From Gemmatimonas phototrophica (GTDB lineage: Bacteria; Gemmatimonadota; Gemmatimonadetes; Gemmatimonadales; Gemmatimonadaceae), in NCBI RefSeq assembly GCF_000695095.2, contig NZ_CP011454.1, forward strand, positions 3,720,001 to 3,784,000: a stretch of 64,000 nt of DNA, in the 5' to 3' direction. Below the pieces are notes generated by a model. The model was not told the origin of the DNA. It saw only the letters and a program-made list of their open reading frames with translations, and did no database searches. Shown here one piece after another: positions 1 through 64,000 of the stretch. A program made the position numbers and the translations under genes. How positions within the stretch are numbered: position 1 is the stretch's first letter; every line of letters begins with the position of its first letter.

Positions 1-468
1 ATGGGCAACGATGTCGCGCGCGATGTAGTCATCGTAGTGTGGCCACGGCACACAATACGTGGCGGCCGGCTCGCGGCGCACGGTATCGGTGGCGCACCCG
101 GCGTCGGGGAGCGACGCCCAGGTGGTGTACCAGCCATCGTCGCCGTCGGGCATGGCAATGATGGCCTCCGGCTGGCCAGCGGATACGAGCGAGTCCATGG
201 TGCGATGCAGCAACCCGGCATTGGTCCAGTCGCGTTCGTTGCCGCCACGACCATGCAGATACACCAGCAGCGGATAACGCCGGGTGCTGGTGCCGTACGA
301 CGGCGGCAGGTACACGGTGAGCGCCTTGCGAACGCCAAGGGACTGCGCCCAGAGCGTGTCGGTGCGCACGGTACCTTGCCGTGCCGCTGTCTGCTGTGCG
401 GCGGCGGCCGACGGCGCCATCAGCGCGGCTACGAGCGCCACGACCGTCACCGCGGCGTGCGCGCGCAT
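1..468 (-). CDS. Secreted esterase / alpha-beta hydrolase, partial (C-terminus beyond window)
   Basis: The 156 visible residues begin with a signal peptide (Arg at position 2, hydrophobic core, cleavage near AAAAQ). The mature part resembles the putative esterase (esterase D / PF00756-like) family: a strand ending in LLVYLHGRGGNERDW forms the oxyanion-hole region, followed by IIAMPDGDDGWYTTW. The nucleophile GxSxG and the His lie outside the window, so catalytic competence cannot be judged. The ATG overlaps the stop of lepB (TGATG), so the two genes are probably translationally coupled. The substrate is unknown; family members hydrolyse acyl esters in the periplasm or outside the cell. Confidence 0.75.
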   Translation of the reverse strand, partial: MRAHAAVTVVALVAALMAPSAAAAQQTAARQGTVRTDTLWAQSLGVRKALTVYLPPSYGTSTRRYPLLVYLHGRGGNERDWTNAGLLHRTMDSLVSAGQPEAIIAMPDGDDGWYTTWASLPDAGCATDTVRREPAATYCVPWPHYDDYIARDIVAH

Positions 469-1268
469 CAGCGGATGATTGTCCCGATGCGGCCCCACCG
501 GATGTCCGTGAGGAAAGGCAGCGGTCGGTCGCTTTCGTCGGCGCGGTAGGAGTAGTACACGAAGACGGGCCGCCCACGGACGTTCTCCCGCGGCACGAAG
601 CCCCAGTAGCGTCCGTCCTTGGAGTCGTAGCGGTTGTCCCCCAGCATGAAGAGCATGTTGGCCGGCACGACCAGCGGGCCCCAGTCGTCGAGCGTTGGCT
701 GCGCCGGCGGATCGCCGGCCACCGTGCCACGCACTTCGAACGGCTTCTGCCACTGGAAGAGCGGATGCGAAAACCCGCCGTCTCCCTTGGGGTTCTGATC
801 GGCGCCAAAGCCTTGACGCTGCGGCATGCCATTCACATAGAACAGACCGCCGCGCATCCAGACCGTGTCCCCGGCCGTGGCCACGAGCCGCTTGACGAGC
901 GTTGGGTTGGGATCGTCGGGCTGGTCTACCTGATTGGGTGACACAAAGACCACCACATCGCCACGCTCTGGTTCGTCGTACCCCGGGAGATTGATCTCCG
1001 TAAACGGCACATGCGGCCCGTAGGCCAGCTTGTTCACGAAGAGCCAGTCGCCCACGAGCAACGTGGGAATCATGGAGCCCGACGGAATGCGGTAGGCCTC
1101 AATGAGGAACGTGCGAATGACGAGGAAGAACGCCACCGTCACGAGGACCGCTTTGATGTTCTCCCAGGCGGAGGCGCCCCCACTGGGGGTGGCGGACTTC
1201 CCACTGCGGAGTGCGGAAACCGTGTTACCGCTACTGGTGCGATCGGAGGCAGGCTTCTTCGAGGCCAC
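468..1268 (-). CDS. lepB: Signal peptidase I
   Basis: This 266-residue S26 leader peptidase removes signal peptides from exported proteins at the outer face of the inner membrane. A polar N-terminus of about 35 residues is followed by one membrane segment (about 40-57). The catalytic serine is Ser65 in IPSGSMIPTL and the general-base lysine is Lys126 in LVKRLVATAGD. Box E is present as GDNRYDSKDGRYWGFVP near the C-terminus. The start is GTG: upstream in-frame codons offer no alternative and no clear Shine-Dalgarno is visible. It is followed directly by a secreted esterase gene with a 1-nt overlap. A strong hairpin 66 bases upstream separates it from the SWIB gene. Confidence 0.95.
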   Translation of the reverse strand: MASKKPASDRTSSGNTVSALRSGKSATPSGGASAWENIKAVLVTVAFFLVIRTFLIEAYRIPSGSMIPTLLVGDWLFVNKLAYGPHVPFTEINLPGYDEPERGDVVVFVSPNQVDQPDDPNPTLVKRLVATAGDTVWMRGGLFYVNGMPQRQGFGADQNPKGDGGFSHPLFQWQKPFEVRGTVAGDPPAQPTLDDWGPLVVPANMLFMLGDNRYDSKDGRYWGFVPRENVRGRPVFVYYSYRADESDRPLPFLTDIRWGRIGTIIR

Positions 1269-1333
1269 GGGCGGTGCGGGTAGATGAATCGGACATGTCC
1301 GGCGGCCCGGACAGGCGAACCCGGAGAAATCTA

Positions 1334-1363
1334 AAGGGGCGCGTCCCGTGAGACGCGCCCCTT
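1334..1363 (-). terminator. Hairpin terminator of the SWIB gene
   Basis: A perfect 12-bp inverted repeat (AAGGGGCGCGTC and its complement) surrounds a 6-nt loop. It lies 27 bases past the stop of the SWIB/histone-like gene. Read on the minus strand it is followed by a short T-rich tail (TTTAGATTTC), consistent with intrinsic termination before lepB. Confidence 0.75.
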
Positions 1364-1389
1364 CAAACTACGCAGCAACCGGTCGTTGG

Positions 1390-1821
1390 TTACGACAGGT
1401 GCTTGGACACGAGCTTCGTCATGTCGAACATGCTGACCGACGTCTTGCCGCCGAACACCTTCTTGAGCTTGTCGTCGGCGTTGATCTGGCGCTTGTTCTT
1501 CTGGTCCTGCAGGCCGTTCTTCTTGATGTAGGCCCAGAGCTTCTTCACGACTTCCGTGCGCGGGAGACCCTTTTCGCCAACGATGGCGGCCAGGTCGGCG
1601 CTCGGGGTGAGGGGCTTCATGAACGCGGCGTTCGGCGCGCGCTTGGCGGCCTTCTTGGCCGGCGCCTTCTTGGCCGGAGCGGCCTTCTTGGCCGGAGCCG
1701 CCTTCTTGGCGGGGGCCTTCTTTGCAGCCGCCTTCTTGGCCGGAGCCGCCTTCTTGGCGGGAGCCTTCTTCGCAGCCTTCTTGGGTGCAGCCTTCTTTGC
1801 GGACTTCTTCGCAGCGGCCAT
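1390..1821 (-). CDS. SWIB/MDM2-domain protein with histone H1-like Lys/Ala tail
   Basis: The protein has 143 residues in two parts. Residues 1-63 are almost only Lys, Ala and Pro in AKKAAPAKK-type repeats, like bacterial histone H1/Hc1 tails that bind DNA. Residues about 67-143 form a SWIB domain (FMKPLTPSADLAAIVG, KKLWAYIKKNGLQDQKNKR, VFGGKTSVSMFDMTKLVSKHL). It is probably a basic nucleoid-associated protein. The reading frame stays open upstream, but the ATG at 1821 starts the repeat tail directly and is the natural start. The upstream region is unusually A/T-rich with repeated boxes. A strong terminator follows. SWIB domains are typical of chromatin remodelling in eukaryotes and of chlamydial proteins; the bacterial role is not well defined. 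Confidence 0.9.
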   Translation of the reverse strand: MAAAKKSAKKAAPKKAAKKAPAKKAAPAKKAAAKKAPAKKAAPAKKAAPAKKAPAKKAAKRAPNAAFMKPLTPSADLAAIVGEKGLPRTEVVKKLWAYIKKNGLQDQKNKRQINADDKLKKVFGGKTSVSMFDMTKLVSKHLS

Positions 1822-1961
1822 GTCGTCTCCTGAGAGTGGTGACCGTGAGGGTCGCGTCGAGCAACCGATATGATCTCGACAGATCGCGCGAAGACGTGAC
1901 AGGCTTCGCGGACGGGCACAAACTACAATCGCACCTATGCTGCGCAATAGTGGATTTTGCG

Positions 1962-2069
1962 TTTTCCCTCTGAAAAATGCGTTTTTTTTCGAACTTTTTT
2001 CATTTTTCCCCTCTGGCGCACCGTTTTTTCGCTCGAAACACGGCGCCGACACACCCATTCTCCCCTCTG
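1962..2069 (-). promoter_or_regulatory. A-tract upstream region with three CAGAGGG boxes
   Basis: In an otherwise GC-rich sequence, the region upstream of the SWIB gene contains long A-tracts on the minus strand. It also has three copies of CAGAGGG(G)A, whose plus-strand cores CCCTCTG end at 1972, 2015 and 2069, that is 43 and 54 bp apart (about four and five helical turns). A possible promoter further downstream is TTGCGC, 16 bp, TAGTTT on the minus strand near 1925-1952. This may be a curved-DNA upstream element or binding sites for a nucleoid protein. The function is inferred. Confidence 0.4.
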
Positions 2070-2097
2070 TCGCGCGTCACGACAGGGATGCACACCA

Positions 2098-3081
2098 TCA
2101 CCGCGACGCCGTGTGGATAGAGAGAAAATGTGTTGTGGCCTCCAGCACGGTGGTACGCAGTCGCCGTTCGGCGAGACGCACATAGCCTTGCGGATCACCG
2201 TCATGATCAGCCAGCAGCAGATGATCGGTGTCGCGGAAATGCCGCACGTCCACCGGTGCCGCGCCGGCGCCACGGAGCACCTGCGCCAGTTCGTCGGCTT
2301 GGAACGGCGGCACCTGCTGGTCCGTCTCGCCGTGCAGTAGCAACACCGGCACGCGGACGTCGCGCGCCACCGCACGGGGGTCGAGCACAAACCACGTCCG
2401 TAACCATGGATCATCACGTGCCATGGCCTCCGCCTGCGCGTCGGCCGTGGCCAGTACGGTTGCCTGCTCCTCCGCCGGCCAGCGGGCGCGATTGCCCGTC
2501 ACCAACTGCTCACGTTGCCACCGGGCAATCTCCCGACCGGGGCGCGACGGCGCCCCCCACAAGACCAGCGCCGTCAGCGTTGGATCGCCCCGCGCCACCA
2601 GCAACGCCACCACCGCTCCCTCACTGTGACCCACCACTGCCACGCGCGCCGCGTCCACCGTGGGGTGCCGGCGCAACCATGTCAGCGCGGCCTGTGCATC
2701 ACGGGCGAAGTCCTCCGTGGTGGCGCCGGCAAACTGTCCTGTGGACTGGGCCGTCCCCCGATCATCCAGACGCAGAACCGCCAGCCCCGACGCAACCAGT
2801 ACGTCGCTGAGCTCGCGCCACGGCGCGTACCCCGGCAGTTCCAATCGCGTACCATCACGGTCCTGTGCACCGGAACCACCGAGCAGCAGGACCGCGCCTA
2901 CCGGCGCCTCATGCGCGTGCGCCGGATATGCCAGTGTCCCGGCCAACGTGGTGCCGGGATCGACCACCACGCGCACCGCCTCCTCCTGCCATGCCGGGCG
3001 CGGGCCCGGACGTCGGTCGCACCCGCTGACCATCAGCGTGAGCCCCGCCAACAGCAGCGCCCACGGCAATCGTCTGCGCAT
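2098..3081 (-). CDS. Lipoprotein alpha/beta hydrolase
   Basis: This is a 327-residue alpha/beta hydrolase with a lipoprotein signal (LTLMVSGC, lipidated Cys21), so it is likely anchored in an envelope membrane facing the periplasm. The catalytic triad is readable: Ser153 in VVGHSEGAV, Asp254 in LLHGETDQQVPP and His287 in FRDTDHLLL. An oxyanion-type LLLGGSGAQDRDG precedes it. The arrangement resembles dienelactone hydrolase / BAAT-like or prolyl-oligopeptidase-type esterases. The substrate cannot be inferred. It starts 3 bases after nfo and is probably co-transcribed with it. Confidence 0.85.
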   Translation of the reverse strand: MRRRLPWALLLAGLTLMVSGCDRRPGPRPAWQEEAVRVVVDPGTTLAGTLAYPAHAHEAPVGAVLLLGGSGAQDRDGTRLELPGYAPWRELSDVLVASGLAVLRLDDRGTAQSTGQFAGATTEDFARDAQAALTWLRRHPTVDAARVAVVGHSEGAVVALLVARGDPTLTALVLWGAPSRPGREIARWQREQLVTGNRARWPAEEQATVLATADAQAEAMARDDPWLRTWFVLDPRAVARDVRVPVLLLHGETDQQVPPFQADELAQVLRGAGAAPVDVRHFRDTDHLLLADHDGDPQGYVRLAERRLRTTVLEATTHFLSIHTASR

Positions 3082-3084
3082 GTC

Positions 3085-3984
3085 TCAGGGCGTGTCCTGC
3101 GCCAGCTGACGCAACAGGGCCACGTCTTCCACCTCCCAGGGATCAGGGGTGGCGTCATCCTCGGCCACCTCCGACACCGCCTGCGGAGTTTCCAGAATGA
3201 GTGGAATGCCGGCCGCACGACGATCCTGCAGCAACCACCCAAATGGCGTCGCCCCGATGAGCCCCTGCCCGATGCGCGCGTGCCGATCCTTGTTCGACCC
3301 CATCGCGCCTTCGCTGTCATTCAGGTGCAGAAACGCCGGCGGCTCCCCGGTGGCCGCTTCGAAGGCATCCAGCACGCCGGTGAGTGCCTCGCGCGACTCC
3401 GCGATGGGAAAGCCCGACGCAAACAGGTGACAGGTATCCAGCCCGTACCCCGTGCGATGCCGCTGATCGGCCGGAATGCCACTCAGCATCAGGGCCACTT
3501 CATCGGGGGTGCGCCCCACGGTCGTCCCGGCTCCCGCCGTGTTTTCAATGAGCAACCGGGTGCCACTCTCCGGCACCGTGGCCAGCGCTCTGCGCATCGC
3601 CTCACTCACCCGTTCACACGCCTCAGTACGGTCGCCAGTGGTGGCCGCACCCGGATGAAAACACACGCCACGGACGCCCAGCGCACTCGATCGTTCAAAC
3701 TCCTTGGCCAGTCCGGCGGCAGCGCGCGACCACTTTTCGTCGTCGGGGGTGGCGCAGTTGAGGACGTAGGCCGCGTGCACGATGACCTGGTCCGGCGAAA
3801 TACCCGCCGCCTCCAGTGCCTCTACAAAACGCGCCACCCGATCGGGTTTTACCCCGACTTTGTCGTTGTAGTACTTGGGGATGGCACTGAAGATCTGCAG
3901 CGCCTGCATTCCACCGTTCCCGGCCCGACGCGCGGCCATGGGAATACCGCCGGCGTCGATACAGTGGGCACCAATGTGAAGCAT
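3085..3984 (-). CDS. nfo: Deoxyribonuclease IV (endonuclease IV, AP endonuclease)
   Basis: This 299-residue enzyme cleaves DNA 5' to abasic sites and removes 3' blocking groups in base-excision repair. All nine zinc ligands of the TIM-barrel family can be placed: His70, His110, Glu147 (LLIENTAGAG), Asp183 and His186 (GLDTCHLFASG), His220 (FLHLNDSEG), Asp233 and His235 (KDRHARIGQG), and Glu265 (LILETPQ). The length is typical. No Shine-Dalgarno is visible before the ATG. The lipoprotein hydrolase gene follows 3 bases later on the same strand. Confidence 0.95.
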   Translation of the reverse strand: MLHIGAHCIDAGGIPMAARRAGNGGMQALQIFSAIPKYYNDKVGVKPDRVARFVEALEAAGISPDQVIVHAAYVLNCATPDDEKWSRAAAGLAKEFERSSALGVRGVCFHPGAATTGDRTEACERVSEAMRRALATVPESGTRLLIENTAGAGTTVGRTPDEVALMLSGIPADQRHRTGYGLDTCHLFASGFPIAESREALTGVLDAFEAATGEPPAFLHLNDSEGAMGSNKDRHARIGQGLIGATPFGWLLQDRRAAGIPLILETPQAVSEVAEDDATPDPWEVEDVALLRQLAQDTP

Positions 3985-4037
3985 GGGGAGATCAGGAAGG
4001 TGGAAGAATCAGCGCGCACCCGACGAACCGGGAACGG

Positions 4038-5069
4038 CTACCGCACGACCGCTCGTCGCAACGTGAACACCGGTGCGGTGTTGGGCGAGGGCTGATCGCT
4101 CCAGCCCACCACCACGGCTTTCCCGCGTACCACGACATAGGGGTCGGACGCCGAGGTCCCGCCACTGGCCGTGAGCCGGTCCTCAAAGAGATGGCCCGCC
4201 GTTCGCGAAATGGCCACGCTGGTAATGACCCGGCTGCGTCCATTGGGATCTTCGTAGGCCACGGCCACCAGTTCGCCGTGCGAGGCCACCCGGGCGTGCC
4301 CCAGTCGCTCTCCATAGAGGATGGCCACCGGCGGCTCAAACGCGGCACGGGGGTCCATTTGGTGCGCGTAGAACACGCCAGGGCCTTCGGGGCCGGTGAG
4401 GGCATACGCGACATGGACGTACCCGTTCAGGCTGTCCACGGCCACGCTGGGGGCCGGACGGGCGCATCCATATGCCCCACGGTCCGACGCCTGCGCATCG
4501 CGGGGCCCCTGATCGAGGGTGTCCACCATAATCGGGCCTCGCCAGGCCCCCAATCGCCCTTCGGCCGCAATGCTGTCGCGCCACGCGGCCGCCAGATGCA
4601 CACGCCCGCCGGAGGCCCGCTGCCACCACACCGCCACCCGCCCGCGCCCGGGCGCTACGGCCAATCGCAACGACCGCGCACACCGAAGCGAATCGAGGGG
4701 CGCCTCGGCGTCGCCCAGCGAGGTGGTGGGCGCCGGTGCCATTTGCATGGGCGGCAAGCTCGCCGTCGTACCAAGGGTCACCCTCGACTCCGCCAGGCTG
4801 TCGAGTGGGCTGGCCAGAAGGGTCACCGCCCCCAGTTCGCGCAGCTGGTCCTGCGTGAGCAGGAACGCCGCTTCCGGCGTCCCTTCACGCAGCGTGCTGT
4901 CGTACGGCGTGAACTGCGGGTACGCCAGCGGTGACGGCATGATGGTGGCCACCGGCTCGGCGTCGAGCCAGGTGGCGGCCGGCTGCTCACAGGCTGCCAG
5001 GGCGGCGGTCGCCAGCGCCACAAAGGCGAACGGGCGCGGGCGTCGGGAAAAACGTGCCGTCAGATGCAT
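4038..5069 (-). CDS. Lipoprotein with sialidase/BNR-like repeats, function unknown
   Basis: A 343-residue exported lipoprotein starting at MHLTARFSRR, with signal sequence VALATAALAAC (lipidated Cys27). The body has repeated motifs like GRVAVWWQRASGGRVHLAAAW, GYVHVAYALTG, GELVAVAYEDPNGRSRV and GKAVVVGWSD, which suggest a beta-propeller of the sialidase/BNR kind. Asp-box residues are not clear, so no enzymatic role is proposed. The frame is open further upstream, but the lipoprotein signal fixes the start. It is divergent from pruA with 72 bases between starts. Confidence 0.7.
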   Translation of the reverse strand: MHLTARFSRRPRPFAFVALATAALAACEQPAATWLDAEPVATIMPSPLAYPQFTPYDSTLREGTPEAAFLLTQDQLRELGAVTLLASPLDSLAESRVTLGTTASLPPMQMAPAPTTSLGDAEAPLDSLRCARSLRLAVAPGRGRVAVWWQRASGGRVHLAAAWRDSIAAEGRLGAWRGPIMVDTLDQGPRDAQASDRGAYGCARPAPSVAVDSLNGYVHVAYALTGPEGPGVFYAHQMDPRAAFEPPVAILYGERLGHARVASHGELVAVAYEDPNGRSRVITSVAISRTAGHLFEDRLTASGGTSASDPYVVVRGKAVVVGWSDQPSPNTAPVFTLRRAVVR

Positions 5070-5141
5070 GCGCGAAGGGTACTGCAAGAACCGCACGACG
5101 CTAGCTTTCAGCTTCCCTTCCCCGTCCTTCGGAGACTCACG

Positions 5142-6773
5142 ATGTCCTTTGCTGCCTTCGACGGTACGCGCCGCGTGCCGCCCGCCGTCAACGAACCGGT
5201 CCGCAGCTACGCGCCCGGCTCCCCCGAGCGTCTGTCGCTGCAGACGCGCCTCGAACAGATGGCGGCCGAGGAGGTGGAGATCCCGATCGTCATTGGCGGT
5301 CGGCGCATTCATACCGGCAATACCGGTACGGTCCGCATGCCCTGCGACCATCAGCATGTGCTCGCCACGTACCATAAGGCCACGCCGGAGCTGGTGCACG
5401 AGGCCATCGCAGCCGCCGTCGCGGCGCGCGCCGAGTGGGCGAGCTGGCGCTGGGAAGAGCGGGCCGCCGTGTTTCTCCGTGCTGCCGAGCTGCTCACCAC
5501 CACGTGGCGCAACACCCTGCTCGCGTCAACAATGCTTGGCCAGGCCAAGACGGTCCACCAGGCCGAAATCGACGCGACCTGTGAGCTGATCGACTTCTGG
5601 CGTTTCAACGTGCAGTTCGCGCAGGAGCTGTACGCCGAGCAGCCGATCTCCGACCACACGATGTGGAACCAGCTGGACTACCGGCCGCTGGAAGGGTTCG
5701 TGTACGCCGTGACGCCGTTCAACTTCACGGCCATTGGCGGCAATCTGCCGGGCGCCCCCGCGCTCATGGGCAACGCCGTGCTCTGGAAGCCGTCGGCCAC
5801 CGCGCTGCTCTCCAGCTGGTACACGTATCTGCTGCTCGAAGAAGCCGGCCTGCCGGCGGGCGTGATCAATTTCATTCCCGGCGACGCGTCCATGATTTCC
5901 GATATCGCGCTCACGCACCGCGATCTGGCGGGGGTGCACTTCACCGGCTCCACCGGCGTGTTCAACAGCATGTGGGAGACGGTCGGCAAAAACATGGGCA
6001 AGTACCGTTCGTATCCCCGCATTGTGGGCGAGACGGGGGGCAAGGACTTCATTGTGGCACATCCGAGCGCCGATCCGCAGGCGCTGGCCGTGGGCATGGT
6101 GCGTGGCGCCTTCGAATACCAGGGACAGAAGTGCTCGGCGGCCAGCCGCGCCTACATCCCGGCGTCGCTCTGGCCCACGGTGAAGGAACGGTGCATCGCC
6201 ATGATGGGCGAGATGAAGCAGGGCGATACGCGCGACTTCTCGAACTTCGTGGCGGCCGTGATTGACGAGCGCGCCTTCAATCGCCTCAAGGTCGCGATTG
6301 ACGAGGCGAAGGGTAACGCGACCATCGTGGCGGGCGGCTACTACGACAATTCGAAGGGCTGGTTCATTCAGCCCACGATCGTCGAAACGAAGGACCCGAA
6401 CTATCGCACGCTGTGCGAAGAGCTCTTTGGTCCGCTGCTCACCGTGTACGTGTACGAGGACGCACAGTGGCTGGACACGCTGAAGATCGTAGACGGTACG
6501 TCGCCGTACGCGCTCACCGGCGCGGTGTTCTCGCGTGACCGTCAGGGCGTGCGGGAAGCCATGACGCACCTGCGCAACGCCGCCGGCAACTTCTATGTGA
6601 ACGACAAGCCCACCGGCGCCGTGGTTGGTCAGCAGCCGTTTGGTGGCGCCCGCGGGTCAGGCACCAACGACAAGGCCGGCTCCAAGTCGAATCTCATGCG
6701 CTGGGTGAGCACGCGCACGGTGAAGGAAACGTTCTCGAGCCCGCTGGATTGGAAGTACCCGTTCCTGGGATGA
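5142..6773 (+). CDS. pruA: L-glutamate gamma-semialdehyde dehydrogenase (1-pyrroline-5-carboxylate dehydrogenase)
   Basis: This 543-residue ALDH4-type aldehyde dehydrogenase oxidises glutamate semialdehyde to glutamate with NAD+, the second step of proline breakdown. The active-site Cys331 lies in EYQGQKCSAASRAY and the general base Glu297 in IVGETGGKD. The NAD-binding TPFNFTAIGGNLPGAPALMG and a C-terminal FGGARGSGTNDKAG are typical of the family. The ATG at 5142 is preceded by GGAG with 7-nt spacing; the frame is open upstream to 5064 but without a good site. No proline dehydrogenase (putA/prodh) is next to it. The PhzF-family gene follows 2 bases after the stop. Confidence 0.96.
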   Translation: MSFAAFDGTRRVPPAVNEPVRSYAPGSPERLSLQTRLEQMAAEEVEIPIVIGGRRIHTGNTGTVRMPCDHQHVLATYHKATPELVHEAIAAAVAARAEWASWRWEERAAVFLRAAELLTTTWRNTLLASTMLGQAKTVHQAEIDATCELIDFWRFNVQFAQELYAEQPISDHTMWNQLDYRPLEGFVYAVTPFNFTAIGGNLPGAPALMGNAVLWKPSATALLSSWYTYLLLEEAGLPAGVINFIPGDASMISDIALTHRDLAGVHFTGSTGVFNSMWETVGKNMGKYRSYPRIVGETGGKDFIVAHPSADPQALAVGMVRGAFEYQGQKCSAASRAYIPASLWPTVKERCIAMMGEMKQGDTRDFSNFVAAVIDERAFNRLKVAIDEAKGNATIVAGGYYDNSKGWFIQPTIVETKDPNYRTLCEELFGPLLTVYVYEDAQWLDTLKIVDGTSPYALTGAVFSRDRQGVREAMTHLRNAAGNFYVNDKPTGAVVGQQPFGGARGSGTNDKAGSKSNLMRWVSTRTVKETFSSPLDWKYPFLG

Positions 6774-6775
6774 CC

Positions 6776-7735
6776 ATGCGCACCCTCCGTTACGTCACCG
6801 CCGACGTGTTTACGCCGGAACCGTTTACCGGGAATCAACTGGCCGTGGTGTTCGGAGCGGAGGGGCTTTCCACCGACACGCTGCAGGCCATCACCCGCGA
6901 ATTCAATTACGCGGAGAGCACCTTCGTGTTCGCCCCCGACACACCGGGCACGACACGACGCGTGCGAATTTTCACTCCCGAGCTCGAGGTGCCCTTTGCC
7001 GGGCACCCGACGCTTGGCACCGCGCATGTCCTGGTGGCCACCGGCGAAGTGAAGCCGACCGCCAGCGAGGTGGCCGCCGGCGAAATGACCGTCGTGCTCG
7101 GAGAAAATGTGGGACCCGTCCCTGTGCGCATCCGCCTTGCGCAGGGCGTGCCCGTGCACGGCCAGTTCACGACGGCGCAGTTGCCGGAGGAACGGGTGGA
7201 GGTCAGCGATCTCGACGCGCTGGCCAGTACCCTGTCATTGTCAGCAAGCGATTTCGTTGGGGGCGCACATACCCCGACGGCGGTGAGCTGTGGACTGCCG
7301 TTCCTCATCATGCCGCTCACCAGCGTGGACGCGGTCCGTCGGGCCCGCCTCAACATGGACGCCTGGCAGCGCGTCCTGCAGGGCACATGGGCGGCGTGGC
7401 CGATGGTCTTTGCCATGGAGTCACGCGATTCAACGGAGGCGCTGGCAGCTCATGTGCGCGGCTGTGACATTCGCGCGCGCGTGTTTGTACCTGGCAGCAC
7501 GGTTCCCGAAGATCCTGCCACGGGGTCCGCCAACGCGGCGCTGGCCGGCTACCTGGCCGCGCGCACGCCGCGCGATGGCGTGTTGCGGTGGGACGTGGCG
7601 CAAGGGGTGGAGATGGGTCGCCCCAGCCGGTTGTCCATTGAGGCGCACAAGTCGCACGGCGTGATCAGCACCATCAAGGTGGGTGGTGCCACCGTGATCA
7701 TGGCCGAGGGGACACTCGTCGTTCCGGCGCACTGA
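6776..7735 (+). CDS. PhzF-family isomerase/epimerase-like protein
   Basis: A 319-residue member of the PhzF fold (two pseudo-symmetric halves, diaminopimelate epimerase-like). The characteristic N-terminus VTADVFTPEPFTGNQLAVVF, the likely catalytic Glu48 (FNYAESTFV), EVPFAGHPTLGTAHV, and the second-half motif PEDPATGSANAALAGYL are all present. PhzF acts in phenazine synthesis, but most genomic homologues have unknown substrates and no other phenazine gene is present here. The ATG at 6776 is favoured by TGGGA six bases upstream; ATG 6770, overlapping the pruA stop, is the alternative. It is probably in one operon with pruA. Confidence 0.88.
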   Translation: MRTLRYVTADVFTPEPFTGNQLAVVFGAEGLSTDTLQAITREFNYAESTFVFAPDTPGTTRRVRIFTPELEVPFAGHPTLGTAHVLVATGEVKPTASEVAAGEMTVVLGENVGPVPVRIRLAQGVPVHGQFTTAQLPEERVEVSDLDALASTLSLSASDFVGGAHTPTAVSCGLPFLIMPLTSVDAVRRARLNMDAWQRVLQGTWAAWPMVFAMESRDSTEALAAHVRGCDIRARVFVPGSTVPEDPATGSANAALAGYLAARTPRDGVLRWDVAQGVEMGRPSRLSIEAHKSHGVISTIKVGGATVIMAEGTLVVPAH

Positions 7736-7756
7736 GCCGCGGTGGTGCCGCGACCG

Positions 7757-9025
7757 TCAGTGCCCGGCGATCGTGGTTTCTCCCGTGTGCCGGAGCTTGA
7801 GGGCATCCAGGCCGCTGGACCAGAGGACGACGCGATTGCGCCCACTGCGTTTGGCCGCGTACAAGGCTTCGTCGGCTCGCGCCCGCAGGTCTTCCGCGAT
7901 GCTTTCGTTGGGGACGCTATCGGCTACCACGCCAACGCTGGCCGTGAGGGTCACGCGCGGCGTCGGCTCCACAAAGACCCGGCGTCGAAAAGCGTCCACA
8001 ATGCGCAGCGCCAGGTGTTGCGCGCCGTCCAGCGACGTATTGGGCGCCAGAATCATGAACTCCTCGCCGCCGGTGCGCGCCACCACATCATCGGTGCGGG
8101 CACTGGCCCGCAGCAGTTCCCCGACTTCGGCAATCACCCGATCGCCCACCAGATGCCCGTGCGTGTCGTTGACCTGCTTGAACAGGTCGAGATCGATGGC
8201 AAGCAACGCCACATCGGTGTGCGCGCGGGCGGCGCGGGCTAGTTCGCGCCGGAACTGCTGCTCAAACCCACGACGGTTGAAACAACCACTGAGCGGGTCG
8301 GTCAGCACAATGCTGGCCAGCTGGGTACGCATCCGATTGTAGGCACGTCCCACCGACGTAATGGCGTCCGGACGCTGGTCGGCCGCGACGTCGTAGCTGT
8401 TGGTGAAGTCCCCCTCCTCCGCCCGCTCGAAGATGGTCACGAGCGCATCGAGTCGTTCGTGCAGATTGCTCTGCACGCGGGTGACGAGCAACGAGCCGAT
8501 CCCGAACACCGTGAGCGTGGTGAGCACGCTGGGCCATGACACCTCGGCGCCGTTCCGCTGCGCGAGATCATTGAGCAGCAGGTAGGCCGCCGCAGTGGCC
8601 GCCAGCATGAGCAAGGCGGGGAAGCGCCCGAAGTACACGTATGTGAGCTGCAGCGAGAACAGCGCCAACAATAGGCCGAGATGATAGTTCTCCGGACCAG
8701 CCAGGAGAAACACCAGCCAGAAGACCACCAGCAAATCTGCGAGCACCGTCAGCGTCGACAACGTGCGCCCCGCCCTTCTGATCTTCTTGACCCAGGCACG
8801 GAGCGCGAGGGCCAACAAGGCATACACGGCCGTGACGGCCCCAAGCAGCCACTCCGCCTGGCTCCCCACGATCGCGTCCGCCACGGGGGACAACCGCACC
8901 CATCCCACCGTTCGCAGGCCAATGGCCGCAATGCCGGCAATGACGGCGAGGGCCAGCCGATAGCCGGTCTGCCACAGCAACACGTCTGCGGATGAGCCAT
9001 CAGCCCGGGACCGTTCGGAAATCAT
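7757..9025 (-). CDS. Membrane diguanylate cyclase (six-TM, HAMP-like, GGDEF)
   Basis: A 422-residue inner-membrane protein with about six hydrophobic segments between residues 24 and 182, a HAMP-like linker (about 183-237, ending NRMRTQLASIVLTDPLSGCFN), and a GGDEF domain. The signature is GGEEF (319-323), which is active in known cyclases. The inhibitory I-site RTDD (310-313) lies exactly five residues upstream, so product inhibition is likely. The role is synthesis of c-di-GMP from GTP in response to an unknown membrane signal. The ATG at 9025 has AGGA six bases upstream; a TTG 24 bases further up is less likely. It is divergent from a GGDEF-EAL gene, with a perfect palindrome in between. 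Confidence 0.9.
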   Translation of the reverse strand: MISERSRADGSSADVLLWQTGYRLALAVIAGIAAIGLRTVGWVRLSPVADAIVGSQAEWLLGAVTAVYALLALALRAWVKKIRRAGRTLSTLTVLADLLVVFWLVFLLAGPENYHLGLLLALFSLQLTYVYFGRFPALLMLAATAAAYLLLNDLAQRNGAEVSWPSVLTTLTVFGIGSLLVTRVQSNLHERLDALVTIFERAEEGDFTNSYDVAADQRPDAITSVGRAYNRMRTQLASIVLTDPLSGCFNRRGFEQQFRRELARAARAHTDVALLAIDLDLFKQVNDTHGHLVGDRVIAEVGELLRASARTDDVVARTGGEEFMILAPNTSLDGAQHLALRIVDAFRRRVFVEPTPRVTLTASVGVVADSVPNESIAEDLRARADEALYAAKRSGRNRVVLWSSGLDALKLRHTGETTIAGH

Positions 9026-9086
9026 GCTCAATCCTACGACATCGCTCAACGAAAAGGCACCAATCGGCGGCCCGATTTGTCACCAA

Positions 9087-9102
9087 TCCGTTACGTAACG
9101 GA
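9087..9102. promoter_or_regulatory. 16-bp perfect palindrome between divergent c-di-GMP genes
   Basis: TCCGTTACGTAACGGA is an uninterrupted 16-bp palindrome. It lies 62 bases upstream of the membrane cyclase start (9025) and 114 bases upstream of the GGDEF-EAL start (9216). It is a good candidate for a dimeric regulator controlling both genes. The regulator is unknown. Confidence 0.45.
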
Positions 9103-9215
9103 CGGCCGGCACCCATTCCGGCGGTCGCCGAGGGCGCCGATACAACAGGAAGCAACGTCACAGTTCGCCACGCCGAAGCCGGCGGGGGCTGGGGGCGGAA
9201 CACTACCGTGGCCGT

Positions 9216-11219
9216 ATGCGCACCATTTCGTCCCAATTCAAGGTCTTCGTCGTTCCTGCGCACTCGCAATGGCGGGCCACCGTGCTCGCCACCGTGGTGG
9301 GCGCGCTCATTTTTTTCGTGTACGAGGCCAGCAAGTCCGCGATCTTTCCGGGGCTGACCATCTGGGAATCGCATTCCATCACGATTGGCTTTGGCTCTGC
9401 CATTGCCGGTGGGGCGGCCTGGTTTGCCATGCGGCGACAAGCACGTCTGCTGCAGGCCATCGCGTCGGAGGAAGCGCTCCGTGAACGGCTGGAGATGCGC
9501 CAGCGAGCGCTGACGGAAAGCGAATCCCGCTTTCGGCAATTAGTCGAGCAGTCTCCCGAAGCCATTGCCGTGCATCGGCGTGGATATCTGATCTATGTGA
9601 ATGGCGCGGGTGCCGCACTCATCGGCGCGGCCTCCAGCAACGCGCTGGTGGGACGGCGAGCCGCGGACTTTCTGCATCCGGATGATACCGTCCTCGCCCA
9701 GCAACGTCGGGCGGGCACGGCTCGGCTCCAGTATCGGCTGGTCCGCACGGACGGAGAACTGCGTGAAGTCGAGGCGGTATCCGTGGCCATTGAGTACGAG
9801 GGGGCCGACGCGGTGCAGACGGTGTTCCGCGACATTACGGAGCGCAAAGCGCTTGAGGCCCGTCTGCGCCATGAGGCGTTCCATGATGGCCTGACCGGAT
9901 TGGCCAACCGCGCCCTCTTTCGGGATCGATTGGAGCATGCGCTGATGCTCAGCCGCCGACAGGCCGGGGTGGAGTTAGCTGTCCTCTTCCTCGACCTCGA
10001 TGATTTCAAGGGCATCAATGACAGTCTTGGTCACGAGGCGGGTGATCGCGTGTTGCAGGCCGTCGCTCTCCGCATCCGCGAAGAAACCCGTGGTGCGGAT
10101 ACCGTCGCCCGCTTTGGCGGTGACGAGTTTGCCATCCTGCTGGAAGGGGTCCCCAGTGAAACGGAAGCCCTGGCCATCGTGACGCGCATCAAGGCCGCAC
10201 TCCGCAAGCCCCTGATGATTGACGGTCGTCTGATGACCATCGCCGCGTCGATTGGCATTGCGTTCGGACGCAGCGGCAACGACGTGGAAAGTCTGCTGCG
10301 CAATGCTGACGTGGCCATGTACGAGGCCAAGGAAGCCGGCAAGGCCAGACACGCCGTGTTCGAGCCCGCCATGTACGAAGCCATCGTGCAGCGGCTGCAA
10401 CTCGAAGCGGATTTGCGCACCGCCGTGGTCTCCCCGACGGACGCCGGCATGTTCCTCGTGTATCAGCCCATCGTGGATCTTGTTACGGGAGAAACTCGCA
10501 GCCTCGAAGTCCTCCTGCGTTGGCACCACCCCGAACAGGGCGCACTCCCCCCGTCTCTCTTCGTGCCGATTGCCGAACATACGGGCGCCATTGTGCCGTT
10601 GGGCCGCTGGATTCTGGAAACAGTCTGCTCCCAGATCATGGAGTGGCGTACCATGTGGTGGCGTGAGCGCCTCGACCCCACCGCCTTTCCGTCCGTGTCG
10701 GTCAATATCTCCGGCCGTCAGTTGCGCGAAGAGCACTTTGTCGAGGAAGTCGAGGAGATCCTGCGCCGGACCGGTGTGCCTGCGTCAGCGGTGACGCTGG
10801 AAATCACCGAGAGTGTCATCATGCACGATACCGAGCAATCACTGCGCACGCTGTCGGCGCTGAAAGCACTCGGCCTGCGGTTGGCCATTGACGATTTTGG
10901 CACCGGCTACTCCAGTCTGAGTTACCTCCAGCGGTTCCCTGTTGACATTCTCAAGATTGATCGGGCGTTTGTGGAAGGGGTGGCCACCGAAGGCTCCGAC
11001 GCCGCCCTTGCCCGGACGATCGTGTCGCTCGGCACCACACTCACGCTGCACACGGTCGCCGAAGGGGTGGAACTGGAGTCGCAGCGTGTTGCCTTGCAGC
11101 AGATGGGATGTCAGCTCGGGCAGGGCTATCTCTTTTCACCACCCATGCCGGCGTCACAGGTGTTGCCGTGGCTGGCTCCTGACCTGAACGCGACATCGCG
11201 AGTCGCCACCTCCATGTGA
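9216..11219 (+). CDS. PAS-GGDEF-EAL c-di-GMP turnover protein
   Basis: A 667-residue protein with two N-terminal membrane segments (about 22-36 and 54-71), a short coiled linker, a PAS domain (about 103-210, ending VFRDITERKALEARL), a GGDEF domain (signature GGDEF at 301-305, I-site RGAD at 292-295) and an EAL domain (about 395-650). The EAL signature itself reads EVL (431-433, SLEVLLRW). The other phosphodiesterase residues are present: SVNIS, Glu529 (TLEITES), Asp559-Asp560 (AIDDFGTGYSSLSYL), Lys580, Glu616 and Gln636. It can plausibly both make and degrade c-di-GMP, with the balance set by the PAS ligand. It is divergent from the other cyclase. Confidence 0.92.
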   Translation: MRTISSQFKVFVVPAHSQWRATVLATVVGALIFFVYEASKSAIFPGLTIWESHSITIGFGSAIAGGAAWFAMRRQARLLQAIASEEALRERLEMRQRALTESESRFRQLVEQSPEAIAVHRRGYLIYVNGAGAALIGAASSNALVGRRAADFLHPDDTVLAQQRRAGTARLQYRLVRTDGELREVEAVSVAIEYEGADAVQTVFRDITERKALEARLRHEAFHDGLTGLANRALFRDRLEHALMLSRRQAGVELAVLFLDLDDFKGINDSLGHEAGDRVLQAVALRIREETRGADTVARFGGDEFAILLEGVPSETEALAIVTRIKAALRKPLMIDGRLMTIAASIGIAFGRSGNDVESLLRNADVAMYEAKEAGKARHAVFEPAMYEAIVQRLQLEADLRTAVVSPTDAGMFLVYQPIVDLVTGETRSLEVLLRWHHPEQGALPPSLFVPIAEHTGAIVPLGRWILETVCSQIMEWRTMWWRERLDPTAFPSVSVNISGRQLREEHFVEEVEEILRRTGVPASAVTLEITESVIMHDTEQSLRTLSALKALGLRLAIDDFGTGYSSLSYLQRFPVDILKIDRAFVEGVATEGSDAALARTIVSLGTTLTLHTVAEGVELESQRVALQQMGCQLGQGYLFSPPMPASQVLPWLAPDLNATSRVATSM

Positions 11220-11303
11220 TGCGAAGTACCGTCCGGTGCTGTAGCTTGGCCGAGAGTCGTTTCAGAAACACACGACACTCACCTCTTTCTGCCAGGCTGC
11301 CTT

Positions 11304-14300
11304 ATGCGGGTGCACGACGCCTCCGGTTCGCTGTTTGACGACCATGTAGGGTCTCCCTACGCGCCACGTGACGCGTGCGGCGTGGGGTTCATTGCCCGTC
11401 AGAGTGGCGAACGGACCCATGAGGTTGTCAGTCTGGCGCTGGAAGCGGCCGCACGGCTGGCGCACCGGGGCGCCTCGTCCACCGACAACTCGGCCGACGG
11501 CGCTGGCTTGCTCGCCCAGATCCCGCGACGCCTGTTCATTCTGGCCGCCTCCCGGTTGGGCATTCACCTGCCAGCGGATACCTCCATTGGGGTGGGCATG
11601 TGCTTCCTGCCCACCGAGCCGCAGGCGTGCGAGGAGGCCATGTCGCTGGTGAAGGATGTGCTGCTGGGCGACGGCATTCCTGTGCTGGGCTGGCGTGAGG
11701 TCCCGGTGCGTCCCGAGGTTCTGGGGGCGACCGCGCGGGCCGCCATGCCCACCATTCGGCAAGTCCTGGTGGGACGACCGGCCGGTAGCGACGACGACAC
11801 GTGGGAGCGCCAGCTGTATCTGGCGCGTCGGGAAATGGAACATCGGGCGCTCGCGCGCGGATTGGAGCCGTTCTACATCTGCTCCCTTTCCTGCCGCACC
11901 GTAGTGTACAAGGGGCTGCTCACCGGCGGGCAGCTGGGGGATTTCTTCCCCGACTTGCGTGACCCGGCATTTGAAACGGCCATCGCTGTTTTCCACGAGC
12001 GATACGCCACCAACACCATGCCGCGCTGGGAGCTCGCGCAGCCGTTCCGCATGCTGGCTCACAACGGCGAAATCAACACGCTCTGGGGGAACCGCAACGG
12101 GATGGCGATGCGCGGGACCCTGCTGGTGGCCCCGTCGTTTGGCGACAAGGCGGAACGCGTGCGGGAACCCATTCGCCCGCGCGGCAGCGACTCGGCCAGC
12201 CTCGACAACGCGCTCGAGTTGTTCGCCCGGGCTGGGCGCTCACCAGTGCACGCCGCGATGATGCTGGTCCCGCAGGCGTGGGAAAAATTCCCGGACGTTG
12301 AGCCGGCGGTGAAGGCGTTCTACGAATACCACCAGTGCGTGATTGAGCCGTGGGACGGACCCGCCGCGCTCGCATTCAGCGACGGCGTCACGGTGGCCGT
12401 GTCGCTCGACCGGAACGGCCTGCGCCCGTGCCGCTACAAGATTCGCGCCGATGGCATGGTGGTGGCTGGCTCCGAAGTGGGGATCGTGGATTTTGATCCA
12501 CGCGATGTCGTGGAAACCGGTAAGCTGGGCCCCGGCGGCGTTTTTCTCGTGGACACCGACGGCAAACGCATCGTGCGCAATATGGCCGCCAAGCGGGAAG
12601 TGGCCACACGACGCCCGTATGCAAAGTGGATTGCGCAACACATGTCCACGCTGCCCACCAGCGATGGCGCGGAACCGCTCGTGCGATCGAGCGATCAGCT
12701 GCGGGCCACGCAAATGGCGTTCGGCTACGGGCACGAAGATCTGCGGGTCGTGCTGGAGCCGATGGCCAGCACCGCGGCGGAAGTGGTGTGGAGCATGGGG
12801 GACGACGCGCCGCTGGCGGTGTTGTCGCCCAGCACGCCGCCGCTCTATGCGTTCTTCCGGCAGCGCTTCGCGCAGGTCACCAATCCGCCCATGGATTCGT
12901 TGCGTGAAAGCATGGTGATGTCGCTGCGCATGCACCTTGGCCGGCGCGGTTCTCCACTGGTGGAGAAGTCGTCGTACGCCCGCATGCTGCGCATTGAACA
13001 TCCAGTGCTGTTGCCCGACGAAATGGCGGCACTGCGCGCGTTCCCGCAGTTCCCGAGCGCAACGCTCGACGCAACCTACAACGCGCGGTCGCGTTCCGAA
13101 GCGCTGGAAGCGGCGCTCGATTCGCTCTGTCGGCGGGCGGAAATGGCGACACGGAAAGGGGCGCGCCTGCTGATCATCAGCGACCGCAAGGTGAGCGCGG
13201 ATCGCGCCCCCATTCCGGCCTTGCTGGCGCTGGGCGCCGTGCGCCAACACCTCGTGCGTACCGGATTGCGCGCCCGGGTGGGATTGGTGGTGGAAGTTGG
13301 TGATGCCATTGAGCAGCACCACATGGCGGCGTTGTTTGGGTATGGTGCGGAGGCCGTGCACCCGTGGCTTGCCATGGAAACGGTGGCGACGGTGTTTGCC
13401 GAAGCACATGGCAAGGCCGACGCCGACCCGGAACGCCCGGGGCCGGCGCTGGCCCAGTCGCGCTATCGCGCGGCCGTCGAAAAGGGATTGCTCAAGGTAC
13501 TCGCCAAGATGGGTATCTCCACCTTGTCGAGTTACTGCGGTGCGCAGACCTTCGATGCCCTTGGCCTTGGCGCCGATGTCATTGACCGGTGCTTCGCCGG
13601 CACGTCGTCACCGATCGGCGGCCTGTCGTTGCGTGAGCTCAGCGAGGACGTGCTGCAGCGCCACCGCCGGGCCTTCACCTCCGATGGCGCCCCGCACGCC
13701 ACGCTCCCTGATCACGGGCGCGTGCGCTTCAGGAAAGACGGCGAAGTTCACGCGTGGGCACCACAAACGGTCCTGGCGTTACAGCAATCGGTGGGCAGTG
13801 CGCGCGCCACCCGCGCCGGCACCAGCCCCGACGACGCTTGGCGCACGTTTGCGCAGCGGGTAGACGGTGGGGCCCCCGCCAGTATCCGCGACCTGCTGGC
13901 CATCCGCCCCGGACAGTCCATCCCACTGGACGACGTGGAACCGATGGAAGCCATTCGCGCGCGCTTCATCTCCAGTGCGATGTCGCTGGGGGCGTTGTCG
14001 CCGGAGGCCCACGAAACGCTCACCATTGCCATGAACCGCATGCAGGCGCGTTCAAACAGTGGAGAAGGCGGCGAGGATCCGGCGTTCTATCGCGACACCG
14101 GCAGTGATCGACGCGACAGCCGCATCAAGCAGGTGGCCTCGGCGCGCTTCGGCGTGACCACCGAGTACCTCGTGCGCGCGGAAGAAATTGAAATCAAGAT
14201 CGTGCAGGGCGCGAAGCCCGGAGAAGGCGGCCAACTGCCGGGCCATAAAGTGACGGAGCTGATTGCCCGGTTGCGGCATAGTACTCCCGGTGTCGGACTC

Positions 14301-15881
14301 ATTTCGCCGCCGCCGCATCACGATATTTACAGCATCGAAGATCTGGCGCAGCTGGTACACGACCTCAAGACGGTGAACCCGCGCGCGCGCATTGGGGTGA
14401 AGCTGGTGGCGGAAAGTGGCGTGGGGACGGTGGCTGCCGGCGTTGCGAAAGCCTTTGCCGACTATGTGCTCATTGCCGGTCACAACGGCGGCACCGGTGC
14501 CTCCCCACTGTCGAGCATCAAGCACGCCGGCTCGCCGTGGGAGTTGGGATTGGCGGAGGCGCAGCAGGTGCTAGTGGCGAACGGATTGCGTCACCGCGTG
14601 GAAGTACGCGTGGATGGTGGCCTGAAGACGGCGCGCGATGTGATCATCGCGGCGTTGCTGGGGGCCGAGTCGTTCGGGTTTGGTACGGCGCCACTGGTCG
14701 CCATGGGCTGTGACATGGCCCGCCAGTGTCACCTCAATACCTGCCCGACCGGCATTGCCACACAGCGTGAAGATCTGCGGGCGAAGTTTCGTGGTACGCC
14801 GGAGCAGGTCATCGCGTACTTCTCACGCATGGCCGAGGATGTGCGGACGGAACTGGCGCTGCTGGGTGCGCGCTCTCTGGCCCAGATCATCGGGCAGGTG
14901 GAGCGACTGCAGCGCGCCGAGCGGCCGGAACTTCCGCGTTCCACGATGCTCGACTTGTCGCAGGTCCTTGGTGTGCCACGGCGCAGTGATGAGTCACGCA
15001 CCCGCACGGTGGTGCGGAACGAGCGCCTGGGAGTGACGGCGGTTGACGAGCGAATTCTGCAGGATGCCGCCGACACGGTGCAGCACGGAACGGTATTCCG
15101 CGGGACATACGCCATTCGGAATCACCATCTCACGGTGGGGGCACGCGTGGCTGGCGCGCTGGCGGAACGCTTTGGCGACGCCGGGTTGCCGCCGGGTACG
15201 ATGCAGTTGGACTTTGCGGGGAGTGCGGGACAGAGCTTCGGCGCGTTTGGCGTGCGCGGCATGCGCTTTTCGCTGGAAGGCGAAGCCAACGACTACGTGG
15301 GGAAAGGGCTGAACGGTGCCGAGATTACCGTGCGGCCATTCCGCAACGCACGGTATCGGGGGGCCAGCCATCTCAACATGATTCTTGGCAACACGGTGCT
15401 GTACGGAGCGACCGATGGCCTGCTGTGCGCCGCAGGGCAAGCCGGTGATCGATTTGCCGTCCGGAACTCCGGCGCCTGTGCCGTGGTGGAGGGGGTGGGC
15501 AATCATGCCTGCGAGTACATGACCGGGGGGATCGTCGCCGTGCTGGGGCGGGCCGGGCGCAACTTTGGTGCGGGCATGTCCAACGGCGTGGCTTACGTCT
15601 TTGACGAATCGGAGACGTTTGCCGGTCGCCTCAACCATGAGATGGTGCTGCTGGCCGATCTGGATGCCGAGGATACCGCGTTACTGAAGGTGCTGTTGCG
15701 ACTGCACGTCACACGGACAGGGAGTGCCCGGGCGCGCTGGCTGCTCGATGACTGGGAGCACCAGCATGTCCGGTGGCGGAAAGTCAAACCGCGTGGCGCC
15801 GGCGAGCATGTGACCCGTATCCGGGAAGAGTGGATGGCGCGACTGTCGGCGTTGAACAGTGAAGCGGTGACGGCGGGCTGA
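11304..15881 (+). CDS. gltB: Glutamate synthase large subunit
   Basis: A 1525-residue GOGAT large subunit that makes two glutamates from glutamine and 2-oxoglutarate. Domains in order: class II glutamine amidotransferase whose nucleophile Cys25 (YAPRDACGVGF) would be exposed by removal of a 24-residue propeptide; central domain; FMN domain (about 820-1230, with SGEGGEDPAFY and KPGEGGQLPGHKV); and a C-terminal GXGXG beta-helix domain. The 3Fe-4S ligands are Cys1136, Cys1142 and Cys1147 (CX5CX4C). No gltD follows: the next gene, 18 bases on, is convergent. The NADPH-supplying small subunit must lie elsewhere, or the enzyme uses ferredoxin. Confidence 0.96.
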   Translation: MRVHDASGSLFDDHVGSPYAPRDACGVGFIARQSGERTHEVVSLALEAAARLAHRGASSTDNSADGAGLLAQIPRRLFILAASRLGIHLPADTSIGVGMCFLPTEPQACEEAMSLVKDVLLGDGIPVLGWREVPVRPEVLGATARAAMPTIRQVLVGRPAGSDDDTWERQLYLARREMEHRALARGLEPFYICSLSCRTVVYKGLLTGGQLGDFFPDLRDPAFETAIAVFHERYATNTMPRWELAQPFRMLAHNGEINTLWGNRNGMAMRGTLLVAPSFGDKAERVREPIRPRGSDSASLDNALELFARAGRSPVHAAMMLVPQAWEKFPDVEPAVKAFYEYHQCVIEPWDGPAALAFSDGVTVAVSLDRNGLRPCRYKIRADGMVVAGSEVGIVDFDPRDVVETGKLGPGGVFLVDTDGKRIVRNMAAKREVATRRPYAKWIAQHMSTLPTSDGAEPLVRSSDQLRATQMAFGYGHEDLRVVLEPMASTAAEVVWSMGDDAPLAVLSPSTPPLYAFFRQRFAQVTNPPMDSLRESMVMSLRMHLGRRGSPLVEKSSYARMLRIEHPVLLPDEMAALRAFPQFPSATLDATYNARSRSEALEAALDSLCRRAEMATRKGARLLIISDRKVSADRAPIPALLALGAVRQHLVRTGLRARVGLVVEVGDAIEQHHMAALFGYGAEAVHPWLAMETVATVFAEAHGKADADPERPGPALAQSRYRAAVEKGLLKVLAKMGISTLSSYCGAQTFDALGLGADVIDRCFAGTSSPIGGLSLRELSEDVLQRHRRAFTSDGAPHATLPDHGRVRFRKDGEVHAWAPQTVLALQQSVGSARATRAGTSPDDAWRTFAQRVDGGAPASIRDLLAIRPGQSIPLDDVEPMEAIRARFISSAMSLGALSPEAHETLTIAMNRMQARSNSGEGGEDPAFYRDTGSDRRDSRIKQVASARFGVTTEYLVRAEEIEIKIVQGAKPGEGGQLPGHKVTELIARLRHSTPGVGLISPPPHHDIYSIEDLAQLVHDLKTVNPRARIGVKLVAESGVGTVAAGVAKAFADYVLIAGHNGGTGASPLSSIKHAGSPWELGLAEAQQVLVANGLRHRVEVRVDGGLKTARDVIIAALLGAESFGFGTAPLVAMGCDMARQCHLNTCPTGIATQREDLRAKFRGTPEQVIAYFSRMAEDVRTELALLGARSLAQIIGQVERLQRAERPELPRSTMLDLSQVLGVPRRSDESRTRTVVRNERLGVTAVDERILQDAADTVQHGTVFRGTYAIRNHHLTVGARVAGALAERFGDAGLPPGTMQLDFAGSAGQSFGAFGVRGMRFSLEGEANDYVGKGLNGAEITVRPFRNARYRGASHLNMILGNTVLYGATDGLLCAAGQAGDRFAVRNSGACAVVEGVGNHACEYMTGGIVAVLGRAGRNFGAGMSNGVAYVFDESETFAGRLNHEMVLLADLDAEDTALLKVLLRLHVTRTGSARARWLLDDWEHQHVRWRKVKPRGAGEHVTRIREEWMARLSALNSEAVTAG

Positions 15882-15899
15882 GCGCCGGCACCGTGCGCG

Positions 15900-17261
15900 T
15901 CAGCGGGTGGAGAGGCCCAATGCTGCCGACGCGCGTTCACGAATGAGGCTGTGCGCGTCGTTGGTGAGGGCGCGCAGGGCGTCATCGGCAGCGGGACGGT
16001 GTCCCGCTGCCAGCGCCGTCATGGCGGCGAGCCGGATCTGCAAGTCATCGAGGGAGCGGGTTCGTTCCGCCGTCAGTTCAATGAGCTTCTGGCGGGCTCG
16101 TGGCGTGTGCACATGGGCGAGCGCCGCAATGATCTCGAGCTGATACTCCAGGGTGCTTTCTTCCTGCACAGCGAGCATCATGCGATCGGCCAGCGGGTCG
16201 GCATCAGGGGCGGCGAAGACGAGGGAGAGTGCACGGTTGCGCACCTCCGGCGTACTGTCGAACATGACCGACTCGAGGCGACTCGTGGCGGCTGGGCCGC
16301 CAATCTGCCCCAGGGCCGCAACGGCCGCCACCCGCACGCGGGTATCGGCGTGCTTGAGCAGCCGGGCCAGGTCCGGGATGGCCGCCTGATTCTTGCTCTC
16401 CCCCAGCAAGCCGGCCGCATTGCGAACCACAAACCAGGTAGCATCGCCGGCAAAGTGGCGCGCCACGACCAATGTGGCCGGCAGCGACGCCGCGAGGTCA
16501 TAGAGGAATCGTCGATCCGCCAGTTCCGTGGCTGCGATCAGCTGCTCGAACACCGCGCGGGCCCCCGGCACTCCGGCGCGCAGGAGCAACGCCTGGACCC
16601 CTTCGTGCTCCTGCTGCTGATCGAGGAGCAGTTCCACGATGAGTTGCAGGGGCTGCGGCGTGGCCAGTGACTCGAAGAACGAGCTGTCGGTGATGCCCGA
16701 CAGCAGCTTGAGGAGCGAGAGACCATCGCCGCGGAGCACTGCCGTGCGGAGGGCCTGTTCCACGACATCCCGTGCCGCGGGCTCGGTTGGCGCGATGGAT
16801 GTGACGGACGGAGGCGTGGCGCTACGCGGCGTTTCCGATGGTCCATCGTCCGATGAGGGAATGGCCATCATGCCGGCGGGAGTGGGACGCAGGGGCATGC
16901 CGGCCGCGCGCAGGCGGACGTTCCAGATGGCCAACGCGTCCGCGCTTTCGAGGATGGCCCCCTGCACCGACGATGGCGGGGCGATGAGAATGCCGCCCAA
17001 CTTGAGGAACTCGGCCTCAGTAACCGTCGAGGCGATATCGAGTGCCGTGACGCCGTGTGCACTCAGCATTCCGCGCAGAAACTCCGCGCTGTCGCGCACC
17101 GGCTCTACCGCGTGGGCGTCGTTGAGCACACGCTGGTCGATGGTGACGCTGCCAACGTGTGCCAGGGCGCACAGCCGTTGCACACTGGAGAGCACGTCCG
17201 TTGTGGGAGCGCGCTCACGCAATTGCCTGAACAACAATGCCAATGCGGCAACGTACACCAT
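15900..17261 (-). CDS. HEAT-repeat protein, function unknown
   Basis: A 453-residue protein. The N-terminal half has no clear family; a Pro/Ser/Thr-rich linker follows around residues 125-165. The C-terminal half carries tandem HEAT-like helical repeats, for example AIPDLARLLKHADTRVRVAA and VRNAAGLLGESKN, ending ALTNDAHSLIRERASAALGL. There is no signal peptide, so it is likely cytoplasmic. HEAT arrays mediate protein-protein contacts. The first residues (MVYVAALALLFRQLRER) are mildly hydrophobic. It is convergent with gltB and precedes the Omp85-like gene on the same strand by 92 bases. Confidence 0.65.
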   Translation of the reverse strand: MVYVAALALLFRQLRERAPTTDVLSSVQRLCALAHVGSVTIDQRVLNDAHAVEPVRDSAEFLRGMLSAHGVTALDIASTVTEAEFLKLGGILIAPPSSVQGAILESADALAIWNVRLRAAGMPLRPTPAGMMAIPSSDDGPSETPRSATPPSVTSIAPTEPAARDVVEQALRTAVLRGDGLSLLKLLSGITDSSFFESLATPQPLQLIVELLLDQQQEHEGVQALLLRAGVPGARAVFEQLIAATELADRRFLYDLAASLPATLVVARHFAGDATWFVVRNAAGLLGESKNQAAIPDLARLLKHADTRVRVAAVAALGQIGGPAATSRLESVMFDSTPEVRNRALSLVFAAPDADPLADRMMLAVQEESTLEYQLEIIAALAHVHTPRARQKLIELTAERTRSLDDLQIRLAAMTALAAGHRPAADDALRALTNDAHSLIRERASAALGLSTR

Positions 17262-17353
17262 CTCGAGATGCAGATCCGGCTCCGGGAAATCAGTCTCTGT
17301 CTAAACTAGAGGACCGTCATGTATCCGCCAGAGCCGGGTGTGTGAACGCGGCC

Positions 17354-19969
17354 TCAGATGGGGGCGTCGAGATACAGATCGAGACGCCAGCCTTTGGCGG
17401 GGTACAGTCCGCGGGCGACGTCGAAGCGGAAGAGGCCATCGAGCGCCCCAAATCCGAAGCCCGCCCCACGCTGCGGCTGAATCTGCCCGAAGGTTTTTCG
17501 GCTACCGGCCCATCCGACATCGAAGAAGGCCACGGGCCGAAACGCGCCGCTGCGCGTACCCACTTCGGCGCGGGAAAACCAGAAGGCATTACCCATTTGC
17601 GTCCCCGGGAGTTGGCCGCGCACGGTGCGCAGACCGCCCACGGCAAAGCCGCGCTGAAAGGGGACACGGCCCGCCGAGCTACCAATTGATCCAGTCAGCG
17701 AGGTCGCCAAACGCCCCAGCGGCCGAGCGAGGGTGGCCTCGAGAGAGCCACGCGCGAACTCAAAGGTGCCGGTAACCGCTTCCAGGCGGGTGATGCTGGT
17801 CAGGCGTGTGCCGCGTGGACGGTCGATGAGCAAGCGGGACCACGAGGCGTTGACCCCGGTAAACGATCCCGGCTCCGACAGGAGGTTTTCGCGGAAACGG
17901 TTGCCCCCAAACGCGCGACCGAGAGAAAACGTGTTGACCACATCGCTGTCGCCAGCCGTCCATTGCCGCTCGACGAAGAGGCGATACTCCAGGGCGCCGC
18001 GTCGCTGTTCGCGGCGCTCCCCCAGTTCGAACCCGTATGTCCGATAGTAGAAACCTTCATCGCGGCCGTAGAGGAAGGCAGGGAGCGAAGGACCGAATGA
18101 GAGGGCCCCGGCCCACTCGGGGTTCATAGCGGCCAGCCGGTGATACACACTGGCCGTCACGGTACGTGCGCCATTGCTGCGAATGAGGGCCAGTTCGCCG
18201 TTGGCATGCAGATCGGCATGACCGATACGCCCAACGCCACGCAGGGTATATCCCGCCCCCAGCACCTGTTTCACCTCCACGCCGGCGGATAGCCCTTCCA
18301 CCCGGTTATAGCGGAACAGATCGGAACCAGTGCGAATGGTGGGAAGCTGCGGGGCGAAAGGCACCTGCAGTGACATCCCCAGCGCACTTGCCAGTTGCTC
18401 AGCACTTCGCAAATCGAACAGCTCTTCGTCATCCGTACCGAGTGCCGGCAGGGCGGGAGAGGTGGCCAGCCGATCCATGTTGCAGGGCAGATCGTAGGCA
18501 ATGCGGAGCGACCGTTCGTAGCGCTCCTCCACACGCGTCCACGTGCTGTCGGTCCGGCACTGCGTAACCTTGCCACGACCATAGCGTCGCTGCTGTGTGG
18601 AATCACGCCGGGCCACGTCCTTGTCCGACATCGGGCCCATGGCCATCGACACCTGCACCTCACCAGATCGGCTTTCCACCACGATGGAGTCGGACGCGGA
18701 GGAGTCACGCGTCGCGGTGCGGCTCCGGCTGGGCGGCAGTGCCGCCAGTGTGAAGTCGCCGTCCACATCTTCGTAGGTGAACTTCTCGTCCATGCGGAAG
18801 GGGATCCGCATGAACATGATGTCGGCGCTGGCCGTGGCACTGTGTGCGCGCGGCAGCCAGAACTTGCCCTTGTAGAGTGCGTACTCCACCGTGATGGCAT
18901 CCAGCTTGGCGCGCATCGGGCGCATGGTGGCGCTCACCCAGGCGGGCACGTCGTCATCGGAGGATTGCCCCTGCGGCCGGCGTACGCGTGCGCGCTGAAT
19001 GCTGTCCTTGACGTAGGCCTCGCGCGGGAGTCTGGCGCGCAAGACAGAGTCGCGCACCGGATCCAACGCGAGGTTTTCTACGATATCCTTCTTGGTTTCC
19101 TCGCTCGCGACGCCCCAGATATCGATGTCCGTGGCGAGGCGATAGGCGGCGCGAACCAGTTGCCCGCCCTCACGGTCAAACCAGAACGACCCCACAAAAG
19201 TGCGCCAATCCGCCTTGCGCGCGGTGATGCGCAATTCCTGCAAGCGAATGACCCGTCCCTCCGGGAGCGTGATGCTGGCCGAATCGCCGGTTTCGTAGCG
19301 ATAGAACCGTTCCGCACCGCGCGCCAACGGATGGATGATGTCGCGCTCGTCGACTTCGGTTTTTACCATGCCGAAGTCGGATGACGGAAACCAGAGCTGC
19401 TCACGCCCGGGAAAGTAGGGGATGCTGACCGCCGACACGAAGTCGCCGGTCACATCGCTCGCCATGGGGACGGTCATGCGTGAGCCGACGGGGCGCACCC
19501 GCACGCCGACATCGCGACGCCACGAGATATCGGCCACGTTCTCGCCGCGGAACAGCAGCTTTTCCAATCCCAGCTTGCGGGCCCCCATGTGTACGGACAT
19601 GCGCTGCGTAGTGGTGGCGCGGTAGCTGCGCAGTGCGCTGTCCTGAGTTTCCCGGGCCAGACGGGCGCGCTGGAGCACGGTCCGGGCATCTGGGCTGCCA
19701 AAGGCAGACGACGCAGCCTCCTCGGTGAGACGGGCACGGGTGGCACTGTCGCCGGCGAGGCGACGCCGATTGATGGACCGGGCGTCGCGCACCGCCTCGC
19801 GGACGGCTCGCCGGTCTTCCGTGGACAGCGTGTCGGCCTTGCGGGCGGAATCCCGCGAAGCGGCAGGCTTTTGCCCACCCTGGGCCTTTGCCGCGAGGGG
19901 CGCCAGCCCGACGGTAACCAGGGCACGGAGAATGAGCGAACGGCGCAGGATGACGCGCATACGGACCAT
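17354..19969 (-). CDS. Omp85-like outer-membrane beta-barrel protein
   Basis: An 871-residue exported protein (signal peptide ending PLAAKAQ). A charged Arg/Asp/Ser-rich stretch of about 70 residues and a long periplasmic-like region precede the barrel. The C-terminal third resembles the Omp85/BamA/TamA surface-antigen barrel: GGLRTVRGQ matches the VRG motif of the conserved L6 loop, and FRPVAFFDVGWAG matches the late FxDxG motif. The protein ends in an amphipathic strand. POTRA domains are not evident, so this is not BamA itself. The ATG at 19969 was chosen; ATG 19960 is also possible and a TTG lies 30 bases upstream. It could insert or translocate proteins or lipids in the outer membrane. 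Confidence 0.65.
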   Translation of the reverse strand: MVRMRVILRRSLILRALVTVGLAPLAAKAQGGQKPAASRDSARKADTLSTEDRRAVREAVRDARSINRRRLAGDSATRARLTEEAASSAFGSPDARTVLQRARLARETQDSALRSYRATTTQRMSVHMGARKLGLEKLLFRGENVADISWRRDVGVRVRPVGSRMTVPMASDVTGDFVSAVSIPYFPGREQLWFPSSDFGMVKTEVDERDIIHPLARGAERFYRYETGDSASITLPEGRVIRLQELRITARKADWRTFVGSFWFDREGGQLVRAAYRLATDIDIWGVASEETKKDIVENLALDPVRDSVLRARLPREAYVKDSIQRARVRRPQGQSSDDDVPAWVSATMRPMRAKLDAITVEYALYKGKFWLPRAHSATASADIMFMRIPFRMDEKFTYEDVDGDFTLAALPPSRSRTATRDSSASDSIVVESRSGEVQVSMAMGPMSDKDVARRDSTQQRRYGRGKVTQCRTDSTWTRVEERYERSLRIAYDLPCNMDRLATSPALPALGTDDEELFDLRSAEQLASALGMSLQVPFAPQLPTIRTGSDLFRYNRVEGLSAGVEVKQVLGAGYTLRGVGRIGHADLHANGELALIRSNGARTVTASVYHRLAAMNPEWAGALSFGPSLPAFLYGRDEGFYYRTYGFELGERREQRRGALEYRLFVERQWTAGDSDVVNTFSLGRAFGGNRFRENLLSEPGSFTGVNASWSRLLIDRPRGTRLTSITRLEAVTGTFEFARGSLEATLARPLGRLATSLTGSIGSSAGRVPFQRGFAVGGLRTVRGQLPGTQMGNAFWFSRAEVGTRSGAFRPVAFFDVGWAGSRKTFGQIQPQRGAGFGFGALDGLFRFDVARGLYPAKGWRLDLYLDAPI

Positions 19970-20124
19970 GGCAGGGGAGAACGGGAGCGACTGGGGCAAT
20001 ACCGCCCTGAGATTCAGGATTCGTTCATGCCGTACGGCCCACCACGGCGAGCGGTTTCCGGGGGCGAAACGTAACTTCTCCAGTTGGACCCCGGCCCTCT
20101 GCCTTTCGTTTCAGGAGATCTGAC

Positions 20125-21816
20125 GTGCGCTTCCCCCCTCGCATGACCCGTTCGACCCGCTGCGGCCTTGCCGCCGCCCTGCTGCTCGGCGCGCCGCTGG
20201 CCGCCGAGGCGGGCGCCCAGACGGCGGGCGCCGCGGCCCCAGCCGCACCGGCACCCGCAGCAAATGATCCCCGTCTTGCCAAACTCAAGGACGAAGCGCT
20301 GCAAATGGTCCAGGCGCGCTCCAAGCAGGTCCAGGAAATCGTGGACATGCTCTTCTCGTTTCAGGAGCTGGGCTTTCAGGAGTGGGAATCGCAGAAGTAC
20401 CTGACCGGCATTCTTGAAAAAGAAGGCTTCAAGGTGGAGCGTGGTGTCGCTGGCATTCCTACCGCCTGGACGGCCAAGTGGAGCTATGGCACTGGAAAGC
20501 CGGAGATCTCGCTCGGGTCCGATGTGGACGGCATTCCCCAGGCCAGCAACAAGCCGGGCGTGGGCTACAAGGATGCCATGGTGAGCGGTGGCCCCGGGCA
20601 CGGCGAAGGGCACAATGCCGGTCAGGCGCTCAACATCGTGGCGTCCATCGTGGTGAAGCAGCTCATGCAGCGCGACAAGATCAACGGGACGCTGCTGCTC
20701 TGGCCCGGCATTGCGGAAGAACAGATGGCGGGCAAGGCGTTTCTGGTGCGCTCGGGGGTGTTCAAGAACACCGACGTCACACTCTTCACGCACGTCGGCA
20801 ACGACCTTGGCGTTTCGTGGGGGGCCAGTGGGTCCAGTGCCCTCATCTCGGCCGAGTTCCGCTTCAAGGGCTCGAGCGCGCATGCCGCAGGTGCGCCATG
20901 GCGCGGCCAGTCGGCGCTCGACGCCGTGATGCTGATGGCACAGGGATGGGAGTACCGGCGTGAGCATCTGCGGCTGCAGCAGCGCTCGCACTACGTGATC
21001 AAGGACGGCGGTGACCAGCCCAATGTCGTGCCCAGCACGGCGAGCATCTGGTTCTACTTCCGTGAGCAGGACTATCCTCGCACGATGGAGCTGTTCGAAA
21101 CCGGCCAGAAGGTGGCGCAGGGCGCGGCCATGATGACGGACACCAAGCTCGATACCGTCATGATTCTCGGTTCTGGCTGGTCGGCACACTTCAGCAAGCC
21201 GATTGCCGAAGCGATGCACCAGAACATCCAGACCGTCGGCATGCCCGCGTGGGATGACAAGGATCAGACGCTGGCGAAGGGCATTCAGCGCGAACTTGGC
21301 CAGCCGGACTTCGGGCTGTCGTCCGAGGTGAACAAGCAGCTTCGTGGGGCGGAAACCCCGCAGAACTGGATGGGGGGTGGCTCCGATGACATTGGCGACA
21401 TCGCGTGGAACGTACCCACCGTGACGCTGCGCTTCCCGTCCAACATTCCGTCGTTGCCCGGACACAACTGGGCCAACGCGATTTCGATGGCCACGCCCAT
21501 CGCACACAAGGGAGCCCTGGCTGGCGCCAAGGTGCAGGCGCTCACCGTGCTCGACATTCTGCTCACCCCGAAAGTGGTGGCCGATGCGTGGGATTACTTC
21601 AACAACGTCCAGACCAAAACGGTGAAGTACAAGCCGTTCATTCGTCCGTCGGACCAGCCCCCCATTTGGCTGAACGCCGATATCATGGCGAAGTACAAGC
21701 CGCAGCTGCAGAAGTTTTACTACGATCCGAGCAAGTACAAGACGTATCTCGAGCAGCTGGGGATCGAGTACCCCACGGTGCGCCCCATTGAAGCCAAGCC
21801 GAAGGGCAACAATTAA
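20125..21816 (+). CDS. Exported M20D amidohydrolase, AbgB-like
   Basis: A 563-residue exported metallohydrolase. Signal peptide: LAAALLLGAPLAAEAGAQ, then an Ala/Pro-rich linker. The fold follows the M20D / aminobenzoyl-glutamate hydrolase subunit B type: FSFQELGFQEWESQKYL, ISLGSDVDGIP, GPGHGEGHNAGQALNI, LLLWPGIAEEQ, a dimerisation lid region SSAHAAGAPWRGQSALDAV, and a late GHNWANAISMATPIAHKGA. It probably hydrolyses an amide bond of an acyl- or aryl-amino acid or a peptide in the periplasm. GTG start with AGGAG seven bases upstream. It lies 18 bases before a second, shorter M20D gene. Confidence 0.85.
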   Translation: MRFPPRMTRSTRCGLAAALLLGAPLAAEAGAQTAGAAAPAAPAPAANDPRLAKLKDEALQMVQARSKQVQEIVDMLFSFQELGFQEWESQKYLTGILEKEGFKVERGVAGIPTAWTAKWSYGTGKPEISLGSDVDGIPQASNKPGVGYKDAMVSGGPGHGEGHNAGQALNIVASIVVKQLMQRDKINGTLLLWPGIAEEQMAGKAFLVRSGVFKNTDVTLFTHVGNDLGVSWGASGSSALISAEFRFKGSSAHAAGAPWRGQSALDAVMLMAQGWEYRREHLRLQQRSHYVIKDGGDQPNVVPSTASIWFYFREQDYPRTMELFETGQKVAQGAAMMTDTKLDTVMILGSGWSAHFSKPIAEAMHQNIQTVGMPAWDDKDQTLAKGIQRELGQPDFGLSSEVNKQLRGAETPQNWMGGGSDDIGDIAWNVPTVTLRFPSNIPSLPGHNWANAISMATPIAHKGALAGAKVQALTVLDILLTPKVVADAWDYFNNVQTKTVKYKPFIRPSDQPPIWLNADIMAKYKPQLQKFYYDPSKYKTYLEQLGIEYPTVRPIEAKPKGNN

Positions 21817-21834
21817 CCGTCAGGGAACGCACTC

Positions 21835-23145
21835 ATGAAGCGACTACTGCTTGCGGGGCTGCTGGTGGCAGCACCGCTGCGCGCGCAGCAAGGTCCGGCC
21901 AGCCCCGCGTTGCTGGCCGAGATCGACAAGCGCACGGCGGCCATCGTGGACAAGGTCACGGCGTGGCGCCACGATATTCACCAGCATCCCGAGCTGGGGT
22001 ATCAGGAGAAGCGCACGGCCGCACTGGTGGCGGCGCATCTCAAGTCGCTTGGCATGGAGGTCCAGGAGAATGTGGGGGGCATTCCTGGCGTGGTGGGGAT
22101 CCTGAAGGGCGGCAAACCCGGTCCCACCGTGGCCCTGCGCGCCGACATGGATGCGCTCCCGGTCACGGAGCTCGTGAACGTGCCATTCAAGAGTACTGTT
22201 CGCACGGTGTACAACGGCGTGGAAACGGGCGTCATGCACGCCTGCGGCCACGACATGCACACGGCCATGCTCATGGGCACCGCCGAGGTGCTGGCGGGGC
22301 TCAAGGCCAGCCTGCCCGGCACGGTGAAATTCCTGTTTCAACCGGCCGAGGAAGTGCCGCCACGTGGGGGAGCACAGCCCATGATCGACGCCGGAGTCAT
22401 GCAAGGTGTGGACGGGGTGTTCGGACTGCATGTGGGTCCGGGGCCGCTGGGCGCGCTGAGCTTTCGTCAGGGCGCCATCAGTGCCGCCTCTGATGGCTTT
22501 CGCATTGTGGTGCACGGCAAACAGTCGCACGGCGCGGCGCCCTCGCGCGGCGTGGACCCCATCGTGGTGAGTGCCGAGATCGTCACGGCACTGCAGACCA
22601 TTGTGTCCCGTTCGGTGGATCTCGGTGCGGCGCCGGCCGTGGTCACCGTGGGCGCCATACATGGTGGGTTGCGGGAGAATATCATTCCCGACTCCGTCTG
22701 GATGATTGGCACCATCCGGACGTTCGACCCGGCCGCGCGGACACTCATTGGTCAGCGCATGAAGACGCTGGCCACCAATATTGCCGCGGCGCACAATGCG
22801 ACCGCCGAGGTCACGGTCGATCTTGGCTACGGCAGCACCATCAATCATGCCGCGATGGTGAGCCGTTTCTCTCCCACGCTCAAGCGTGTGGCGGGAACGG
22901 CCGGTGCTCAGGAATCCAAAACGGCGTCGATGGCCGGTGAAGACTTTTCGCGCTTTGCGGAGCTGGCCCCGGGATTCTTCTTCAATCTCGCCGTGTCGCC
23001 AGTGGGGACGGACCTGAAAACGGTCGCCAGCAACCACTCGCCGCTTTTTCAGGGCGATGACAAAGCGCTGCCCGTGGGCGTGCGCGCCATGAGCACGCTC
23101 GCCCTTGAGTTTCTCACGTCCGGAGGAATTCCGCGCGTGCCGTAA
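21835..23145 (+). CDS. Exported M20D amidohydrolase (hippurate hydrolase/ N-acyl amino acid hydrolase type)
   Basis: A 436-residue exported M20D peptidase with signal peptide MKRLLLAGLLVAAPLRAQ. Metal-site motifs: RHDIHQHPELGYQE, Cys137 with His139 and His142 in MHACGHDMHTAML, and Glu172-Glu173 in FLFQPAEEVPP, followed by the lid-domain HGKQSHGAAPSRGVDPI and a C-terminal MAGEDFSRFAELAPGFFF. These enzymes release amino acids from N-acyl or aryl conjugates. ATG with AGGGA eight bases upstream. Its stop codon sits inside the loop of a perfect hairpin. Together with the preceding gene it forms a two-gene exported amidohydrolase unit. Confidence 0.9.
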   Translation: MKRLLLAGLLVAAPLRAQQGPASPALLAEIDKRTAAIVDKVTAWRHDIHQHPELGYQEKRTAALVAAHLKSLGMEVQENVGGIPGVVGILKGGKPGPTVALRADMDALPVTELVNVPFKSTVRTVYNGVETGVMHACGHDMHTAMLMGTAEVLAGLKASLPGTVKFLFQPAEEVPPRGGAQPMIDAGVMQGVDGVFGLHVGPGPLGALSFRQGAISAASDGFRIVVHGKQSHGAAPSRGVDPIVVSAEIVTALQTIVSRSVDLGAAPAVVTVGAIHGGLRENIIPDSVWMIGTIRTFDPAARTLIGQRMKTLATNIAAAHNATAEVTVDLGYGSTINHAAMVSRFSPTLKRVAGTAGAQESKTASMAGEDFSRFAELAPGFFFNLAVSPVGTDLKTVASNHSPLFQGDDKALPVGVRAMSTLALEFLTSGGIPRVP

Positions 23146-23156
23146 GGCACGCGCGG
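23131..23156. terminator. Hairpin with GTAA loop spanning the M20 stop codon
   Basis: An 11-bp perfect stem (CCGCGCGTGCC and its complement) closes a 4-nt GTAA loop, a GNRA-type tetraloop on the plus strand. The TAA of the loop is the stop codon of the M20 gene. It lies between that gene and the convergent BLUF gene and could end transcription from both sides. There is no T-tract. Confidence 0.5.
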
Positions 23157-23160
23157 CCGT

Positions 23161-23595
23161 TCAGGCAGCGCGTCGCTCGACGAGCGCGAGCTCTTCGAGA
23201 AAGGCGAACGCCTGCGCCCCACTCATCTCCAGCGGCTCAAAATCGGCGCGTCCCGAGTGCCGTAGCACGAGGGCGCGCCGATTGGCCGTTGGTTGGTCAT
23301 CCAGTCCCACCAGCTTCATGCTCCACTCGTTGAAGCTTCGCGAGACGATACGACCGTACCGAAGAATGGTGCATTGTGAGTGACGCGGATCGGGGATGAT
23401 CCGATTGTACAGGCGATTCACCACGTCGCGGTCGCCCTCCAGTGCCTGGAGAAAGGCACCGTTACCGACACAGAGAATGCCGGTAATGCCCTGCGCTGCA
23501 TTGTGTTCGCCGGCGGTGCGGAGGATGCTCGTCAACTCCGCATAGTCCATCCCCGTCCGTGCAACACTCGCGTAGATGAGTCGGGTGAGGTTCAT
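23161..23595 (-). CDS. BLUF-domain blue-light photoreceptor (short, PixD-like)
   Basis: A 144-residue single-domain BLUF protein, which binds FAD and switches its hydrogen-bond network under blue light. With the ATG at 23595 the key residues fall at the same numbers as in cyanobacterial PixD: Tyr8 (LTRLIYAS), Asn32, Gln50 (GNGAFLQALEG), Trp91 and Met93 (FNEWSMKL). The hallmark QGITGILCVGNGAFLQ and IIPDPRHSQC are present. After the domain (about residue 97) comes a 45-residue helical tail and no enzymatic output, so it must act through a partner. The frame is open upstream to 23820, but that part overlaps the regulatory region. It is divergent from the cheA operon, 227 bases apart. Confidence 0.95.
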   Translation of the reverse strand: MNLTRLIYASVARTGMDYAELTSILRTAGEHNAAQGITGILCVGNGAFLQALEGDRDVVNRLYNRIIPDPRHSQCTILRYGRIVSRSFNEWSMKLVGLDDQPTANRRALVLRHSGRADFEPLEMSGAQAFAFLEELALVERRAA

Positions 23596-23822
23596 ACCAT
23601 TAGGTGTCGTCCGGTCTGTCACCGACTTGAGTGTTCGGAAACTTGCTGTGGCATTTGCATACCCGTATGCGCTTTGTATTCGCATGACAATGCGGGAGAT
23701 GAATAGGACTTTAGGTCTAGTCCGGCGTTCAAGTTCTGTGATTCCGACGCCGAGAATGGAATACACGCCTGCGAAGCCGCCGGTAGTAGGCCCACACGCC
23801 AGATGGCACGCGTGAGGCACAG
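23596..23822. promoter_or_regulatory. Divergent control region between BLUF gene and chemotaxis operon
   Basis: This 227-bp region is less GC-rich than its surroundings and holds several dyads: GCATACCCGTATGC (23657-23670, 6-bp arms), CGCATGACAATGCG (23681-23694, 5-bp arms), and the box AATAGGACTTTAGGTCTAG (23702-23720, extending through TCCGG to 23725). That box recurs nearly identically upstream of the PYP-like gene near 60950. GAGG at 23814-23817 is the ribosome-binding site of cheA. No sigma-28-type promoter is recognisable. Its compactness suggests the two transcription units are controlled together. Confidence 0.5.
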
Positions 23823-26090
23823 ATGGACGACCTGCTTCGGGATTTCCTCACCGAAAGCTCAGAAAATCTCGCGAAGCTCGACAACGATCTCGTATCGCTC
23901 GAGCAGCACCCGGAAGAGACCTCGCTGCTCAACAGCATCTTCCGGACGATTCACACCATAAAAGGAACTTGCGGTTTCATCGGACTGTGCCGCCTCGAAG
24001 GGGTGGCGCATGCAGCCGAAAATGTACTGGACGCGTTGCGTTCCGGACGCCTCGTGGTGCAATCCGCCGTGATTGGTGATGTGCTGGCCGCGATCGATTG
24101 CATCAAGGAGATCCTGGAGCATCTCGAGAAGACGGAGGCGGAGCCTGAAGGCGACGACACCGCGCTCATTGCACAGCTTGAGCAGTGGCTCGAAAGCGAT
24201 GCGGCACATCACACACCGACCTCGGCAACCGAGATGGGCACCAGCGCGCCGTCGGCAGACCTCATGCACGCCGAGCACGCGGAAGCGCCTGTGGCGGCCG
24301 TGGTGCCAGCGACTCCCACTGCACCGTCTCCGCCCGCGACACCAGCCGCGAAGGAAAGGAGACCGTGGGACGGTGTGGAACGGCGCAAGAGGCCCGACGA
24401 TGACGCGGTCAGCGAAAGCACGCTCCGCGTTGGCGTGCAGGTGCTCGACCAGCTCATGAACCTGGTGGGCGAACTGGCCCTCAGCCGCAATCAGCTGCTG
24501 CAGCTGATGGGCGCGCATGAGGACACCGAGTTCTCCAAGCCAGTACAGCAACTGAATCGCGTCACGACCGACTTGCTCGAAGCCGTCATGAAGACGCGGA
24601 TGCAGCCCATTGCCAATGTCTGGACAAAGTTGCCGCGCATCATTCGGGATCTGTCGCAATCCAGTGGCAAGCAGATCTCGCTGGAATGCTATGGGGCGGA
24701 AACGGAACTGGACCGCCAGATCCTCCAGGCAATACAGGATCCCCTCACCCATATGGTCCGCAACTCTGCCGACCATGGTATTGAGCGGCCGGCCGATCGC
24801 AGCGCCGCCGGGAAGTCCGAGGGTGGCACGATCAAGCTGTCCGCGCGCCACGAAGGCGGGCATGTCGTGATCGAGCTCGCGGATGATGGGGCCGGCATTG
24901 ATCCACAGCGTATCAAGCGCAAGGCCATCGAACGCGGGTTGGTACGCGCAGATCTGGCCGAGCAGATGTCTGATACGCAGGTGCTTCGGTTCATCTTTGA
25001 ACCTGGCTTCTCCACCGCCGAACAGATCACCAACATCTCCGGTCGCGGTGTGGGCATGGATGTGGTGCGCAGCAACATCGAAGCCATCGGTGGTACGGTG
25101 GACCTCACATCGGCGATCGGCAGGGGTACCACCATTCGGGTCAAGATTCCCCTGACGCTGGCCATCATTCAGGCCCTGCTGGTGGGGACGGCCGGTGAGA
25201 CCTTCGCGGTGCCGCAGATTGGCGTCGTGGAACTGGTACGCATCACCGAAGAGCAGGCGCACCTGGTGGAGATGGTGCATGGCGCCGAGTTCTACCGCCT
25301 GCGGGAATCCCTGTTGCCGCTGGTGCGACTCGATGAACAGCTCAAGCTGCGTCACGAGCGGACCGCCTGCGACTGCAACATTGTCGTCTGTCAGGTGGGA
25401 GAGAGTCGCTTCGGCCTGGTGGTGGACGAAGTCTTCGATACGCAGGAAATCGTCGTGAAGCCCGTCGGTCGCCTGGTAAAGCACCTTACCGCGTACGCGG
25501 GGTGCACCATCACCGGCGACGGCCGCGTCATCATGATCCTGGATACCACCGGCGTCGGCACGTTGGCCAACATTGCCAATCGAGTGGAAGAGGCCAAGGC
25601 TGCCGGCAACGCCACGCAGAAGCTCACTGTGGTCGATGAGAATCCAACGGAGAGTGTCCTGCTCTTCAATGCTGGCTATCCGGCGCTGCAGGCAGTCCCG
25701 CTGTCCCGCGTGGCCCGCCTCGAGGAATTCCCGCGCAACACACTGGAGCAGGCGGACGGCCGGGTACTGGTGCAATACCGCGGCGCGCTCATGCCCATCC
25801 TGCCGTCGAATCCCGCGATGGACATCATGGCCATGGACCCGCGCCCGGTCATCGTCTTCTCCAACGGCGAGCAGTCACTGGGCATCGCCGTGGACGAGAT
25901 CCGGGACATCGTGGAAGACCACATCACGTTGCAGCGCGTGGCGACTCGCGCCGGCGTACTTGGAGTGACCGTCATTGCCGAGCGGGCCACTGAGGTGGTC
26001 GATCTGGACTGGTACTTCCGCGAGGCGTTGGGCACCAAACGGTCGCCATCCCTTACTCCCGTCATGGGTACCGCGAGGATTGCCGCATGA
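23823..26090 (+). CDS. cheA: Chemotaxis histidine kinase CheA with two CheW-like domains
   Basis: A 755-residue kinase that phosphorylates CheY and CheB on receptor command. P1 (HPt) occupies about 1-105 with phospho-acceptor His44 (IFRTIHTIKGTCGFIG). A Pro/Ala-rich linker (about 126-200) replaces a recognisable P2 domain. P3 dimerisation is about 203-265, P4 ATPase about 270-450 (HMVRNSADHGIE, DDGAGID, GRGVGMDVV), and P5 CheW-like about 455-590. A second CheW-like domain (about 600-745, with RPVIVFSNGEQSLGIAVDEI) follows, which is unusual compared with E. coli. The start has GTGAGG five bases upstream. First gene of the chemotaxis operon; its stop overlaps cheW (ATGA). Confidence 0.95.
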   Translation: MDDLLRDFLTESSENLAKLDNDLVSLEQHPEETSLLNSIFRTIHTIKGTCGFIGLCRLEGVAHAAENVLDALRSGRLVVQSAVIGDVLAAIDCIKEILEHLEKTEAEPEGDDTALIAQLEQWLESDAAHHTPTSATEMGTSAPSADLMHAEHAEAPVAAVVPATPTAPSPPATPAAKERRPWDGVERRKRPDDDAVSESTLRVGVQVLDQLMNLVGELALSRNQLLQLMGAHEDTEFSKPVQQLNRVTTDLLEAVMKTRMQPIANVWTKLPRIIRDLSQSSGKQISLECYGAETELDRQILQAIQDPLTHMVRNSADHGIERPADRSAAGKSEGGTIKLSARHEGGHVVIELADDGAGIDPQRIKRKAIERGLVRADLAEQMSDTQVLRFIFEPGFSTAEQITNISGRGVGMDVVRSNIEAIGGTVDLTSAIGRGTTIRVKIPLTLAIIQALLVGTAGETFAVPQIGVVELVRITEEQAHLVEMVHGAEFYRLRESLLPLVRLDEQLKLRHERTACDCNIVVCQVGESRFGLVVDEVFDTQEIVVKPVGRLVKHLTAYAGCTITGDGRVIMILDTTGVGTLANIANRVEEAKAAGNATQKLTVVDENPTESVLLFNAGYPALQAVPLSRVARLEEFPRNTLEQADGRVLVQYRGALMPILPSNPAMDIMAMDPRPVIVFSNGEQSLGIAVDEIRDIVEDHITLQRVATRAGVLGVTVIAERATEVVDLDWYFREALGTKRSPSLTPVMGTARIAA

Positions 26091-26548
26091 GCGCCAGCGT
26101 AACCGGCAGCATTGCCCCAACCGAGTTTGTCACCTTCCGGCTGGCGCACCAGTGGATTGGCATTCCTGTCCTCATCGTGCAGGAGGTGCTCATGACGCAT
26201 CGCATTGCGCACGTACCGCTGGCACAGGAAGCCATTCCGGGCCTGCTCAACCTGCGCGGCCAGATTGTGACCGCCGTGGATCTCCGCAGTACGCTCCGCC
26301 TGCCACCACGACAGGCGGATGCCGACTACATGAACGTCGTGGTGCGCTACGAGGGTGAACTCTTTGCCTTCATGGTGGATGATGTGGGGGATGTCGTGTC
26401 GGTGGATGCCGACGCCATTGAACCAGCACCATCAACGCTGGACGAACGGTGGCGTACGGCCACCTCCGGCATCATCCGCCGGGACCGTGATCTGCTCGTG
26501 GTGATGAATGTCCCCGAGCTGTTGAAGCTTGAGCTCATAGCGATCTGA
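26087..26548 (+). CDS. cheW: Chemotaxis coupling protein CheW
   Basis: A 153-residue CheW-type SH3-like scaffold linking chemoreceptors to CheA. Typical motifs: [39 protein letters not shown], and the C-terminal [14 protein letters not shown]. It starts in a 4-nt ATGA overlap with cheA. The chemoreceptor gene follows after 53 bases. Confidence 0.95.
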
Positions 26549-26601
26549 CCGCCGCTGGTCACCCCTCCGTTCTGCAACGCGACTTCCCCAGGATTCCATC
26601 A

Positions 26602-28710
26602 ATGTCAAGCAACCGTACCACCACCACCACCGCCGCCGCCCGCAACACCAAGAAGAACGCCGCCACCAAGCGTTCCGGCGGACGCGCCACCGCGACCCCC
26701 GCGCCCCGTCCACGCGGCGCCACCGTTGCCGTAGCGGCCGCGGAAGCCGCTGCCGCCGCGGCCGCGAGCGAAATTGAAACGTTCCGTACCCTGTTCTCAG
26801 AGTACGAAGCGCAGATCAATGCGATCAACACGTCGATGGCCGTGATCGAATTCGATCTCGACGGAACAGTCCTGACGGCCAACGACAACTTTCTGAACAC
26901 GCTCGGCTACACGTTGGCCGAGGTGCAGGGCAAGCATCATAGCCTGTTCGTTGACGACAGCTACAAGGCCAGTGACGCCTATCGCGCCTTCTGGACGAAG
27001 CTGCGCCGTGGCGAGTTTGATAGTGGCGAATACAAGCGCATTGGCAAGGGTGGCCGCGAGGTCTGGATTCAGGCCTCGTACAACCCTGTGCGCGACGGAG
27101 AGGGCAGGCTCACCAAGGTAGTGAAGTACGCGCAGGACATTACCGAGCGCAGCAAGCAGATGGCCGACTTCGCGGGGCAGGTTACGGCGATCGGTCGGTC
27201 GAACGCGGTGATCGAGTTTGATCTGGATGGCAATATTCTGCAGGCCAACGACAACTTCCTGGCGGCGGTCGGCTACACGCTCGGCGATATCGTGGGCAAG
27301 CACCACAGCCTGTTCGTGGACGAATCCTACAAGAACAGCGCGGAGTATCGGGAGTTCTGGGCCAAGCTGCGCCGTGGCGAGTTCCATTCCGGGGAGTACA
27401 AGCGCCTTGCCCGTGGCGGCAAGGAGATCTACATCAGCGCGTCGTACAACCCGATTCGCGACCGGGATGGCAAGGTGTTCAAGGTCGTGAAGTACGCGAC
27501 GGACGCGACGGAAGCGGTGCGCATGCGGGAGGAAATGGCGCTCTTCAAGCCGATGGTGGAGAATGCCAAGGTCAACCTCATGCTCTGTGACCTCGACTAT
27601 ACCATCAAGTACATCAATCCGGCGTCGGTGGCGACACTGCGACGGATCGAGCAGCACTTGCCGGTAAAGGCCGACCAGATTGTAGGCCAGAAGATTGACA
27701 TCTTCCACAAGGACCCGGCACATCAGCGAGCCATGCTGGCCACCGACAAGCACCTGCCGCACAACGCGAAGATTCGAGTCGGCCCCGAGCACCTCGACCT
27801 GAATGCCGTGGCGATTTACGACAAGAACGGCAAGTACGTGGGACCGATGGTCAACTGGTCGATCATTACTGGTCAGGTGAAGATGGCCGACGACTTCGAG
27901 AACACCGTCGCCACCATTGCCAGTGTCGTGAGCTCCTCGTCTACCGAGCTCGAAGCCAGCGCGCAGGGCATGGCGGCGTCGTCGGAGGAGACGTCACGTC
28001 AGGCGCAGGCGGTGGCCGCCGCATCCGAGCAAGCCACGCGCAACGTGCAGACCGTCGCCAGTTCGGCGGAGGAACTCACGGCCAGCATTCGTGAGATTGC
28101 CAGCCGAGTACAGGAAGCGTCGCAGATCTCGCAGGTGGCCGTAAAGAAGGCCGGCGACACCACGGATACCATGGCGCGTCTGGGCAACTCGAGCCAGGAG
28201 ATTGGCCAGGTGGTGAAGGTGATCACCTCCATTGCACAGCAGACCAACCTGCTGGCACTGAACGCCACCATTGAAGCAGCGCGGGCAGGGGAGGCGGGCA
28301 AGGGCTTTGCAGTCGTCGCGAACGAGGTGAAGGAACTGGCGCGGCAGACGGCCAAGGCCACGGAGGAAATTGGCAGCAAGATTGCCGGGGTTCAGTCAGA
28401 GACGAACAGCGCGATCGGTGCCATCCGGGAAATCACCGAGGTCATCTCGAAGATCAACGAGATCTCCACCACGATTGCCGGCGCGGTTGAAGAGCAGAAC
28501 GCGGCCACCAGCGAGATCTCCCGCAATGTGGGCGAGGCCGCTCGCGGCACAGCGGAGGTCAGCTCGAGTATCTCCATGGTCACGCAGGTGGCTGCGGAAG
28601 GCGGGCGGACGGCAGAGAACATCAAGGGGGCAGCGTCGCAGCTGTCGCATGAGTCGGAGCGGCTGAACTCGGCTGTCACCGATTTCCTGACAAAGATGCG
28701 CGCGCTCTGA
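26602..28710 (+). CDS. Soluble methyl-accepting chemoreceptor with three PAS domains
   Basis: A 702-residue receptor with no membrane segment, so a cytoplasmic sensor. Residues 1-57 are a low-complexity Thr/Lys/Arg/Ala tail resembling histone H1. PAS1 (about 75-180) and PAS2 (about 195-305) are near duplicates: both contain AVIEFDLDG, a GKHHSLFVD segment, FW-KLRRGEF-SGEYKR and ASYNP-RD. PAS3 (about 318-430) is diverged. The signalling hairpin (about 440-700) carries the conserved tip [20 protein letters not shown]. No C-terminal CheR-docking pentapeptide is present. PAS receptors of this type sense redox, oxygen or light indirectly through bound cofactors; which cofactor is not visible. AGGA lies eight bases before the ATG. 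Confidence 0.93.
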
Positions 28711-28776
28711 GCCGATACCCCAGGGCAGGCGGGCGTGCCGCACGCCGCCTGCCCTGATTTCCGATCTGAGGATCCG

Positions 28777-29145
28777 ATGAAGCATATTCTCGTCGTTGAC
28801 GACTCGCCTACGATCCGCAAGGCGATCCGCCGCATTCTGGAGCAGCTGGGCCATGTCGTGGAAGAGGTGGGAGATGGCCAGGAGGCCATCACGCGCCTGG
28901 AAGGGGGCGGACGCTTCGACGCCATTCTCTGCGACATTGACATGCCGGTCATGGACGGTCTCGCCTTTCTTGGTGAGCTGCCCAAGCACCCGCGCATTTC
29001 GGCACCCCCTATCATCATGTGCACAACGCACACCAGCTTCGACAAGATTTCGCTGGCGCTGACGCTGGGGGCGTCGGAATACATCATGAAGCCGTTTGAC
29101 GCCGACATCATTGGCTCAAAGCTCGACGCCTGCGGGGTCTCGTGA
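28777..29145 (+). CDS. cheY: Chemotaxis response regulator CheY
   Basis: A 122-residue single receiver domain. The acidic pocket is Asp8-Asp9 (VVDDSPTIRK), the phospho-acceptor is Asp53 (LCDIDMPVMDG), the switch residue is Thr in MCTTHT, and the conserved Lys lies in YIMKPFD. Phosphorylated by CheA, it would act on the motility apparatus. ATG preceded by GAGGA four bases upstream; the frame is open upstream but without support. Its stop overlaps cheB (GTGA). Confidence 0.93.
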   Translation: MKHILVVDDSPTIRKAIRRILEQLGHVVEEVGDGQEAITRLEGGGRFDAILCDIDMPVMDGLAFLGELPKHPRISAPPIIMCTTHTSFDKISLALTLGASEYIMKPFDADIIGSKLDACGVS

Positions 29146-30257
29146 CCTCTTCCACTGCGCCGATCCGCGTACTCATCGTGGACGACAGCGCCGTGATCCG
29201 CGGGGCCCTTGGTCGCATTATCGATGCCGAGCGAGACATGACGGTGGCGACCACCGCGCCCAATGGGCGGCTGGCGCTTGATGCACTCAAGCACACCAAG
29301 GTGGATGTGGTGCTGCTGGATGTCGAAATGCCGGAGATGGACGGGATTACCGCCCTGCCGCGCATCCTGTCAGGGTATCCGGACACACGCGTAATCATGG
29401 CCAGCAGCATCACGCAGAGTGGTGCCGAGGTCACACTGCAAGCGCTGGCGTTGGGAGCAGCCGACTATATCACGAAACCGGCTGCACGTTCCGGGTCCAG
29501 TACCCTGGCAGCCATGCAGGCGGAAATCGTGGCCAAAGTACGGGCCATTGGACGGGCCGCCCATGGACGGAGTGCCAGGTTGGGAACGGGGGCGGCATCC
29601 AAAAACACCGCGGGAACGGCAGGTGGAACCGCGTACACGCCGCCGTCCGCGCTGCTGGCGTCAAAGCATGGCAACGCCGCCCCACGGGTACTGACCATTG
29701 CCTCCAGCACCGGCGGGCCCAACGCGCTGGCGGAGGTGCTGAGTGGACTGCCAAGCGATTTCCCGTTGCCAGTACTCATTACGCAGCACATGCCGGCGGT
29801 CTTCACGGGCCTTCTGGCACAACGGTTGGAGCGGGACTGCGGTCGGCCCTGCACCGAAGCGGTGGATGGTGAACCCATCCTGGCCAATCACACCTACGTT
29901 GCTCCAGGTGGCTTCCACATGATTGTGCGAACCGAGGAAGCAAAGCCGTACATTCAGCTGACGGTCACGGAGCCGGAAAACTACTGTCGTCCCTCGGCTG
30001 ATCCGATGTTCCGGTCGGTGTCGTCGATCTACGGGGCGAGCACGCTCGCGGTCGTACTGACCGGCATGGGCGACGACGGCATGCGAGGCGCACGAGCGAT
30101 CCATGAGCGCGGCGGGCGTGTGCTGGTCCAGGATGAAGCAACCAGTGTGGTGTGGGGGATGCCGGGCGCGGTGGCCAATGCGGGCCTGGCGTCGGCGATC
30201 CTGCCCCTTTCAGCAATTGCCGAGGCGATTCAGGCCTCCTGCGGAGTACCAGTATGA
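29142..30257 (+). CDS. cheB: Chemotaxis protein-glutamate methylesterase CheB
   Basis: 371 residues: an N-terminal receiver (Asp60 in LLDVEMPEMDG), a linker of about 50 residues, and a C-terminal methylesterase domain with catalytic Ser189 (IASSTGGPNALAEVL), His216 (ITQHMP) and Asp312 (LTGMGDDGM). It removes methyl groups from receptors and deamidates glutamines for adaptation. GTG start in a GTGA overlap with cheY. Next to cheR, completing the adaptation pair. Confidence 0.95.
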   Translation: MTSSTAPIRVLIVDDSAVIRGALGRIIDAERDMTVATTAPNGRLALDALKHTKVDVVLLDVEMPEMDGITALPRILSGYPDTRVIMASSITQSGAEVTLQALALGAADYITKPAARSGSSTLAAMQAEIVAKVRAIGRAAHGRSARLGTGAASKNTAGTAGGTAYTPPSALLASKHGNAAPRVLTIASSTGGPNALAEVLSGLPSDFPLPVLITQHMPAVFTGLLAQRLERDCGRPCTEAVDGEPILANHTYVAPGGFHMIVRTEEAKPYIQLTVTEPENYCRPSADPMFRSVSSIYGASTLAVVLTGMGDDGMRGARAIHERGGRVLVQDEATSVVWGMPGAVANAGLASAILPLSAIAEAIQASCGVPV

Positions 30258-31105
30258 TAGCGGCCGAGGACTATGGATTTCTGAGTGACCTGCTGAAGAA
30301 ACACAGCGGGCTCGCCCTGGGACCTGGTAAGGAATATCTGCTCGAGAGTCGCCTGCCTTCGGTGGCGGTGACATACGGACACGCGGATGTTCCGCAACTG
30401 GTCAAGGCATTGCGCTCAATGCCGTCGAAGCAAATGGTGAAGCATGTCTGCGATGCCATGACGACGAACGAAACGATGTTCTTCCGCGATGGGAAGCCGT
30501 TCGTCACGCTGGAGAAGGAGTTGCTGCCAGCGGCCGCTAAACGCGCCAAGGCACAGGGGCGGAGTGTTCGCTTGTGGTGTGCTGCCAGCTCCACCGGTCA
30601 GGAGCCGTATACGATTGCCATGATCGTGGCCCAGATGGAGGCACAGCTGGAAGGGGTCCGCGTGGAGATCACGGCGACCGACTTCTCCAGTGCCGCCCTG
30701 GCCCGCGCCAAGGCGGGGATCTACAACCAGTTTGAAGTGCAGCGTGGACTGCCGGTCCAATTGCTGGTGAAGTACTTCAAGCCGCATCCGGAAGGATTCG
30801 AGCTGGTGCCGGATATCCGCAACCGGGTGACCTATCAGGAAATCAACCTGCTCGATCCGTTTCCATCCTTCTGGCAGTTCGACATCATCTTCTGCCGGAA
30901 CGTTCTGATCTATTTTGATGTCCCGACCAAGAAGGACGTCATTGACCGCATGGCGAAGATGTTGATGCCTGGCGGAGGGCTGTTTCTCGGAGGAACGGAG
31001 AGCACCTTGGGAATCACCGAATCGGTGGTGCGGGTGCCGGGCAATGCCGGCGGGCTGTTCTGCCGCCCGCACGATGTGGAGCATCACGCGCCCAAGGCCG
31101 CGTGA
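30254..31105 (+). CDS. cheR: Chemotaxis protein methyltransferase CheR
   Basis: A 283-residue SAM-dependent receptor methyltransferase. The N-terminal helical domain contains the MTTNETMFFRDGKPF motif; the SAM-binding part contains LWCAASSTGQEPYTIAM, ITATDFSSAALARA, and the FDIIFCRNVLIYFD signature. No TPR extension. It starts in an ATGA overlap with cheB. It is the last gene of the chemotaxis operon, 22 bases before a strong hairpin. No cheC, cheD, cheX or cheZ is present in the cluster, so CheY-P removal is unexplained. Confidence 0.95.
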   Translation: MIAAEDYGFLSDLLKKHSGLALGPGKEYLLESRLPSVAVTYGHADVPQLVKALRSMPSKQMVKHVCDAMTTNETMFFRDGKPFVTLEKELLPAAAKRAKAQGRSVRLWCAASSTGQEPYTIAMIVAQMEAQLEGVRVEITATDFSSAALARAKAGIYNQFEVQRGLPVQLLVKYFKPHPEGFELVPDIRNRVTYQEINLLDPFPSFWQFDIIFCRNVLIYFDVPTKKDVIDRMAKMLMPGGGLFLGGTESTLGITESVVRVPGNAGGLFCRPHDVEHHAPKAA

Positions 31106-31122
31106 CGCAACACCACCGCCAA

Positions 31123-31162
31123 ACGCGACGGGCCCCGGAGAGTTATCCGGGGCCCGTTGCGT
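31123..31162. terminator. Strong hairpin between cheR and the convergent small gene
   Basis: A perfect 12-bp stem (ACGGGCCCCGGA and its complement) with a 6-nt loop extends to 17 bp with one G-T pair. It lies 17 bases after the cheR stop and 42 bases before the end of the convergent gene, with no T-tract on either side. Probably a two-way transcription barrier. Confidence 0.6.
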
Positions 31163-31204
31163 GTTGGTGCGTGGTGACGCGAAAACGACCGTGCCGTGTC
31201 GCGC

Positions 31205-31519
31205 CTACTCCAGCCACACGTCAATCTGCCGGTGCGACTCGCTGAGTGTGAAGATCTGCCGGGGATAATGCACCGTCTGGCTGTGCAGATCGGCCATCAT
31301 CTCGTCGAGCGGAATCTCTTCCGCCCGAATTTTGTTCTGCACGTCTTCCGGAATGACTTCCATGAGCCAGCGTGCGCTTTTCGCCGGCAGGGTCACCAGC
31401 ACGCGCTGTTCGCCGTCGCGCACGACGCGGACGCGCAGATGCTGGGCAGGTTCACCGGGGTTGGCAGCCGGAGCGGTGCCGAAGAAGCTGCGGACCCAGG
31501 TATATGGGCAGCGGGCCAT
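31205..31519 (-). CDS. Small protein of unknown function
   Basis: A 104-residue protein with no recognised family. The first 30 residues (MARCPYTWVRSFFG, then Pro/Ala) lead to a compact region: LRVRVVRDGEQRVLVTLPAK, then a helical part (WLMEVIPEDVQNKIRAEEIP, LDEMMADL) and a final strand HRQIDVWLE. There is no signal peptide or membrane segment. ATG at 31519 was chosen; GTG 31543 is possible. No Shine-Dalgarno. An inverted-repeat element begins 84 bases upstream. It is convergent with the chemotaxis operon; nothing links the two functionally. Confidence 0.6.
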   Translation of the reverse strand: MARCPYTWVRSFFGTAPAANPGEPAQHLRVRVVRDGEQRVLVTLPAKSARWLMEVIPEDVQNKIRAEEIPLDEMMADLHSQTVHYPRQIFTLSESHRQIDVWLE

Positions 31520-31602
31520 GAGCGGTGGGGTAGGAGAACACACACTGTGGCCGCGGCGGCGCGGTTACCCCAGAGTATCGGCTACACGCAGACAGAACTG
31601 CA

Positions 31603-31740
31603 GGTAACGGCGTTATGATAAAAGCGTTATGGGTTACCGGGTTACCGCGTTACGGCGGGAACTGCACTGGAGGTGCCGCGATTCCGCGGTTCCGCAGTTA
31701 CTCGGTAACCCGATAACCCATAACCCATAACGCTGTTACC
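31603..31740. repeat. Inverted-repeat element, copy A
   Basis: 138 bp bounded by GGTAACGGCGTTATG on the left and the complement of GGTAACAGCGTTATGGG on the right. The arms (about 60 bp, imperfect) contain the phrase GGGTTACCGGGTTACCG or GGGTTATCGGGTTACCGAG. It would fold into a long hairpin with a loop of about 15-20 bases. The right end stops one base before the start codon of the decarboxylase gene. Same family as copies B and C. Confidence 0.85.
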
Positions 31741-31741
31741 G

Positions 31742-33190
31742 ATGTCGCTGACTGGCGATTTGTCTCCTGATGAATTTCGCGCCGCTGCTCATTCTGCAGT
31801 CGACTGGATTGCCGATTATCTCGAGCACAGCGAACGCTATCCCGTTCGCAGTGCCGTGGCACCAGGCGCCATCCGGGCACAGCTCCCCGCGTCGCCGCCA
31901 CAACAAGGGGAACCGCTGGCGGCCATGCTGCATGATGTGGAGCACACGCTGCTGCCCGGGATCACGCACTGGAATCATCCGGCGTTTTTTGCCTATTTCG
32001 CCAATTCCGCGTCGTACCCCGGCATTCTCGGGGAGCTGCTGACCGCCGGATTGAACGCGAACGGCATGCTGTGGATTACGAGTCCGGCGGTCACGGAGCT
32101 TGAGGCGGTCACGCTCGATTGGTTACGGCAGCTCATGGCCTTGGGCGACGGCTGGTTTGGGCAGATCACCGATACCGCCAGTATGAGCACGTTCTACGCG
32201 CTGGCAGCAGCGCGTGAACGGGCCGGCTTTGATGTGCGCACCAAGGGGATGGCGGCACGTCCGGAGCTGCCGCGTCTGCGGGTCTATTGCAGCGAACACG
32301 CCCATTCGTCGATCGACAAGGCGGTCATTGCGCTGGGACTGGGTCTCGAGAATCTGGTGAAGATTCCGGCCGATGATCAGTTCCGGATGCGGGCCGCGTT
32401 GCTGGAGGACGCCATCGCGGCAGATGTGGCCGCTGGATATCATCCGCTCGCCGTGGTCCCGTGCGTAGGCACGACCAGTACCACGAGTATTGATCCCGTC
32501 ACCGTCGTGGTGCGCATTGCGCGTCGCTACGGGTGCTGGGTGCACGTCGATGCGGCGTACGGCGGCGTGGCGGCCATTGTGCCGGAACTGCAATACATCC
32601 TGGACGGCGTGGACGCCGCGGATTCCTTCGTGGTGAATCCGCACAAGTGGCTCTTCACCCCCATGGATTGCTCCGTGCTGTACACCCGCGATGCGGCCGC
32701 GCTCAAGCGGGCGTTTGCCTTGCTCCCCGAATACCTGGTGACGCAGACGCAAGGTGATGCCGTCAACCTCATGGACTATGGCATCCAGTTGGGGCGGCGT
32801 TTCCGTGCGCTCAAACTCTGGATGGTATTGCGTGCCTTCGGGCAGGACGGACTAGCCGAACGCATCCGGTTTCACTGCGAACTGGCGCGTGAGTTTGCCG
32901 GGATGGTGCACTTCGAGGGCGGCTGGGAATTGACGGCCCCGGTCACGCTGTCGTTGGTCTGTTTCCGACTGGCCCCTTCAGGAGCAACCGAGCAACAGCT
33001 GGCCACGCTCAATGCCGCCATCATGGAGCGGGTAAATGCCCGCGGCCATGTCTACCTGTCGCACACCAAACTCGGGGACCGGTACACGCTGCGCCTGGCG
33101 ATTGGCAACATCCGAACGGATCGCCAGCATGTGGAGCTGGCGTGGCGTGAGCTTCGCGAGGCGGCGGCCGCGATAACCCAGGGCGAGTAA
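31742..33190 (+). CDS. PLP-dependent group II (aromatic-L-amino-acid type) decarboxylase
   Basis: A 482-residue fold-type I decarboxylase. The PLP lysine is Lys302 in VVNPHKWLFTPMDCS; His187 (SEHAHSSIDKA) stacks on PLP and Asp270 (WVHVDAAYGG) pairs with its nitrogen. FFAYFANSASYPGILGELL and the IQLGRRFRALKLW stretch match plant and animal DOPA/tyrosine/tryptophan decarboxylases. The product would be an aromatic amine such as tyramine or tryptamine; substrate choice cannot be read from sequence. The ATG follows directly after an inverted-repeat element, so the leader and any ribosome-binding site come from the repeat; none resembles Shine-Dalgarno. Confidence 0.9.
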   Translation: MSLTGDLSPDEFRAAAHSAVDWIADYLEHSERYPVRSAVAPGAIRAQLPASPPQQGEPLAAMLHDVEHTLLPGITHWNHPAFFAYFANSASYPGILGELLTAGLNANGMLWITSPAVTELEAVTLDWLRQLMALGDGWFGQITDTASMSTFYALAAARERAGFDVRTKGMAARPELPRLRVYCSEHAHSSIDKAVIALGLGLENLVKIPADDQFRMRAALLEDAIAADVAAGYHPLAVVPCVGTTSTTSIDPVTVVVRIARRYGCWVHVDAAYGGVAAIVPELQYILDGVDAADSFVVNPHKWLFTPMDCSVLYTRDAAALKRAFALLPEYLVTQTQGDAVNLMDYGIQLGRRFRALKLWMVLRAFGQDGLAERIRFHCELAREFAGMVHFEGGWELTAPVTLSLVCFRLAPSGATEQQLATLNAAIMERVNARGHVYLSHTKLGDRYTLRLAIGNIRTDRQHVELAWRELREAAAAITQGE

Positions 33191-33200
33191 GCGGATGTGA

Positions 33201-33854
33201 TTACGAAGGGGTCGCGTCGGTGGGCTTGGAGCGTTTCGCCAGCGCACGACGCTCGGCCTTTCGCTCTCGGCGACGACGCTGCCAGCGCAGAAAGGCGAAG
33301 ACCGCCACCGTAACCACGAGGGCGCCCACAAGTTCGCCCACCTTGTCGAGGTGACCGATTGCCTGCACCGCGGCCTCGCCGGCCACGTACCCCACGCCGG
33401 TAAAGACCGCCGTCCACGCGAGCGACCCCACCAACGACACCGGCAGGAACACCAGCAAAGGGACCTGCGCCGCGCCACACGCCATGGGCAGCACAATACG
33501 CAGGCCGAACGCGAATCGCACGAGGAACGAGGCGGTCAGCGGATTGCGTCGCACGACACGCAGGGCCACGGTGCCGGTGGCCCTTGTTCGTGGAAAGCGA
33601 CGGCGAATGGCTTCCCATTTGAGACGCCCGAGGGCGTACAGCAGCGCCGTGGCAATCCAGCCCCCCAGGGTAATGCCCATGATGAGTGGCGACAGGCGCA
33701 GTTCGCCCTCGTGCACGGCAATACCGCCGAAGATGGGGGCCAGCTCTTCGGTGATGATAGCGGACGCGCCGAGGACGATGTACGTCCACGGCGCGTCGGT
33801 CAGCACGGCAAGCCACGAGGCTTCGGCAACAAGGAGGGGGACCGGCAGGCGCAT
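33201..33854 (-). CDS. DedA-family membrane protein
   Basis: A 217-residue integral membrane protein of the DedA / SNARE-associated family. Motifs: AIITEELAPIFGG near the N-terminus, GGWIATALLYALGRLKWEAIRRRF, FLVRFAFGLRIVLPMACGAAQVP (the conserved Arg-containing re-entrant region), and LVGSLAWTAVFTGVGYVAG. It ends with a membrane helix and a highly basic tail. Family members include undecaprenyl-phosphate and phosphatidylethanolamine flippases; the substrate here is unknown. Convergent with the decarboxylase, 10 bases between stops, and 54 bases from the end... of the RND gene's stop at 33909 on the same strand. Confidence 0.88.
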   Translation of the reverse strand: MRLPVPLLVAEASWLAVLTDAPWTYIVLGASAIITEELAPIFGGIAVHEGELRLSPLIMGITLGGWIATALLYALGRLKWEAIRRRFPRTRATGTVALRVVRRNPLTASFLVRFAFGLRIVLPMACGAAQVPLLVFLPVSLVGSLAWTAVFTGVGYVAGEAAVQAIGHLDKVGELVGALVVTVAVFAFLRWQRRRRERKAERRALAKRSKPTDATPS

Positions 33855-33908
33855 ACCTCGGTAATGTAATGCGAGGGTGATGCGCGTTGCCGGAACCTCC
33901 GTAACAGG

Positions 33909-36900
33909 TCAGTCGCCAGCGTCGGGAACGGGCATTTCAAACGTCCGGAACTCCCCGGTACGCGGTGGGGTGAGCCCCACGCGACGCGCCAGGCTGGTAC
34001 GCATCTTGTCAAAAATTTCGTAGAACGTGGGAATCACGAGCAGCGTGAGCACGGTGCTGGTGATGACGCCGCCAATGACGGCGACCCCCAGTGGGGCGCG
34101 GAATTGCGCGCCTTCGCCCCGGCCCAGTGCCACCGGCACCATGCCGGCAATCAGGGCAAAGGTGGTCATGAGAATGGGACGCAACCGGATCGCCCCCGCC
34201 TCAATCAGCGCCTCGCGGAGGGGCATCCCGTTCTTTTCGCGTGCCCACTTGGCGAAGTCGATCAGCAGAATGGCGTTCTTGGCCACGATGCCGCAGAGCA
34301 GAATCACCCCAATGAGACTCATGAGGTTGATGGTGTTGCCCGTAATGGCCAGTGCTCCCATGACACCAATCAGCGACAGCGGCAGAGAGATGAGGATGGA
34401 GATCGGATCCAGGAACGATCCGAACTGCACCACCAGAATGAGATACATCAGCGCCACCGCCACGCCGAGCGCGATGAAGATGCTGCTGAAGACTTCATTC
34501 TGCTGTTCCACCTGTCCACCACTGCTGAGCGACACGCCCGGAGGGAGCTGAATGGAGGCGGTCTTCTTCTCGAGGTCGGCCTGCACCTCCGACAAGGACC
34601 GACCCGCCACGTTGGCCTGCACCTTGATCACGTTTTCGCGATCCAGGTGATTGACCACGGCAGGGCCCAGCTCACTCTTGATGGTGGCCACCTGCGCAAG
34701 CGGAATAAGCGTCGTGCTGTTCCCCTGCCCCACGGCGATGGGCAGCTGAGCCAGATCGTCACCACGCGCCCGCGCTTCGGGAGCCAGTCGCACCATGACC
34801 TTACGGGTCTCGTTGCTCGGGTCCACCCAGTCGCCGGCATCAAGTCCGGCGAAAGCCGGGCGGATGGCCTGTGCGACCTGCCCGACGCTCAGCCCCAACG
34901 ACCCGGCCAGACCGCGATCGATTTGCACGGTCAGCTCAGGCTTCTGCCCCTTCGTGCTGAGTCCCACGTCCACCGCCCCCGGCGTGGACTTGAGCGCGGC
35001 CAGATACTGATCGGCCACCGACTGCAGGGCGGCCTTGTTCTGCCCACGCAGTTCGAGGGAGAACTGCTTTTCCTGTCCGGCAAAGTCGTTGGTGAAGACG
35101 GAGACCGTGGCCCCACCAATGCGCTTCACATCTTCGCGGACTTTGGCGGCCAGCTCCTCGGCGCCCAGCAATCCTGCGGATAGCCGATCGCCCTTGGGCT
35201 TGAGCTTGAGATACACACTGGCCACATCGACCGCGCCACTCACGCCACCGGCGGTAACGAAGGTGTACAACACTTCCTTGTTCTGCAGGGAGTCCGTAGC
35301 CGCCAGCGTTTCGTTGACCTTCTGACGCAGATAGTCCACGTTGGCGCCTGGCGGTGTTTCCACCGTCATCATGAGTTCGGCGTTGTCTTCCAGCGGGAAA
35401 AAGCTGCCCCCGACCCATCCCATGGCCGGCATGGCCAACGCGAACACGAACGTGCTGACGGCCAGCAGCACCATGCTCTTGGGGTGATCGAGCGCCCAGC
35501 CAATGAGCCCGCGATAACCGTTGGCCAAGCCGTTGAACCAGTTGTTGAACCGGTCGAGCAGCTTGGTGAGCCATCCCTTCTGGTGCTCCTCGAGATGCGG
35601 ATCGGGCCAATAGGCCGACAACATCGGATCGAGCGAGAAGGAGACGAACAGCGACACCAGCACCGAGCAGGCAATGGTGAGCGCGAACGGCTTGAACCAT
35701 TGTCCGGATTCACCCTGCAGGAACGCAATGGGCACGAACACCGCAATAATGGAGAACGTCGTGGCGGCTACGGCCAGACCAATTTCATCGGTGCCTTCGC
35801 GTGCCGCCGTGTAGTGGTCTTTCCCCATCTCCACGTGTCGCACGATGTTTTCGCGCACCACGATGGCGTCGTCAATGAGAATGCCGATGGCGAGTGACAA
35901 CCCCAGCAGCGACATCGTGTTGAGGGTGAACCCGAACGCGTACACCGCCACAAAACTGGCCAGCACCGACACCGGCAGCGCCAGGCCGGTGATGACCGTG
36001 GAGCGCCACGAGTTGAGGAAGACGAACACCACCAGCACGGTGAGCGCGGCCCCTTCAATGAGCGCACTCTGCACGTTGTTCACCGAGTTGGTGACGCGCG
36101 TCCCCTTGTTCTTCACCACGTCCAGCTTGGCCCCCTGCGGGGTGAGCACCTTGTCCAGCTCATCCACCTTCTTGATGACCGCTTCGGCCACGGCCGTCGT
36201 GCTGTAGCCCTTGGTCTTCTTGATCTCAATGCCCACGGCATCGCGGCCATTGAAGAGCGCCAGGGTGCGCTGCTCTTCGATGCCGTCTTCCGCGGTGGCT
36301 ACGTCGCCGAGGCGTACCACTCGGCCACCCTTTTCGGCCACCACCAGATTCATGAAGTCCTGCGGGCCATCAAGACGACCGCGCAAGCGAATGGTGCGCT
36401 CGTCGAGCGCCCCGTTCACGCGACCGACCGGCACGGCGAGATTGCCTTGCTGCAGCGCGCCCACCACCTGCGGAACACTCACGCCGGCGGCAATGAGCCG
36501 CTGCGGATCGAGGTTCACCGTGAGCTCGCGCTTTACGGCTCCGGTGACCGACACGTCGGCCACTCCGGGAATGGCGCGGATTTCCCGGGTGACCCCGGGG
36601 TCGGCGAGCAACGTGAGCTGCGCCGGTGTCAGCGTATTGGACGACAAGCCCAGCGTGACAATGGGCGCATCGGTCGGATTGAACTTGCGCAGAATGGGTT
36701 CTTCAATTTCCTGCGGCAGATCCTGACGCTTGGTGCTGATGGCGTCGCGGATATCCTGCGTGGCTTCCTGCAGGTCTTTGGAGTAGACGAACTGGGTGAC
36801 GATCTGCGCGAAGCCGTCGCGGGCTTCTCCGTTGATCGACTTCACCCCGGAGATGGCCTGAATGGCCTCTTCGATGGGCTCAAGGACTTCGCGTTCCACC

Positions 36901-37073
36901 TGCTCCGGCGATGCGCCAGGGTAGATGACCGTGGTGAGCACCACTGGCGGCTGCACCTCGGGGAATTCGTCGGTTTGCAACTGCAGCAGCGCCACCAGTC
37001 CGAAGCCCACCAGCGCCAGCATGGCGACGACGGTGATGAGCGGACGCTTGATGGCAAAATCGGAAATGAACAT
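33909..37073 (-). CDS. RND efflux pump inner-membrane transporter (HAE1/AcrB type)
   Basis: A 1054-residue, twelve-TM RND transporter that drives drug or solute export with protons. The N-terminus MFISDFAIKRPLITVVAML is typical. The proton-relay pair Asp401-Asp402 lies in TM4 (LAIGILIDDAIVVRENI). Two large periplasmic loops follow TM1 and TM7, and GVSLSSGGQVEQQNEVFSSI precedes TM8. Last gene of the tetR-tolC-mfp-rnd operon, 7 bases after the adaptor gene. Overexpression upon loss of TetR repression is the expected behaviour. Confidence 0.95.
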   Translation of the reverse strand: MFISDFAIKRPLITVVAMLALVGFGLVALLQLQTDEFPEVQPPVVLTTVIYPGASPEQVEREVLEPIEEAIQAISGVKSINGEARDGFAQIVTQFVYSKDLQEATQDIRDAISTKRQDLPQEIEEPILRKFNPTDAPIVTLGLSSNTLTPAQLTLLADPGVTREIRAIPGVADVSVTGAVKRELTVNLDPQRLIAAGVSVPQVVGALQQGNLAVPVGRVNGALDERTIRLRGRLDGPQDFMNLVVAEKGGRVVRLGDVATAEDGIEEQRTLALFNGRDAVGIEIKKTKGYSTTAVAEAVIKKVDELDKVLTPQGAKLDVVKNKGTRVTNSVNNVQSALIEGAALTVLVVFVFLNSWRSTVITGLALPVSVLASFVAVYAFGFTLNTMSLLGLSLAIGILIDDAIVVRENIVRHVEMGKDHYTAAREGTDEIGLAVAATTFSIIAVFVPIAFLQGESGQWFKPFALTIACSVLVSLFVSFSLDPMLSAYWPDPHLEEHQKGWLTKLLDRFNNWFNGLANGYRGLIGWALDHPKSMVLLAVSTFVFALAMPAMGWVGGSFFPLEDNAELMMTVETPPGANVDYLRQKVNETLAATDSLQNKEVLYTFVTAGGVSGAVDVASVYLKLKPKGDRLSAGLLGAEELAAKVREDVKRIGGATVSVFTNDFAGQEKQFSLELRGQNKAALQSVADQYLAALKSTPGAVDVGLSTKGQKPELTVQIDRGLAGSLGLSVGQVAQAIRPAFAGLDAGDWVDPSNETRKVMVRLAPEARARGDDLAQLPIAVGQGNSTTLIPLAQVATIKSELGPAVVNHLDRENVIKVQANVAGRSLSEVQADLEKKTASIQLPPGVSLSSGGQVEQQNEVFSSIFIALGVAVALMYLILVVQFGSFLDPISILISLPLSLIGVMGALAITGNTINLMSLIGVILLCGIVAKNAILLIDFAKWAREKNGMPLREALIEAGAIRLRPILMTTFALIAGMVPVALGRGEGAQFRAPLGVAVIGGVITSTVLTLLVIPTFYEIFDKMRTSLARRVGLTPPRTGEFRTFEMPVPDAGD

Positions 37074-37080
37074 GATCAGC

Positions 37081-38250
37081 TCAGTTCTTTGAGGGCTTCG
37101 CCGAATCCGGCGTCACAGCCGTTGACTTGGCAGACGTGCTCTTGGCTGCGGCATCAGTTGGCGCCGACACCGTTACGACCACACCCACCGAGATTCCGCG
37201 GGCAGCGCCCAGCAGCACGGTGTCCCCACCAGCCAGCCCCGACGTGACTTCCACCCGTTCGGCGGCATCGTCGCGCAGTCCCAGCTGTACTTCCACCTTC
37301 TCCACCTTGCCGTTCTTGAGACGCATGACGTTGGACACGATCCCTGTCTGGTCCACGGCCTGTTCGGGAACGAGCACGCCGACGCGCTTCTGCGCGGACA
37401 CCCGCCCCTCCACAAACAACCCGGCCACCAGCACGCCGGCACTATTGGGGATGGAGGCCTGAATGGCGACCTGCTTCGTCTGCGCGTTTACCATGGGCGC
37501 AACACGCGTGATCCGTCCTTCCAGCTCGCGGTCGGCGCCGTTCACGGTGAAGCGCACCGGCGCCCCCACCTTCACGTCGCGCAGGGCGCCAGCCGGCACG
37601 GAGGCCTCCACCCGCAAACTGCGCGGATCAATCACGGTGAACATGGCGCTGCCGGGAGCCACGATGTCACCCGGGCTCACCGACCTTTCTGCCACAATGC
37701 CGCTGAACGGGGCACGGACCTGCGTGTTGCGCAGGTTCTTTTCGGCCGACGACAGCCGCGCATTGGCATCCGCCAACGCCGCCTGGGCGGACAGATTCCC
37801 CCGTTCCGCGCTCTCGACATCGCGCTCGGCAATGGCCCCTGCGGCCACGAGCGCCCGTGCCCGCTGCAGTTCCTTCTCCGCCTGCTGCGCGGCGACCGTG
37901 GCCTGTGTGACACCGGAGCGGGCCGAAATGGCGGCGTCGCGCACGGCGGCATCATCGATGCGAGCCAGCACCGTGCCCTGACTGACCGGCTGCCCCGCAT
38001 CCACCATCACTTGCAGGACCGCGCCGCCCACTTCCGCGCGAATGCGGGCGTCACGATCGGCGGCCAACGTGCCGGAGATGGCCGGGCCGCTCGACAACGT
38101 GTCCACCGTCGCCACCGAAATGTTGTCCGGCCCGATGATCTGCGCGGCATTGGCCGCTTCGGGGGCGGCATTGTCGGCCGATTTGCCACACGCAGCAGCC
38201 GTGAGCGCCAGCAAGGCGAGCGGCGCCGTTCTACGCACCATATTGATCAT
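37081..38250 (-). CDS. RND efflux periplasmic adaptor lipoprotein (membrane fusion protein)
   Basis: A 389-residue HlyD/MFP adaptor. Lipoprotein signal LALTAAAC (Cys21). Order: barrel-sandwich half (RIRAEVGGAVLQVMVDAGQPVSQG), alpha-hairpin (about 105-175, VAAQQAEKELQRARALVAAG), second half (VRAPFSGIVAERSVSPGDIV), beta-barrel, membrane-proximal domain, and an Ala/Ser/Thr/Lys-rich tail. It links the RND pump to the TolC-like channel. The ATG overlaps the tolC-like stop (ATGA). Confidence 0.94.
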   Translation of the reverse strand: MINMVRRTAPLALLALTAAACGKSADNAAPEAANAAQIIGPDNISVATVDTLSSGPAISGTLAADRDARIRAEVGGAVLQVMVDAGQPVSQGTVLARIDDAAVRDAAISARSGVTQATVAAQQAEKELQRARALVAAGAIAERDVESAERGNLSAQAALADANARLSSAEKNLRNTQVRAPFSGIVAERSVSPGDIVAPGSAMFTVIDPRSLRVEASVPAGALRDVKVGAPVRFTVNGADRELEGRITRVAPMVNAQTKQVAIQASIPNSAGVLVAGLFVEGRVSAQKRVGVLVPEQAVDQTGIVSNVMRLKNGKVEKVEVQLGLRDDAAERVEVTSGLAGGDTVLLGAARGISVGVVVTVSAPTDAAAKSTSAKSTAVTPDSAKPSKN

Positions 38251-39842
38251 CGCGAGATTCCAGAGTTCGTGGAGGCCGACGGCGCGGCGGACGCGCTGCC
38301 GGCCTGCGACAGCGGAAGGTAGGGAAGCAGTTCGAGACGCTTGCGCGCCACTTGCAGGTCACGTGCGGCGCGCGCCCGATTGGCGAGGGCTTGCTGCAAC
38401 TGCACGCGTGTTTCGGACAATTCGAGCTGGGTGGAGATCCCTTCGCGGAAACGCACTTCGGCAATCTCGTACGCGCGCTGGGCCTGTTCCGCCGTGCCGA
38501 TACTGGCTTGCCAGTTCGTTTCCGCTTCGGTGAGCTGCAATGCTCCCAGGCGGGCGTCGAGCGTGGCGCCTTCTTCGGCCAGCTTGAGTCGTTGACGGGC
38601 TTCGATCACGCCAGCTTCCGCGGCCACGATTTCGCTGCGGATCCGCCCGCCGGTAAAGAGCGGATACGACAACCCGATCCCAACCGTCCAGTTGGGGAAG
38701 AAGTCGCCCAGACTCCTGGGGAGCGCATTGACGGGATACGCCAGCCGCTGATAGTTCGTCGAGACAGACAGTTGGGGAAGTCGCTGCGACTTGGTGGACT
38801 TGAGCTGCAGCTGCGCCACTTCCACACTCTTGAGCGCCTGCCGCACCGCCGCTCGCGCCCGCGCCGTGGTATCAGTTGCGGCCACCACACTGGCCACATT
38901 GCTCTGCACGCGCGGATCAAGCGCCAGGACTTGCGCGACATCCACAGTCACCGATGTGATCGGCGCGGAGGGCAGTGCGGCAGGCGCCGGCGTTTCCGCG
39001 ATGCTGTCGGTAAGCATGAGCAGTTGCGTGGCCGGCAAGTCGAGCAACTGCCGTAAGCGCAGCAGGGCGGTTTCCCGATTGGTCCGAGCCTGCAACAGCT
39101 GCGGGCGCTGGTTGTCGCGCGTCACCCGCGCGCGAATCAGCTCGAATTCACTCGTGGAACCCACGTTGCGCGTGAGTTGCACCTGCCGCAGCGTGCGCTC
39201 GGCCTGCACAAAGGCACTGTCAGCAATGGTGGAGAGCCGCTCGGTCAGTAACGCATCATAGTACGCCTGCGTGACATCGAGCTGCACCTGCGCTTCGGCG
39301 CTCGTGATTCCGATTTCGGCCGACTCACGTGCCGTCTTGGCGGCGCGCAGATCGGACATTATACGGCCGCCCGTGTACAACGGCTGACTGGCCGTGAGTC
39401 CGAAATTCAGGTTGTACTGCGAGGCAAAGATGCGGGTGATGGGATTGTCAGCAAGCGACGTGGTGTCGCTGCCTCCACCGGTGTTGGCGCCGCTGTTGCC
39501 GGACCCACTACGCTCGCTAATGGCGGCAAACTGGTTCTGCAGCTGCTTCTGCCAATTGAGCGACGTGCTGACCTGCGGCAACAGCGCGGAACGGCGTTGC
39601 CCCACTTGCCCACGGGCCCGCTGTTCGCCGGCGCGTGCGAGGGCCACGTTTTCGCTGGTCCCCTTGGCCAACGCCAGCGCGTCACTCAACGAGAGCGCCC
39701 GCGGCGCCGCTGAAGGCGCCGACTGCGCGGACAACGCGGCGGGCAGGGCCAGCCAAAGCGTGCACGCGGCGGGCAGTGCCGCCGCGCGTATCAGAGATGA
39801 GAGTGCCGAGCGCGGTGTGCGGGCACGGGAAGAAGCGATCAT
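38247..39842 (-). CDS. TolC-family outer-membrane efflux channel
   Basis: A 531-residue outer-membrane factor with signal peptide ending PAALSAQ. Two repeats with long helical hairpins are visible: ALSLSDALALAKGTSENVAL, SLSYPLFTGGRIRSEIVAA and NFGLTASQPLYTGGRIMSDL show the paired TGG(R) turn motifs of the family. The C-terminal half ends LQQALANRARAARDLQVA. It forms the trimeric exit duct for the adaptor and pump encoded next. The ATG overlaps the TetR stop (ATGA). Confidence 0.93.
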   Translation of the reverse strand: MIASSRARTPRSALSSLIRAAALPAACTLWLALPAALSAQSAPSAAPRALSLSDALALAKGTSENVALARAGEQRARGQVGQRRSALLPQVSTSLNWQKQLQNQFAAISERSGSGNSGANTGGGSDTTSLADNPITRIFASQYNLNFGLTASQPLYTGGRIMSDLRAAKTARESAEIGITSAEAQVQLDVTQAYYDALLTERLSTIADSAFVQAERTLRQVQLTRNVGSTSEFELIRARVTRDNQRPQLLQARTNRETALLRLRQLLDLPATQLLMLTDSIAETPAPAALPSAPITSVTVDVAQVLALDPRVQSNVASVVAATDTTARARAAVRQALKSVEVAQLQLKSTKSQRLPQLSVSTNYQRLAYPVNALPRSLGDFFPNWTVGIGLSYPLFTGGRIRSEIVAAEAGVIEARQRLKLAEEGATLDARLGALQLTEAETNWQASIGTAEQAQRAYEIAEVRFREGISTQLELSETRVQLQQALANRARAARDLQVARKRLELLPYLPLSQAGSASAAPSASTNSGISR

Positions 39843-40495
39843 GCGGATGGTATGGGCTGAGGCAACGCGGAAGACGGTGCGTGTGCCGAAAGCGTCGCGG
39901 GTTCGTGCAGCGCGCCGAGGCCGCGCAGAAAGAGCCGGACGTAGGACCGCAGGCTGCCTTCTGCGGGTTGGGTGAACATGAAGGGCATGACATCGCGGTT
40001 CATGCCATCGGCAAAGACCGCGCCCATCAACATCGTGACGGCCGCTTCCATGTCGGCCGCCGATACCGCCTCGTGGTCGCCAATGAATCCCTGCGCGCGC
40101 AGCTGCAGGACATAGGCGCGCAACTGTGCCATGGCCCCGTTGGGACTTTCCGTGGCACAGGTCACGAGGTGTGGATGCTCCTGAACGTCAGACATCATCT
40201 GGCGGATGAGCGGACGCTTGCTGCACGTCTCCTGGTGGTGAGCCTGTGCCCACACCACGAGCTCCTGCTCGGGATGCTGAGGCACTTCCGGAAGCGTCAT
40301 GCCTTCCTTGGGCGCCGCGAGATCGCGCATCATCTGTTCGAGCAGCGCGTCCTTGGCCCCGAACTGACGGAAGAGCGTGACTTCATTGACGCCGGCTTCC
40401 TCGGCGATGCGCTTGGTGGTCGCCCCGCGCCACCCGTGCTGGGTGTAGATGCGGGCCGCCGCCTGGAGTATTCGGTTTCGATGATCGTCAATCAT
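39839..40495 (-). CDS. TetR-family transcriptional regulator of the efflux operon
   Basis: A 218-residue repressor. The N-terminal helix-turn-helix is textbook: RILQAAARIYTQHGWRGATT, KRIAEEAGVNEVTLFRQFGA. The C-terminal ligand domain is unclassified. It is first in the operon and probably autoregulates: two palindromic operators overlap the -35 and spacer of its promoter. The ATG at 40495 lies 7 bases after the -10 hexamer, so the transcript is probably leaderless, consistent with the lack of a Shine-Dalgarno. A TTG further upstream is inside the operator and is rejected as start. Confidence 0.92.
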   Translation of the reverse strand: MIDDHRNRILQAAARIYTQHGWRGATTKRIAEEAGVNEVTLFRQFGAKDALLEQMMRDLAAPKEGMTLPEVPQHPEQELVVWAQAHHQETCSKRPLIRQMMSDVQEHPHLVTCATESPNGAMAQLRAYVLQLRAQGFIGDHEAVSAADMEAAVTMLMGAVFADGMNRDVMPFMFTQPAEGSLRSYVRLFLRGLGALHEPATLSAHAPSSALPQPIPSA

Positions 40496-40502
40496 GAGCG
40501 AA

Positions 40503-40542
40503 TTGATAAGCAAGCACCTGCTTGCACGCAAGTAGGTACTTG
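40503..40542 (-). promoter_or_regulatory. Promoter and twin TetR operators of the efflux operon
   Basis: On the minus strand: -35 TTGCGT (40531-40526), 17-bp spacer, -10 TATCAA (40508-40503), then 7 bases to the TetR ATG. Two dyads overlie it: CAAGCACCTGCTTG (40511-40524) inside the spacer and CAAGTAGGTACTTG (40529-40542) over the -35. They share CAAGNANNTNCTTG and their centres are 18 bp apart. This geometry is classic for steric repression by a TetR dimer pair. Confidence 0.75.
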
Positions 40543-40829
40543 CTTTATTGGATTTGGAACGTCGTTAGGTGAGAACAACGGGCACACGACGGTGTGGGTT
40601 TCATGTCGGACCGGTCCGGTCGGCGGCCGTACCCTTTGTTAGGCGGCGGTGTCAACAGCGCGTGTTGGGCTCAGACTGCCGGAGCGCCGGGAGATCATCG
40701 GTACGGCTGCGTTGGCGTGCGGCGCCGGTGCGCTCTATTGTTCGCTGATACGCCTCCACGTAACCGCTGAAGTGCAGGCCCCCGTGGGTTGGCGATGGAT
40801 TTCTCTCTCCGTGTGACACTGGAGCGTCT
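40543..40829. other. Intergenic stretch between efflux operon and XdhC-like gene
   Basis: Together with the operator region this gap of 334 bases (40496-40829) has no gene I can support. It contains a 12-bp palindrome CGGACCGGTCCG (40607-40618) and GGAG (40821-40824), the ribosome-binding site of the next gene. No terminator or RNA structure stands out. Confidence 0.5.
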
Positions 40830-42062
40830 GTGACCGGCTTCGTCGAACTCGCGCGTGCGGCGCAGGCAGCGCGTCAGGCGCGCCCCCAGGTGCCGTTGGC
40901 GCTCGCCACGCTGGTTCAGGTGGATGGGTCGTCCTATCGGCAGCCGGGGGCTCGGATGCTGGTGGACGCTGAGGGACGGGTTCTGGCCGGCGCCATCAGC
41001 GGGGGGTGCCTGGAGGGGGACGTGGCGGCGCGGGCCGCCGAGGTGTGTGCCAGCGGACGGGCGGCGCGCCTCATGTATGATTTGCGTGCCGACCTGGAAA
41101 CCATCTGGGGGTTCGGGGCGAAGTGCGACGGGATCGCCCACCTGCTGCTGGAGCCGCTTACGGATTGGCGGTGGATGGCCCAGGCGGAAGCGGTCCGAGG
41201 CCGTCGTCTTGGCGGGGCCGTGGTCACGCTGCTGGACAGTCATGGAGGCGGCGCCACCTGCGCGTTGCTTGACGGTGATCCGTCGCCAGCCAAATGGCAC
41301 GTCCTGCACGATGATGCGCGGCTGCTTTCGCTGCCGGAGCTCCTTCCGCTGGCCCATTCGACGATGCGCACCGGGCATGCGTTGCTGCACACGGTCGCCG
41401 ATGAAATGACCGTGTTCATCGAGCCGCTGGTACCGGCCATCGCCCTGCATTGTGTGGGCGCCAGTCGTGGCGCCGAAGCCATTGCCCGTATTGCCCACAC
41501 CATGGGCTGGCAGGTCACGATACTCGATCATCGCCCGGCGCTCCTGGACGAATTGGATCTCCCCGAGGGCGTGATGCGGCGTCGGGTACGGCAGTTGGAG
41601 GCGGTGCACAGTGCCTTGGCGGAGCTCCCGCATGACGCTCGGTCCGCGGTGGTGTTGCTGTCGCACATCTTCGATGTGGACAGCGCCTGGATGACGGCCA
41701 CCTTGCCGTTGCCCTTGGGGTATGTGGGGGTGCTGGGATCACGCAAACGGGCCGGGCAACTGGTGGAGCATGCCGAAGGCGTGCTCGCCGCGCGGGGCAC
41801 GCCGCTCACGGCTCGCCTGCGCCACAAGCTGTATGCCCCCATCGGCCTGGATCTGGGTGGAGAAAGTCCTGCGTCTATTGCCTTGGCCGCGATCGCCGAG
41901 ATTGAAGCGGTTATGCATGCACGGCCGGCTGGTTTTCTGCGGGAGCGGCAAAGCCCCATTCACAGCCGCACGCCGTCGCCGCGGGTGCTGGAGCGCGACC
42001 AAGCGCCCACGCTCCCGGAGGTGCCCCTGCGCTGCGAACTGCCAGAGCATCCGGCTGAGTAA
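40830..42062 (+). CDS. XdhC/CoxI-family molybdoenzyme maturation protein
   Basis: A 410-residue protein with both parts of the family: the N-terminal XdhC_CoxI domain (DGSSYRQPGARMLVDAEG, AISGGCLEGDVAARAAEV) and a C-terminal Rossmann-like domain (IALHCVGASRGAEAIARIAH, then LPLGYVGVLGSRKRAGQL and LYAPIGLDLGGESPASIALA). These proteins insert sulfurated molybdenum cofactor into xanthine dehydrogenase or CO dehydrogenase-type enzymes. The target enzyme is not in the window. GTG start with GGAG five bases upstream. The next gene encodes a cofactor nucleotidyltransferase-like domain, matching the molybdopterin theme. Confidence 0.88.
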   Translation: MTGFVELARAAQAARQARPQVPLALATLVQVDGSSYRQPGARMLVDAEGRVLAGAISGGCLEGDVAARAAEVCASGRAARLMYDLRADLETIWGFGAKCDGIAHLLLEPLTDWRWMAQAEAVRGRRLGGAVVTLLDSHGGGATCALLDGDPSPAKWHVLHDDARLLSLPELLPLAHSTMRTGHALLHTVADEMTVFIEPLVPAIALHCVGASRGAEAIARIAHTMGWQVTILDHRPALLDELDLPEGVMRRRVRQLEAVHSALAELPHDARSAVVLLSHIFDVDSAWMTATLPLPLGYVGVLGSRKRAGQLVEHAEGVLAARGTPLTARLRHKLYAPIGLDLGGESPASIALAAIAEIEAVMHARPAGFLRERQSPIHSRTPSPRVLERDQAPTLPEVPLRCELPEHPAE

Positions 42063-42082
42063 CGCCGATCATCACGCACGGC

Positions 42083-43258
42083 ATGTCGGACGAGAGCGTC
42101 GCCTTGGACCGGACCGCATCGCCAGCAGTCGTGGGGCTGCTGCTGGCCGCGGGCGCGTCACAACGCCTCGGCGAGCCCAAACAGTTGCTGCTCGATGACG
42201 GTGGGACGCCGGCCGTGGTCCGCATGGCGAGGGCGCTTCGGGATGCAGGGTGTGCCCCCGTGGTGGTGGTGGTGGGCGCACACGCCCCGGAGGTGATGAG
42301 CGCACTGGCCGGGGAGGCGGTCCACGTGGCTGTGCATGACGGGTGGACCGATGGCATGGGATCATCGATTGCGGCCGGCATTGGCGCTGCCCGGGAGTGG
42401 TCACCTGACGCACCCGGTGTGTTGATCGCGGCGTGCGACATGCCGACGGTGAACGCCGAACATTGTGCGAAATTGCTAGGTGCTTTTAACGGGAATACCC
42501 GTGTAGCGTCGCTGTATAGCCGCGATGATGGCGCTCGGGTGCGCGGAATTCCTGCGGTGTTGCCGCGTGCCGACTGGGACTGGCTGGCCGCTCTTGCCGG
42601 CGATCAGGGGGCTCGACCGCTGCTGCAGCAGACGGAAACACTTACGGTTTTTCTTCGGGATGGGCATTTTGATCTCGACACCCCGGGCGATGTCGCCCGG
42701 TGGCGCCGCGCGGTGCGCACTCCGCCCACCCCGCCCTTTCCCGAGACCAGGAGCACCCCCATGTCAAAGCTGTCGCAGACGGTCCTGATGGACCTCGACC
42801 AGGAGTTTGCCGGCACCCGGCGCATGTTTGAGCGATTGCCCGTCGACAAGCTGGACTTCACGCCGCACGCCAAAAGCTGGCCGCTAGGCAAGCTCGCCAT
42901 TCACCTGCTCGACCCGGGGCTCTGGGGTACCGTGACTTGCACCACGACCGAGCTGGCGTTTGATGGTCCGATGCCCGCCAAGGTGGACCCCAAAACGATC
43001 GACGACTTTCTCGCCATTCACGACGAGCGCGTGGCCCAATTCAAGTCCGTCCTGGCCACCATGTCCGACGCCGACCTGCAGGTTACCTGGCAGGCCACCA
43101 TGGGCGGCCACCCCGTCATGAGCATGCCACGCATTGCCGTGCTCCGCTCCGTCGTGCTGAATCACATGATTCACCACCGAGCCCAGATGACCATGTACTA
43201 CCGCCTGCTGGAGGTCCCAGTGCCGGGGCTCTTCGGACCGTCTGCAGACGAACAATAA
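42083..43258 (+). CDS. Fusion of MocA-like nucleotidyltransferase and DinB-family domain
   Basis: 391 residues in one frame. Residues about 15-215 are a MobA/MocA-type NTP transferase: VGLLLAAGASQRLGEPKQLL, a Mg-binding Asp in AACDMPTVN, VRGIPAVLPRADW and GDQGARPLLQQ; such enzymes make molybdopterin cytosine dinucleotide. After a Pro/Thr-rich linker (VRTPPTPPFPETRSTP) comes a DinB-like four-helix domain from Met227 (MSKLSQTVLMDLDQEF, with LAIHLLDPGLWG and VLNHMIHHRAQMTMYYRLL). An internal ATG (42761) with AGGAG seven bases upstream begins exactly at the DinB domain. It may be a true fusion, two overlapping products, or two genes joined by loss of a stop. Confidence 0.8.
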   Translation: MSDESVALDRTASPAVVGLLLAAGASQRLGEPKQLLLDDGGTPAVVRMARALRDAGCAPVVVVVGAHAPEVMSALAGEAVHVAVHDGWTDGMGSSIAAGIGAAREWSPDAPGVLIAACDMPTVNAEHCAKLLGAFNGNTRVASLYSRDDGARVRGIPAVLPRADWDWLAALAGDQGARPLLQQTETLTVFLRDGHFDLDTPGDVARWRRAVRTPPTPPFPETRSTPMSKLSQTVLMDLDQEFAGTRRMFERLPVDKLDFTPHAKSWPLGKLAIHLLDPGLWGTVTCTTTELAFDGPMPAKVDPKTIDDFLAIHDERVAQFKSVLATMSDADLQVTWQATMGGHPVMSMPRIAVLRSVVLNHMIHHRAQMTMYYRLLEVPVPGLFGPSADEQ

Positions 43259-43264
43259 AGCTGT

Positions 43265-43387
43265 GTAACTGCGTTATGGATGACGGCGTTCTGGGTTATC
43301 GGGTTAACTCGTAACGGCGGGTCGCTGTCCCCCGCTGTTATCGCTTACCCGATAACCCAGAACGCCGTCATCCATAACGCCTTTACC
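43265..43387. repeat. Inverted-repeat element, copy B (perfect 34-bp arms)
   Basis: 123 bp. The arms 43271-43304 and 43347-43380 are perfectly complementary over 34 bp and surround 42 bp. The ends read GTAACTGCGTTATGG and, on the other strand, GGTAAAGGCGTTATGG. It lies between the convergent fusion gene (stop at 43258) and the Spy-like gene, whose stop codon TAA (43385-43383) is part of the element. The arm sequence differs from copies A and C (GGATGACGGCGTTCTGGG replaces one GGGTTAT unit). Confidence 0.9.
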
Positions 43388-43985
43388 GCCGTCTCCGCAG
43401 TTCGTCCGGGCCAAACCGCTCATTCGGCCCTCTGCCTCCGCGCATCATCCCGCGCTGCTGGCCCCGTCCGCCGCGCATCTGCTGGCGCATCTGTCCGCGC
43501 CGCTGCTGTTGCCAATTGTCCAGCTTGGTCTTCTGCGAGGCCGTGAGTACGCCGCGCACCTCCTGACGCTGCTTGAGCCCCGCAATCATGCGCTCGTTGC
43601 GCATGGCGCTCATCCGATCAAGCGCGGCCCTGGCTTTGGACATATTGCCATCGCCCTGCATGGCCTCCATGAGATCCGCCCGCGCCCTCAGCTGATCGGC
43701 GGCGTTGATCTTTGGCGCCGCACTGTTCTGCAGCGACTGGAGCTTCTGGACCTGCTCATCCGTGAGTTCGAGCTGGCTGCGCATGCGCAACAGCATGGCG
43801 GCCGGATTGCCACGGCCCTCTGGGCGTCCTTCCGGACCGCCCGCGCGCCGCCCACCCATTGGCGCGCCCTGCCCATCGCGGGGACGCGGGCCAGGGGCCC
43901 CAGTGGCACCTTGCGCCTGCAGCGGAGATACAAAGGCCAGGCCAACGAGTGTGGCCGCCAACAACTGGGAACGGATATATGTCAT
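43383..43985 (-). CDS. Spy/CpxP-like periplasmic protein (LTXXQ motifs)
   Basis: A 200-residue exported protein, signal peptide MTYIRSQLLAATLVGLAFVS ending PLQAQ. A Gly/Pro/Arg-rich stretch (about 26-62) is followed by a helical core with two LTxxQ-type motifs (LELTDEQVQKLQSL and VLTASQKTKLDNW) as in Spy and CpxP periplasmic chaperones. It ends in a Gly/Arg/Met-rich tail. It probably buffers envelope stress. The ATG at 43985 has GGAAGGG five bases upstream; an upstream TTG is rejected. The stop lies inside repeat element B. Confidence 0.8.
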   Translation of the reverse strand: MTYIRSQLLAATLVGLAFVSPLQAQGATGAPGPRPRDGQGAPMGGRRAGGPEGRPEGRGNPAAMLLRMRSQLELTDEQVQKLQSLQNSAAPKINAADQLRARADLMEAMQGDGNMSKARAALDRMSAMRNERMIAGLKQRQEVRGVLTASQKTKLDNWQQQRRGQMRQQMRGGRGQQRGMMRGGRGPNERFGPDELRRRR

Positions 43986-44202
43986 GGGACCCTTCCGGTT
44001 AAGTGTTGCAGTCGCCAAGCCGGCGCCCGCTTCACCCTGTTGGACGCCGTTCCGAACCCGGTGTTAAGGACCACGCATCGCGGGACGCGTTCACAACATC
44101 CGAGCGGTACGCTGCGTCTACAGTGGACGGCACGCCGTTCAGGCTGCACTGTCTGACATGCGGGTTGATGTGCGTTTACTGCCCCTCACCGGTTGAGAGC
44201 AC

Positions 44203-46506
44203 GTGGGATCCTGGTTCGACACGATTGGCACGTGGCTCTTCAAGTATCCCCCGCGCGCCTTTGCCCGCGGGGAATTCGTAACAGCGCCCGTCCTGCCAGT
44301 TGGGCTGCTGGCCGGCATGGCGCTGCTGCTGCTGGCCGTTGTCGTCGTGACCCATGGCCGGCTACGCACGTTGTCGGTTCAGGACCGCGTCATCCTCGGG
44401 ACGCTGCGCGCGCTCTCTCTCGCCGCGTTGATCGCTTGCCTCTTCCGTCCGGGCTTGGTAACCGCCGCGGCCGTGCCACAGCGCAATGTGCTGGCCGTGC
44501 TGTTCGACGATTCGCGCAGTATGCGCATTGCCGATGCCGGCACGGGTCGTGATACCACCACTCGCGTCTCGGCGGTGCAACAGCGCTTTGCCGACAGCAG
44601 TGCGCTCGTGCGCGCCCTCAGTGCGCGCTTTGCGGTCCGTCGCTTTCGCTTTGCCGCCAGCGCGACGCCCGTACGCTCCAGTGCAGAGGTTCAAGCCCTC
44701 GGGACCCGCTCTGACCTCGCACAGTCCCTCGATGATGCCCGCGAGGATCTGGAAGGCATGCCACTCGCCGGCGTAGTGCTGATCAGTGATGGCGCCGACA
44801 ATGGCACGGCCTCGCTGGACGATGCGCTGCTGGCGCTGCGAGCTCGTCGCGTACCTGTTTACACGGTTGGTGTAGGGCAGGAACGCTTTGCCCGCGACAT
44901 TGCCATTGAGCGGGTACAGGCACCGCGCCGACTGTTGTCGGGCGCGGCAGGGGTGGTGGAAGTGGATGTGCGCGTGCGTGGAATGGACAACGCGCGCGTT
45001 CCCCTCACCCTCGAAGCGGATGGGCGCGTGGTGGCCACCGAAACGGTGCAGCCTCCCGCACGCGGCGATCTCTCCACGGTGCGGGTGCGTATTCCGCCAC
45101 TGCCAACGGGTGTGCATCGATTGGCCGTGCGCGTGCGCCCGCTCCCCACGGAAATCGTGACGCAGAACAACGAGTGGCAAACCAGCCTGGAAGTCCGGGC
45201 CGGCCCGGATCGGGTGCTCTATGTGGAAGGCGAACCACGACCGGAGTTTGCGTTCCTCCGGCGTGCCGTGAACGAAGACAGCGCCGTGCAGGTGGTTGGT
45301 CTCATGCGCAGCGCCGAACGCAAATATTTGCGACTCGGCGTGCGTGACAGTCTCGAGCTGTTGAACGGATTTCCCGCAACGCGCGACGAACTCTTCACCT
45401 ATCGCGCCATCATTCTGGGCAGTGTTGAAGCAGCGTTCTTTACGGGCGAACAGCTGCGCATGCTGGCCGACTTCGTGAGTGTGCGTGGTGGCGGATTGCT
45501 GGTGCTGGGCGGGCGGGCCTCGCTGGGCGAAGGGGGCTTTGCCGGCACGCCGCTCGCGGATGCGCTGCCGCTCACCATGACGCGCGGCGAGATCAACGCC
45601 GAGGGGCCGGCACTCCCCGTCCAGGTGCGACCCACCCGTGCCGGCGAAATCCATCCCGCGCTGCAGCTGCGCGAATCGCTCATGGCGTCGCGTCAGCGTT
45701 GGGATTCGCTGCCGCCTCTCACCACGGTCAATCAGCTCGGATCGCTGCGGGCGGGCGCCACCTTGCTGCTGTCCGGTCGCAGCGAGGGCGGGCGCAGCGA
45801 TATTCCGGTGCTGGCCTGGCAACGCTACGGCCGGGGCATGAGTGCGGTCTTTGGCGCGCAGGATTCGTGGCTCTGGCGCATGGATGCCGCCATCCCGGTA
45901 GAAGACCAGACCCATCAGACGTTCTGGCGCCAGATGATCCGCTGGCTCGTGGATGATGTGCCCGCTCCGTTTGACGTGACCGCGACGCCCACGCGGGTCG
46001 CCCCGGGTGAGGCGGTCGTACTGCGGGCGCAGCTGGCGTCGCCGCAGTTCGAGGACATCAACGATGCGCAGGTGTCGGCCATCGTCACGGGGCCCGCCGG
46101 TACCAGCGAAGTGTTCTCCCTTGAATGGTCGCTGCGCGATGATGGCAGTTACAGCGCACGATTCACACCGCGTGATACGGGCCGCTATACCGTTGATGCC
46201 GTGGCCCGGACCGGCCGGGATTCACTGCAGGCCGTCACAACCACGGTGCTGGTGGACGAACGCGGCGCCGACGTGGCGCAGGCCGAACTGCGCGCACCGT
46301 TACTGCGGCGCATCGCCGAGGAAACGGGCGGCGTGTACTACCCGCTGGCCGAGGCCGCCGCGCTCGCCGACGACGCCACTTTTACCAATGCCGGGGTCAC
46401 GGTACGCGAAGCCAAGGATCTGTGGGACATGCCGGCGGTATTTCTTCTGGTGGCGCTGCTGTTGGCTGCCGAATGGGGATACCGTCGATGGAGAGGGCTG
46501 GCATGA
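44203..46506 (+). CDS. Membrane VWA / glutamine-amidotransferase-like protein
   Basis: A 767-residue protein with two N-terminal membrane helices (about 31-50 and 66-82), a von Willebrand A domain with metal site Asp102-Ser104-Ser106 (AVLFDDSRSMRIA), a mid region resembling a class I glutamine amidotransferase fold (YRAIILGSVEAAFF, VRGGGLLVLGGRASLGEGG) without a clear catalytic triad, an Ig-like region, and one C-terminal helix (about 741-757). This architecture is typical of membrane proteins next to MoxR ATPases. GTG start. It heads the eight-gene operon; the next gene overlaps by ATGA. Confidence 0.8.
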   Translation: MGSWFDTIGTWLFKYPPRAFARGEFVTAPVLPVGLLAGMALLLLAVVVVTHGRLRTLSVQDRVILGTLRALSLAALIACLFRPGLVTAAAVPQRNVLAVLFDDSRSMRIADAGTGRDTTTRVSAVQQRFADSSALVRALSARFAVRRFRFAASATPVRSSAEVQALGTRSDLAQSLDDAREDLEGMPLAGVVLISDGADNGTASLDDALLALRARRVPVYTVGVGQERFARDIAIERVQAPRRLLSGAAGVVEVDVRVRGMDNARVPLTLEADGRVVATETVQPPARGDLSTVRVRIPPLPTGVHRLAVRVRPLPTEIVTQNNEWQTSLEVRAGPDRVLYVEGEPRPEFAFLRRAVNEDSAVQVVGLMRSAERKYLRLGVRDSLELLNGFPATRDELFTYRAIILGSVEAAFFTGEQLRMLADFVSVRGGGLLVLGGRASLGEGGFAGTPLADALPLTMTRGEINAEGPALPVQVRPTRAGEIHPALQLRESLMASRQRWDSLPPLTTVNQLGSLRAGATLLLSGRSEGGRSDIPVLAWQRYGRGMSAVFGAQDSWLWRMDAAIPVEDQTHQTFWRQMIRWLVDDVPAPFDVTATPTRVAPGEAVVLRAQLASPQFEDINDAQVSAIVTGPAGTSEVFSLEWSLRDDGSYSARFTPRDTGRYTVDAVARTGRDSLQAVTTTVLVDERGADVAQAELRAPLLRRIAEETGGVYYPLAEAAALADDATFTNAGVTVREAKDLWDMPAVFLLVALLLAAEWGYRRWRGLA

Positions 46507-47459
46507 ATCACGCCCGTCAGGGAACGATCAGGATGCGTAGCTGCTGGAGCATAGTGAGCGCCACCATGTTCAGCCTGTTGGCTGCCTCGCCATTGTCGGC
46601 GCAGCGCACGCATGCTCTGGTGGTGGCGGGGCTCTCCGGTGACCCGGCATTCAAGACACGGTTCGGCGCTGCGGTGTCGGCAACAGAAACCACCGCCAGA
46701 ACGCAGTGGGGCGTACCGGACTCCAGTCTTGTGGTGCTCACGGAAGACTCTCTGGCGTATAACGGACGTTCGACGCGCGAAAACATCGGGAAGGCGTTCC
46801 TGTCGCTGTCGCGACGGGTCTCGGCTGGCGATGTGCTGCTGGTCCTGCTGATCGGCCACGGCAGTGGCGAGGGAGCGGGCTCCAAGGTGAATCTGCCTGG
46901 CCCCGATGCAACGGCGACGGAATACGCTGCGTGGCTCGCGCCATTCGGCGAACAGCAGGTCGTCTTTGTGAATGCGGCCACCGGCAGTGGTGACTTTGTC
47001 CCGGTCTTGAGTGCACCGGGACGCGTTGTGATCACCGCCACCCGCTCGGCCGTGGAGAAAAACGACGCGGAGTTTCTGCAACACTTTACGCGTGCCCTCA
47101 CCAGCGACGACGCGGATGTCGACAAGGACGGACGCCTGTCAGTGCTTGAAGCGTTTCGCTTTGCCCGTACCGAAGTCGCCAAGTCGTACACGGCGAGCAA
47201 CCGGATGCTCACGGAACATGCGGTGCTGAGTGATTCAGTGGTGGCCGCGCGCATTGCCTTTGGCAAGCGGGCATCCTCCAGCGACCCGCGCGTGGCAGCG
47301 CTGCTGGCCGAGCGTTTGGTGCTGGAGAGTGAAGTGGCCGCGTTGCGGGCCCGCAAGGCCAGCATGCCAGCGGCCGACTACGAAACGGAGCTTGAGCGTC
47401 TGCTGCTGTTGATCGCAGAGAAGACCGCCGCCATCAAGGCCGCGGGAGGTGCGCGGTGA
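46503..47459 (+). CDS. Exported caspase-like (C13/C14 fold) pseudo-protease with EF-hand loop
   Basis: A 318-residue exported protein (signal ending AASPLSAQ). The caspase-like core has strand plus His119 (LLVLLIGHGSGEG), but where a catalytic Cys is expected the sequence is VVFVNAATGSGDF, with no Cys. It is therefore probably inactive. Next comes VVITATRSAVEKNDAEF and a canonical 12-residue EF-hand loop DVDKDGRLSVLE (205-216). A C-terminal coiled coil follows (about 265-315). It may be a calcium-responsive binding protein. ATGA overlap with the previous gene and GTGA overlap with the next indicate tight co-translation. Confidence 0.7.
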   Translation: MNHARQGTIRMRSCWSIVSATMFSLLAASPLSAQRTHALVVAGLSGDPAFKTRFGAAVSATETTARTQWGVPDSSLVVLTEDSLAYNGRSTRENIGKAFLSLSRRVSAGDVLLVLLIGHGSGEGAGSKVNLPGPDATATEYAAWLAPFGEQQVVFVNAATGSGDFVPVLSAPGRVVITATRSAVEKNDAEFLQHFTRALTSDDADVDKDGRLSVLEAFRFARTEVAKSYTASNRMLTEHAVLSDSVVAARIAFGKRASSSDPRVAALLAERLVLESEVAALRARKASMPAADYETELERLLLLIAEKTAAIKAAGGAR

Positions 47460-49771
47460 GGCGGCTCGCAAGGTATTGCGTTGGTCTTGGCCTGCCCTTG
47501 TTGCTGGCGCCCGCGTTATCGCGTGCCCAAGCGCCGAACCGCAGCGACCGTTACGCGGCGGAGGTAGCGCAAGCCGAATCGGCGGCCCGCCGCGGCGCCA
47601 GACAGGATGCCATGGTGCGGGCGCGTCGTGTGGTGATGGCCTACGAGCAGCAGGGCGCACAGACCAGCGCCGAGTATACCTCGGCCGGTCGGGCGTATGT
47701 GCTCCTTGGCAGTGGCAACGCCGGTGCCATTCGATCGGCATTGTCGGCGTTCGATCGTGCGGTGCGCGCCGATTCGGCGAATCTGGACGCACAACACCGT
47801 ATCGGCACGCTGTTTCTGGAGAAGTACAACGCGCCGGAAGCGCGCGCGTCATTTGAAGGAATGCTGAAGCGGGCCCCGAACAATCCCGATGCCTTGCTCG
47901 GGCTGGCACAAGTGGAGGAGTTCGAAGGCAAAGGCACAGCCATGGTTACGGCACGCAAAGCGCTGATGACCGCACCTGCACACGCGGGCGCCCTCGCATT
48001 TGTGGCGCGCTTGCAGCTCGATGCCGAAGCCTTCGATTCGGCGCGCACCACGGCGGAGCGCGCCATTGTGGCCGACAGTGCCCTGATGGACGCCTGGGCG
48101 GTGTTGGGTGCACAAGCGTGGGTGACCGGTGACTCCGCGACGTATAAACGCGCGCTGCTGGCCGCGACCGCCCTTCAGCCACGGCCAGCGGCGTTTCTTA
48201 CAGCGCTGGCAGAAGCGGCGGTGCGGCAGCGTCGCTACGCGGAGGCAGTGGCGCTGGCCCAGCAGGCAGTGCAATACGACAGCGCGTCCATTGAGGCATT
48301 GGGTGTGCTTGGCACTACCCAGTTACGTATTGGGCAGATGACCGAGGGACGCGCGGCCGTTGAACGAGCGTTTGCGCTGGATCCATTCAACCTCTGGCAC
48401 AAGAATACGCTCGACCTGCTCGACAAAATGCGGACGTTCACCACCATCACGAAGGGGCGGTTTGCGGTGGTGGCGCCGGTTGACGATGCGGAGCTGCTGT
48501 CGCTGTACATCATGCCGCTGCTGGAGCGCGCCTATGACTCACTGGCGGTGCGCTATGGCTACCGGGCACCCACCCCTGTGCGGCTCGAATTCTTTCGGCA
48601 GCACGCCGACTTTTCGGTACGGACCGTGGGGCTGACCGGACTCGGTGCCCTCGGTGTGAGCTTTGGCAGTCTGCTGGCCATGGATACGCCCAATGCGCGT
48701 GAGCGGGGGACGTTCAATTGGGGAAGTACGGCCTGGCATGAACTGACGCACGCGTTTACGCTCGGTGCGTCAGCGCATCGAGTGCCCCGCTGGCTCTCTG
48801 AAGGACTGTCGGTGCTGGAGGAGCGCCGGGCCAATATCGGATGGGGGGCCCGCACCACGTTGCCGTGGATGTTGGCCTATCGCGCTGGCCGTCTGCGGAA
48901 TGTGAGTCAGCTGACCGATGGCTTCATGCGTCCTCGGTATCCGGAAGAAACCTCGTTCAGCTACTACCAGGCATCGCTCTTTTGCGAGTGGGTGGAGCTG
49001 ACGAAGGGGGCCGCGGCGCTCCCCGCACTCCTGGTGGCCTATCGGGACGGCCTTGATACCCCCGCCGTAATGCAGCGGGTGTTGGGGCTGACCATGCCGC
49101 AGGTGGACACCCAGTTTGACGCGTGGGTGAAGCAGCGTTTTGCAGCGGAACTTCAGGCGGTGGCCGGGAGCTCGCCCACCGACAGCAGCGGCGGCGATTT
49201 CGTTCGCCTGATGCAGCGCGCGGTGAGCCTCATCGATTCACAACGCGACTCGGCGCGGACGATGCTGGAGCGCGCCCATCGGGCGTTTCCCTCGTACGCT
49301 GGCGACGATGGGCCAGCCTGGCATTTGGCACGTCTGGCGCTTCTGGCAAACGACACGAGCCTGGCGGTACAGATGCTTGAGCAGGTCACGAGCCGCGACG
49401 AAACGGCGTACGGCGCCAACAAGCTCGAGGCGGAGCTGCGTGAACGGCGGGGTGATCTCACCGGTGCGGCGGCAGCGATTGAACGATTGCTCTGGGTCTG
49501 GCCCTACATCGCGGGGGACCATGAAGCGCTGGCGATACTCGCCGCCAGGCAGGGGGATCACGCGCGGGCCATCCGGGAACGTCGGGCCGTGATTGCGCTG
49601 CGGCCGCCCGACCTGACCGAAGCACGCTATGAACTGGCGCGCGCGCTTGCCGCCGGAGGCGATGTGGCGGCGGCGCGCCGGGAGTTGCTGGGCATCCTCG
49701 AAGACGCGCCAAGCTACGAGAATGCCCAGCAGTTGCTGCTCGAGCTGCGCAAGCGTGGAGGCGTTCGGTGA
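47456..49771 (+). CDS. Exported TPR protein with gluzincin (peptidase MA-like) domain
   Basis: A 771-residue exported protein. The signal peptide ends APALSRAQ. TPR repeats (about 85-320) come first, then a metallopeptidase domain with zinc motif His428-Glu429-x-x-His432 (STAWHELTHAFT) and third ligand Glu449 (RVPRWLSEGLSV), the gluzincin pattern of MA-like peptidases, then more TPR (about 590-770). Probably a periplasmic protease or scaffolded peptidase. GTG start overlapping the previous stop; the stop overlaps the next start. It sits beside a non-catalytic caspase-like protein. Confidence 0.85.
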   Translation: MRRLARYCVGLGLPLLLAPALSRAQAPNRSDRYAAEVAQAESAARRGARQDAMVRARRVVMAYEQQGAQTSAEYTSAGRAYVLLGSGNAGAIRSALSAFDRAVRADSANLDAQHRIGTLFLEKYNAPEARASFEGMLKRAPNNPDALLGLAQVEEFEGKGTAMVTARKALMTAPAHAGALAFVARLQLDAEAFDSARTTAERAIVADSALMDAWAVLGAQAWVTGDSATYKRALLAATALQPRPAAFLTALAEAAVRQRRYAEAVALAQQAVQYDSASIEALGVLGTTQLRIGQMTEGRAAVERAFALDPFNLWHKNTLDLLDKMRTFTTITKGRFAVVAPVDDAELLSLYIMPLLERAYDSLAVRYGYRAPTPVRLEFFRQHADFSVRTVGLTGLGALGVSFGSLLAMDTPNARERGTFNWGSTAWHELTHAFTLGASAHRVPRWLSEGLSVLEERRANIGWGARTTLPWMLAYRAGRLRNVSQLTDGFMRPRYPEETSFSYYQASLFCEWVELTKGAAALPALLVAYRDGLDTPAVMQRVLGLTMPQVDTQFDAWVKQRFAAELQAVAGSSPTDSSGGDFVRLMQRAVSLIDSQRDSARTMLERAHRAFPSYAGDDGPAWHLARLALLANDTSLAVQMLEQVTSRDETAYGANKLEAELRERRGDLTGAAAAIERLLWVWPYIAGDHEALAILAARQGDHARAIRERRAVIALRPPDLTEARYELARALAAGGDVAAARRELLGILEDAPSYENAQQLLLELRKRGGVR

Positions 49772-50547
49772 TGCGGAGATGGCGTGGCGTCGTACTCGCC
49801 CTCGTGCTCCTCGCCACCGGCACGGTGCTGCCGGCCGACGCCGGCGCGCAGCGTCGGCGCGGGGCGCCGGAGTTCGAGCCCAATGTGCCGTACGATGGGC
49901 GATTTACGTGGGTGCGGGTGAAGTACATCATGCCCGACTTTTCCAGCAGCAGCGGCTTCCGCGGCGGCCGCGACTTGCCGTGGTCGCACGATTATCCGCG
50001 CGGCGAGCGGAATTTCACCAAGATTGTGAGCACCCTCTCCACTGCGCGAGTCCGCACAGGGGCGAGCAACATTCTCACGCTCGATGATGCTCAACTGGGG
50101 AAGTACCCGGTGGCCTACATGGCGGAGCCCGGGTTCTGGCGTCCCAACGACAAGGAAGTGCTGGGGCTGCGGAATTATCTCGCCAAGGGTGGCTTTATCA
50201 TTTTCGATGATTTCGCCGGACAGCATTGGCTGAATTTTGAAAGTCAGATGAAGCGCGTCTTGCCGAACGTGCGGGCGGTACCGCTCGACCTGTCGCACCC
50301 CATCTTCGATTCGTTCTACAAGATCCGCTCCCTCGACTACACCCATCCGTACTACGGTCTCAAGGCCGTGTTCTACGGGTTCTTTGAGGACAACGACCCG
50401 CGCAAGCGGCTGCTGGCCATAGCGAACTACAACAACGATCTGTCCGAGATGTGGGAGTTCTCCGATGAGGGGTTCTTTCCGGTGGACATGTCGAACGAAG
50501 CGTACAAGCTGGGCGTGAACTACGTGATTTACGCGCTAACGCGCTGA
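49771..50547 (+). CDS. DUF4159 protein
   Basis: A 258-residue exported protein (signal ending PADAGAQ). It matches the DUF4159 style: FTWVRVKYIMPD at the start of the mature part, DYPRGERNFTKIVSTLSTAR, YPVAYMAEPGFWRPNDKE, LAKGGFIIFDDFAGQHW, and a C-terminal SNEAYKLGVNYVIYALTR. The family has a class I glutamine amidotransferase-like fold and often lies next to MoxR/BatA genes; the function is unknown. ATG overlaps the previous stop (TGATG); GTG 49768 is an alternative. Confidence 0.8.
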   Translation: MRRWRGVVLALVLLATGTVLPADAGAQRRRGAPEFEPNVPYDGRFTWVRVKYIMPDFSSSSGFRGGRDLPWSHDYPRGERNFTKIVSTLSTARVRTGASNILTLDDAQLGKYPVAYMAEPGFWRPNDKEVLGLRNYLAKGGFIIFDDFAGQHWLNFESQMKRVLPNVRAVPLDLSHPIFDSFYKIRSLDYTHPYYGLKAVFYGFFEDNDPRKRLLAIANYNNDLSEMWEFSDEGFFPVDMSNEAYKLGVNYVIYALTR

Positions 50548-50574
50548 CCCTTCCCCACTGCACCGAGGACCTGC

Positions 50575-51603
50575 GTGACTGCACCCCTCAACGAACTGGA
50601 CCGTCTTGACGATGCCACCCTGGCCGACCGGCTGCAGGGAGCGGGGCAACGCATTGCCAGCGAACTCCGCAAGGTGATCGTGGGGCAGGACGCGGTGGTC
50701 GAACAGGCGCTCGTCGCGCTGTTCGCCGGCGGGAACTGTCTGCTGGTGGGGGTGCCGGGGCTGGCCAAAACGCTGCTCATCTCCACGCTGGCTCGGGCGC
50801 TGGATCTCAAGTTTTCGCGCATCCAGTTCACCCCGGATCTGATGCCGAGTGATGTCACGGGGACCGATGTCATCCAGGACGATCCTGCCACGGGGCAGCG
50901 GCGATTGGCGTTCATGCCCGGACCGGTCTTTGCCAACGTGCTGCTGGCCGACGAAATCAACCGGACGCCGCCCAAGACGCAGGCGGCGCTGCTGGAGGCC
51001 ATGCAGGAACGGCGCGTCACGGTTCAGGGGCGTACGTACGAACTCGACAAGCCGTTCTTTGTCTTCGCCACACAGAACCCCATTGAGCTTGAGGGCACCT
51101 ATCCGCTGCCGGAAGCACAGCTCGACCGGTTCATGCTGGAAGTCATGTTGGACTACCTGCCGGAAGAGGATGAAGTGGCGGTCGTGAAGGCCACGACGGC
51201 GCTGCCGCCGGATGCGGTGCAGTCGGTGGTTTCGAAAGAGGAGATCCTCGCCTATCAGCGCGTGGTGCGTCGCCTGCCTATTGCGGATGCCGTCACGCGC
51301 TATGCGGTGAAGCTGGTGCGTTGCACCCGCCCTACCGATGTGGGTGCCCCCGACTATGTGAAGCAGTACGTGAGCTACGGTGCGTCAGTCCGTGCCGCGC
51401 AGGCGCTGGTGCTTGGTGCGAAGGCCCGCGCGCTGTTGCAGGGGCGGGCGAGCGCCAGCTTTGACGATGTGAAGGCGTTGGCGCGGCCGGTGTTGCGTCA
51501 TCGCGTTCTGGTGAACTTCCAGGCCCAATCGGAGAAGGTCACCACCGACAGCATGGTGGCGCGTTTGCTCGAGTCGGTTTCGGTTCCCAAGTCCTCGCTC
51601 TGA
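50575..51603 (+). CDS. MoxR-family AAA+ ATPase
   Basis: A 342-residue AAA+ ATPase. Walker A GVPGLAKT (59-66), Walker B LLADEINR with Asp126-Glu127, sensor 1 ATQNPIELEG, and a lid domain after residue 260. MoxR proteins act as chaperones that mature metal-dependent or VWA-containing partners. GTG start with GAGGA five bases upstream. It is followed directly by DUF58 and BatA-like genes, its usual partners. Confidence 0.93.
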   Translation: MTAPLNELDRLDDATLADRLQGAGQRIASELRKVIVGQDAVVEQALVALFAGGNCLLVGVPGLAKTLLISTLARALDLKFSRIQFTPDLMPSDVTGTDVIQDDPATGQRRLAFMPGPVFANVLLADEINRTPPKTQAALLEAMQERRVTVQGRTYELDKPFFVFATQNPIELEGTYPLPEAQLDRFMLEVMLDYLPEEDEVAVVKATTALPPDAVQSVVSKEEILAYQRVVRRLPIADAVTRYAVKLVRCTRPTDVGAPDYVKQYVSYGASVRAAQALVLGAKARALLQGRASASFDDVKALARPVLRHRVLVNFQAQSEKVTTDSMVARLLESVSVPKSSL

Positions 51604-51615
51604 CCGGTATTGCCT

Positions 51616-52515
51616 GTGTCCGTAGCCCCGGCGGCCTTTCTCGACCCTGCCCTGCTCGCGAAGATCTCGGATCTCGCGCTGCTCGCGCGTACGGTCGTGG
51701 ATGGATTCATGCACGGCCAGCACCGTTCCATGCGCAAAGGATCGTCACTCGACTTTGCGGAGCATCGCTCGTACCAGCCGGGCGATGACCTGCGGCGCAT
51801 TGACTGGCGCGTGTACGGTCGCACCGACCGGTTCTACATCAAGGAGTATGACGCAGACACCAACGCGAGTGTGCTGTTTGCGGTCGATACCTCGGGGAGC
51901 ATGAACTACGGCAGCGGGGCGGTGACCAAATTCGCCTACGCCCGCATGTTGACAGCCAGTCTGGCCTGGCTATCCAAGTCGCAGGGTGACCGGGTGGGGC
52001 TGGCCACGTTCACGCAGGAACTGGTGGATGTCATTCCGCCATCGGTTCGCCATCTGCAGCGTATGCTGCACACGCTGGCCGCGACCAAGGCGGGTGGCCC
52101 GAGTCAGCTCATTGCGTCATTGGAGAAGGTGGGGCTGCTCTCGCAGCGGGCCGGCATTCTCGTGCTCATTACCGACTGCTACGAACAGCCGGATGCGGTT
52201 GGGCGGGCAGTGGACGCGCTGCGCATGCACGGGCACGATGTGATCGTGTTTCATGTGGTAGACCCGGCGGAGCGGGACTTGCCCGGTGATGACGACACGA
52301 CATTTGAGGATGCCGAAAGCGGTGCGCTGCTGCCGCTCAAGCCCAGTGCCCTGCGCGACAAGTACAAAACGCTGGTGTCCGCACATCACACCGCGCTGCA
52401 GGCGCGTCTGACGGCCGCAGGAGCGGACTACGTGCGACTCGATACCAGCGAACCCCTGGACCGGGCGCTCCACAGCTATCTCGACGCGCGCCTGACGCGC
52501 AGCCGGGTGCGCTGA
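51616..52515 (+). CDS. DUF58 protein with VWA metal site
   Basis: A 299-residue protein with the DUF58 signature RSYQPGDDLRRIDWRVYGRT and a VWA-like domain whose MIDAS is Asp91-Ser93-Ser95 (LFAVDTSGSMNYG). A cytoplasmic-side partner of MoxR ATPases. GTG at 51616 was chosen; a TTG at 51610 would add two residues and cannot be excluded. It ends two bases before the BatA-like gene. Confidence 0.9.
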   Translation: MSVAPAAFLDPALLAKISDLALLARTVVDGFMHGQHRSMRKGSSLDFAEHRSYQPGDDLRRIDWRVYGRTDRFYIKEYDADTNASVLFAVDTSGSMNYGSGAVTKFAYARMLTASLAWLSKSQGDRVGLATFTQELVDVIPPSVRHLQRMLHTLAATKAGGPSQLIASLEKVGLLSQRAGILVLITDCYEQPDAVGRAVDALRMHGHDVIVFHVVDPAERDLPGDDDTTFEDAESGALLPLKPSALRDKYKTLVSAHHTALQARLTAAGADYVRLDTSEPLDRALHSYLDARLTRSRVR

Positions 52516-52517
52516 TC

Positions 52518-54551
52518 ATGGGCTTCCTCGTTCCCGCGTTCCTTGCCGGACTGGCGGCACTGGCCATCCCGTTGCTGCTGCATTTGCGGCATCGTGACCG
52601 CGACAAGCCGCAGCCGTTTCCGTCGCTGATGTTCCTTGAGCAGCTCACCATCCGTACCGAGCAGCGCCAACGGGTAAGTGATTGGCCCCTGTTGCTGTTG
52701 CGGTTGCTGGCGCTCGCGCTACTGGTCCTCGCGTTCTCGCGACCGCTGTTCCGGTCGCGCGGGGTCGCCGCTGGTGATAGCCGCAGCAAAGCGGTGGTGT
52801 TGCTGATCGACCGGTCGCTAAGCATGGGCTACGAGGGGACGTGGGCACGGGCCCTTGATTCCGCGCGGGCAATCATTGGCCGCTCCGGCAACGGGGATCG
52901 CGTGGCCGTGGTCGCATACGATGACGTTGCCGAAACCCGGCAGCGACTGACCACCGACAAGGCGGCGGCCAGTGGTGCCTTGGCGGGGCTCTCCCCGCAG
53001 CCCCGCGGAACGCGACTGGCACCGGCGCTGCGGGTGGCGCGTCAGCTGCTGCTCGATGCGCCCTTTGCGGCGGCGGAGATTGTCGTCATCTCCGACTTGC
53101 AGCGCGCCGGCGCGGTAGGGGTGGCAGGGGTGGAGCTGCCCGCAGGCGTTGCGGTGCGCGGGCTCGCGGTGGGGCCGGAGCAATGGGAGAACAGCACGGT
53201 GCACGCGGTGGATGTACGCCGGGTGCTCAGCGGCGAGCGCACATTGCTGGCCGTAAAGGCGCGGATCCAGCGCCATGGGGGTACCGCACCGCAACAGCGC
53301 AGCGTGCGTCTGGTGCTGAATGGGCGTGAAGCCGCCTCGCAGGCCGTAACGCTTTCGAACAGTGGCGAGTCTGTAGTCACGTTTGATCCGGTACCCGCCC
53401 CCGAAGGGGCGGTGGCGGTACAGCTCGCCCTGTCCCCCGATGCGCTGGCCGCCGATGATACGCTCGTGGCGGTCGTACCTCGCGACAACGACGTGCCGGT
53501 CACGCTGATTGGCGGCGGTGGAACGCCGACCCTCTTTCTGGAGCGGGCACTCAGCATTGGGCGGGCGCCATCCATTCGCGTGGAGCGGGAGTCCGGTCGA
53601 GTACGTCCTTCAGCGCGGACAGGCGTACTGCTGTACTGGGATGTTGTACCCAACGAGAATATTGCGTCGTGGCTGGAAGCCGGTGGCGGGGCGGTGGTGG
53701 TCGTGGGCCCGCAACTTGGTGCGCGTCGTGGCTCCCTGTCTCCGTTGCTGCCGGTCACGGTGGCTGGCGCGGCCGATCGGTTGAGCGATCGTGGTGGCAC
53801 GTTGCGTGACGTGCGTACCGAGCACCCACTCTTTGCCCCATTCCGTGAAGTGCCCGATGCTCTGGGTGCTGTACGATTGTTCCGGTACACCCGCCTTGAT
53901 GCGACGACCGAGGGGGATGTACTGGCGCGCTTTGACGATGGACTGCCGGCGGTGGTTGAACGCCGCATAGGTGACGGGCGTGTGCTGGTGCTGGCCCTGC
54001 CGCTTGATAACAGCGGTGGTGATTTCCCGTTGCAGCCGGCGTTTCTCCCCTTTGTGCGGCAACTGGTGATGCACGCCTCGGGGCGCGATGCCATGCCGCT
54101 CTGGCGCACGACCGGCGAGCGGTGGGCTGTTCCGGGCACACTCACCACGCCAGTGGTCGAGGCGCCGGATGGTTCACTGATCCGGCCGATGGTCGATTCT
54201 CTTGGCGCGGCCGTGCTTCTCACCGACGCCGGCGTGTATCGCGGCTACAGCGAGCGGGTGGGTGGTGAAGCCGGCGCGCTGCTGGCGGTCAATGTCCCGA
54301 CGTCCGAGTCGGTGCTCACGCCCATGGATACCACCGAGCTGTTGCTGGGCGTGCGGACAGGAATGGACAGTGCCCGCGCCACCGGCGATGCGCCGCTAAG
54401 TGATGAAGACCTTGAGCGGCGGCAGTCGCCGTGGCGTCTGTTGTTGGTGGTGGCGCTGGTGCTGCTCGCCGCGGAAACGCTGGTGGCAACCCGTGGCCGC
54501 CGTGGTACCGCCCGCCGTGTTGTTTCGCCGTCTCGCACAACCACGCCATGA
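52518..54551 (+). CDS. BatA-like membrane VWA protein
   Basis: 677 residues. The N-terminus MGFLVPAFLAGLAALAIPLLLHLRH is the BatA domain (first membrane helix), a second helix lies at about 57-74, then a VWA domain with metal site Asp98-Ser100-Ser102 (LLIDRSLSMGY). The long periplasmic part includes a segment with IASWLEAGGGAVVVVGPQL that resembles the amidotransferase-like fold of the first gene in the operon. One C-terminal helix (about 640-656). Such proteins pair with MoxR and DUF58 in aerotolerance-type operons; the actual role is unknown. Confidence 0.85.
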   Translation: MGFLVPAFLAGLAALAIPLLLHLRHRDRDKPQPFPSLMFLEQLTIRTEQRQRVSDWPLLLLRLLALALLVLAFSRPLFRSRGVAAGDSRSKAVVLLIDRSLSMGYEGTWARALDSARAIIGRSGNGDRVAVVAYDDVAETRQRLTTDKAAASGALAGLSPQPRGTRLAPALRVARQLLLDAPFAAAEIVVISDLQRAGAVGVAGVELPAGVAVRGLAVGPEQWENSTVHAVDVRRVLSGERTLLAVKARIQRHGGTAPQQRSVRLVLNGREAASQAVTLSNSGESVVTFDPVPAPEGAVAVQLALSPDALAADDTLVAVVPRDNDVPVTLIGGGGTPTLFLERALSIGRAPSIRVERESGRVRPSARTGVLLYWDVVPNENIASWLEAGGGAVVVVGPQLGARRGSLSPLLPVTVAGAADRLSDRGGTLRDVRTEHPLFAPFREVPDALGAVRLFRYTRLDATTEGDVLARFDDGLPAVVERRIGDGRVLVLALPLDNSGGDFPLQPAFLPFVRQLVMHASGRDAMPLWRTTGERWAVPGTLTTPVVEAPDGSLIRPMVDSLGAAVLLTDAGVYRGYSERVGGEAGALLAVNVPTSESVLTPMDTTELLLGVRTGMDSARATGDAPLSDEDLERRQSPWRLLLVVALVLLAAETLVATRGRRGTARRVVSPSRTTTP

Positions 54552-54567
54552 AGCCGGAGCACAGCTC

Positions 54568-57500
54568 ATGAGTCCCGATCGGCAGTTGCTCACCATTCTC
54601 AGCGCGCTGCGTCGTCAGTGGCGCCTGCGCGTGGGTGTTGAATCGTTGGTGTGGCTGGCCACTGCGGTGGTACTGGCCGTGCTGTCCGCCTTGTTGGTGA
54701 CGCGCCTGTTCGCCGGGAGTGAGACCGGACCGGTGGTCGCACGGGCGGTTGGCTATGGGCTCATTGCCGGGGCGCTGGTGCGTGGATTGCTCATGCCGCT
54801 CCTGCGGCGGGCGTCCGACGAACGGTTTGCGTTGTACGTGGAGGAGCGCGAGCCCGCCCTCAAGCAGGCCCTGCTCACCGCGGTACAAGAGGCGCATGTT
54901 CCGGAGCGTGATCGTCCGTCGCCCACGCTGTCGGCGCGGTTGATGTCGCGGGCCGTGACGGCCATCCGGCCGCTCGAGTCGCAGATGTCCCTCGAGCGCC
55001 CGCAGATGATTCGCGCGGGCCAGCTCTTCGGTGCAGTGTCGCTGGGAGCCGCGGCACTGCTGATCTTTGGACCACAGGCGGTGCGAGACGGCGCCCGCGT
55101 GCTCTTCATGCCCTTCGGCACGGCGCAGGCCGCGGTGCCGGTGCGCATGTTGTCGGTGACCCCGGGCAACATGAGTGTCCCGCGCGGTGGTGCCATTGAA
55201 GTGGAAGCCGCACTGGTCGGCTTTGCGGCCTCGAATGCGGAGCTGGTGTTCCGTAGCGATAGCGCAGGCGCATGGCAGCGACTGCCCATGGCCCCCGACG
55301 CCGACTCGTCGCGCTTCAGTTCGCGTTTGTTCGATATTGTGCAGCCCACCGAGTACTACGTAGAGTCGGCCGATGTGAAGTCGGCGGTGTACACGCTCAC
55401 GGTGAACGACCTGCCAGCAGTGTCGCGGGTGTCGCTGGATTTGCGGTATCCGGCTTATAGTGGCATGCCGGCCGAACACATTGAGGATACAGGAGACCTG
55501 GCCGCAGTCGTCGGCACCACCGTGACAGTGCGCGCCAAGGTGACGCGCGCCGTGGCTGGTGGCTCGTTGCGCTTTGATGATGGCCGCGCCGTGGCTATGA
55601 CACGGGAGAGCGACAGCACCGTGGTGGGGAGCTTCACGGTACAGAAGAGCGGGTTCTATCACGTGGATCTGTCCACCGCTGATGGCACCATGGTGGCGGG
55701 TGGCGTGGAGTATGTGGTAGACGCCATCCCCGATCGCGCGCCCATTGTGCGCATTGAAGAGCCGGGGCGCGACACCAAAGTGACCAATACCGATGAAGTC
55801 ACGATTGCCGTGCAGGCGTCGGACGATCTGGGAGTCACGTCGCTGGAGCTCCGCTATCGCGTGAATGGCGGCGCAGAACAGAAAGTGACCATGGGCAGTG
55901 GCTCGCGTCGTCCGCGTGATGCCCGCGGCGCGCACACGCTGTTCCTGGAGGAGATGTCGCTGCAGCCCGGTGATCTCGTGGCATACCACGCCGTAGCGAA
56001 GGACGGGGCCGGTCTGGTGGGGAGTAGTGATGTGTACTTCCTCGAAGTCCGCCCCTTTGGCAAAGACTATCGTCAGTCGGATCAGCGGGCGCAGCAGCAA
56101 CAGCAGGGCGGCGGTGGGCAACCACAGGGTGATTCTCCTGATGGCTTTGTGGCGCGTCAGCGCGAAGTCGTCGCTGGCACCTTCAACTGGTTGCGCGACA
56201 GCGCCAGCACCAGCGACAAGCAGCGCCGGGAGAACATGACCACGCTGGCCATCGCCGAGGGGCGGTTGCGGGAAGAGGTGGACCAGCTGGTACAGCGCCT
56301 CGCCGAACGCGGCGTGGCGGCGCAAGACTCAACCTTTGCCAAGATTCGCACGGAGCTGAAGCAGGCCACCGTCGAGCTCAAAGGCGCCGAGGAGCAGCTG
56401 GGACGCGTGCGCGGCAATGATGCTCTGGGTCCTGAGCAGCGGGCGCTGCAGCGACTGCAGCGCGCCGAGGCGCTCTATCGCGATGTGCAGGTACAGATGG
56501 GTGGGGGCGGGGGCGGCGGGGGCGGTGGTGGCGGCGGACAGCAGCGCGCCGAAGACCTGGCCGATCTGTTTGAACTGGAGAACGACAAGCAGCGCAACCA
56601 GTACGAAACCGTTCAGCAGCAGCGCGCACAGGATGGCGCGCAGCCGCAGGTGGACGAATCGCTCGAGCGGTTGCGTCAGCTGGCGAGTCGTCAGCAGCAG
56701 GAGAACGAACGTATGCAGCGCATGGCCGAGGCCATGCGGCAGCGCCTGGCTCAGGAAGGGGGCGCAGCGGGTGCGACGGCCGGTGGTAGTGCCGCTGCCG
56801 GCGGGAAATCGTCGGGCAGCCCCAGCGGCAATAGCGGTGCCAGTGGGGCGCAGCGTGAACTGGCCAAACAGGCGGAAGAGGAAGCCCGTCGTCTGGAGCG
56901 ACTGGCCCGCGAGGAAGACAATCAGGAACTGCAGCGGGCCGCGCAGCAGTTGCAGCAGGCGGCAGACAACATGCGCCGTGCCGCCACGGGATCGGCCGCG
57001 CAAGGCAATGCGGCACTCGAAGAACTGAATCGGGCAACCCGCAATCTCGAGGGCGCGCGCGCTTCGGGCACCACCCGTGGCATTCAGCAGCTGGCGGACA
57101 AGGCGCAGGAGTTGGAAGCGCGGCAGCAGCAGATTGCCGAGAGTGTAAAGGGGCTGCAGGGTGCGTCGCCCGGTGAACGGGCGCAGCGGCAGCAGCAGGT
57201 GGCACAGCAAAAGGATCGCTTGAGCGAAGAGGTGCGTCGCCTGGAGAGTGACGCGGATCGCCTGTCACGCGCGGCGCGCCGTGAGCAACCCAAGGCCGCT
57301 GGACAGATCGCCGGCGCTGCCGATGCCATTCGGGATACGCGTCTGGCGGACAAGATCGACTTCTCCAAGCAAGTCGCGCGCAGCGGCAGCGCGGAGTATG
57401 CGGAGTCGTTCGAGAATCAGATTGGCGAAAACCTGCGCGATGTGTCGGAGCGCTTACGGAACGCCTCCGGGTCACTACAGGGCGAATCGGCTGCTCGTGG

Positions 57501-58224
57501 GCAGGAGCGCACGTTGGAGCGTACGCGCGACCTGGTCGCCGGCATGGAGTCGCTGCGGGACCGCATGGCCGAGCGTGGCCAGCAAGGGGGGCAGCAGGGA
57601 CAGCAAGGCCAGCAGGGGCAGCAGGGCCAGCAGGGCCAGCAGGGCCAGCAGGGCCAGCAGGGGCAGCAGGGCCAGCAGGGCCAGCAGGGCCAGCAGGGCC
57701 AGCAGGGCCAGCAGGGCCAGCAGGGACAGCAAGGACAGCAAGGACAGCAAGGACAGCAAGGACAACAGGGCGGCCGTGCCGGTGGTGCTGCACAGGGCGC
57801 GGCGCGCGGCGGCGGGCGCCCCACGAACGAGATGGGCCAGATGGGTGGTTCTGCACCCATGGGAGCGCCTCGTGGCGAGGCGGAGCAGTTTGCGCGCGAA
57901 ATGCGGCTGCGCCGTCAAACGGCAGAAGACCTGCGCCGTGAAGCAGCCGCACAGGGCGTGGGCACGCAGGATCTCGACCGCGCCATTCAGGCCATGCGCG
58001 AACTGGAGAACAGCCGCGCCGGCGGCGACCCGAAGGGTGTGGAGCAGTTGCAGACGGCACTGCTGGAGCGACTCAAGGACTTTGAGTTCTCGCTGTACCG
58101 TGCCGTTGCCGGCACCGGTGAAGGGCGCCCGGCGGTCGGGGCGCGCACGAGCGCGCCGGCGGAGTACCGGCAGATGGTGGAGGAGTATTATCGGGCGCTC
58201 GCAGGGGGACGGAAAAAGCAGTAA
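54568..58224 (+). CDS. DUF4175-like membrane protein with long coiled coil and GQQ repeats
   Basis: A 1218-residue protein. Three hydrophobic segments in the first 165 residues, a periplasmic Ig-like region (about 190-500, with VSRVSLDLRYPAYSGMPAEH), then about 450 residues of Gln/Arg/Ala/Glu-rich coiled coil with an internal run of 14 glycines. Next is a tandem (Gly-Gln-Gln) stretch of 20 units at about 1008-1067 and a helical C-terminus with EYRQMVEEYYRALAGG. The architecture resembles DUF4175. The start at 54568 has GGAG eight bases upstream; the frame stays open upstream inside the previous gene. The stop TAA lies within repeat element C. Confidence 0.75.
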   Translation: MSPDRQLLTILSALRRQWRLRVGVESLVWLATAVVLAVLSALLVTRLFAGSETGPVVARAVGYGLIAGALVRGLLMPLLRRASDERFALYVEEREPALKQALLTAVQEAHVPERDRPSPTLSARLMSRAVTAIRPLESQMSLERPQMIRAGQLFGAVSLGAAALLIFGPQAVRDGARVLFMPFGTAQAAVPVRMLSVTPGNMSVPRGGAIEVEAALVGFAASNAELVFRSDSAGAWQRLPMAPDADSSRFSSRLFDIVQPTEYYVESADVKSAVYTLTVNDLPAVSRVSLDLRYPAYSGMPAEHIEDTGDLAAVVGTTVTVRAKVTRAVAGGSLRFDDGRAVAMTRESDSTVVGSFTVQKSGFYHVDLSTADGTMVAGGVEYVVDAIPDRAPIVRIEEPGRDTKVTNTDEVTIAVQASDDLGVTSLELRYRVNGGAEQKVTMGSGSRRPRDARGAHTLFLEEMSLQPGDLVAYHAVAKDGAGLVGSSDVYFLEVRPFGKDYRQSDQRAQQQQQGGGGQPQGDSPDGFVARQREVVAGTFNWLRDSASTSDKQRRENMTTLAIAEGRLREEVDQLVQRLAERGVAAQDSTFAKIRTELKQATVELKGAEEQLGRVRGNDALGPEQRALQRLQRAEALYRDVQVQMGGGGGGGGGGGGGQQRAEDLADLFELENDKQRNQYETVQQQRAQDGAQPQVDESLERLRQLASRQQQENERMQRMAEAMRQRLAQEGGAAGATAGGSAAAGGKSSGSPSGNSGASGAQRELAKQAEEEARRLERLAREEDNQELQRAAQQLQQAADNMRRAATGSAAQGNAALEELNRATRNLEGARASGTTRGIQQLADKAQELEARQQQIAESVKGLQGASPGERAQRQQQVAQQKDRLSEEVRRLESDADRLSRAARREQPKAAGQIAGAADAIRDTRLADKIDFSKQVARSGSAEYAESFENQIGENLRDVSERLRNASGSLQGESAARGQERTLERTRDLVAGMESLRDRMAERGQQGGQQGQQGQQGQQGQQGQQGQQGQQGQQGQQGQQGQQGQQGQQGQQGQQGQQGQQGQQGQQGGRAGGAAQGAARGGGRPTNEMGQMGGSAPMGAPRGEAEQFAREMRLRRQTAEDLRREAAAQGVGTQDLDRAIQAMRELENSRAGGDPKGVEQLQTALLERLKDFEFSLYRAVAGTGEGRPAVGARTSAPAEYRQMVEEYYRALAGGRKKQ
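57589..57768 (+). repeat. Twenty tandem 9-bp repeats (GGCCAGCAG and variants) coding Gly-Gln-Gln
   Basis: In-frame minisatellite of 20 units of 9 bp inside the DUF4175-like gene, with mostly GGCCAGCAG units, then a cluster of GGACAGCAA units at the 3' end. Near identity of neighbouring units suggests recent slippage and probable copy-number variation; any change by whole units keeps the frame. Confidence 0.9.
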
Positions 58225-58379
58225 CTGCGTTATGGGTTATGGGTTATCGGGTTACCGAGTAACTGCGGGTAACTGCGGCATTGGGGTTTTGCTCGCACAG
58301 TGGCGATCGCGGCGTATTGTGGATGATGCGTGCATAAAAACGGTGACAGGGGATTCAGCGTCCTGTAGTACCGTCGTGC

Positions 58380-58760
58380 ATGTCAAATACCACGCAACTA
58401 CGCGTGCTGGACGCGGCGCTGCATATGGTGGAGGAGGTGCATCGGGAGAGCCTCCTCATGCCGGTAGAACGCGTACCCGGGCTGCGAGCACAATTACTGC
58501 GCGCCGTGGATGCGGTGCCGGCGAACATCGCCGAAGGGGCGCGGGGCTCTCGTTCGCAGTTTGCGAACTTTCTGCGCATCGCACGCGGCTCGGCCGACGA
58601 AGTCGCAATACACCTGCAAGTCGCCAGACGAGCGGGCGCCATGTCTGAGACGGCCTACTGGCGATGCGAAAACAGCCGAGTCGTCGTCTGCAAAATGCTC
58701 AGCCGACTCATTCGCACCCTCGACGAGCACGCCGCGCATGCCGTCAACGACGCGTACTGA
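58380..58760 (+). CDS. Four-helix-bundle protein of the S23/IVP type
   Basis: A 126-residue helical protein of the family found in intervening sequences of 23S rRNA genes and scattered elsewhere (and structurally akin to the Avd accessory protein of diversity-generating retroelements). Signature: QLLRAVDAVPANIAEGARGS, SQFANFLRIARGSADEVAIHL, then VVVCKMLSRLIRTL. It is not in an rRNA gene here; it sits alone inside an inverted-repeat element. No clear Shine-Dalgarno. Biochemical role of the family is unknown; nucleic-acid binding is assumed from charge and from Avd. Confidence 0.85.
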   Translation: MSNTTQLRVLDAALHMVEEVHRESLLMPVERVPGLRAQLLRAVDAVPANIAEGARGSRSQFANFLRIARGSADEVAIHLQVARRAGAMSETAYWRCENSRVVVCKMLSRLIRTLDEHAAHAVNDAY

Positions 58761-58771
58761 GGAAAAAGGAA

Positions 58772-58802
58772 GGGCACCGGAAGCGAAGCGCCCCCGGTGC
58801 CC
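58772..58802 (+). terminator. Hairpin after the four-helix-bundle gene
   Basis: A 9-bp perfect stem (GGGCACCGG and its complement) with a 13-nt loop starts 12 bases after the stop codon and ends just before the right arm of element C. No T-tract. It probably terminates the gene within the element. Confidence 0.5.
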
Positions 58803-58875
58803 GTATCGCAGTTACCCGCAGTTACTCGGTAACCCGCTAACCCATAACCCATAACGCCGTTACGCCGTTCCGCAG

Positions 58876-60756
58876 TTACCCCTGTGCCTCTGCCCACAAC
58901 TTCCTGGTAACTCCGAGCAGGACAAAGCCGCTCACCGCGAACACCGCGGTCAGAATCCACGCGTCGGTGAGCCGCGACGCATCGCCGGAGGCGTACAGGA
59001 AGTTGCCAATGGCAAACAGCGACGACCAGATCACGACACATCCGGAGATCCATCCCAGCAGCGAGGTCCCCATGCGGTTTTCCTCCGCCACTACCTGATC
59101 GCTGATCCCGGCTTCGGCGCGCTGCGACGTCCAGCCGGGTCCTGCCGGCTTCACCTTGCGCACGAAGGCCAGCAGCGTGGCACGATCGGTTTGCGGCCCC
59201 ACAAAGGCCGTCACCAGCCAGGCGACGGTGGTAATGCCCACCTGCACGATGGTCGTGGTGGCAAAGTCGGCACCGGGCATGAGCCGCGGCACCGCGAGTG
59301 AGGTGACCAGCGACATGACCATCGCCACGATTTCACACCATGCCGAGACGCGCCACCAGAACCAGCGGGCGATGTACAACAGCCCGGTACCGGCCCCGAT
59401 GGACAGCAGAACCTGGAACGCCTGCTGGGCCGAACTCATGGTGAGACTGAGCAAGGCGGCGAACACATACAACAGCAGCGTCGATAGCCGGCCGGCATTC
59501 ACGTAATGCGAATCCGGGGCGTCCTTGCGCACGAACCGACGATAGAAGTCGTGCACCAGATACGACGAGCCCCAGTTCAGGTGCGTCAGGATGGTGGACG
59601 AGTTGGCGGCCAGCAGTCCGCCAATCATGAGTCCCACGAACCCGACGGGCAGAAACTTGAGCATCGCCGGAAACGCCGAGTCGTGTCCGATCAGCGAAGG
59701 GTCTGCCGTGGGAAACGCCGCCTTGATGGAGGCGAGGTCGGGGTAGACGATGATAGAGCAGAGCGCCGTGATGATCCACGGCCACGGACGCAGCACGTAG
59801 TGCGCGATGTTGAAGAAGAGCGTACCGCCGAGCGAATCTTTTTCCGACTTGCTGGCCAGCATGCGCTGCGCGATGTACGATCCGCCGCCGGGCTCCGCGC
59901 CCGGATACCAGTTGGCCCACCAGCTGATGGCGATGGGCAGAATGAAAATCATGAGCGCCAGCTCGGACATGCTGAAGTTGGGCATCATGTCGAGAATGGG
60001 CTGTCCGGCGCCGTCCTTGACCGACATGACCGGCTGTGCATCCCCGGGCCCCTGCACCACCTGCAGCGTGGAGAGGCGCCCCACCAGCAGCTTGAGCCCC
60101 AGCCAGCCATTGGCGTCGTTGCCCAGCCGCCGTCCCACTTCCACCAGCGAGAACCACGCGGCGGCAAAGACGGCCGTCATCTTGATGAAGAACTGGATCA
60201 TGTCGATGACGAGCACCCCCCACAAACCGGAGTGCGCGGCAAACACCACATTGAGAACGCCCGTCAGCAGAATGGTCTGCCACGGCGACAGCCCGAACAG
60301 GATGTTGGCGATCTTGCAGGCGGCCAGCGTCACCATGCCCATGATGAAGCAATTGAAAAACAAGCCGAGGTACACGGCGCGAAACCCGCGCACCAGCGAC
60401 GCCTCCCGCCCCGAATAGCGCAGTTCGTAGAACTCGAGATCCGTCAGCACACCGGAACGGCGCCAGAGCCGTGCAAAGAAGAACACCGTGGCGATGCCGG
60501 TGAGCACGAACGCCCACCATTGCCAGTTACCCGCCACCCCGTAGCGACGCACCTGTTCGGTCACCCAGTTGGGGGTGTCCGAGGAAAAGGTAGTGGCCAC
60601 CATCGACAAGCCCGCCAGCCACCACGGGACCGACCGACCGGAGGCAAAGAACTCGGTGGTGCTGGAGCCGGAGCGCTTGGCAAGGAAGAGCGCCGGGACA
60701 AAGCACACCAGGATCGAAATGAGGACGATGACCCAGTCTATCCAGGAAATGGTCAT
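58876..60756 (-). CDS. Sodium:solute symporter family transporter
   Basis: A 626-residue membrane protein with about 13-14 helices of the SSS (sodium/glucose, proline) superfamily. N-terminal helix ISWIDWVIVLISILVCFVPA, then FFASGRSVPWWLAGLSMVATTFSSDTPNW (the family's early GR-xxWW region), GSYIAQRMLASKSEKDS, and IGGLLAANSSTILTHLNWGSSYLVHDFYRR. The substrate is unknown; no catabolic genes adjoin it. ATG at 60756 was chosen because it begins the first helix; the frame is open 93 bases upstream. The stop codon is part of repeat element C. Confidence 0.9.
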   Translation of the reverse strand: MTISWIDWVIVLISILVCFVPALFLAKRSGSSTTEFFASGRSVPWWLAGLSMVATTFSSDTPNWVTEQVRRYGVAGNWQWWAFVLTGIATVFFFARLWRRSGVLTDLEFYELRYSGREASLVRGFRAVYLGLFFNCFIMGMVTLAACKIANILFGLSPWQTILLTGVLNVVFAAHSGLWGVLVIDMIQFFIKMTAVFAAAWFSLVEVGRRLGNDANGWLGLKLLVGRLSTLQVVQGPGDAQPVMSVKDGAGQPILDMMPNFSMSELALMIFILPIAISWWANWYPGAEPGGGSYIAQRMLASKSEKDSLGGTLFFNIAHYVLRPWPWIITALCSIIVYPDLASIKAAFPTADPSLIGHDSAFPAMLKFLPVGFVGLMIGGLLAANSSTILTHLNWGSSYLVHDFYRRFVRKDAPDSHYVNAGRLSTLLLYVFAALLSLTMSSAQQAFQVLLSIGAGTGLLYIARWFWWRVSAWCEIVAMVMSLVTSLAVPRLMPGADFATTTIVQVGITTVAWLVTAFVGPQTDRATLLAFVRKVKPAGPGWTSQRAEAGISDQVVAEENRMGTSLLGWISGCVVIWSSLFAIGNFLYASGDASRLTDAWILTAVFAVSGFVLLGVTRKLWAEAQG

Positions 60757-60949
60757 GGGCAGGTCACCGGCGGCAGGAAACGGGGAAGGACAGGCACATG
60801 GGGCGGGAATGTGGGGGGCCGTCGCCCACGGGGCAACGAGGGAGGCCATTCTCCCCCGCCCGCCGCCGCCGGGCCGTCACCGCGGTGTCCTCGTCATCCC
60901 GTCATGACACTCCTGGCCGGGACCGTGACACATCGACCGTCCCGGCGGT

Positions 60950-60975
60950 CGGCATAGGCCTAAAGTCCTATGCCG
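60950..60975. promoter_or_regulatory. 26-bp dyad upstream of the PYP-like gene, shared with BLUF/che region
   Basis: Perfect 9-bp arms CGGCATAGG and CCTATGCCG around an 8-bp spacer CCTAAAGT. On the minus strand it reads CATAGGACTTTAGGCCTATG, which matches the box at 23702-23725 in 19 of 22 positions. It lies 46 bases before the annotated start of the PYP-like gene. The core loosely resembles the GGGACTTTNGTCCC box of NarL-type regulators such as DevR/DosR; that comparison is only suggestive. Confidence 0.6.
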
Positions 60976-61020
60976 GCGCTCCGAGCCTTGATTAGGGGAG
61001 TGTCATGTCTGTCGACGACG

Positions 61021-61533
61021 ATGGCATCGCTCCCCGATGTGCCTGCCGTCCCGTTCCGTCGTTCCATGCCTCTCGATACCACCACCCGAATGCTGGCCCC
61101 GTTCCTCGACCGGTTGTCCCACGAGGAGCTCGACGCCATTCCCTATGGGGTTATTCAACTGGACGCCAATGGCGTGGTCCGGTCGTACAATCGCGTGGAG
61201 GCGTCCCATGTGGGAGGAATCCCCCGCCCCATTGGCCGAAATTTCTTCCGGGATATCTGTCCGAGCGCGAATGCCCCCGAGCTGTTTGGTCGCTTTGCGC
61301 AGGGGATCGACGACCACAAGCTTGACGACACGTTTCAATACACCTTTTCGTGCGGCGACACGCCTCGGCGGGTTCTGCTCCGCATGTACTATTCGGTACG
61401 CACCCGCTCCGTCTGGCTCTTCATTGCGAAGCCCGACGGATCGCCGCTGGACCGCAATATGGAAACGGTCATGCCCATGATCCGGCCGACGCCGTCGCAC
61501 GGCATTGATCTGCGCACCCCACGCGTGGCGTAA
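61021..61533 (+). CDS. PYP-like PAS protein with displaced chromophore cysteine
   Basis: 170 residues; the core (about 31-138) aligns with photoactive yellow protein: IPYGVIQLDANGVVRSYNRV, IGRNFFRDICPSANAPELFG, TFQYTFSCGDTPRRV. Tyr56 and Glu60 correspond to PYP Tyr42 and Glu46, which hold the coumaroyl phenolate. But PYP Cys69 (APCTDSPE) is Ser82 here, while Cys80 stands two residues earlier (PYP Ala67). It may bind the chromophore differently, bind something else, or not bind. There is an extra C-terminal tail of about 30 residues. The start is uncertain: ATG 61066 would give PYP length, and the only Shine-Dalgarno (AGGGGAG, 60994-61000) points to ATG 61005 in another frame. Confidence 0.85.
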   Translation: MASLPDVPAVPFRRSMPLDTTTRMLAPFLDRLSHEELDAIPYGVIQLDANGVVRSYNRVEASHVGGIPRPIGRNFFRDICPSANAPELFGRFAQGIDDHKLDDTFQYTFSCGDTPRRVLLRMYYSVRTRSVWLFIAKPDGSPLDRNMETVMPMIRPTPSHGIDLRTPRVA

Positions 61534-61545
61534 CAGCGGCCAGGG

Positions 61546-63714
61546 TCAATGCGGGCCGCTGCTCCCAGGTGATGGCCGGACCACCCCGCGCAGGAAATCG
61601 AGTCGCAGTTCCACCCACCCACTGACCTGCGCGTACTGCACCCGCACCCGCTGGCGGCCGCCCGGCACGGTGGCGTACGCCGGCGAGGTCTCGTGCGGCG
61701 TCCACTGGTCAATGCGCAGCGTGTCGTTCACCCACACGCGCACCGCATCATCGCTCAGAGTGCGTAGCGTATATGTGCCGGGTGGCAAGACCATCTCACT
61801 GGTGGCCTCGGCGGCGAACTTCGAGACGGGGAACGCGCGGTCGCGCGGACGGGACCAGAACCAATCCAGCCGGGGCGCCTCACGGGAAAACAACGGGGCG
61901 CCCTTCATGAGCGCGTCGAACGCCGCCGGTGCCGTGAACGGGTTGGTACTGTCGGTGAACGCAAATACGCGCTGACTCCAGCGCTGCGTGGGTTCAAAGT
62001 GTTCGTACGCAAACCGCACGGGTGTGCCCGCCACCGTGCGTTGACCACGCGGCGAAATCACCGCGCCTCCCGTGTATTCGAGGGTCACCCGCCAATCGCC
62101 CCGGGCGGCGGCCTCAGGCTCCACCGATAGCGTGTCGCCCACCGTTCCCCGCATGGCCGAGAGACGTGCCACACCGCGACGCTCCACCACGCGCCACCGA
62201 CCGGCCGGCCCCAGCACGCGCAGTCGCAGCGGCGTCGCCCGCACACTGTCGAGCGGCCACAACTTTGGTGAACGCCAGTCGTACGGGCCCCACTCGTCCA
62301 CCACGATGGCCTGACGATCGCGCGCGGCGTTCGGAGTCGCTGGCCACCGCAGCGGTGCACTGGGGATTTCCGGCGTGCGCCACCACGCGGTGGTGGGCAC
62401 AATACGCGCGGGGTCACACGGCTCACCCACACTATCGCGTACCACATTCCGGCCGCTGTCTACCGCGCTGGTGTTGGCGATACGCCATCGCTCCGGAACG
62501 CGCACAAAATGATTCTCGACCAGACGCCACCGGGTGCTGCGGGTGTCACGGTGTTTGGGATAGCCCCAGTCACTCGGCTCAATGGAATCAGCCCAGAGGC
62601 GGATGGCGAGCGAGTCACCAACGAAGTGATTCCCGCCCACCGTATTGTCCTGTCCGTGCTCGATGGCAACAGCAATGCGGTTGTTGGCGAAACAGTTACC
62701 CACCACACGTGAGCCATAGCTGTAGCCACCCCACAGGCCGTGCGTACTGCCTTCACTGCGATTGCCAATGAACTGGTTCCTGCTGAACGTGGCCTCCATC
62801 CCATTCGTAGGGGCGAAGCTGAAATCGTTCATGAGGAACAGATTGTCGTTCGAGCCACCCTGACCGGTGTCCATGGTGTGCTGCCCGGCCCAGAGGAAGA
62901 GGCCGTCGCCACTGTGCGTCATGCTGTTGTACGCCACCACATTGTTGGAGCACTGTTCAAACATGAGCAACGCGGCCGAATCCTGTCCGCGTTGAAAAAA
63001 CCCGTGCGAGGAACCGCGTACGTTGTAGTCCACGCGGTTGTTCACGATGCGATGCCAACTGGCCCGGTACATGCCAATGCCCAGCCCGGAGTTGTACGAG
63101 AAGTCGTTGTCGCGAATGTCGAGTGAGTCGCTGTGCGACAGCAACAGCCCGTTCATGGACTGACGCACCGTATTGCCGGTGAGGCGCCCTCCGGTGACCC
63201 CACGCAGATAGAGCCCCGCCCCAAAGCGCAGCCATTCGTCCTGCTCGTTCTTGTGGTACGATAGCCAGTCGTTCAGGCTTTCATGCTCCACGAGGCTGAA
63301 GAGCCGCGGCTTCCAGCTGTACGACAGCTCATTGTTCTCCAGCACCAGGGCGCGCACGTTGCGCGCCAGAATCCCCACGCGATATCCACGGGCGGTGAGC
63401 CCATGCACGCGGATGTTGCGTCCGCCGTCAATCCGTACTGCCGTCCCGCGGGCAGCATCGGGAGCGCTGTCGGCGGGCTGCCCCACAAAGGTCACGCCGC
63501 GCAAATCAACCGTGATGTTGTTGCCGCGCACGGTGAGCAGTGCGGAGTCGAGCGACACGCGCCCGGGGAGGCGATAGACACCCGGCACAATGCGCACGGA
63601 TGTCGTGATCACCATGCCGGCGGTGGGCTTCACCATGGGCACGGGCTGCGCCTTCGCGGTGGCCGTCCCGGCAAACAGCGCGGCCGCCAGCAGACAGAGG
63701 CGTCTCACAGCCAT
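61546..63714 (-). CDS. Exported right-handed beta-helix protein with C-terminal PA14-like domain
   Basis: A 722-residue exported protein (signal ending GTATAKAQ). Residues about 40-400 form a right-handed parallel beta-helix of the NosD/CASH kind: GGRNIRVHGLTARGYRVGIL, NNVVAYNSMTHSGDGLFLW, GNRSEGSTHGLWGGYSYGS and others with repeated Asn/Gly turns, often found in carbohydrate lyases or epimerases. The C-terminus (about 600-712) resembles PA14: YTLRTLSDDAVRVWVNDTLR, then GGRQRVRVQYAQVSG. It probably binds or cuts a polysaccharide. The start overlaps the upstream methyltransferase gene by 10 bases. Confidence 0.75.
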   Translation of the reverse strand: MAVRRLCLLAAALFAGTATAKAQPVPMVKPTAGMVITTSVRIVPGVYRLPGRVSLDSALLTVRGNNITVDLRGVTFVGQPADSAPDAARGTAVRIDGGRNIRVHGLTARGYRVGILARNVRALVLENNELSYSWKPRLFSLVEHESLNDWLSYHKNEQDEWLRFGAGLYLRGVTGGRLTGNTVRQSMNGLLLSHSDSLDIRDNDFSYNSGLGIGMYRASWHRIVNNRVDYNVRGSSHGFFQRGQDSAALLMFEQCSNNVVAYNSMTHSGDGLFLWAGQHTMDTGQGGSNDNLFLMNDFSFAPTNGMEATFSRNQFIGNRSEGSTHGLWGGYSYGSRVVGNCFANNRIAVAIEHGQDNTVGGNHFVGDSLAIRLWADSIEPSDWGYPKHRDTRSTRWRLVENHFVRVPERWRIANTSAVDSGRNVVRDSVGEPCDPARIVPTTAWWRTPEIPSAPLRWPATPNAARDRQAIVVDEWGPYDWRSPKLWPLDSVRATPLRLRVLGPAGRWRVVERRGVARLSAMRGTVGDTLSVEPEAAARGDWRVTLEYTGGAVISPRGQRTVAGTPVRFAYEHFEPTQRWSQRVFAFTDSTNPFTAPAAFDALMKGAPLFSREAPRLDWFWSRPRDRAFPVSKFAAEATSEMVLPPGTYTLRTLSDDAVRVWVNDTLRIDQWTPHETSPAYATVPGGRQRVRVQYAQVSGWVELRLDFLRGVVRPSPGSSGPH

Positions 63715-64000
63715 CGACGGACTCGGGCACAGTAGTCGGCGTACTCCGCCGGAAAGCGTTCGTGCAAATGGCGCTCCTCTCGCACAATGACCTGCGCGTG
63801 CAGCACGAACAACACCACCGGCAGCAGCGCCAGCGCCCCAAGAGAGTGCAGTACAAGGACGCCGCCCAGATAAAACACCGTCATCCCCACATACATCGGA
63901 TTGCGCGTATGCGCATAGACGCCATGGTCGACCACCAGCTTGGCGGGACGATTGGGATAGATGGCGGTTCTGAACTTCCGAAAGGTGAGAATCCCAGTGT
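63705..64000 (-). CDS. Isoprenylcysteine carboxyl methyltransferase (ICMT/PEMT)-family protein, partial
   Basis: The N-terminus lies beyond the window. The visible 97 residues contain FRTAIYPNRPAKLVVDHGVY, AHTRNPMYVGMTVFYLGGVL, a hydrophobic helix pair, and the C-terminal EERHLHERFPAEYADYCARV ending RRWL, all hallmarks of membrane methyltransferases in the isoprenylcysteine / phospholipid N-methyltransferase group. The bacterial substrate is usually unknown. Its stop overlaps the beta-helix gene start by 10 bases. Confidence 0.85.
   Translation of the reverse strand, partial: TGILTFRKFRTAIYPNRPAKLVVDHGVYAHTRNPMYVGMTVFYLGGVLVLHSLGALALLPVVLFVLHAQVIVREERHLHERFPAEYADYCARVRRWL

Follow-up and report, generated by a model that had tools for sequence, protein, structure and literature searches.

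An S23 gene between inverted heptad arrays in Gemmatimonas phototrophica: evidence for a proposed class of minimal mobile elements

Genes of the S23 (IVP) family are known from intervening sequences (IVSs) of 23S rRNA, as in Leptospira and Coxiella, and, to our knowledge, have been filed for some 30 years as rRNA oddities of unknown function. Bacterial tandem heptamer repeats have, so far as we know, been a curiosity without explanation over a similar time; the STRR of Calothrix is one such orphan heptamer repeat. In the Coxiella IVS, tandem GACAGAT heptamers precede the S23 ORF, their copy number varies between strains, and the IVS is excised from the 23S rRNA by RNase III (PMC4990558). Further orphan heptamers have been reported in Xanthomonas (GGGAATC; X. 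campestris has about 70 convergent pairs) and Nostoc (GGGGAYT) (PMC4692102), and in Beggiatoaceae and Microcystis (TAACTGA; PMC4679880). A list of proteins with newly found associations to CRISPR adaptation modules includes S23/IVP (PMC10910872).

The unit described here lies in a 64,000-nucleotide stretch of the G. phototrophica genome, hereafter the window, whose relevant features are listed in Table 1. Two arms of 57 nt each, 96% complementary and separated by 529 nt, enclose an ORF that is the only plausible gene between them, as the preliminary description had held in calling the S23-type gene solitary. The ORF matches both PF05635 (E 2e-20; 73.2 bits, cut-off 33.8) and TIGR02436 (E 1e-22; 80.2 bits, cut-off 24). 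From the arm coordinates, the unit extends over 58221-58863, or about 640 bases, so that the inverted framing proposed earlier stands while its right-hand limit of 58880 does not, the remainder being a partial extra copy of the outer motif. The length and identity of the arms, together with the control rates of bracketing given below, place them beyond chance. The unit is situated between a DUF4175-type gene (54400-58224), whose stop codon is overlapped by the first bases of the left arm, and a solute:sodium symporter-type gene. The short hairpin between the S23 stop codon and the right arm is predicted to be terminator-like on the minus strand only.

Table 1. Features of the S23 unit and of its repeat family within the window
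Feature	Position	Strand	Remarks	Evidence
Gene-less hairpin, window repeat family	31604..31739		intergenic	genome repeat matches
Gene-less hairpin, window repeat family	43265..43387		just 3′ of a stop codon	genome repeat matches
Left (upstream) arm	58221..58277	+	heptad array, read inward to the gene	inverted-repeat search; multicopy in genome
Most regular left-arm heptads	58229..58254	+	(GTTATGG)x3.6	Tandem Repeats Finder, period 7
S23/IVP four-helix-bundle gene	58380..58760	+	126 aa, intact	PF05635, TIGR02436, AlphaFold model
Short GC-rich hairpin	58772..58802		stop codon to right arm	inverted-repeat search
Right (downstream) arm	58807..58863	-	left-arm copy, inverted	inverted-repeat search
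Partial extra copy of the arm's outer motif	58865..58881		CCGCAGTTACCC	repeat search (direct and inverted matches)

The AlphaFold model of the protein (pLDDT 96.4) is closest in fold to 2GSC and 2RLD (Z 18.0 and 17.6, respectively), followed by Avd of diversity-generating retroelements (4DWL and 8UB7; Z 14-16, rmsd about 1.6, 10-13% identity); Foldseek matches past these are generic helical bundles and were set aside. 2GSC is the structure of the S23 protein XCC0516 of X. campestris, and by homology the S23 protein would be a homopentamer. The median dN/dS of S23 proteins, 0.13 over 23 pairs, points to maintenance by purifying selection. Residues Q38, R41, N49, E52, S71, and E74 are nearly invariant.

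A survey of S23 genes (n=156) drawn from many phyla and from viral contigs showed that being framed by inverted repeats is the rule for them and no oddity. Bracketing was found for 77% of them—compared with 2.8% when flanks were mismatched, 1.9% at other ORFs, and 1.8% for random windows (n=1103), an enrichment of about 40-fold—and either an inverted repeat or a heptad array was present at 147 of the 156. The earlier statement that the family is not normally framed in this way was therefore wrong. The arms are degenerate heptamer arrays with a 7-nt periodicity and an RG step every 7 nt: excess identity reaches +0.37, +0.33, and +0.26 at lags 7, 14, and 21, and is near zero at most other lags. 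Position 1 of the heptad is G in 90% of cases and position 7 is A or G in 92%, while 113 of 120 arms are G-rich when read inward (p about 1e-25). The window unit conforms to this arrangement of an S23 gene between inverted, inwardly G-rich arrays, and the 7-nt code and its polarity are more telling than the features first noted.

Each S23 gene tested goes with a repeat family of its own, amplified in its own genome and mostly without the gene. In G. phototrophica, four S23 genes lie in or beside four different multicopy families (105, 76, 30, and 57 matches); three of the four are bracketed, and for the gene at 1684458 the only complete hairpin lies downstream. Another of the four is at 1231390. 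A search of related genomes for the window arm, as had been recommended, returned no match in six congeners, with its own genome serving as positive control. The nearest homologue of the window protein is encoded at the same locus in one congener (G017), in the opposite orientation and within a different private arm family, which has 40 matches in that genome, none in G000, and one weak match elsewhere. Likewise, for the arm of an S23 gene in Viridilinea, 21 matches were found in its own genome, and five other genomes gave none. Of the objection raised at the outset, namely that the repeats might be abundant with no association with four-helix genes, only half was borne out: the repeats are abundant, but every family is tied to a single S23 gene. 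Array similarity also increases with protein similarity (rho 0.19, reached by 0 of 300 permutations), a correlation that is carried mainly by pairs of more than 55% identity and may thus reflect shared descent.

A search of the 4.72-Mb genome with the region of the window unit gave 105 matches, almost all of which fall on the arms; they are distributed over about 40 places, mostly as gene-less hairpins. Derived bases number 1 of 84 in the window arms, compared with an average of 9% in 24 hairpins; being nearly identical to the family consensus, the window copy is likely the master of the roughly 40 dispersed copies. One of the gene-less hairpins in the window (43265-43387) has a long stretch, common to both of its arms, that departs from this consensus, and is the one striking exception to the absence of arm covariation reported below.

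Mobility is indicated by cyanobacterial plasmids, outside the genus Gemmatimonas, in which four pairs of filled and empty sites (L241/L245, L243/L246, L242/L249, and L217/L219) were found with flanks 85-96% identical. In all four, the insert consists of array, gene, and array. Closely related plasmids thus have the unit either complete or not at all at sites that are homologous in other respects, showing for the class that the unit moves. A target-site duplication is suggested in L242/L249 only (about 10 nt, diverged), and in the other three pairs the junction shows a replacement of 13-42 nt. An empty site corresponding to the window copy was not found. As a class, therefore, the minimal mobile or selfish element suspected in the preliminary description is borne out by the filled and empty plasmid sites and the private repeat families.

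With respect to described systems, the unit combines features of several. Like an rRNA IVS, it carries its S23 gene in the loop between inverted repeats, and the Coxiella IVS has heptamers as well; it differs in lying in intergenic DNA between protein genes rather than inside a 23S rRNA helix, and in having long heptad-array arms that belong to a dispersed multicopy family. As in REP/REPIN-RAYT systems, a single gene is framed by cognate dispersed palindromes with many gene-less intergenic copies, but the protein is a four-helix bundle and not a Y1 HUH nuclease, the repeat is a heptamer, and the genome gave no match to the Y1_Tnp profile, which matched 6 of 14 control genomes. Avd shares the fold, at the low identity given above, but the RVT_1 profile detected no reverse transcriptase in the genome. 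Explanations based on RAYT/Y1 or on reverse transcriptase were accordingly rejected. MITEs and other transposons with terminal inverted repeats resemble the unit in their termini, and MITEs also in short length and in many gene-less copies; the unit nevertheless encodes a conserved protein of its own, no parent transposase was found in searches for the Y1 and RVT_1 families, and a target-site duplication is suggested in one of the four plasmid pairs. Finally, the orphan heptamer repeats share 7-nt tandem arrays and an intergenic location with S23 elements, and a link between the two is proposed here, although S23 is not mentioned in either report of such repeats (PMC4692102; PMC4679880). Scoring of the published orphan heptamers with a heptad PWM placed them in the top 5-53% of all heptamers, which is not discriminating, and no claim is made from it.

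The best explanation, which we regard as probable, is that the unit is an "S23 element", a minimal mobile element in which an S23 gene occupies the loop of inverted heptad arrays and its protein reads the cognate arrays. Such tiny heptad-repeat elements would form a class that is widespread in bacteria and apparently undescribed before, and the rRNA IVSs are probably special cases of it. The protein, as a homopentamer, would recognize its cognate arrays, most likely as DNA, and may help them to spread with or without the gene. Because the searches of the genome detected no Y1 transposase and no reverse transcriptase, breakage and joining of DNA would be performed by S23 itself or be borrowed from the host. 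More tentatively, and with less than even confidence, we suggest that S23 elements are pan-bacterial mobile DNA with no recognized transposase, in which the pentamer reads the heptamer code and itself drives array spread, the rRNA IVSs and orphan heptamers being members or debris. Alternatively, S23 elements may be moved in trans by a TIR transposase, integrase, or reverse transcriptase encoded outside them, with S23 as an accessory or passenger like Avd, which works with a reverse transcriptase and shares the S23 fold. The MITE-like termini and the integrase genes adjoining some relatives are consistent with this possibility, which we nonetheless consider unlikely, as the arrays differ by family and correspond to the local S23 gene and not to any shared terminus, and the genome gave no match to Y1 or RVT_1.

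It is also conceivable, but rather improbable, that the element is an RNA-level parasite, whose transcript folds so that the ORF lies in the loop of a hairpin, is bound by the protein, and is tolerated through removal by RNase III, as in rRNA IVSs. The Coxiella IVS provides a precedent, the arms are predicted to fold into strong hairpins, and the G-rich polarity is fixed relative to the gene. Against this, mismatches between arms that are G.U-compatible in the sense RNA are no more frequent than those of A.C type (163 vs 161), no arm covariation was detected in 24 hairpins comprising gene-less copies and the window copy (P 0.27, in agreement with a look at 16), and no Rfam match was found in 57800-59300. 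The previously suggested binding of the protein to an RNA hairpin is therefore unsupported, and the lack of covariation between the arms of the gene-less copies gives no sign that the hairpin is maintained. That the arrays are slippage products or host regulatory or G-quadruplex repeats, among which S23 genes sit or to which they bind for a host purpose such as transcript stabilization or nucleoid structure, seems very improbable: these genomes are rich in heptamer arrays (about 15% of control ORFs have lag-7 runs nearby), and regulatory roles have been proposed for heptamers (PMC4679880; PMC4692102), but such an origin is at odds with the filled and empty sites of whole units, the enrichment of bracketing at S23 genes, the pairing of each S23 gene in this genome with one private family, and the species-private families at the orthologous locus. 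An invertible, phase-variable switch in which arm recombination flips the gene can hardly be credited; it is suggested by the opposite orientation in G017, but no promoter-like site was found near the window gene, and simple inversion is insufficient, given that the G017 arms belong to a different family.

Should each S23 protein prove to have its own heptamer family, the two long-standing puzzles of S23 genes and tandem heptamers would become one testable system. The S23 element would then offer a protein with a readable target code and a class of tiny mobile elements in many phyla, and would be the likely origin of numerous intergenic hairpins; any movement of DNA by S23 with no known nuclease would involve new chemistry. 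S23 units were, in addition, found inserted within the cas operons of two cyanobacterial plasmids, and such insertion may be a simpler reason for some of the reported gene associations with CRISPR adaptation (PMC10910872). A cas6-S23-cas4 arrangement (L216/L218) was discarded as a clean empty site, as the relative, though without S23, has a different insert there. The S23 search gave no match in a phage collection and 30 matches in viral contigs.

The 4,716,552-bp genome of Gemmatimonas phototrophica is a single contig, of which the window spans C1:3720001-3784000. The window unit encloses a single credible gene, coding for an S23/IVP protein of 126 aa, and the preliminary description of this gene as framed by inverted arms was found to be right (see the table). 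The left arm shares its first bases with the stop codon of an upstream gene, and the right arm immediately precedes the end of a convergent gene; from their sequences, we take these neighbors to be of the DUF4175 type and the sodium:solute symporter type, respectively. The DUF4175-type gene holds twenty 9-nt repeats (GGGCCAGCA, 57588-57771) encoding a GQQ run, which is also expanded in the congener genome G017. Elsewhere in the window, tandem repeats of 15-48 nt (GCCTTCTTGGC..., 1646-1802) probably encode a lysine/alanine-rich histone-like tail on the minus strand.

The expectation that the S23 family is not normally framed by inverted repeats did not hold. Protein sequence was the only criterion for gathering S23 genes, which came from 150 genomes within the phylum, from 80 loci spread over many phyla, and from viral contigs. 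Bracketing inverted repeats (350-nt flanks, local alignment score of at least 30) were detected in 77% of these genes (n = 156), compared with 2.8% for mismatched flanks, 1.9% for other ORFs (n = 267), and 1.8% for random windows of the same loci (n = 1103). When one-sided heptad arrays are also counted, 147 of the 156 genes are covered. The median unit length is 504 bp. The novelty is the rule revealed by the window unit, not one framed gene.

The arms follow a heptad grammar. Excess self-identity was +0.37, +0.33, +0.26, and +0.11 at lags of 7, 14, 21, and 28, respectively, and near none at other lags. In the 7-nt profile from 80 arms, position 1 is 90% G, position 7 is 92% purine (A or G), and the interior varies; the information content of the profile is 3.09 bits versus at most 2.35 bits in 30 position-permuted controls. 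Furthermore, G exceeds C in 113 of 120 arms, reading inward to the gene from each side. Array similarity was observed to rise with protein identity (0/300 permutations), but chiefly above 55% identity, indicating that common descent contributes. Very long regular heptad arrays, of the AAGGATC and GGTGGAC types, occur at two loci, upstream of position 4824 in L115 and at about 2815-3216 in L175, the GGTGGAC-type array exceeding 260 nt per arm.

Window unit, S23-associated repeat families, and filled/empty pairs
Feature	Location	Details	Empty counterpart
Window unit, two inverted arms	58221-58863	arms 57 nt each, 96% complementary; 529 nt enclosed	
Gene-less window-family copy	31604-31739	inside window	
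Gene-less window-family copy	43265-43387	inside window	
S23-associated family, window family	G. phototrophica genome	105 matches to the unit region, nearly all to arms	
S23-associated family, ACTGAAA	G. phototrophica genome	76 matches	
S23-associated family, long CCACTGCGGTT	G. phototrophica genome	30 matches	
S23-associated family, GGTGAGA/TCAGATC	G. phototrophica genome	57 matches	
Filled/empty pair	Picosynechococcus PCC 7003	unit between cas10 and cmr3	PCC 7002: 32 nt
Filled/empty pair	Nostoc C052	unit following TraM-like gene; flank identity 94-96%	Nostoc C057: 42 nt
Filled/empty pair	Nostoc ATCC 53789	unit; possible 10-nt target duplication	plasmid pC052_B of Nostoc C052: no unit
Filled/empty pair	Nostoc edaphicum	unit between nrdB and nrdA	Calothrix NIES-4105: 13 nt

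Four S23 genes are present in the G. phototrophica genome, each with a different repeat family; three are bracketed by arms, and the remaining one has a complete hairpin downstream only. The majority of window-family copies are gene-less hairpins with loops of 8-40 nt, and the arms of the gene-bearing copy are among the cleanest of the family (1/84 derived bases versus an average of about 9%). Several gene-less copies (loci L024, L026, L028, and L031) are chimeric, pairing a window-family arm with an arm of the family that accompanies the S23 gene at 1231390. In the 43265-43387 hairpin, unlike in most hairpins examined, the arms match each other along a long stretch off the family consensus, which suggests templated copying from arm to arm.

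The window arm has no matches in six congeners. Of the proteins collected, the S23 protein of G017 is the closest homologue of the window protein (50% identity, as against 40% for the second best). Its gene has the corresponding position downstream of the shared DUF4175-type gene, but it is inverted and lies within arms of another family, which has 40 matches in G017, none in genome G000, and one weak match in other congeners. Thus, either the S23 lineage has a long history at this locus or two separate insertions took place there, the arrays having been wholly replaced. In G017, the symporter-type gene sits elsewhere (G017 C1:2354371-2356234; 58876-60849 in the window) and a PAS-type gene directly follows S23, indicating that the locus was rearranged.

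The predicted structure of the window protein (pLDDT 96.4) has XCC0516 (2GSC) and BT_0352 (2RLD) as its best matches, followed by Avd from diversity-generating retroelements. The solved S23 protein is cited as a homopentamer in PMC4990558, and the oligomer probably reads the RG-heptads of the array. Selection on arm pairing left no signal in either of two tests (arm covariation in gene-less copies and G.U-compatible mismatches), which favors recognition of the array as DNA, although a missing signal is no proof. Searches of the G. phototrophica genome yielded no Y1 transposase and no reverse transcriptase, so the DNA-moving step would fall to S23 itself, another transposase, or host repair.

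The S23 protein family and its rRNA form, the S23-encoding intervening sequence, are already known. Like S23 units, the Coxiella 23S rRNA intervening sequence combines an S23 ORF with heptamers (upstream GACAGAT, variable in number; PMC4990558), and rRNA intervening sequences therefore look like special cases. Two earlier papers describe heptamer repeats, one from Xanthomonas and Nostoc (PMC4692102) and the other from Beggiatoaceae, Cyanobacteria, and Bacteroidetes (PMC4679880); neither mentions S23. No publication linking S23 with heptamer repeats was found in a literature search excluding subscription papers and preprints, and priority for the link is not certain. The wider class of S23 elements would be new if S23 proves to drive its spread.

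The proposal that the unit is a mobile element is well supported at the class level: where plasmids could be compared with a sequenced relative, the S23 unit was there or missing as a whole block, and the inserts comprise only the array, gene, and inverted array. The S23 dN/dS of about 0.13 (23 pairs) indicates that the protein is maintained by selection. Some units lie within cas operons, namely at 2495-2863 of the Anabaena sp. 90 plasmid locus L216 (cas6-cas4) and at 1492-1848 of the Picosynechococcus PCC 7003 plasmid locus L241 (cas10-cmr3), and such units may explain the reported S23-CRISPR association (PMC10910872). Where Anabaena 90 has its S23 unit, the cas6-cas4 spacer of Dolichospermum UHCC 0315A (L218, 1128-1400) carries a hairpin insert of a different kind, with a GTTGGGTT... 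motif.

Follow-up and report, generated by a model that had tools for sequence, protein, structure and literature searches.

The locus raises the question of what becomes of a PYP-like protein once the cysteine that anchors its chromophore is gone. The Gemmatimonas phototrophica genome (G000) is closed, 4.72 Mb in size and carries reaction-centre genes, and the 64,000-nucleotide stretch analysed here (the window, G000:C1:3720001-3784000) contains a forward-strand open reading frame at 61021-61533 that codes for 170 residues. In the sequence alignment its Tyr56 (61186..61188), Glu60 (61198..61200), Cys80 (61258..61260) and Ser82 (61264..61266) fall at PYP positions 42, 46, 67 and 69. Residues are numbered throughout as in H. 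halophila PYP, with a reference sequence that agrees with the aligned PDB chain except at that chain's own mutation. A sequence-only reading of this DNA had proposed that the chromophore cysteine has moved by two residues with the phenolate-binding pair Tyr42 and Glu46 retained. Translation and alignment agree that a Cys stands at position 67, a Ser at position 69 and that Cys69 is gone. The main text of Xing et al. 2022 uses Cys69, as the site of the p-coumarate thioester, as the criterion for a PYP photoreceptor (PMC9664959), and since position 69 is Ser here and Cys69 is present in 0 of 15 orthologues, we do not class this protein as a PYP photoreceptor.

Judged by sequence matches and a predicted structure, the protein is a genuine PYP-fold, single-domain PAS protein, in agreement with the sequence-only reading, and its likeness to PYP is not due to chance. 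Specifically, it matches TIGR02373 (PYP) with E=1.7e-23 and 83 bits, which is below the equivalog cut-off of 143. Both canonical PYPs of G. phototrophica also fall under this cut-off (109 and 106 bits), indicating that the cut-off discriminates poorly as a test of PYP membership. Every top-ranking PDB sequence match is a PYP (Ppr-PYP 1mzu, E=2e-21), and the AlphaFold2 model (pLDDT 82.5) lies at ~1.3 Å rmsd from PYP crystal structures. The start codon is probably the ATG at 61066 (MPLDTTTRMLAP..., 155 aa, coding sequence 61066..61533 on the forward strand) rather than the one at 61021, since conservation among orthologues starts at MPLDTTTRM, one orthologue has an in-frame stop immediately 5' of the equivalent of this Met and in another the codon there is GTG. 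The C-terminal tail IRPTPSHGIDLRTPRVA (61480..61530, forward strand) is nearly identical in L007-L009, missing from other orthologues and modelled with low confidence. We also observed that the tail IRPTPSHGIDLRT.RVA is almost unchanged in L001 and L007-L009, the cores of which are just ~62-64% identical. The codons of this tail differ synonymously among these four, and thus the tail peptide seems to be selected.

We searched for orthologues in 179 genomes of the family, 395 genomes of the phylum and the named genome collection. This yielded 15 Cys69-less orthologues, one per genome and all within Gemmatimonas, where they occur in half of the 30 genomes. They make up one side of a branch with SH-aLRT support of 99 in an unrooted, quick-search tree of 110 columns in which columns 67, 69 and 98 were masked. 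Position 69 is Ser in 12 of them and Gly in three. All of the 69 other PYPs that we compared (from Gemmatimonadota, Acidobacteriota, Planctomycetota, Myxococcota and Pseudomonadota) have Ala67-Pro68-Cys69, and the existence of one Cys69-less clade against this background indicates a single loss of Cys69 within the sampled set. A search of plasmids returned only four distant PYP records. Position 67 is Ala in seven orthologues, Cys in four and Tyr in four, and three of the four with Cys67 carry Gly69. The alignment thus rejects Cys67 as a clade-wide substitute for Cys69, and the idea of a cysteine moved by two residues does not hold, nor is Cys67 with Ser69 the rule within the clade. Instead, the alignment indicates that Cys67 is a later change in a sub-lineage. 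The proposed retention of the pocket pair holds in part: both residues are present in this protein and Glu46 is found in 15/15 orthologues, but position 42 is Tyr in only 10, with Cys in four and Phe in one. Position 70, which is Thr in PYP, is Ala in all 15.

The Cys69-less gene usually lies between a divergent gene for a sodium:solute symporter (SSF, PF00474; 58876..60849, reverse strand) and a convergent gene for a right-handed beta-helix (NosD-like) protein with a PA14 domain (61546..63714, reverse strand). A wider block with DUF4175 and PhoD genes is kept around it in G043, where the SSF gene lies elsewhere. Adjacency to the SSF gene is thus common and not obligatory, and the functional link between the two is weak because several genomes have the SSF gene without the PYP-like gene (L144-L149) and G043 has the PYP-like gene without the SSF gene beside it. 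As a side observation, the DUF4175 protein (54400-58224) has a long, collagen-like Gly-Gln-Gln repeat in its C-terminal region (57417-57860), and the orthologous proteins of G043 and G053 match Pfam Collagen. Among the 30 Gemmatimonas genomes, some of which are incomplete, nine have both the Cys69-less protein and the canonical PYP2, six the Cys69-less protein only, 13 PYP2 only and two neither. Reaction-centre genes (PF00124) are present in 10 of the genomes with the Cys69-less gene and absent from five, and a link of this gene to phototrophy is rejected on this count.

G. phototrophica also contains two canonical PYPs, PYP2 (G000:3385499-3385888) and PYP3 (1271637-1271981), each with Tyr42, Glu46 and Cys69. 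The sequence-only reading had called for a look at the genes of chromophore synthesis. A predicted TAL is indeed encoded in this genome, but it belongs to the operon of PYP3, 2.5 Mb from the Cys69-less gene, and none of the 11 AMP-binding enzymes in the genome could be singled out as a pCL. The best solved relative of the PYP3-operon lyase is 2o6y, at 465 bits, with the leading member of the next group at 320. NLVYHLCSG in the lyase lines up with NLVHHLASG in 2o6y. We take 2o6y, the PDB title of which reads 'putative histidine ammonia-lyase', to be the R. sphaeroides tyrosine ammonia-lyase, and the His in this motif to be the selectivity histidine. On these sequence grounds the lyase is probably a TAL, and p-coumarate is probably made in G. 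phototrophica for its canonical PYPs. Neither TAL nor pCL genes are adjacent to the Cys69-less gene, whose neighbours code for the SSF and NosD-like proteins. This is weak evidence, since the main text of PMC12826048 reports TAL in only 5% and pCL in 32% of pyp operons. The PYP3 genes form a same-strand run (L090:2009-8614; G000:C1:1266008-1272613) coding for a coiled-coil protein, PYP3, a 198-residue protein, an HDOD protein, a 491-residue protein and the TAL-like lyase. The 198- and 491-residue proteins belong to no known family, and the N-terminus of the latter resembles the former. Relatives of these two and of the coiled-coil protein are also encoded next to the PYP3 orthologues of L107 and L118, and the run is a possible PYP signalling module.

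We then considered the genomes in which the Cys69-less protein occurs and no canonical PYP was found, namely G043 (closed), G047, G049, G050, G051 and G058. In G043, G047, G049 and G050 (each at least 91% complete) we found the genus-general lyase only and no second aromatic lyase. G051 and G058 do have a second, divergent PF00221 lyase (L168:3-1091 and L167:9155-10564). These were rejected as TALs, being 37-39% identical to the G. phototrophica TAL with YHG in place of YHL, and no relative of the PYP3 operon was found on the stretches analysed. Attachment of p-coumarate to Cys67 in place of Cys69, which was the main idea of the sequence-only reading, would fit this one protein, where Cys67, Tyr42 and Glu46 occur together in a genome that has a TAL and canonical PYPs and so probably makes p-coumarate. 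We nevertheless regard it as scarcely credible, given that just 4/15 orthologues have Cys67 (three of these with Gly69), that Tyr67 in four members would fill the site and that a second lyase was not found in the four genomes named above.

Loss of the chromophore site could also mean that the protein arose as a duplicate of a canonical PYP, serves no function today and is decaying. In all 36 pairs of genomes that have both, the Cys69-less protein has diverged further than PYP2 (mean identity 63% versus 85%), and the gene is missing in half of the genus. G055 contains a frameshifted relic in the same SSF/NosD gap (L145:1118-1303; tblastn E=2e-6 in a small set searched) that still reads YPSAN, and G046 has a short, weaker, probable tail relic, RPSPVHGVDSHTRRVA, at the SSF/NosD junction (L146:2953-3000; E=0.013). 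These relics indicate that the gene was lost in these sister species. However, the 15 orthologous reading frames are intact, the N-terminal cap is more conserved than that of PYP2 and dN/dS in close pairs is 0.036 (L007/L008), 0.059 (L005/L006), 0.10 (L004/L005) and 0.20 (L012/L014), indicating purifying selection on retained copies. Decay without function is thus highly improbable as an account of the clade. The claim of the sequence-only reading that this is not simple decay is borne out for the retained copies by dN/dS, while decay does hold for the G055 copy. With half of the genus lacking it and at least one sister species holding only a decayed copy, the gene is useful but dispensable.

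The cysteine that the clade conserves is a second one, absent from the sequence-only reading. This residue, Cys111 of the 170-residue frame (61351..61353), occupies PYP position 98, which is Cys in 14 of the orthologues and His in one, and is Cys in none of the 69 comparison PYPs. One explanation is that the protein is a redox sensor in which Cys98, alone or, in some members, jointly with Cys67 or Cys42, becomes oxidised or enters mixed disulfides. The near constancy of Cys98, an independent change of Tyr42 to Cys in four members and Cys67 in four would agree with this, as would a precedent in the main text of Xing et al. 2022, where redox neofunctionalisation was proposed for the Methylobacterium Ppr-PYPs that lack Cys69 and have acquired Cys42/Cys50 (PMC9664959). 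Cys67/Cys98 is a candidate cysteine pair for a redox PAS here, but Cys98 is the sole cysteine of the predicted L010 and L014 proteins, which means that an intramolecular disulfide cannot be the mechanism of the clade, and one member has His98. We consider redox sensing rather unlikely. A further explanation has a chromophore or other ligand in covalent linkage to the new Cys98 on the other side of the pocket. It would draw on the clade-specific Cys98 and the constant Glu46, and the title of PDB entry 2i9v calls position 98 a gateway to the PYP chromophore site. The free variation of Tyr42 and position 52, the lack of any tie to TAL genes or canonical PYPs and the His98 member make it very unlikely.

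Conservation along the protein points to its N-terminal cap. The cap (61066..61143, forward strand) is where the clade is best conserved, with a mean pairwise identity of 0.81 (PYP positions 8-27) versus 0.57 for the core (p=0.001), which is the reverse of canonical PYP2 (0.54 versus 0.80, p=0.0006). The excess conservation of the pocket over the remaining core seen in PYP2 (0.92 versus 0.77, p=0.035) is gone in the Cys69-less protein (0.64 versus 0.56, p=0.27); these column tests are descriptive and ignore shared ancestry. The cap is the part of PYP that moves in signalling, and by this analogy the conserved cap is likely the output surface. A conserved cap and a pocket as variable as the remaining core are also what would be expected of a ligand-free adaptor, in which the PAS domain serves protein-protein contact only. 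Position 52 and the 99-101 loop are free to vary, but Glu46, Pro68, Ala70 and Cys98 are constant or nearly so inside this otherwise variable pocket, and we consider such an adaptor unlikely to about the same degree as redox sensing. Inheritance or structure may explain in part why Glu46 and Cys98 do not vary among these 15 related sequences.

Engineered PYP provides a guide to what the pocket might do. FAST carries C69G and changes at 94-101 that include Y98T (PMC6037777), and its binding of phenolic ligands is reversible, the phenolate being held by Glu46 (PMC8633346). The FAST-like anatomy of the clade (Ser/Gly69, a changed 97-101 loop and constant Glu46) favours a functional PAS sensor without covalent p-coumarate, which we consider the probable, if not assured, nature of the Cys69-less protein. 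With Cys69 absent the thioester has no anchor at its normal position, and substitution of Cys69 in PYP impairs p-coumarate binding according to the main text of PMC9664959. We propose a PYP descendant whose Cys69 would have been lost a single time, in the common ancestor of a clade within Gemmatimonas, giving way to Ser (to Gly in one branch), after which the protein would have been kept for a new job, probably the sensing of something other than light. Such a protein would carry no thioester-bound p-coumarate and would not run through the photocycle of PYP. The pocket, now reshaped, has Glu46 as a hydrogen-bonding anchor and Cys98 at the entrance; it would most likely take a small non-covalent ligand, possibly phenolic, or be read through the redox state of Cys98, and its state would be relayed through the cap to a partner protein encoded elsewhere. 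Non-covalent binding of p-coumarate and light sensing are also possible. Of these readings we favour the small-ligand pocket, as a tentative first choice, followed by Cys98 redox sensing and the ligand-free adaptor together. More doubtful than the small-ligand pocket is the specific suggestion of a natural FAST-like receptor, with a reversible, Glu46-anchored phenolic site, or of a ligand re-attached on the far side of the pocket, at Cys98. The sequence-only reading had raised a different ligand and a signalling PAS free of chromophore, and these two remain the best readings.

The clade constitutes a natural experiment in which a photoreceptor lost its chromophore anchor while canonical paralogues remained intact in the same genomes for comparison; after one ancestral loss, selection persisted, the signalling cap stayed conserved and the pocket changed. 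If a ligand is found, this would describe a route from a light sensor to a chemical or redox sensor and a natural counterpart of the FAST tag, and if the FAST-like or Cys98-ligand reading is true, a photoreceptor lineage turned chemoreceptor. If there is no ligand, a chromophore-free PYP adaptor would be documented. Cys69-less PYP homologues are already known, with Cys69 substitutions in several PYP branches noted in the main text of Xing et al. 2022 (PMC9664959); Dohmen et al. 2025 analysed, per its main text, only PYPs that contain Cys69 (PMC12826048). The main texts of these two papers do not describe the Gemmatimonas clade, our literature search found no dedicated study of Gemmatimonas PYPs, and the clade appears to be undescribed.

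Relative to PYP (TIGR02373; H. halophila PYP and R. centenum Ppr-PYP), the Cys69-less protein shares the fold (~1.3 Å, 33-42% identity in fold alignments), Glu46, Pro68, Trp119 and, in this member, Tyr42, but it lacks the thioester chromophore site, has Ala in place of Thr70 and has gained Cys98. It is like the Methylobacterium Ppr-PYP of the PMC9664959 main text in its loss of Cys69, its new pocket cysteines and a proposed change of function. However, the latter are histidine kinase domains with Y42C/S50C, whereas the Gemmatimonas protein is single-domain with Cys98 and a constant Glu46, and as far as sampled the two losses are separate. With FAST/Y-FAST the clade shares Gly/Ser69, a changed residue 98, a variable 97-101 loop and a retained Glu46; FAST is man-made and was selected for fluorogen binding, and the likeness of the Gemmatimonas clade to it is one of sequence anatomy.
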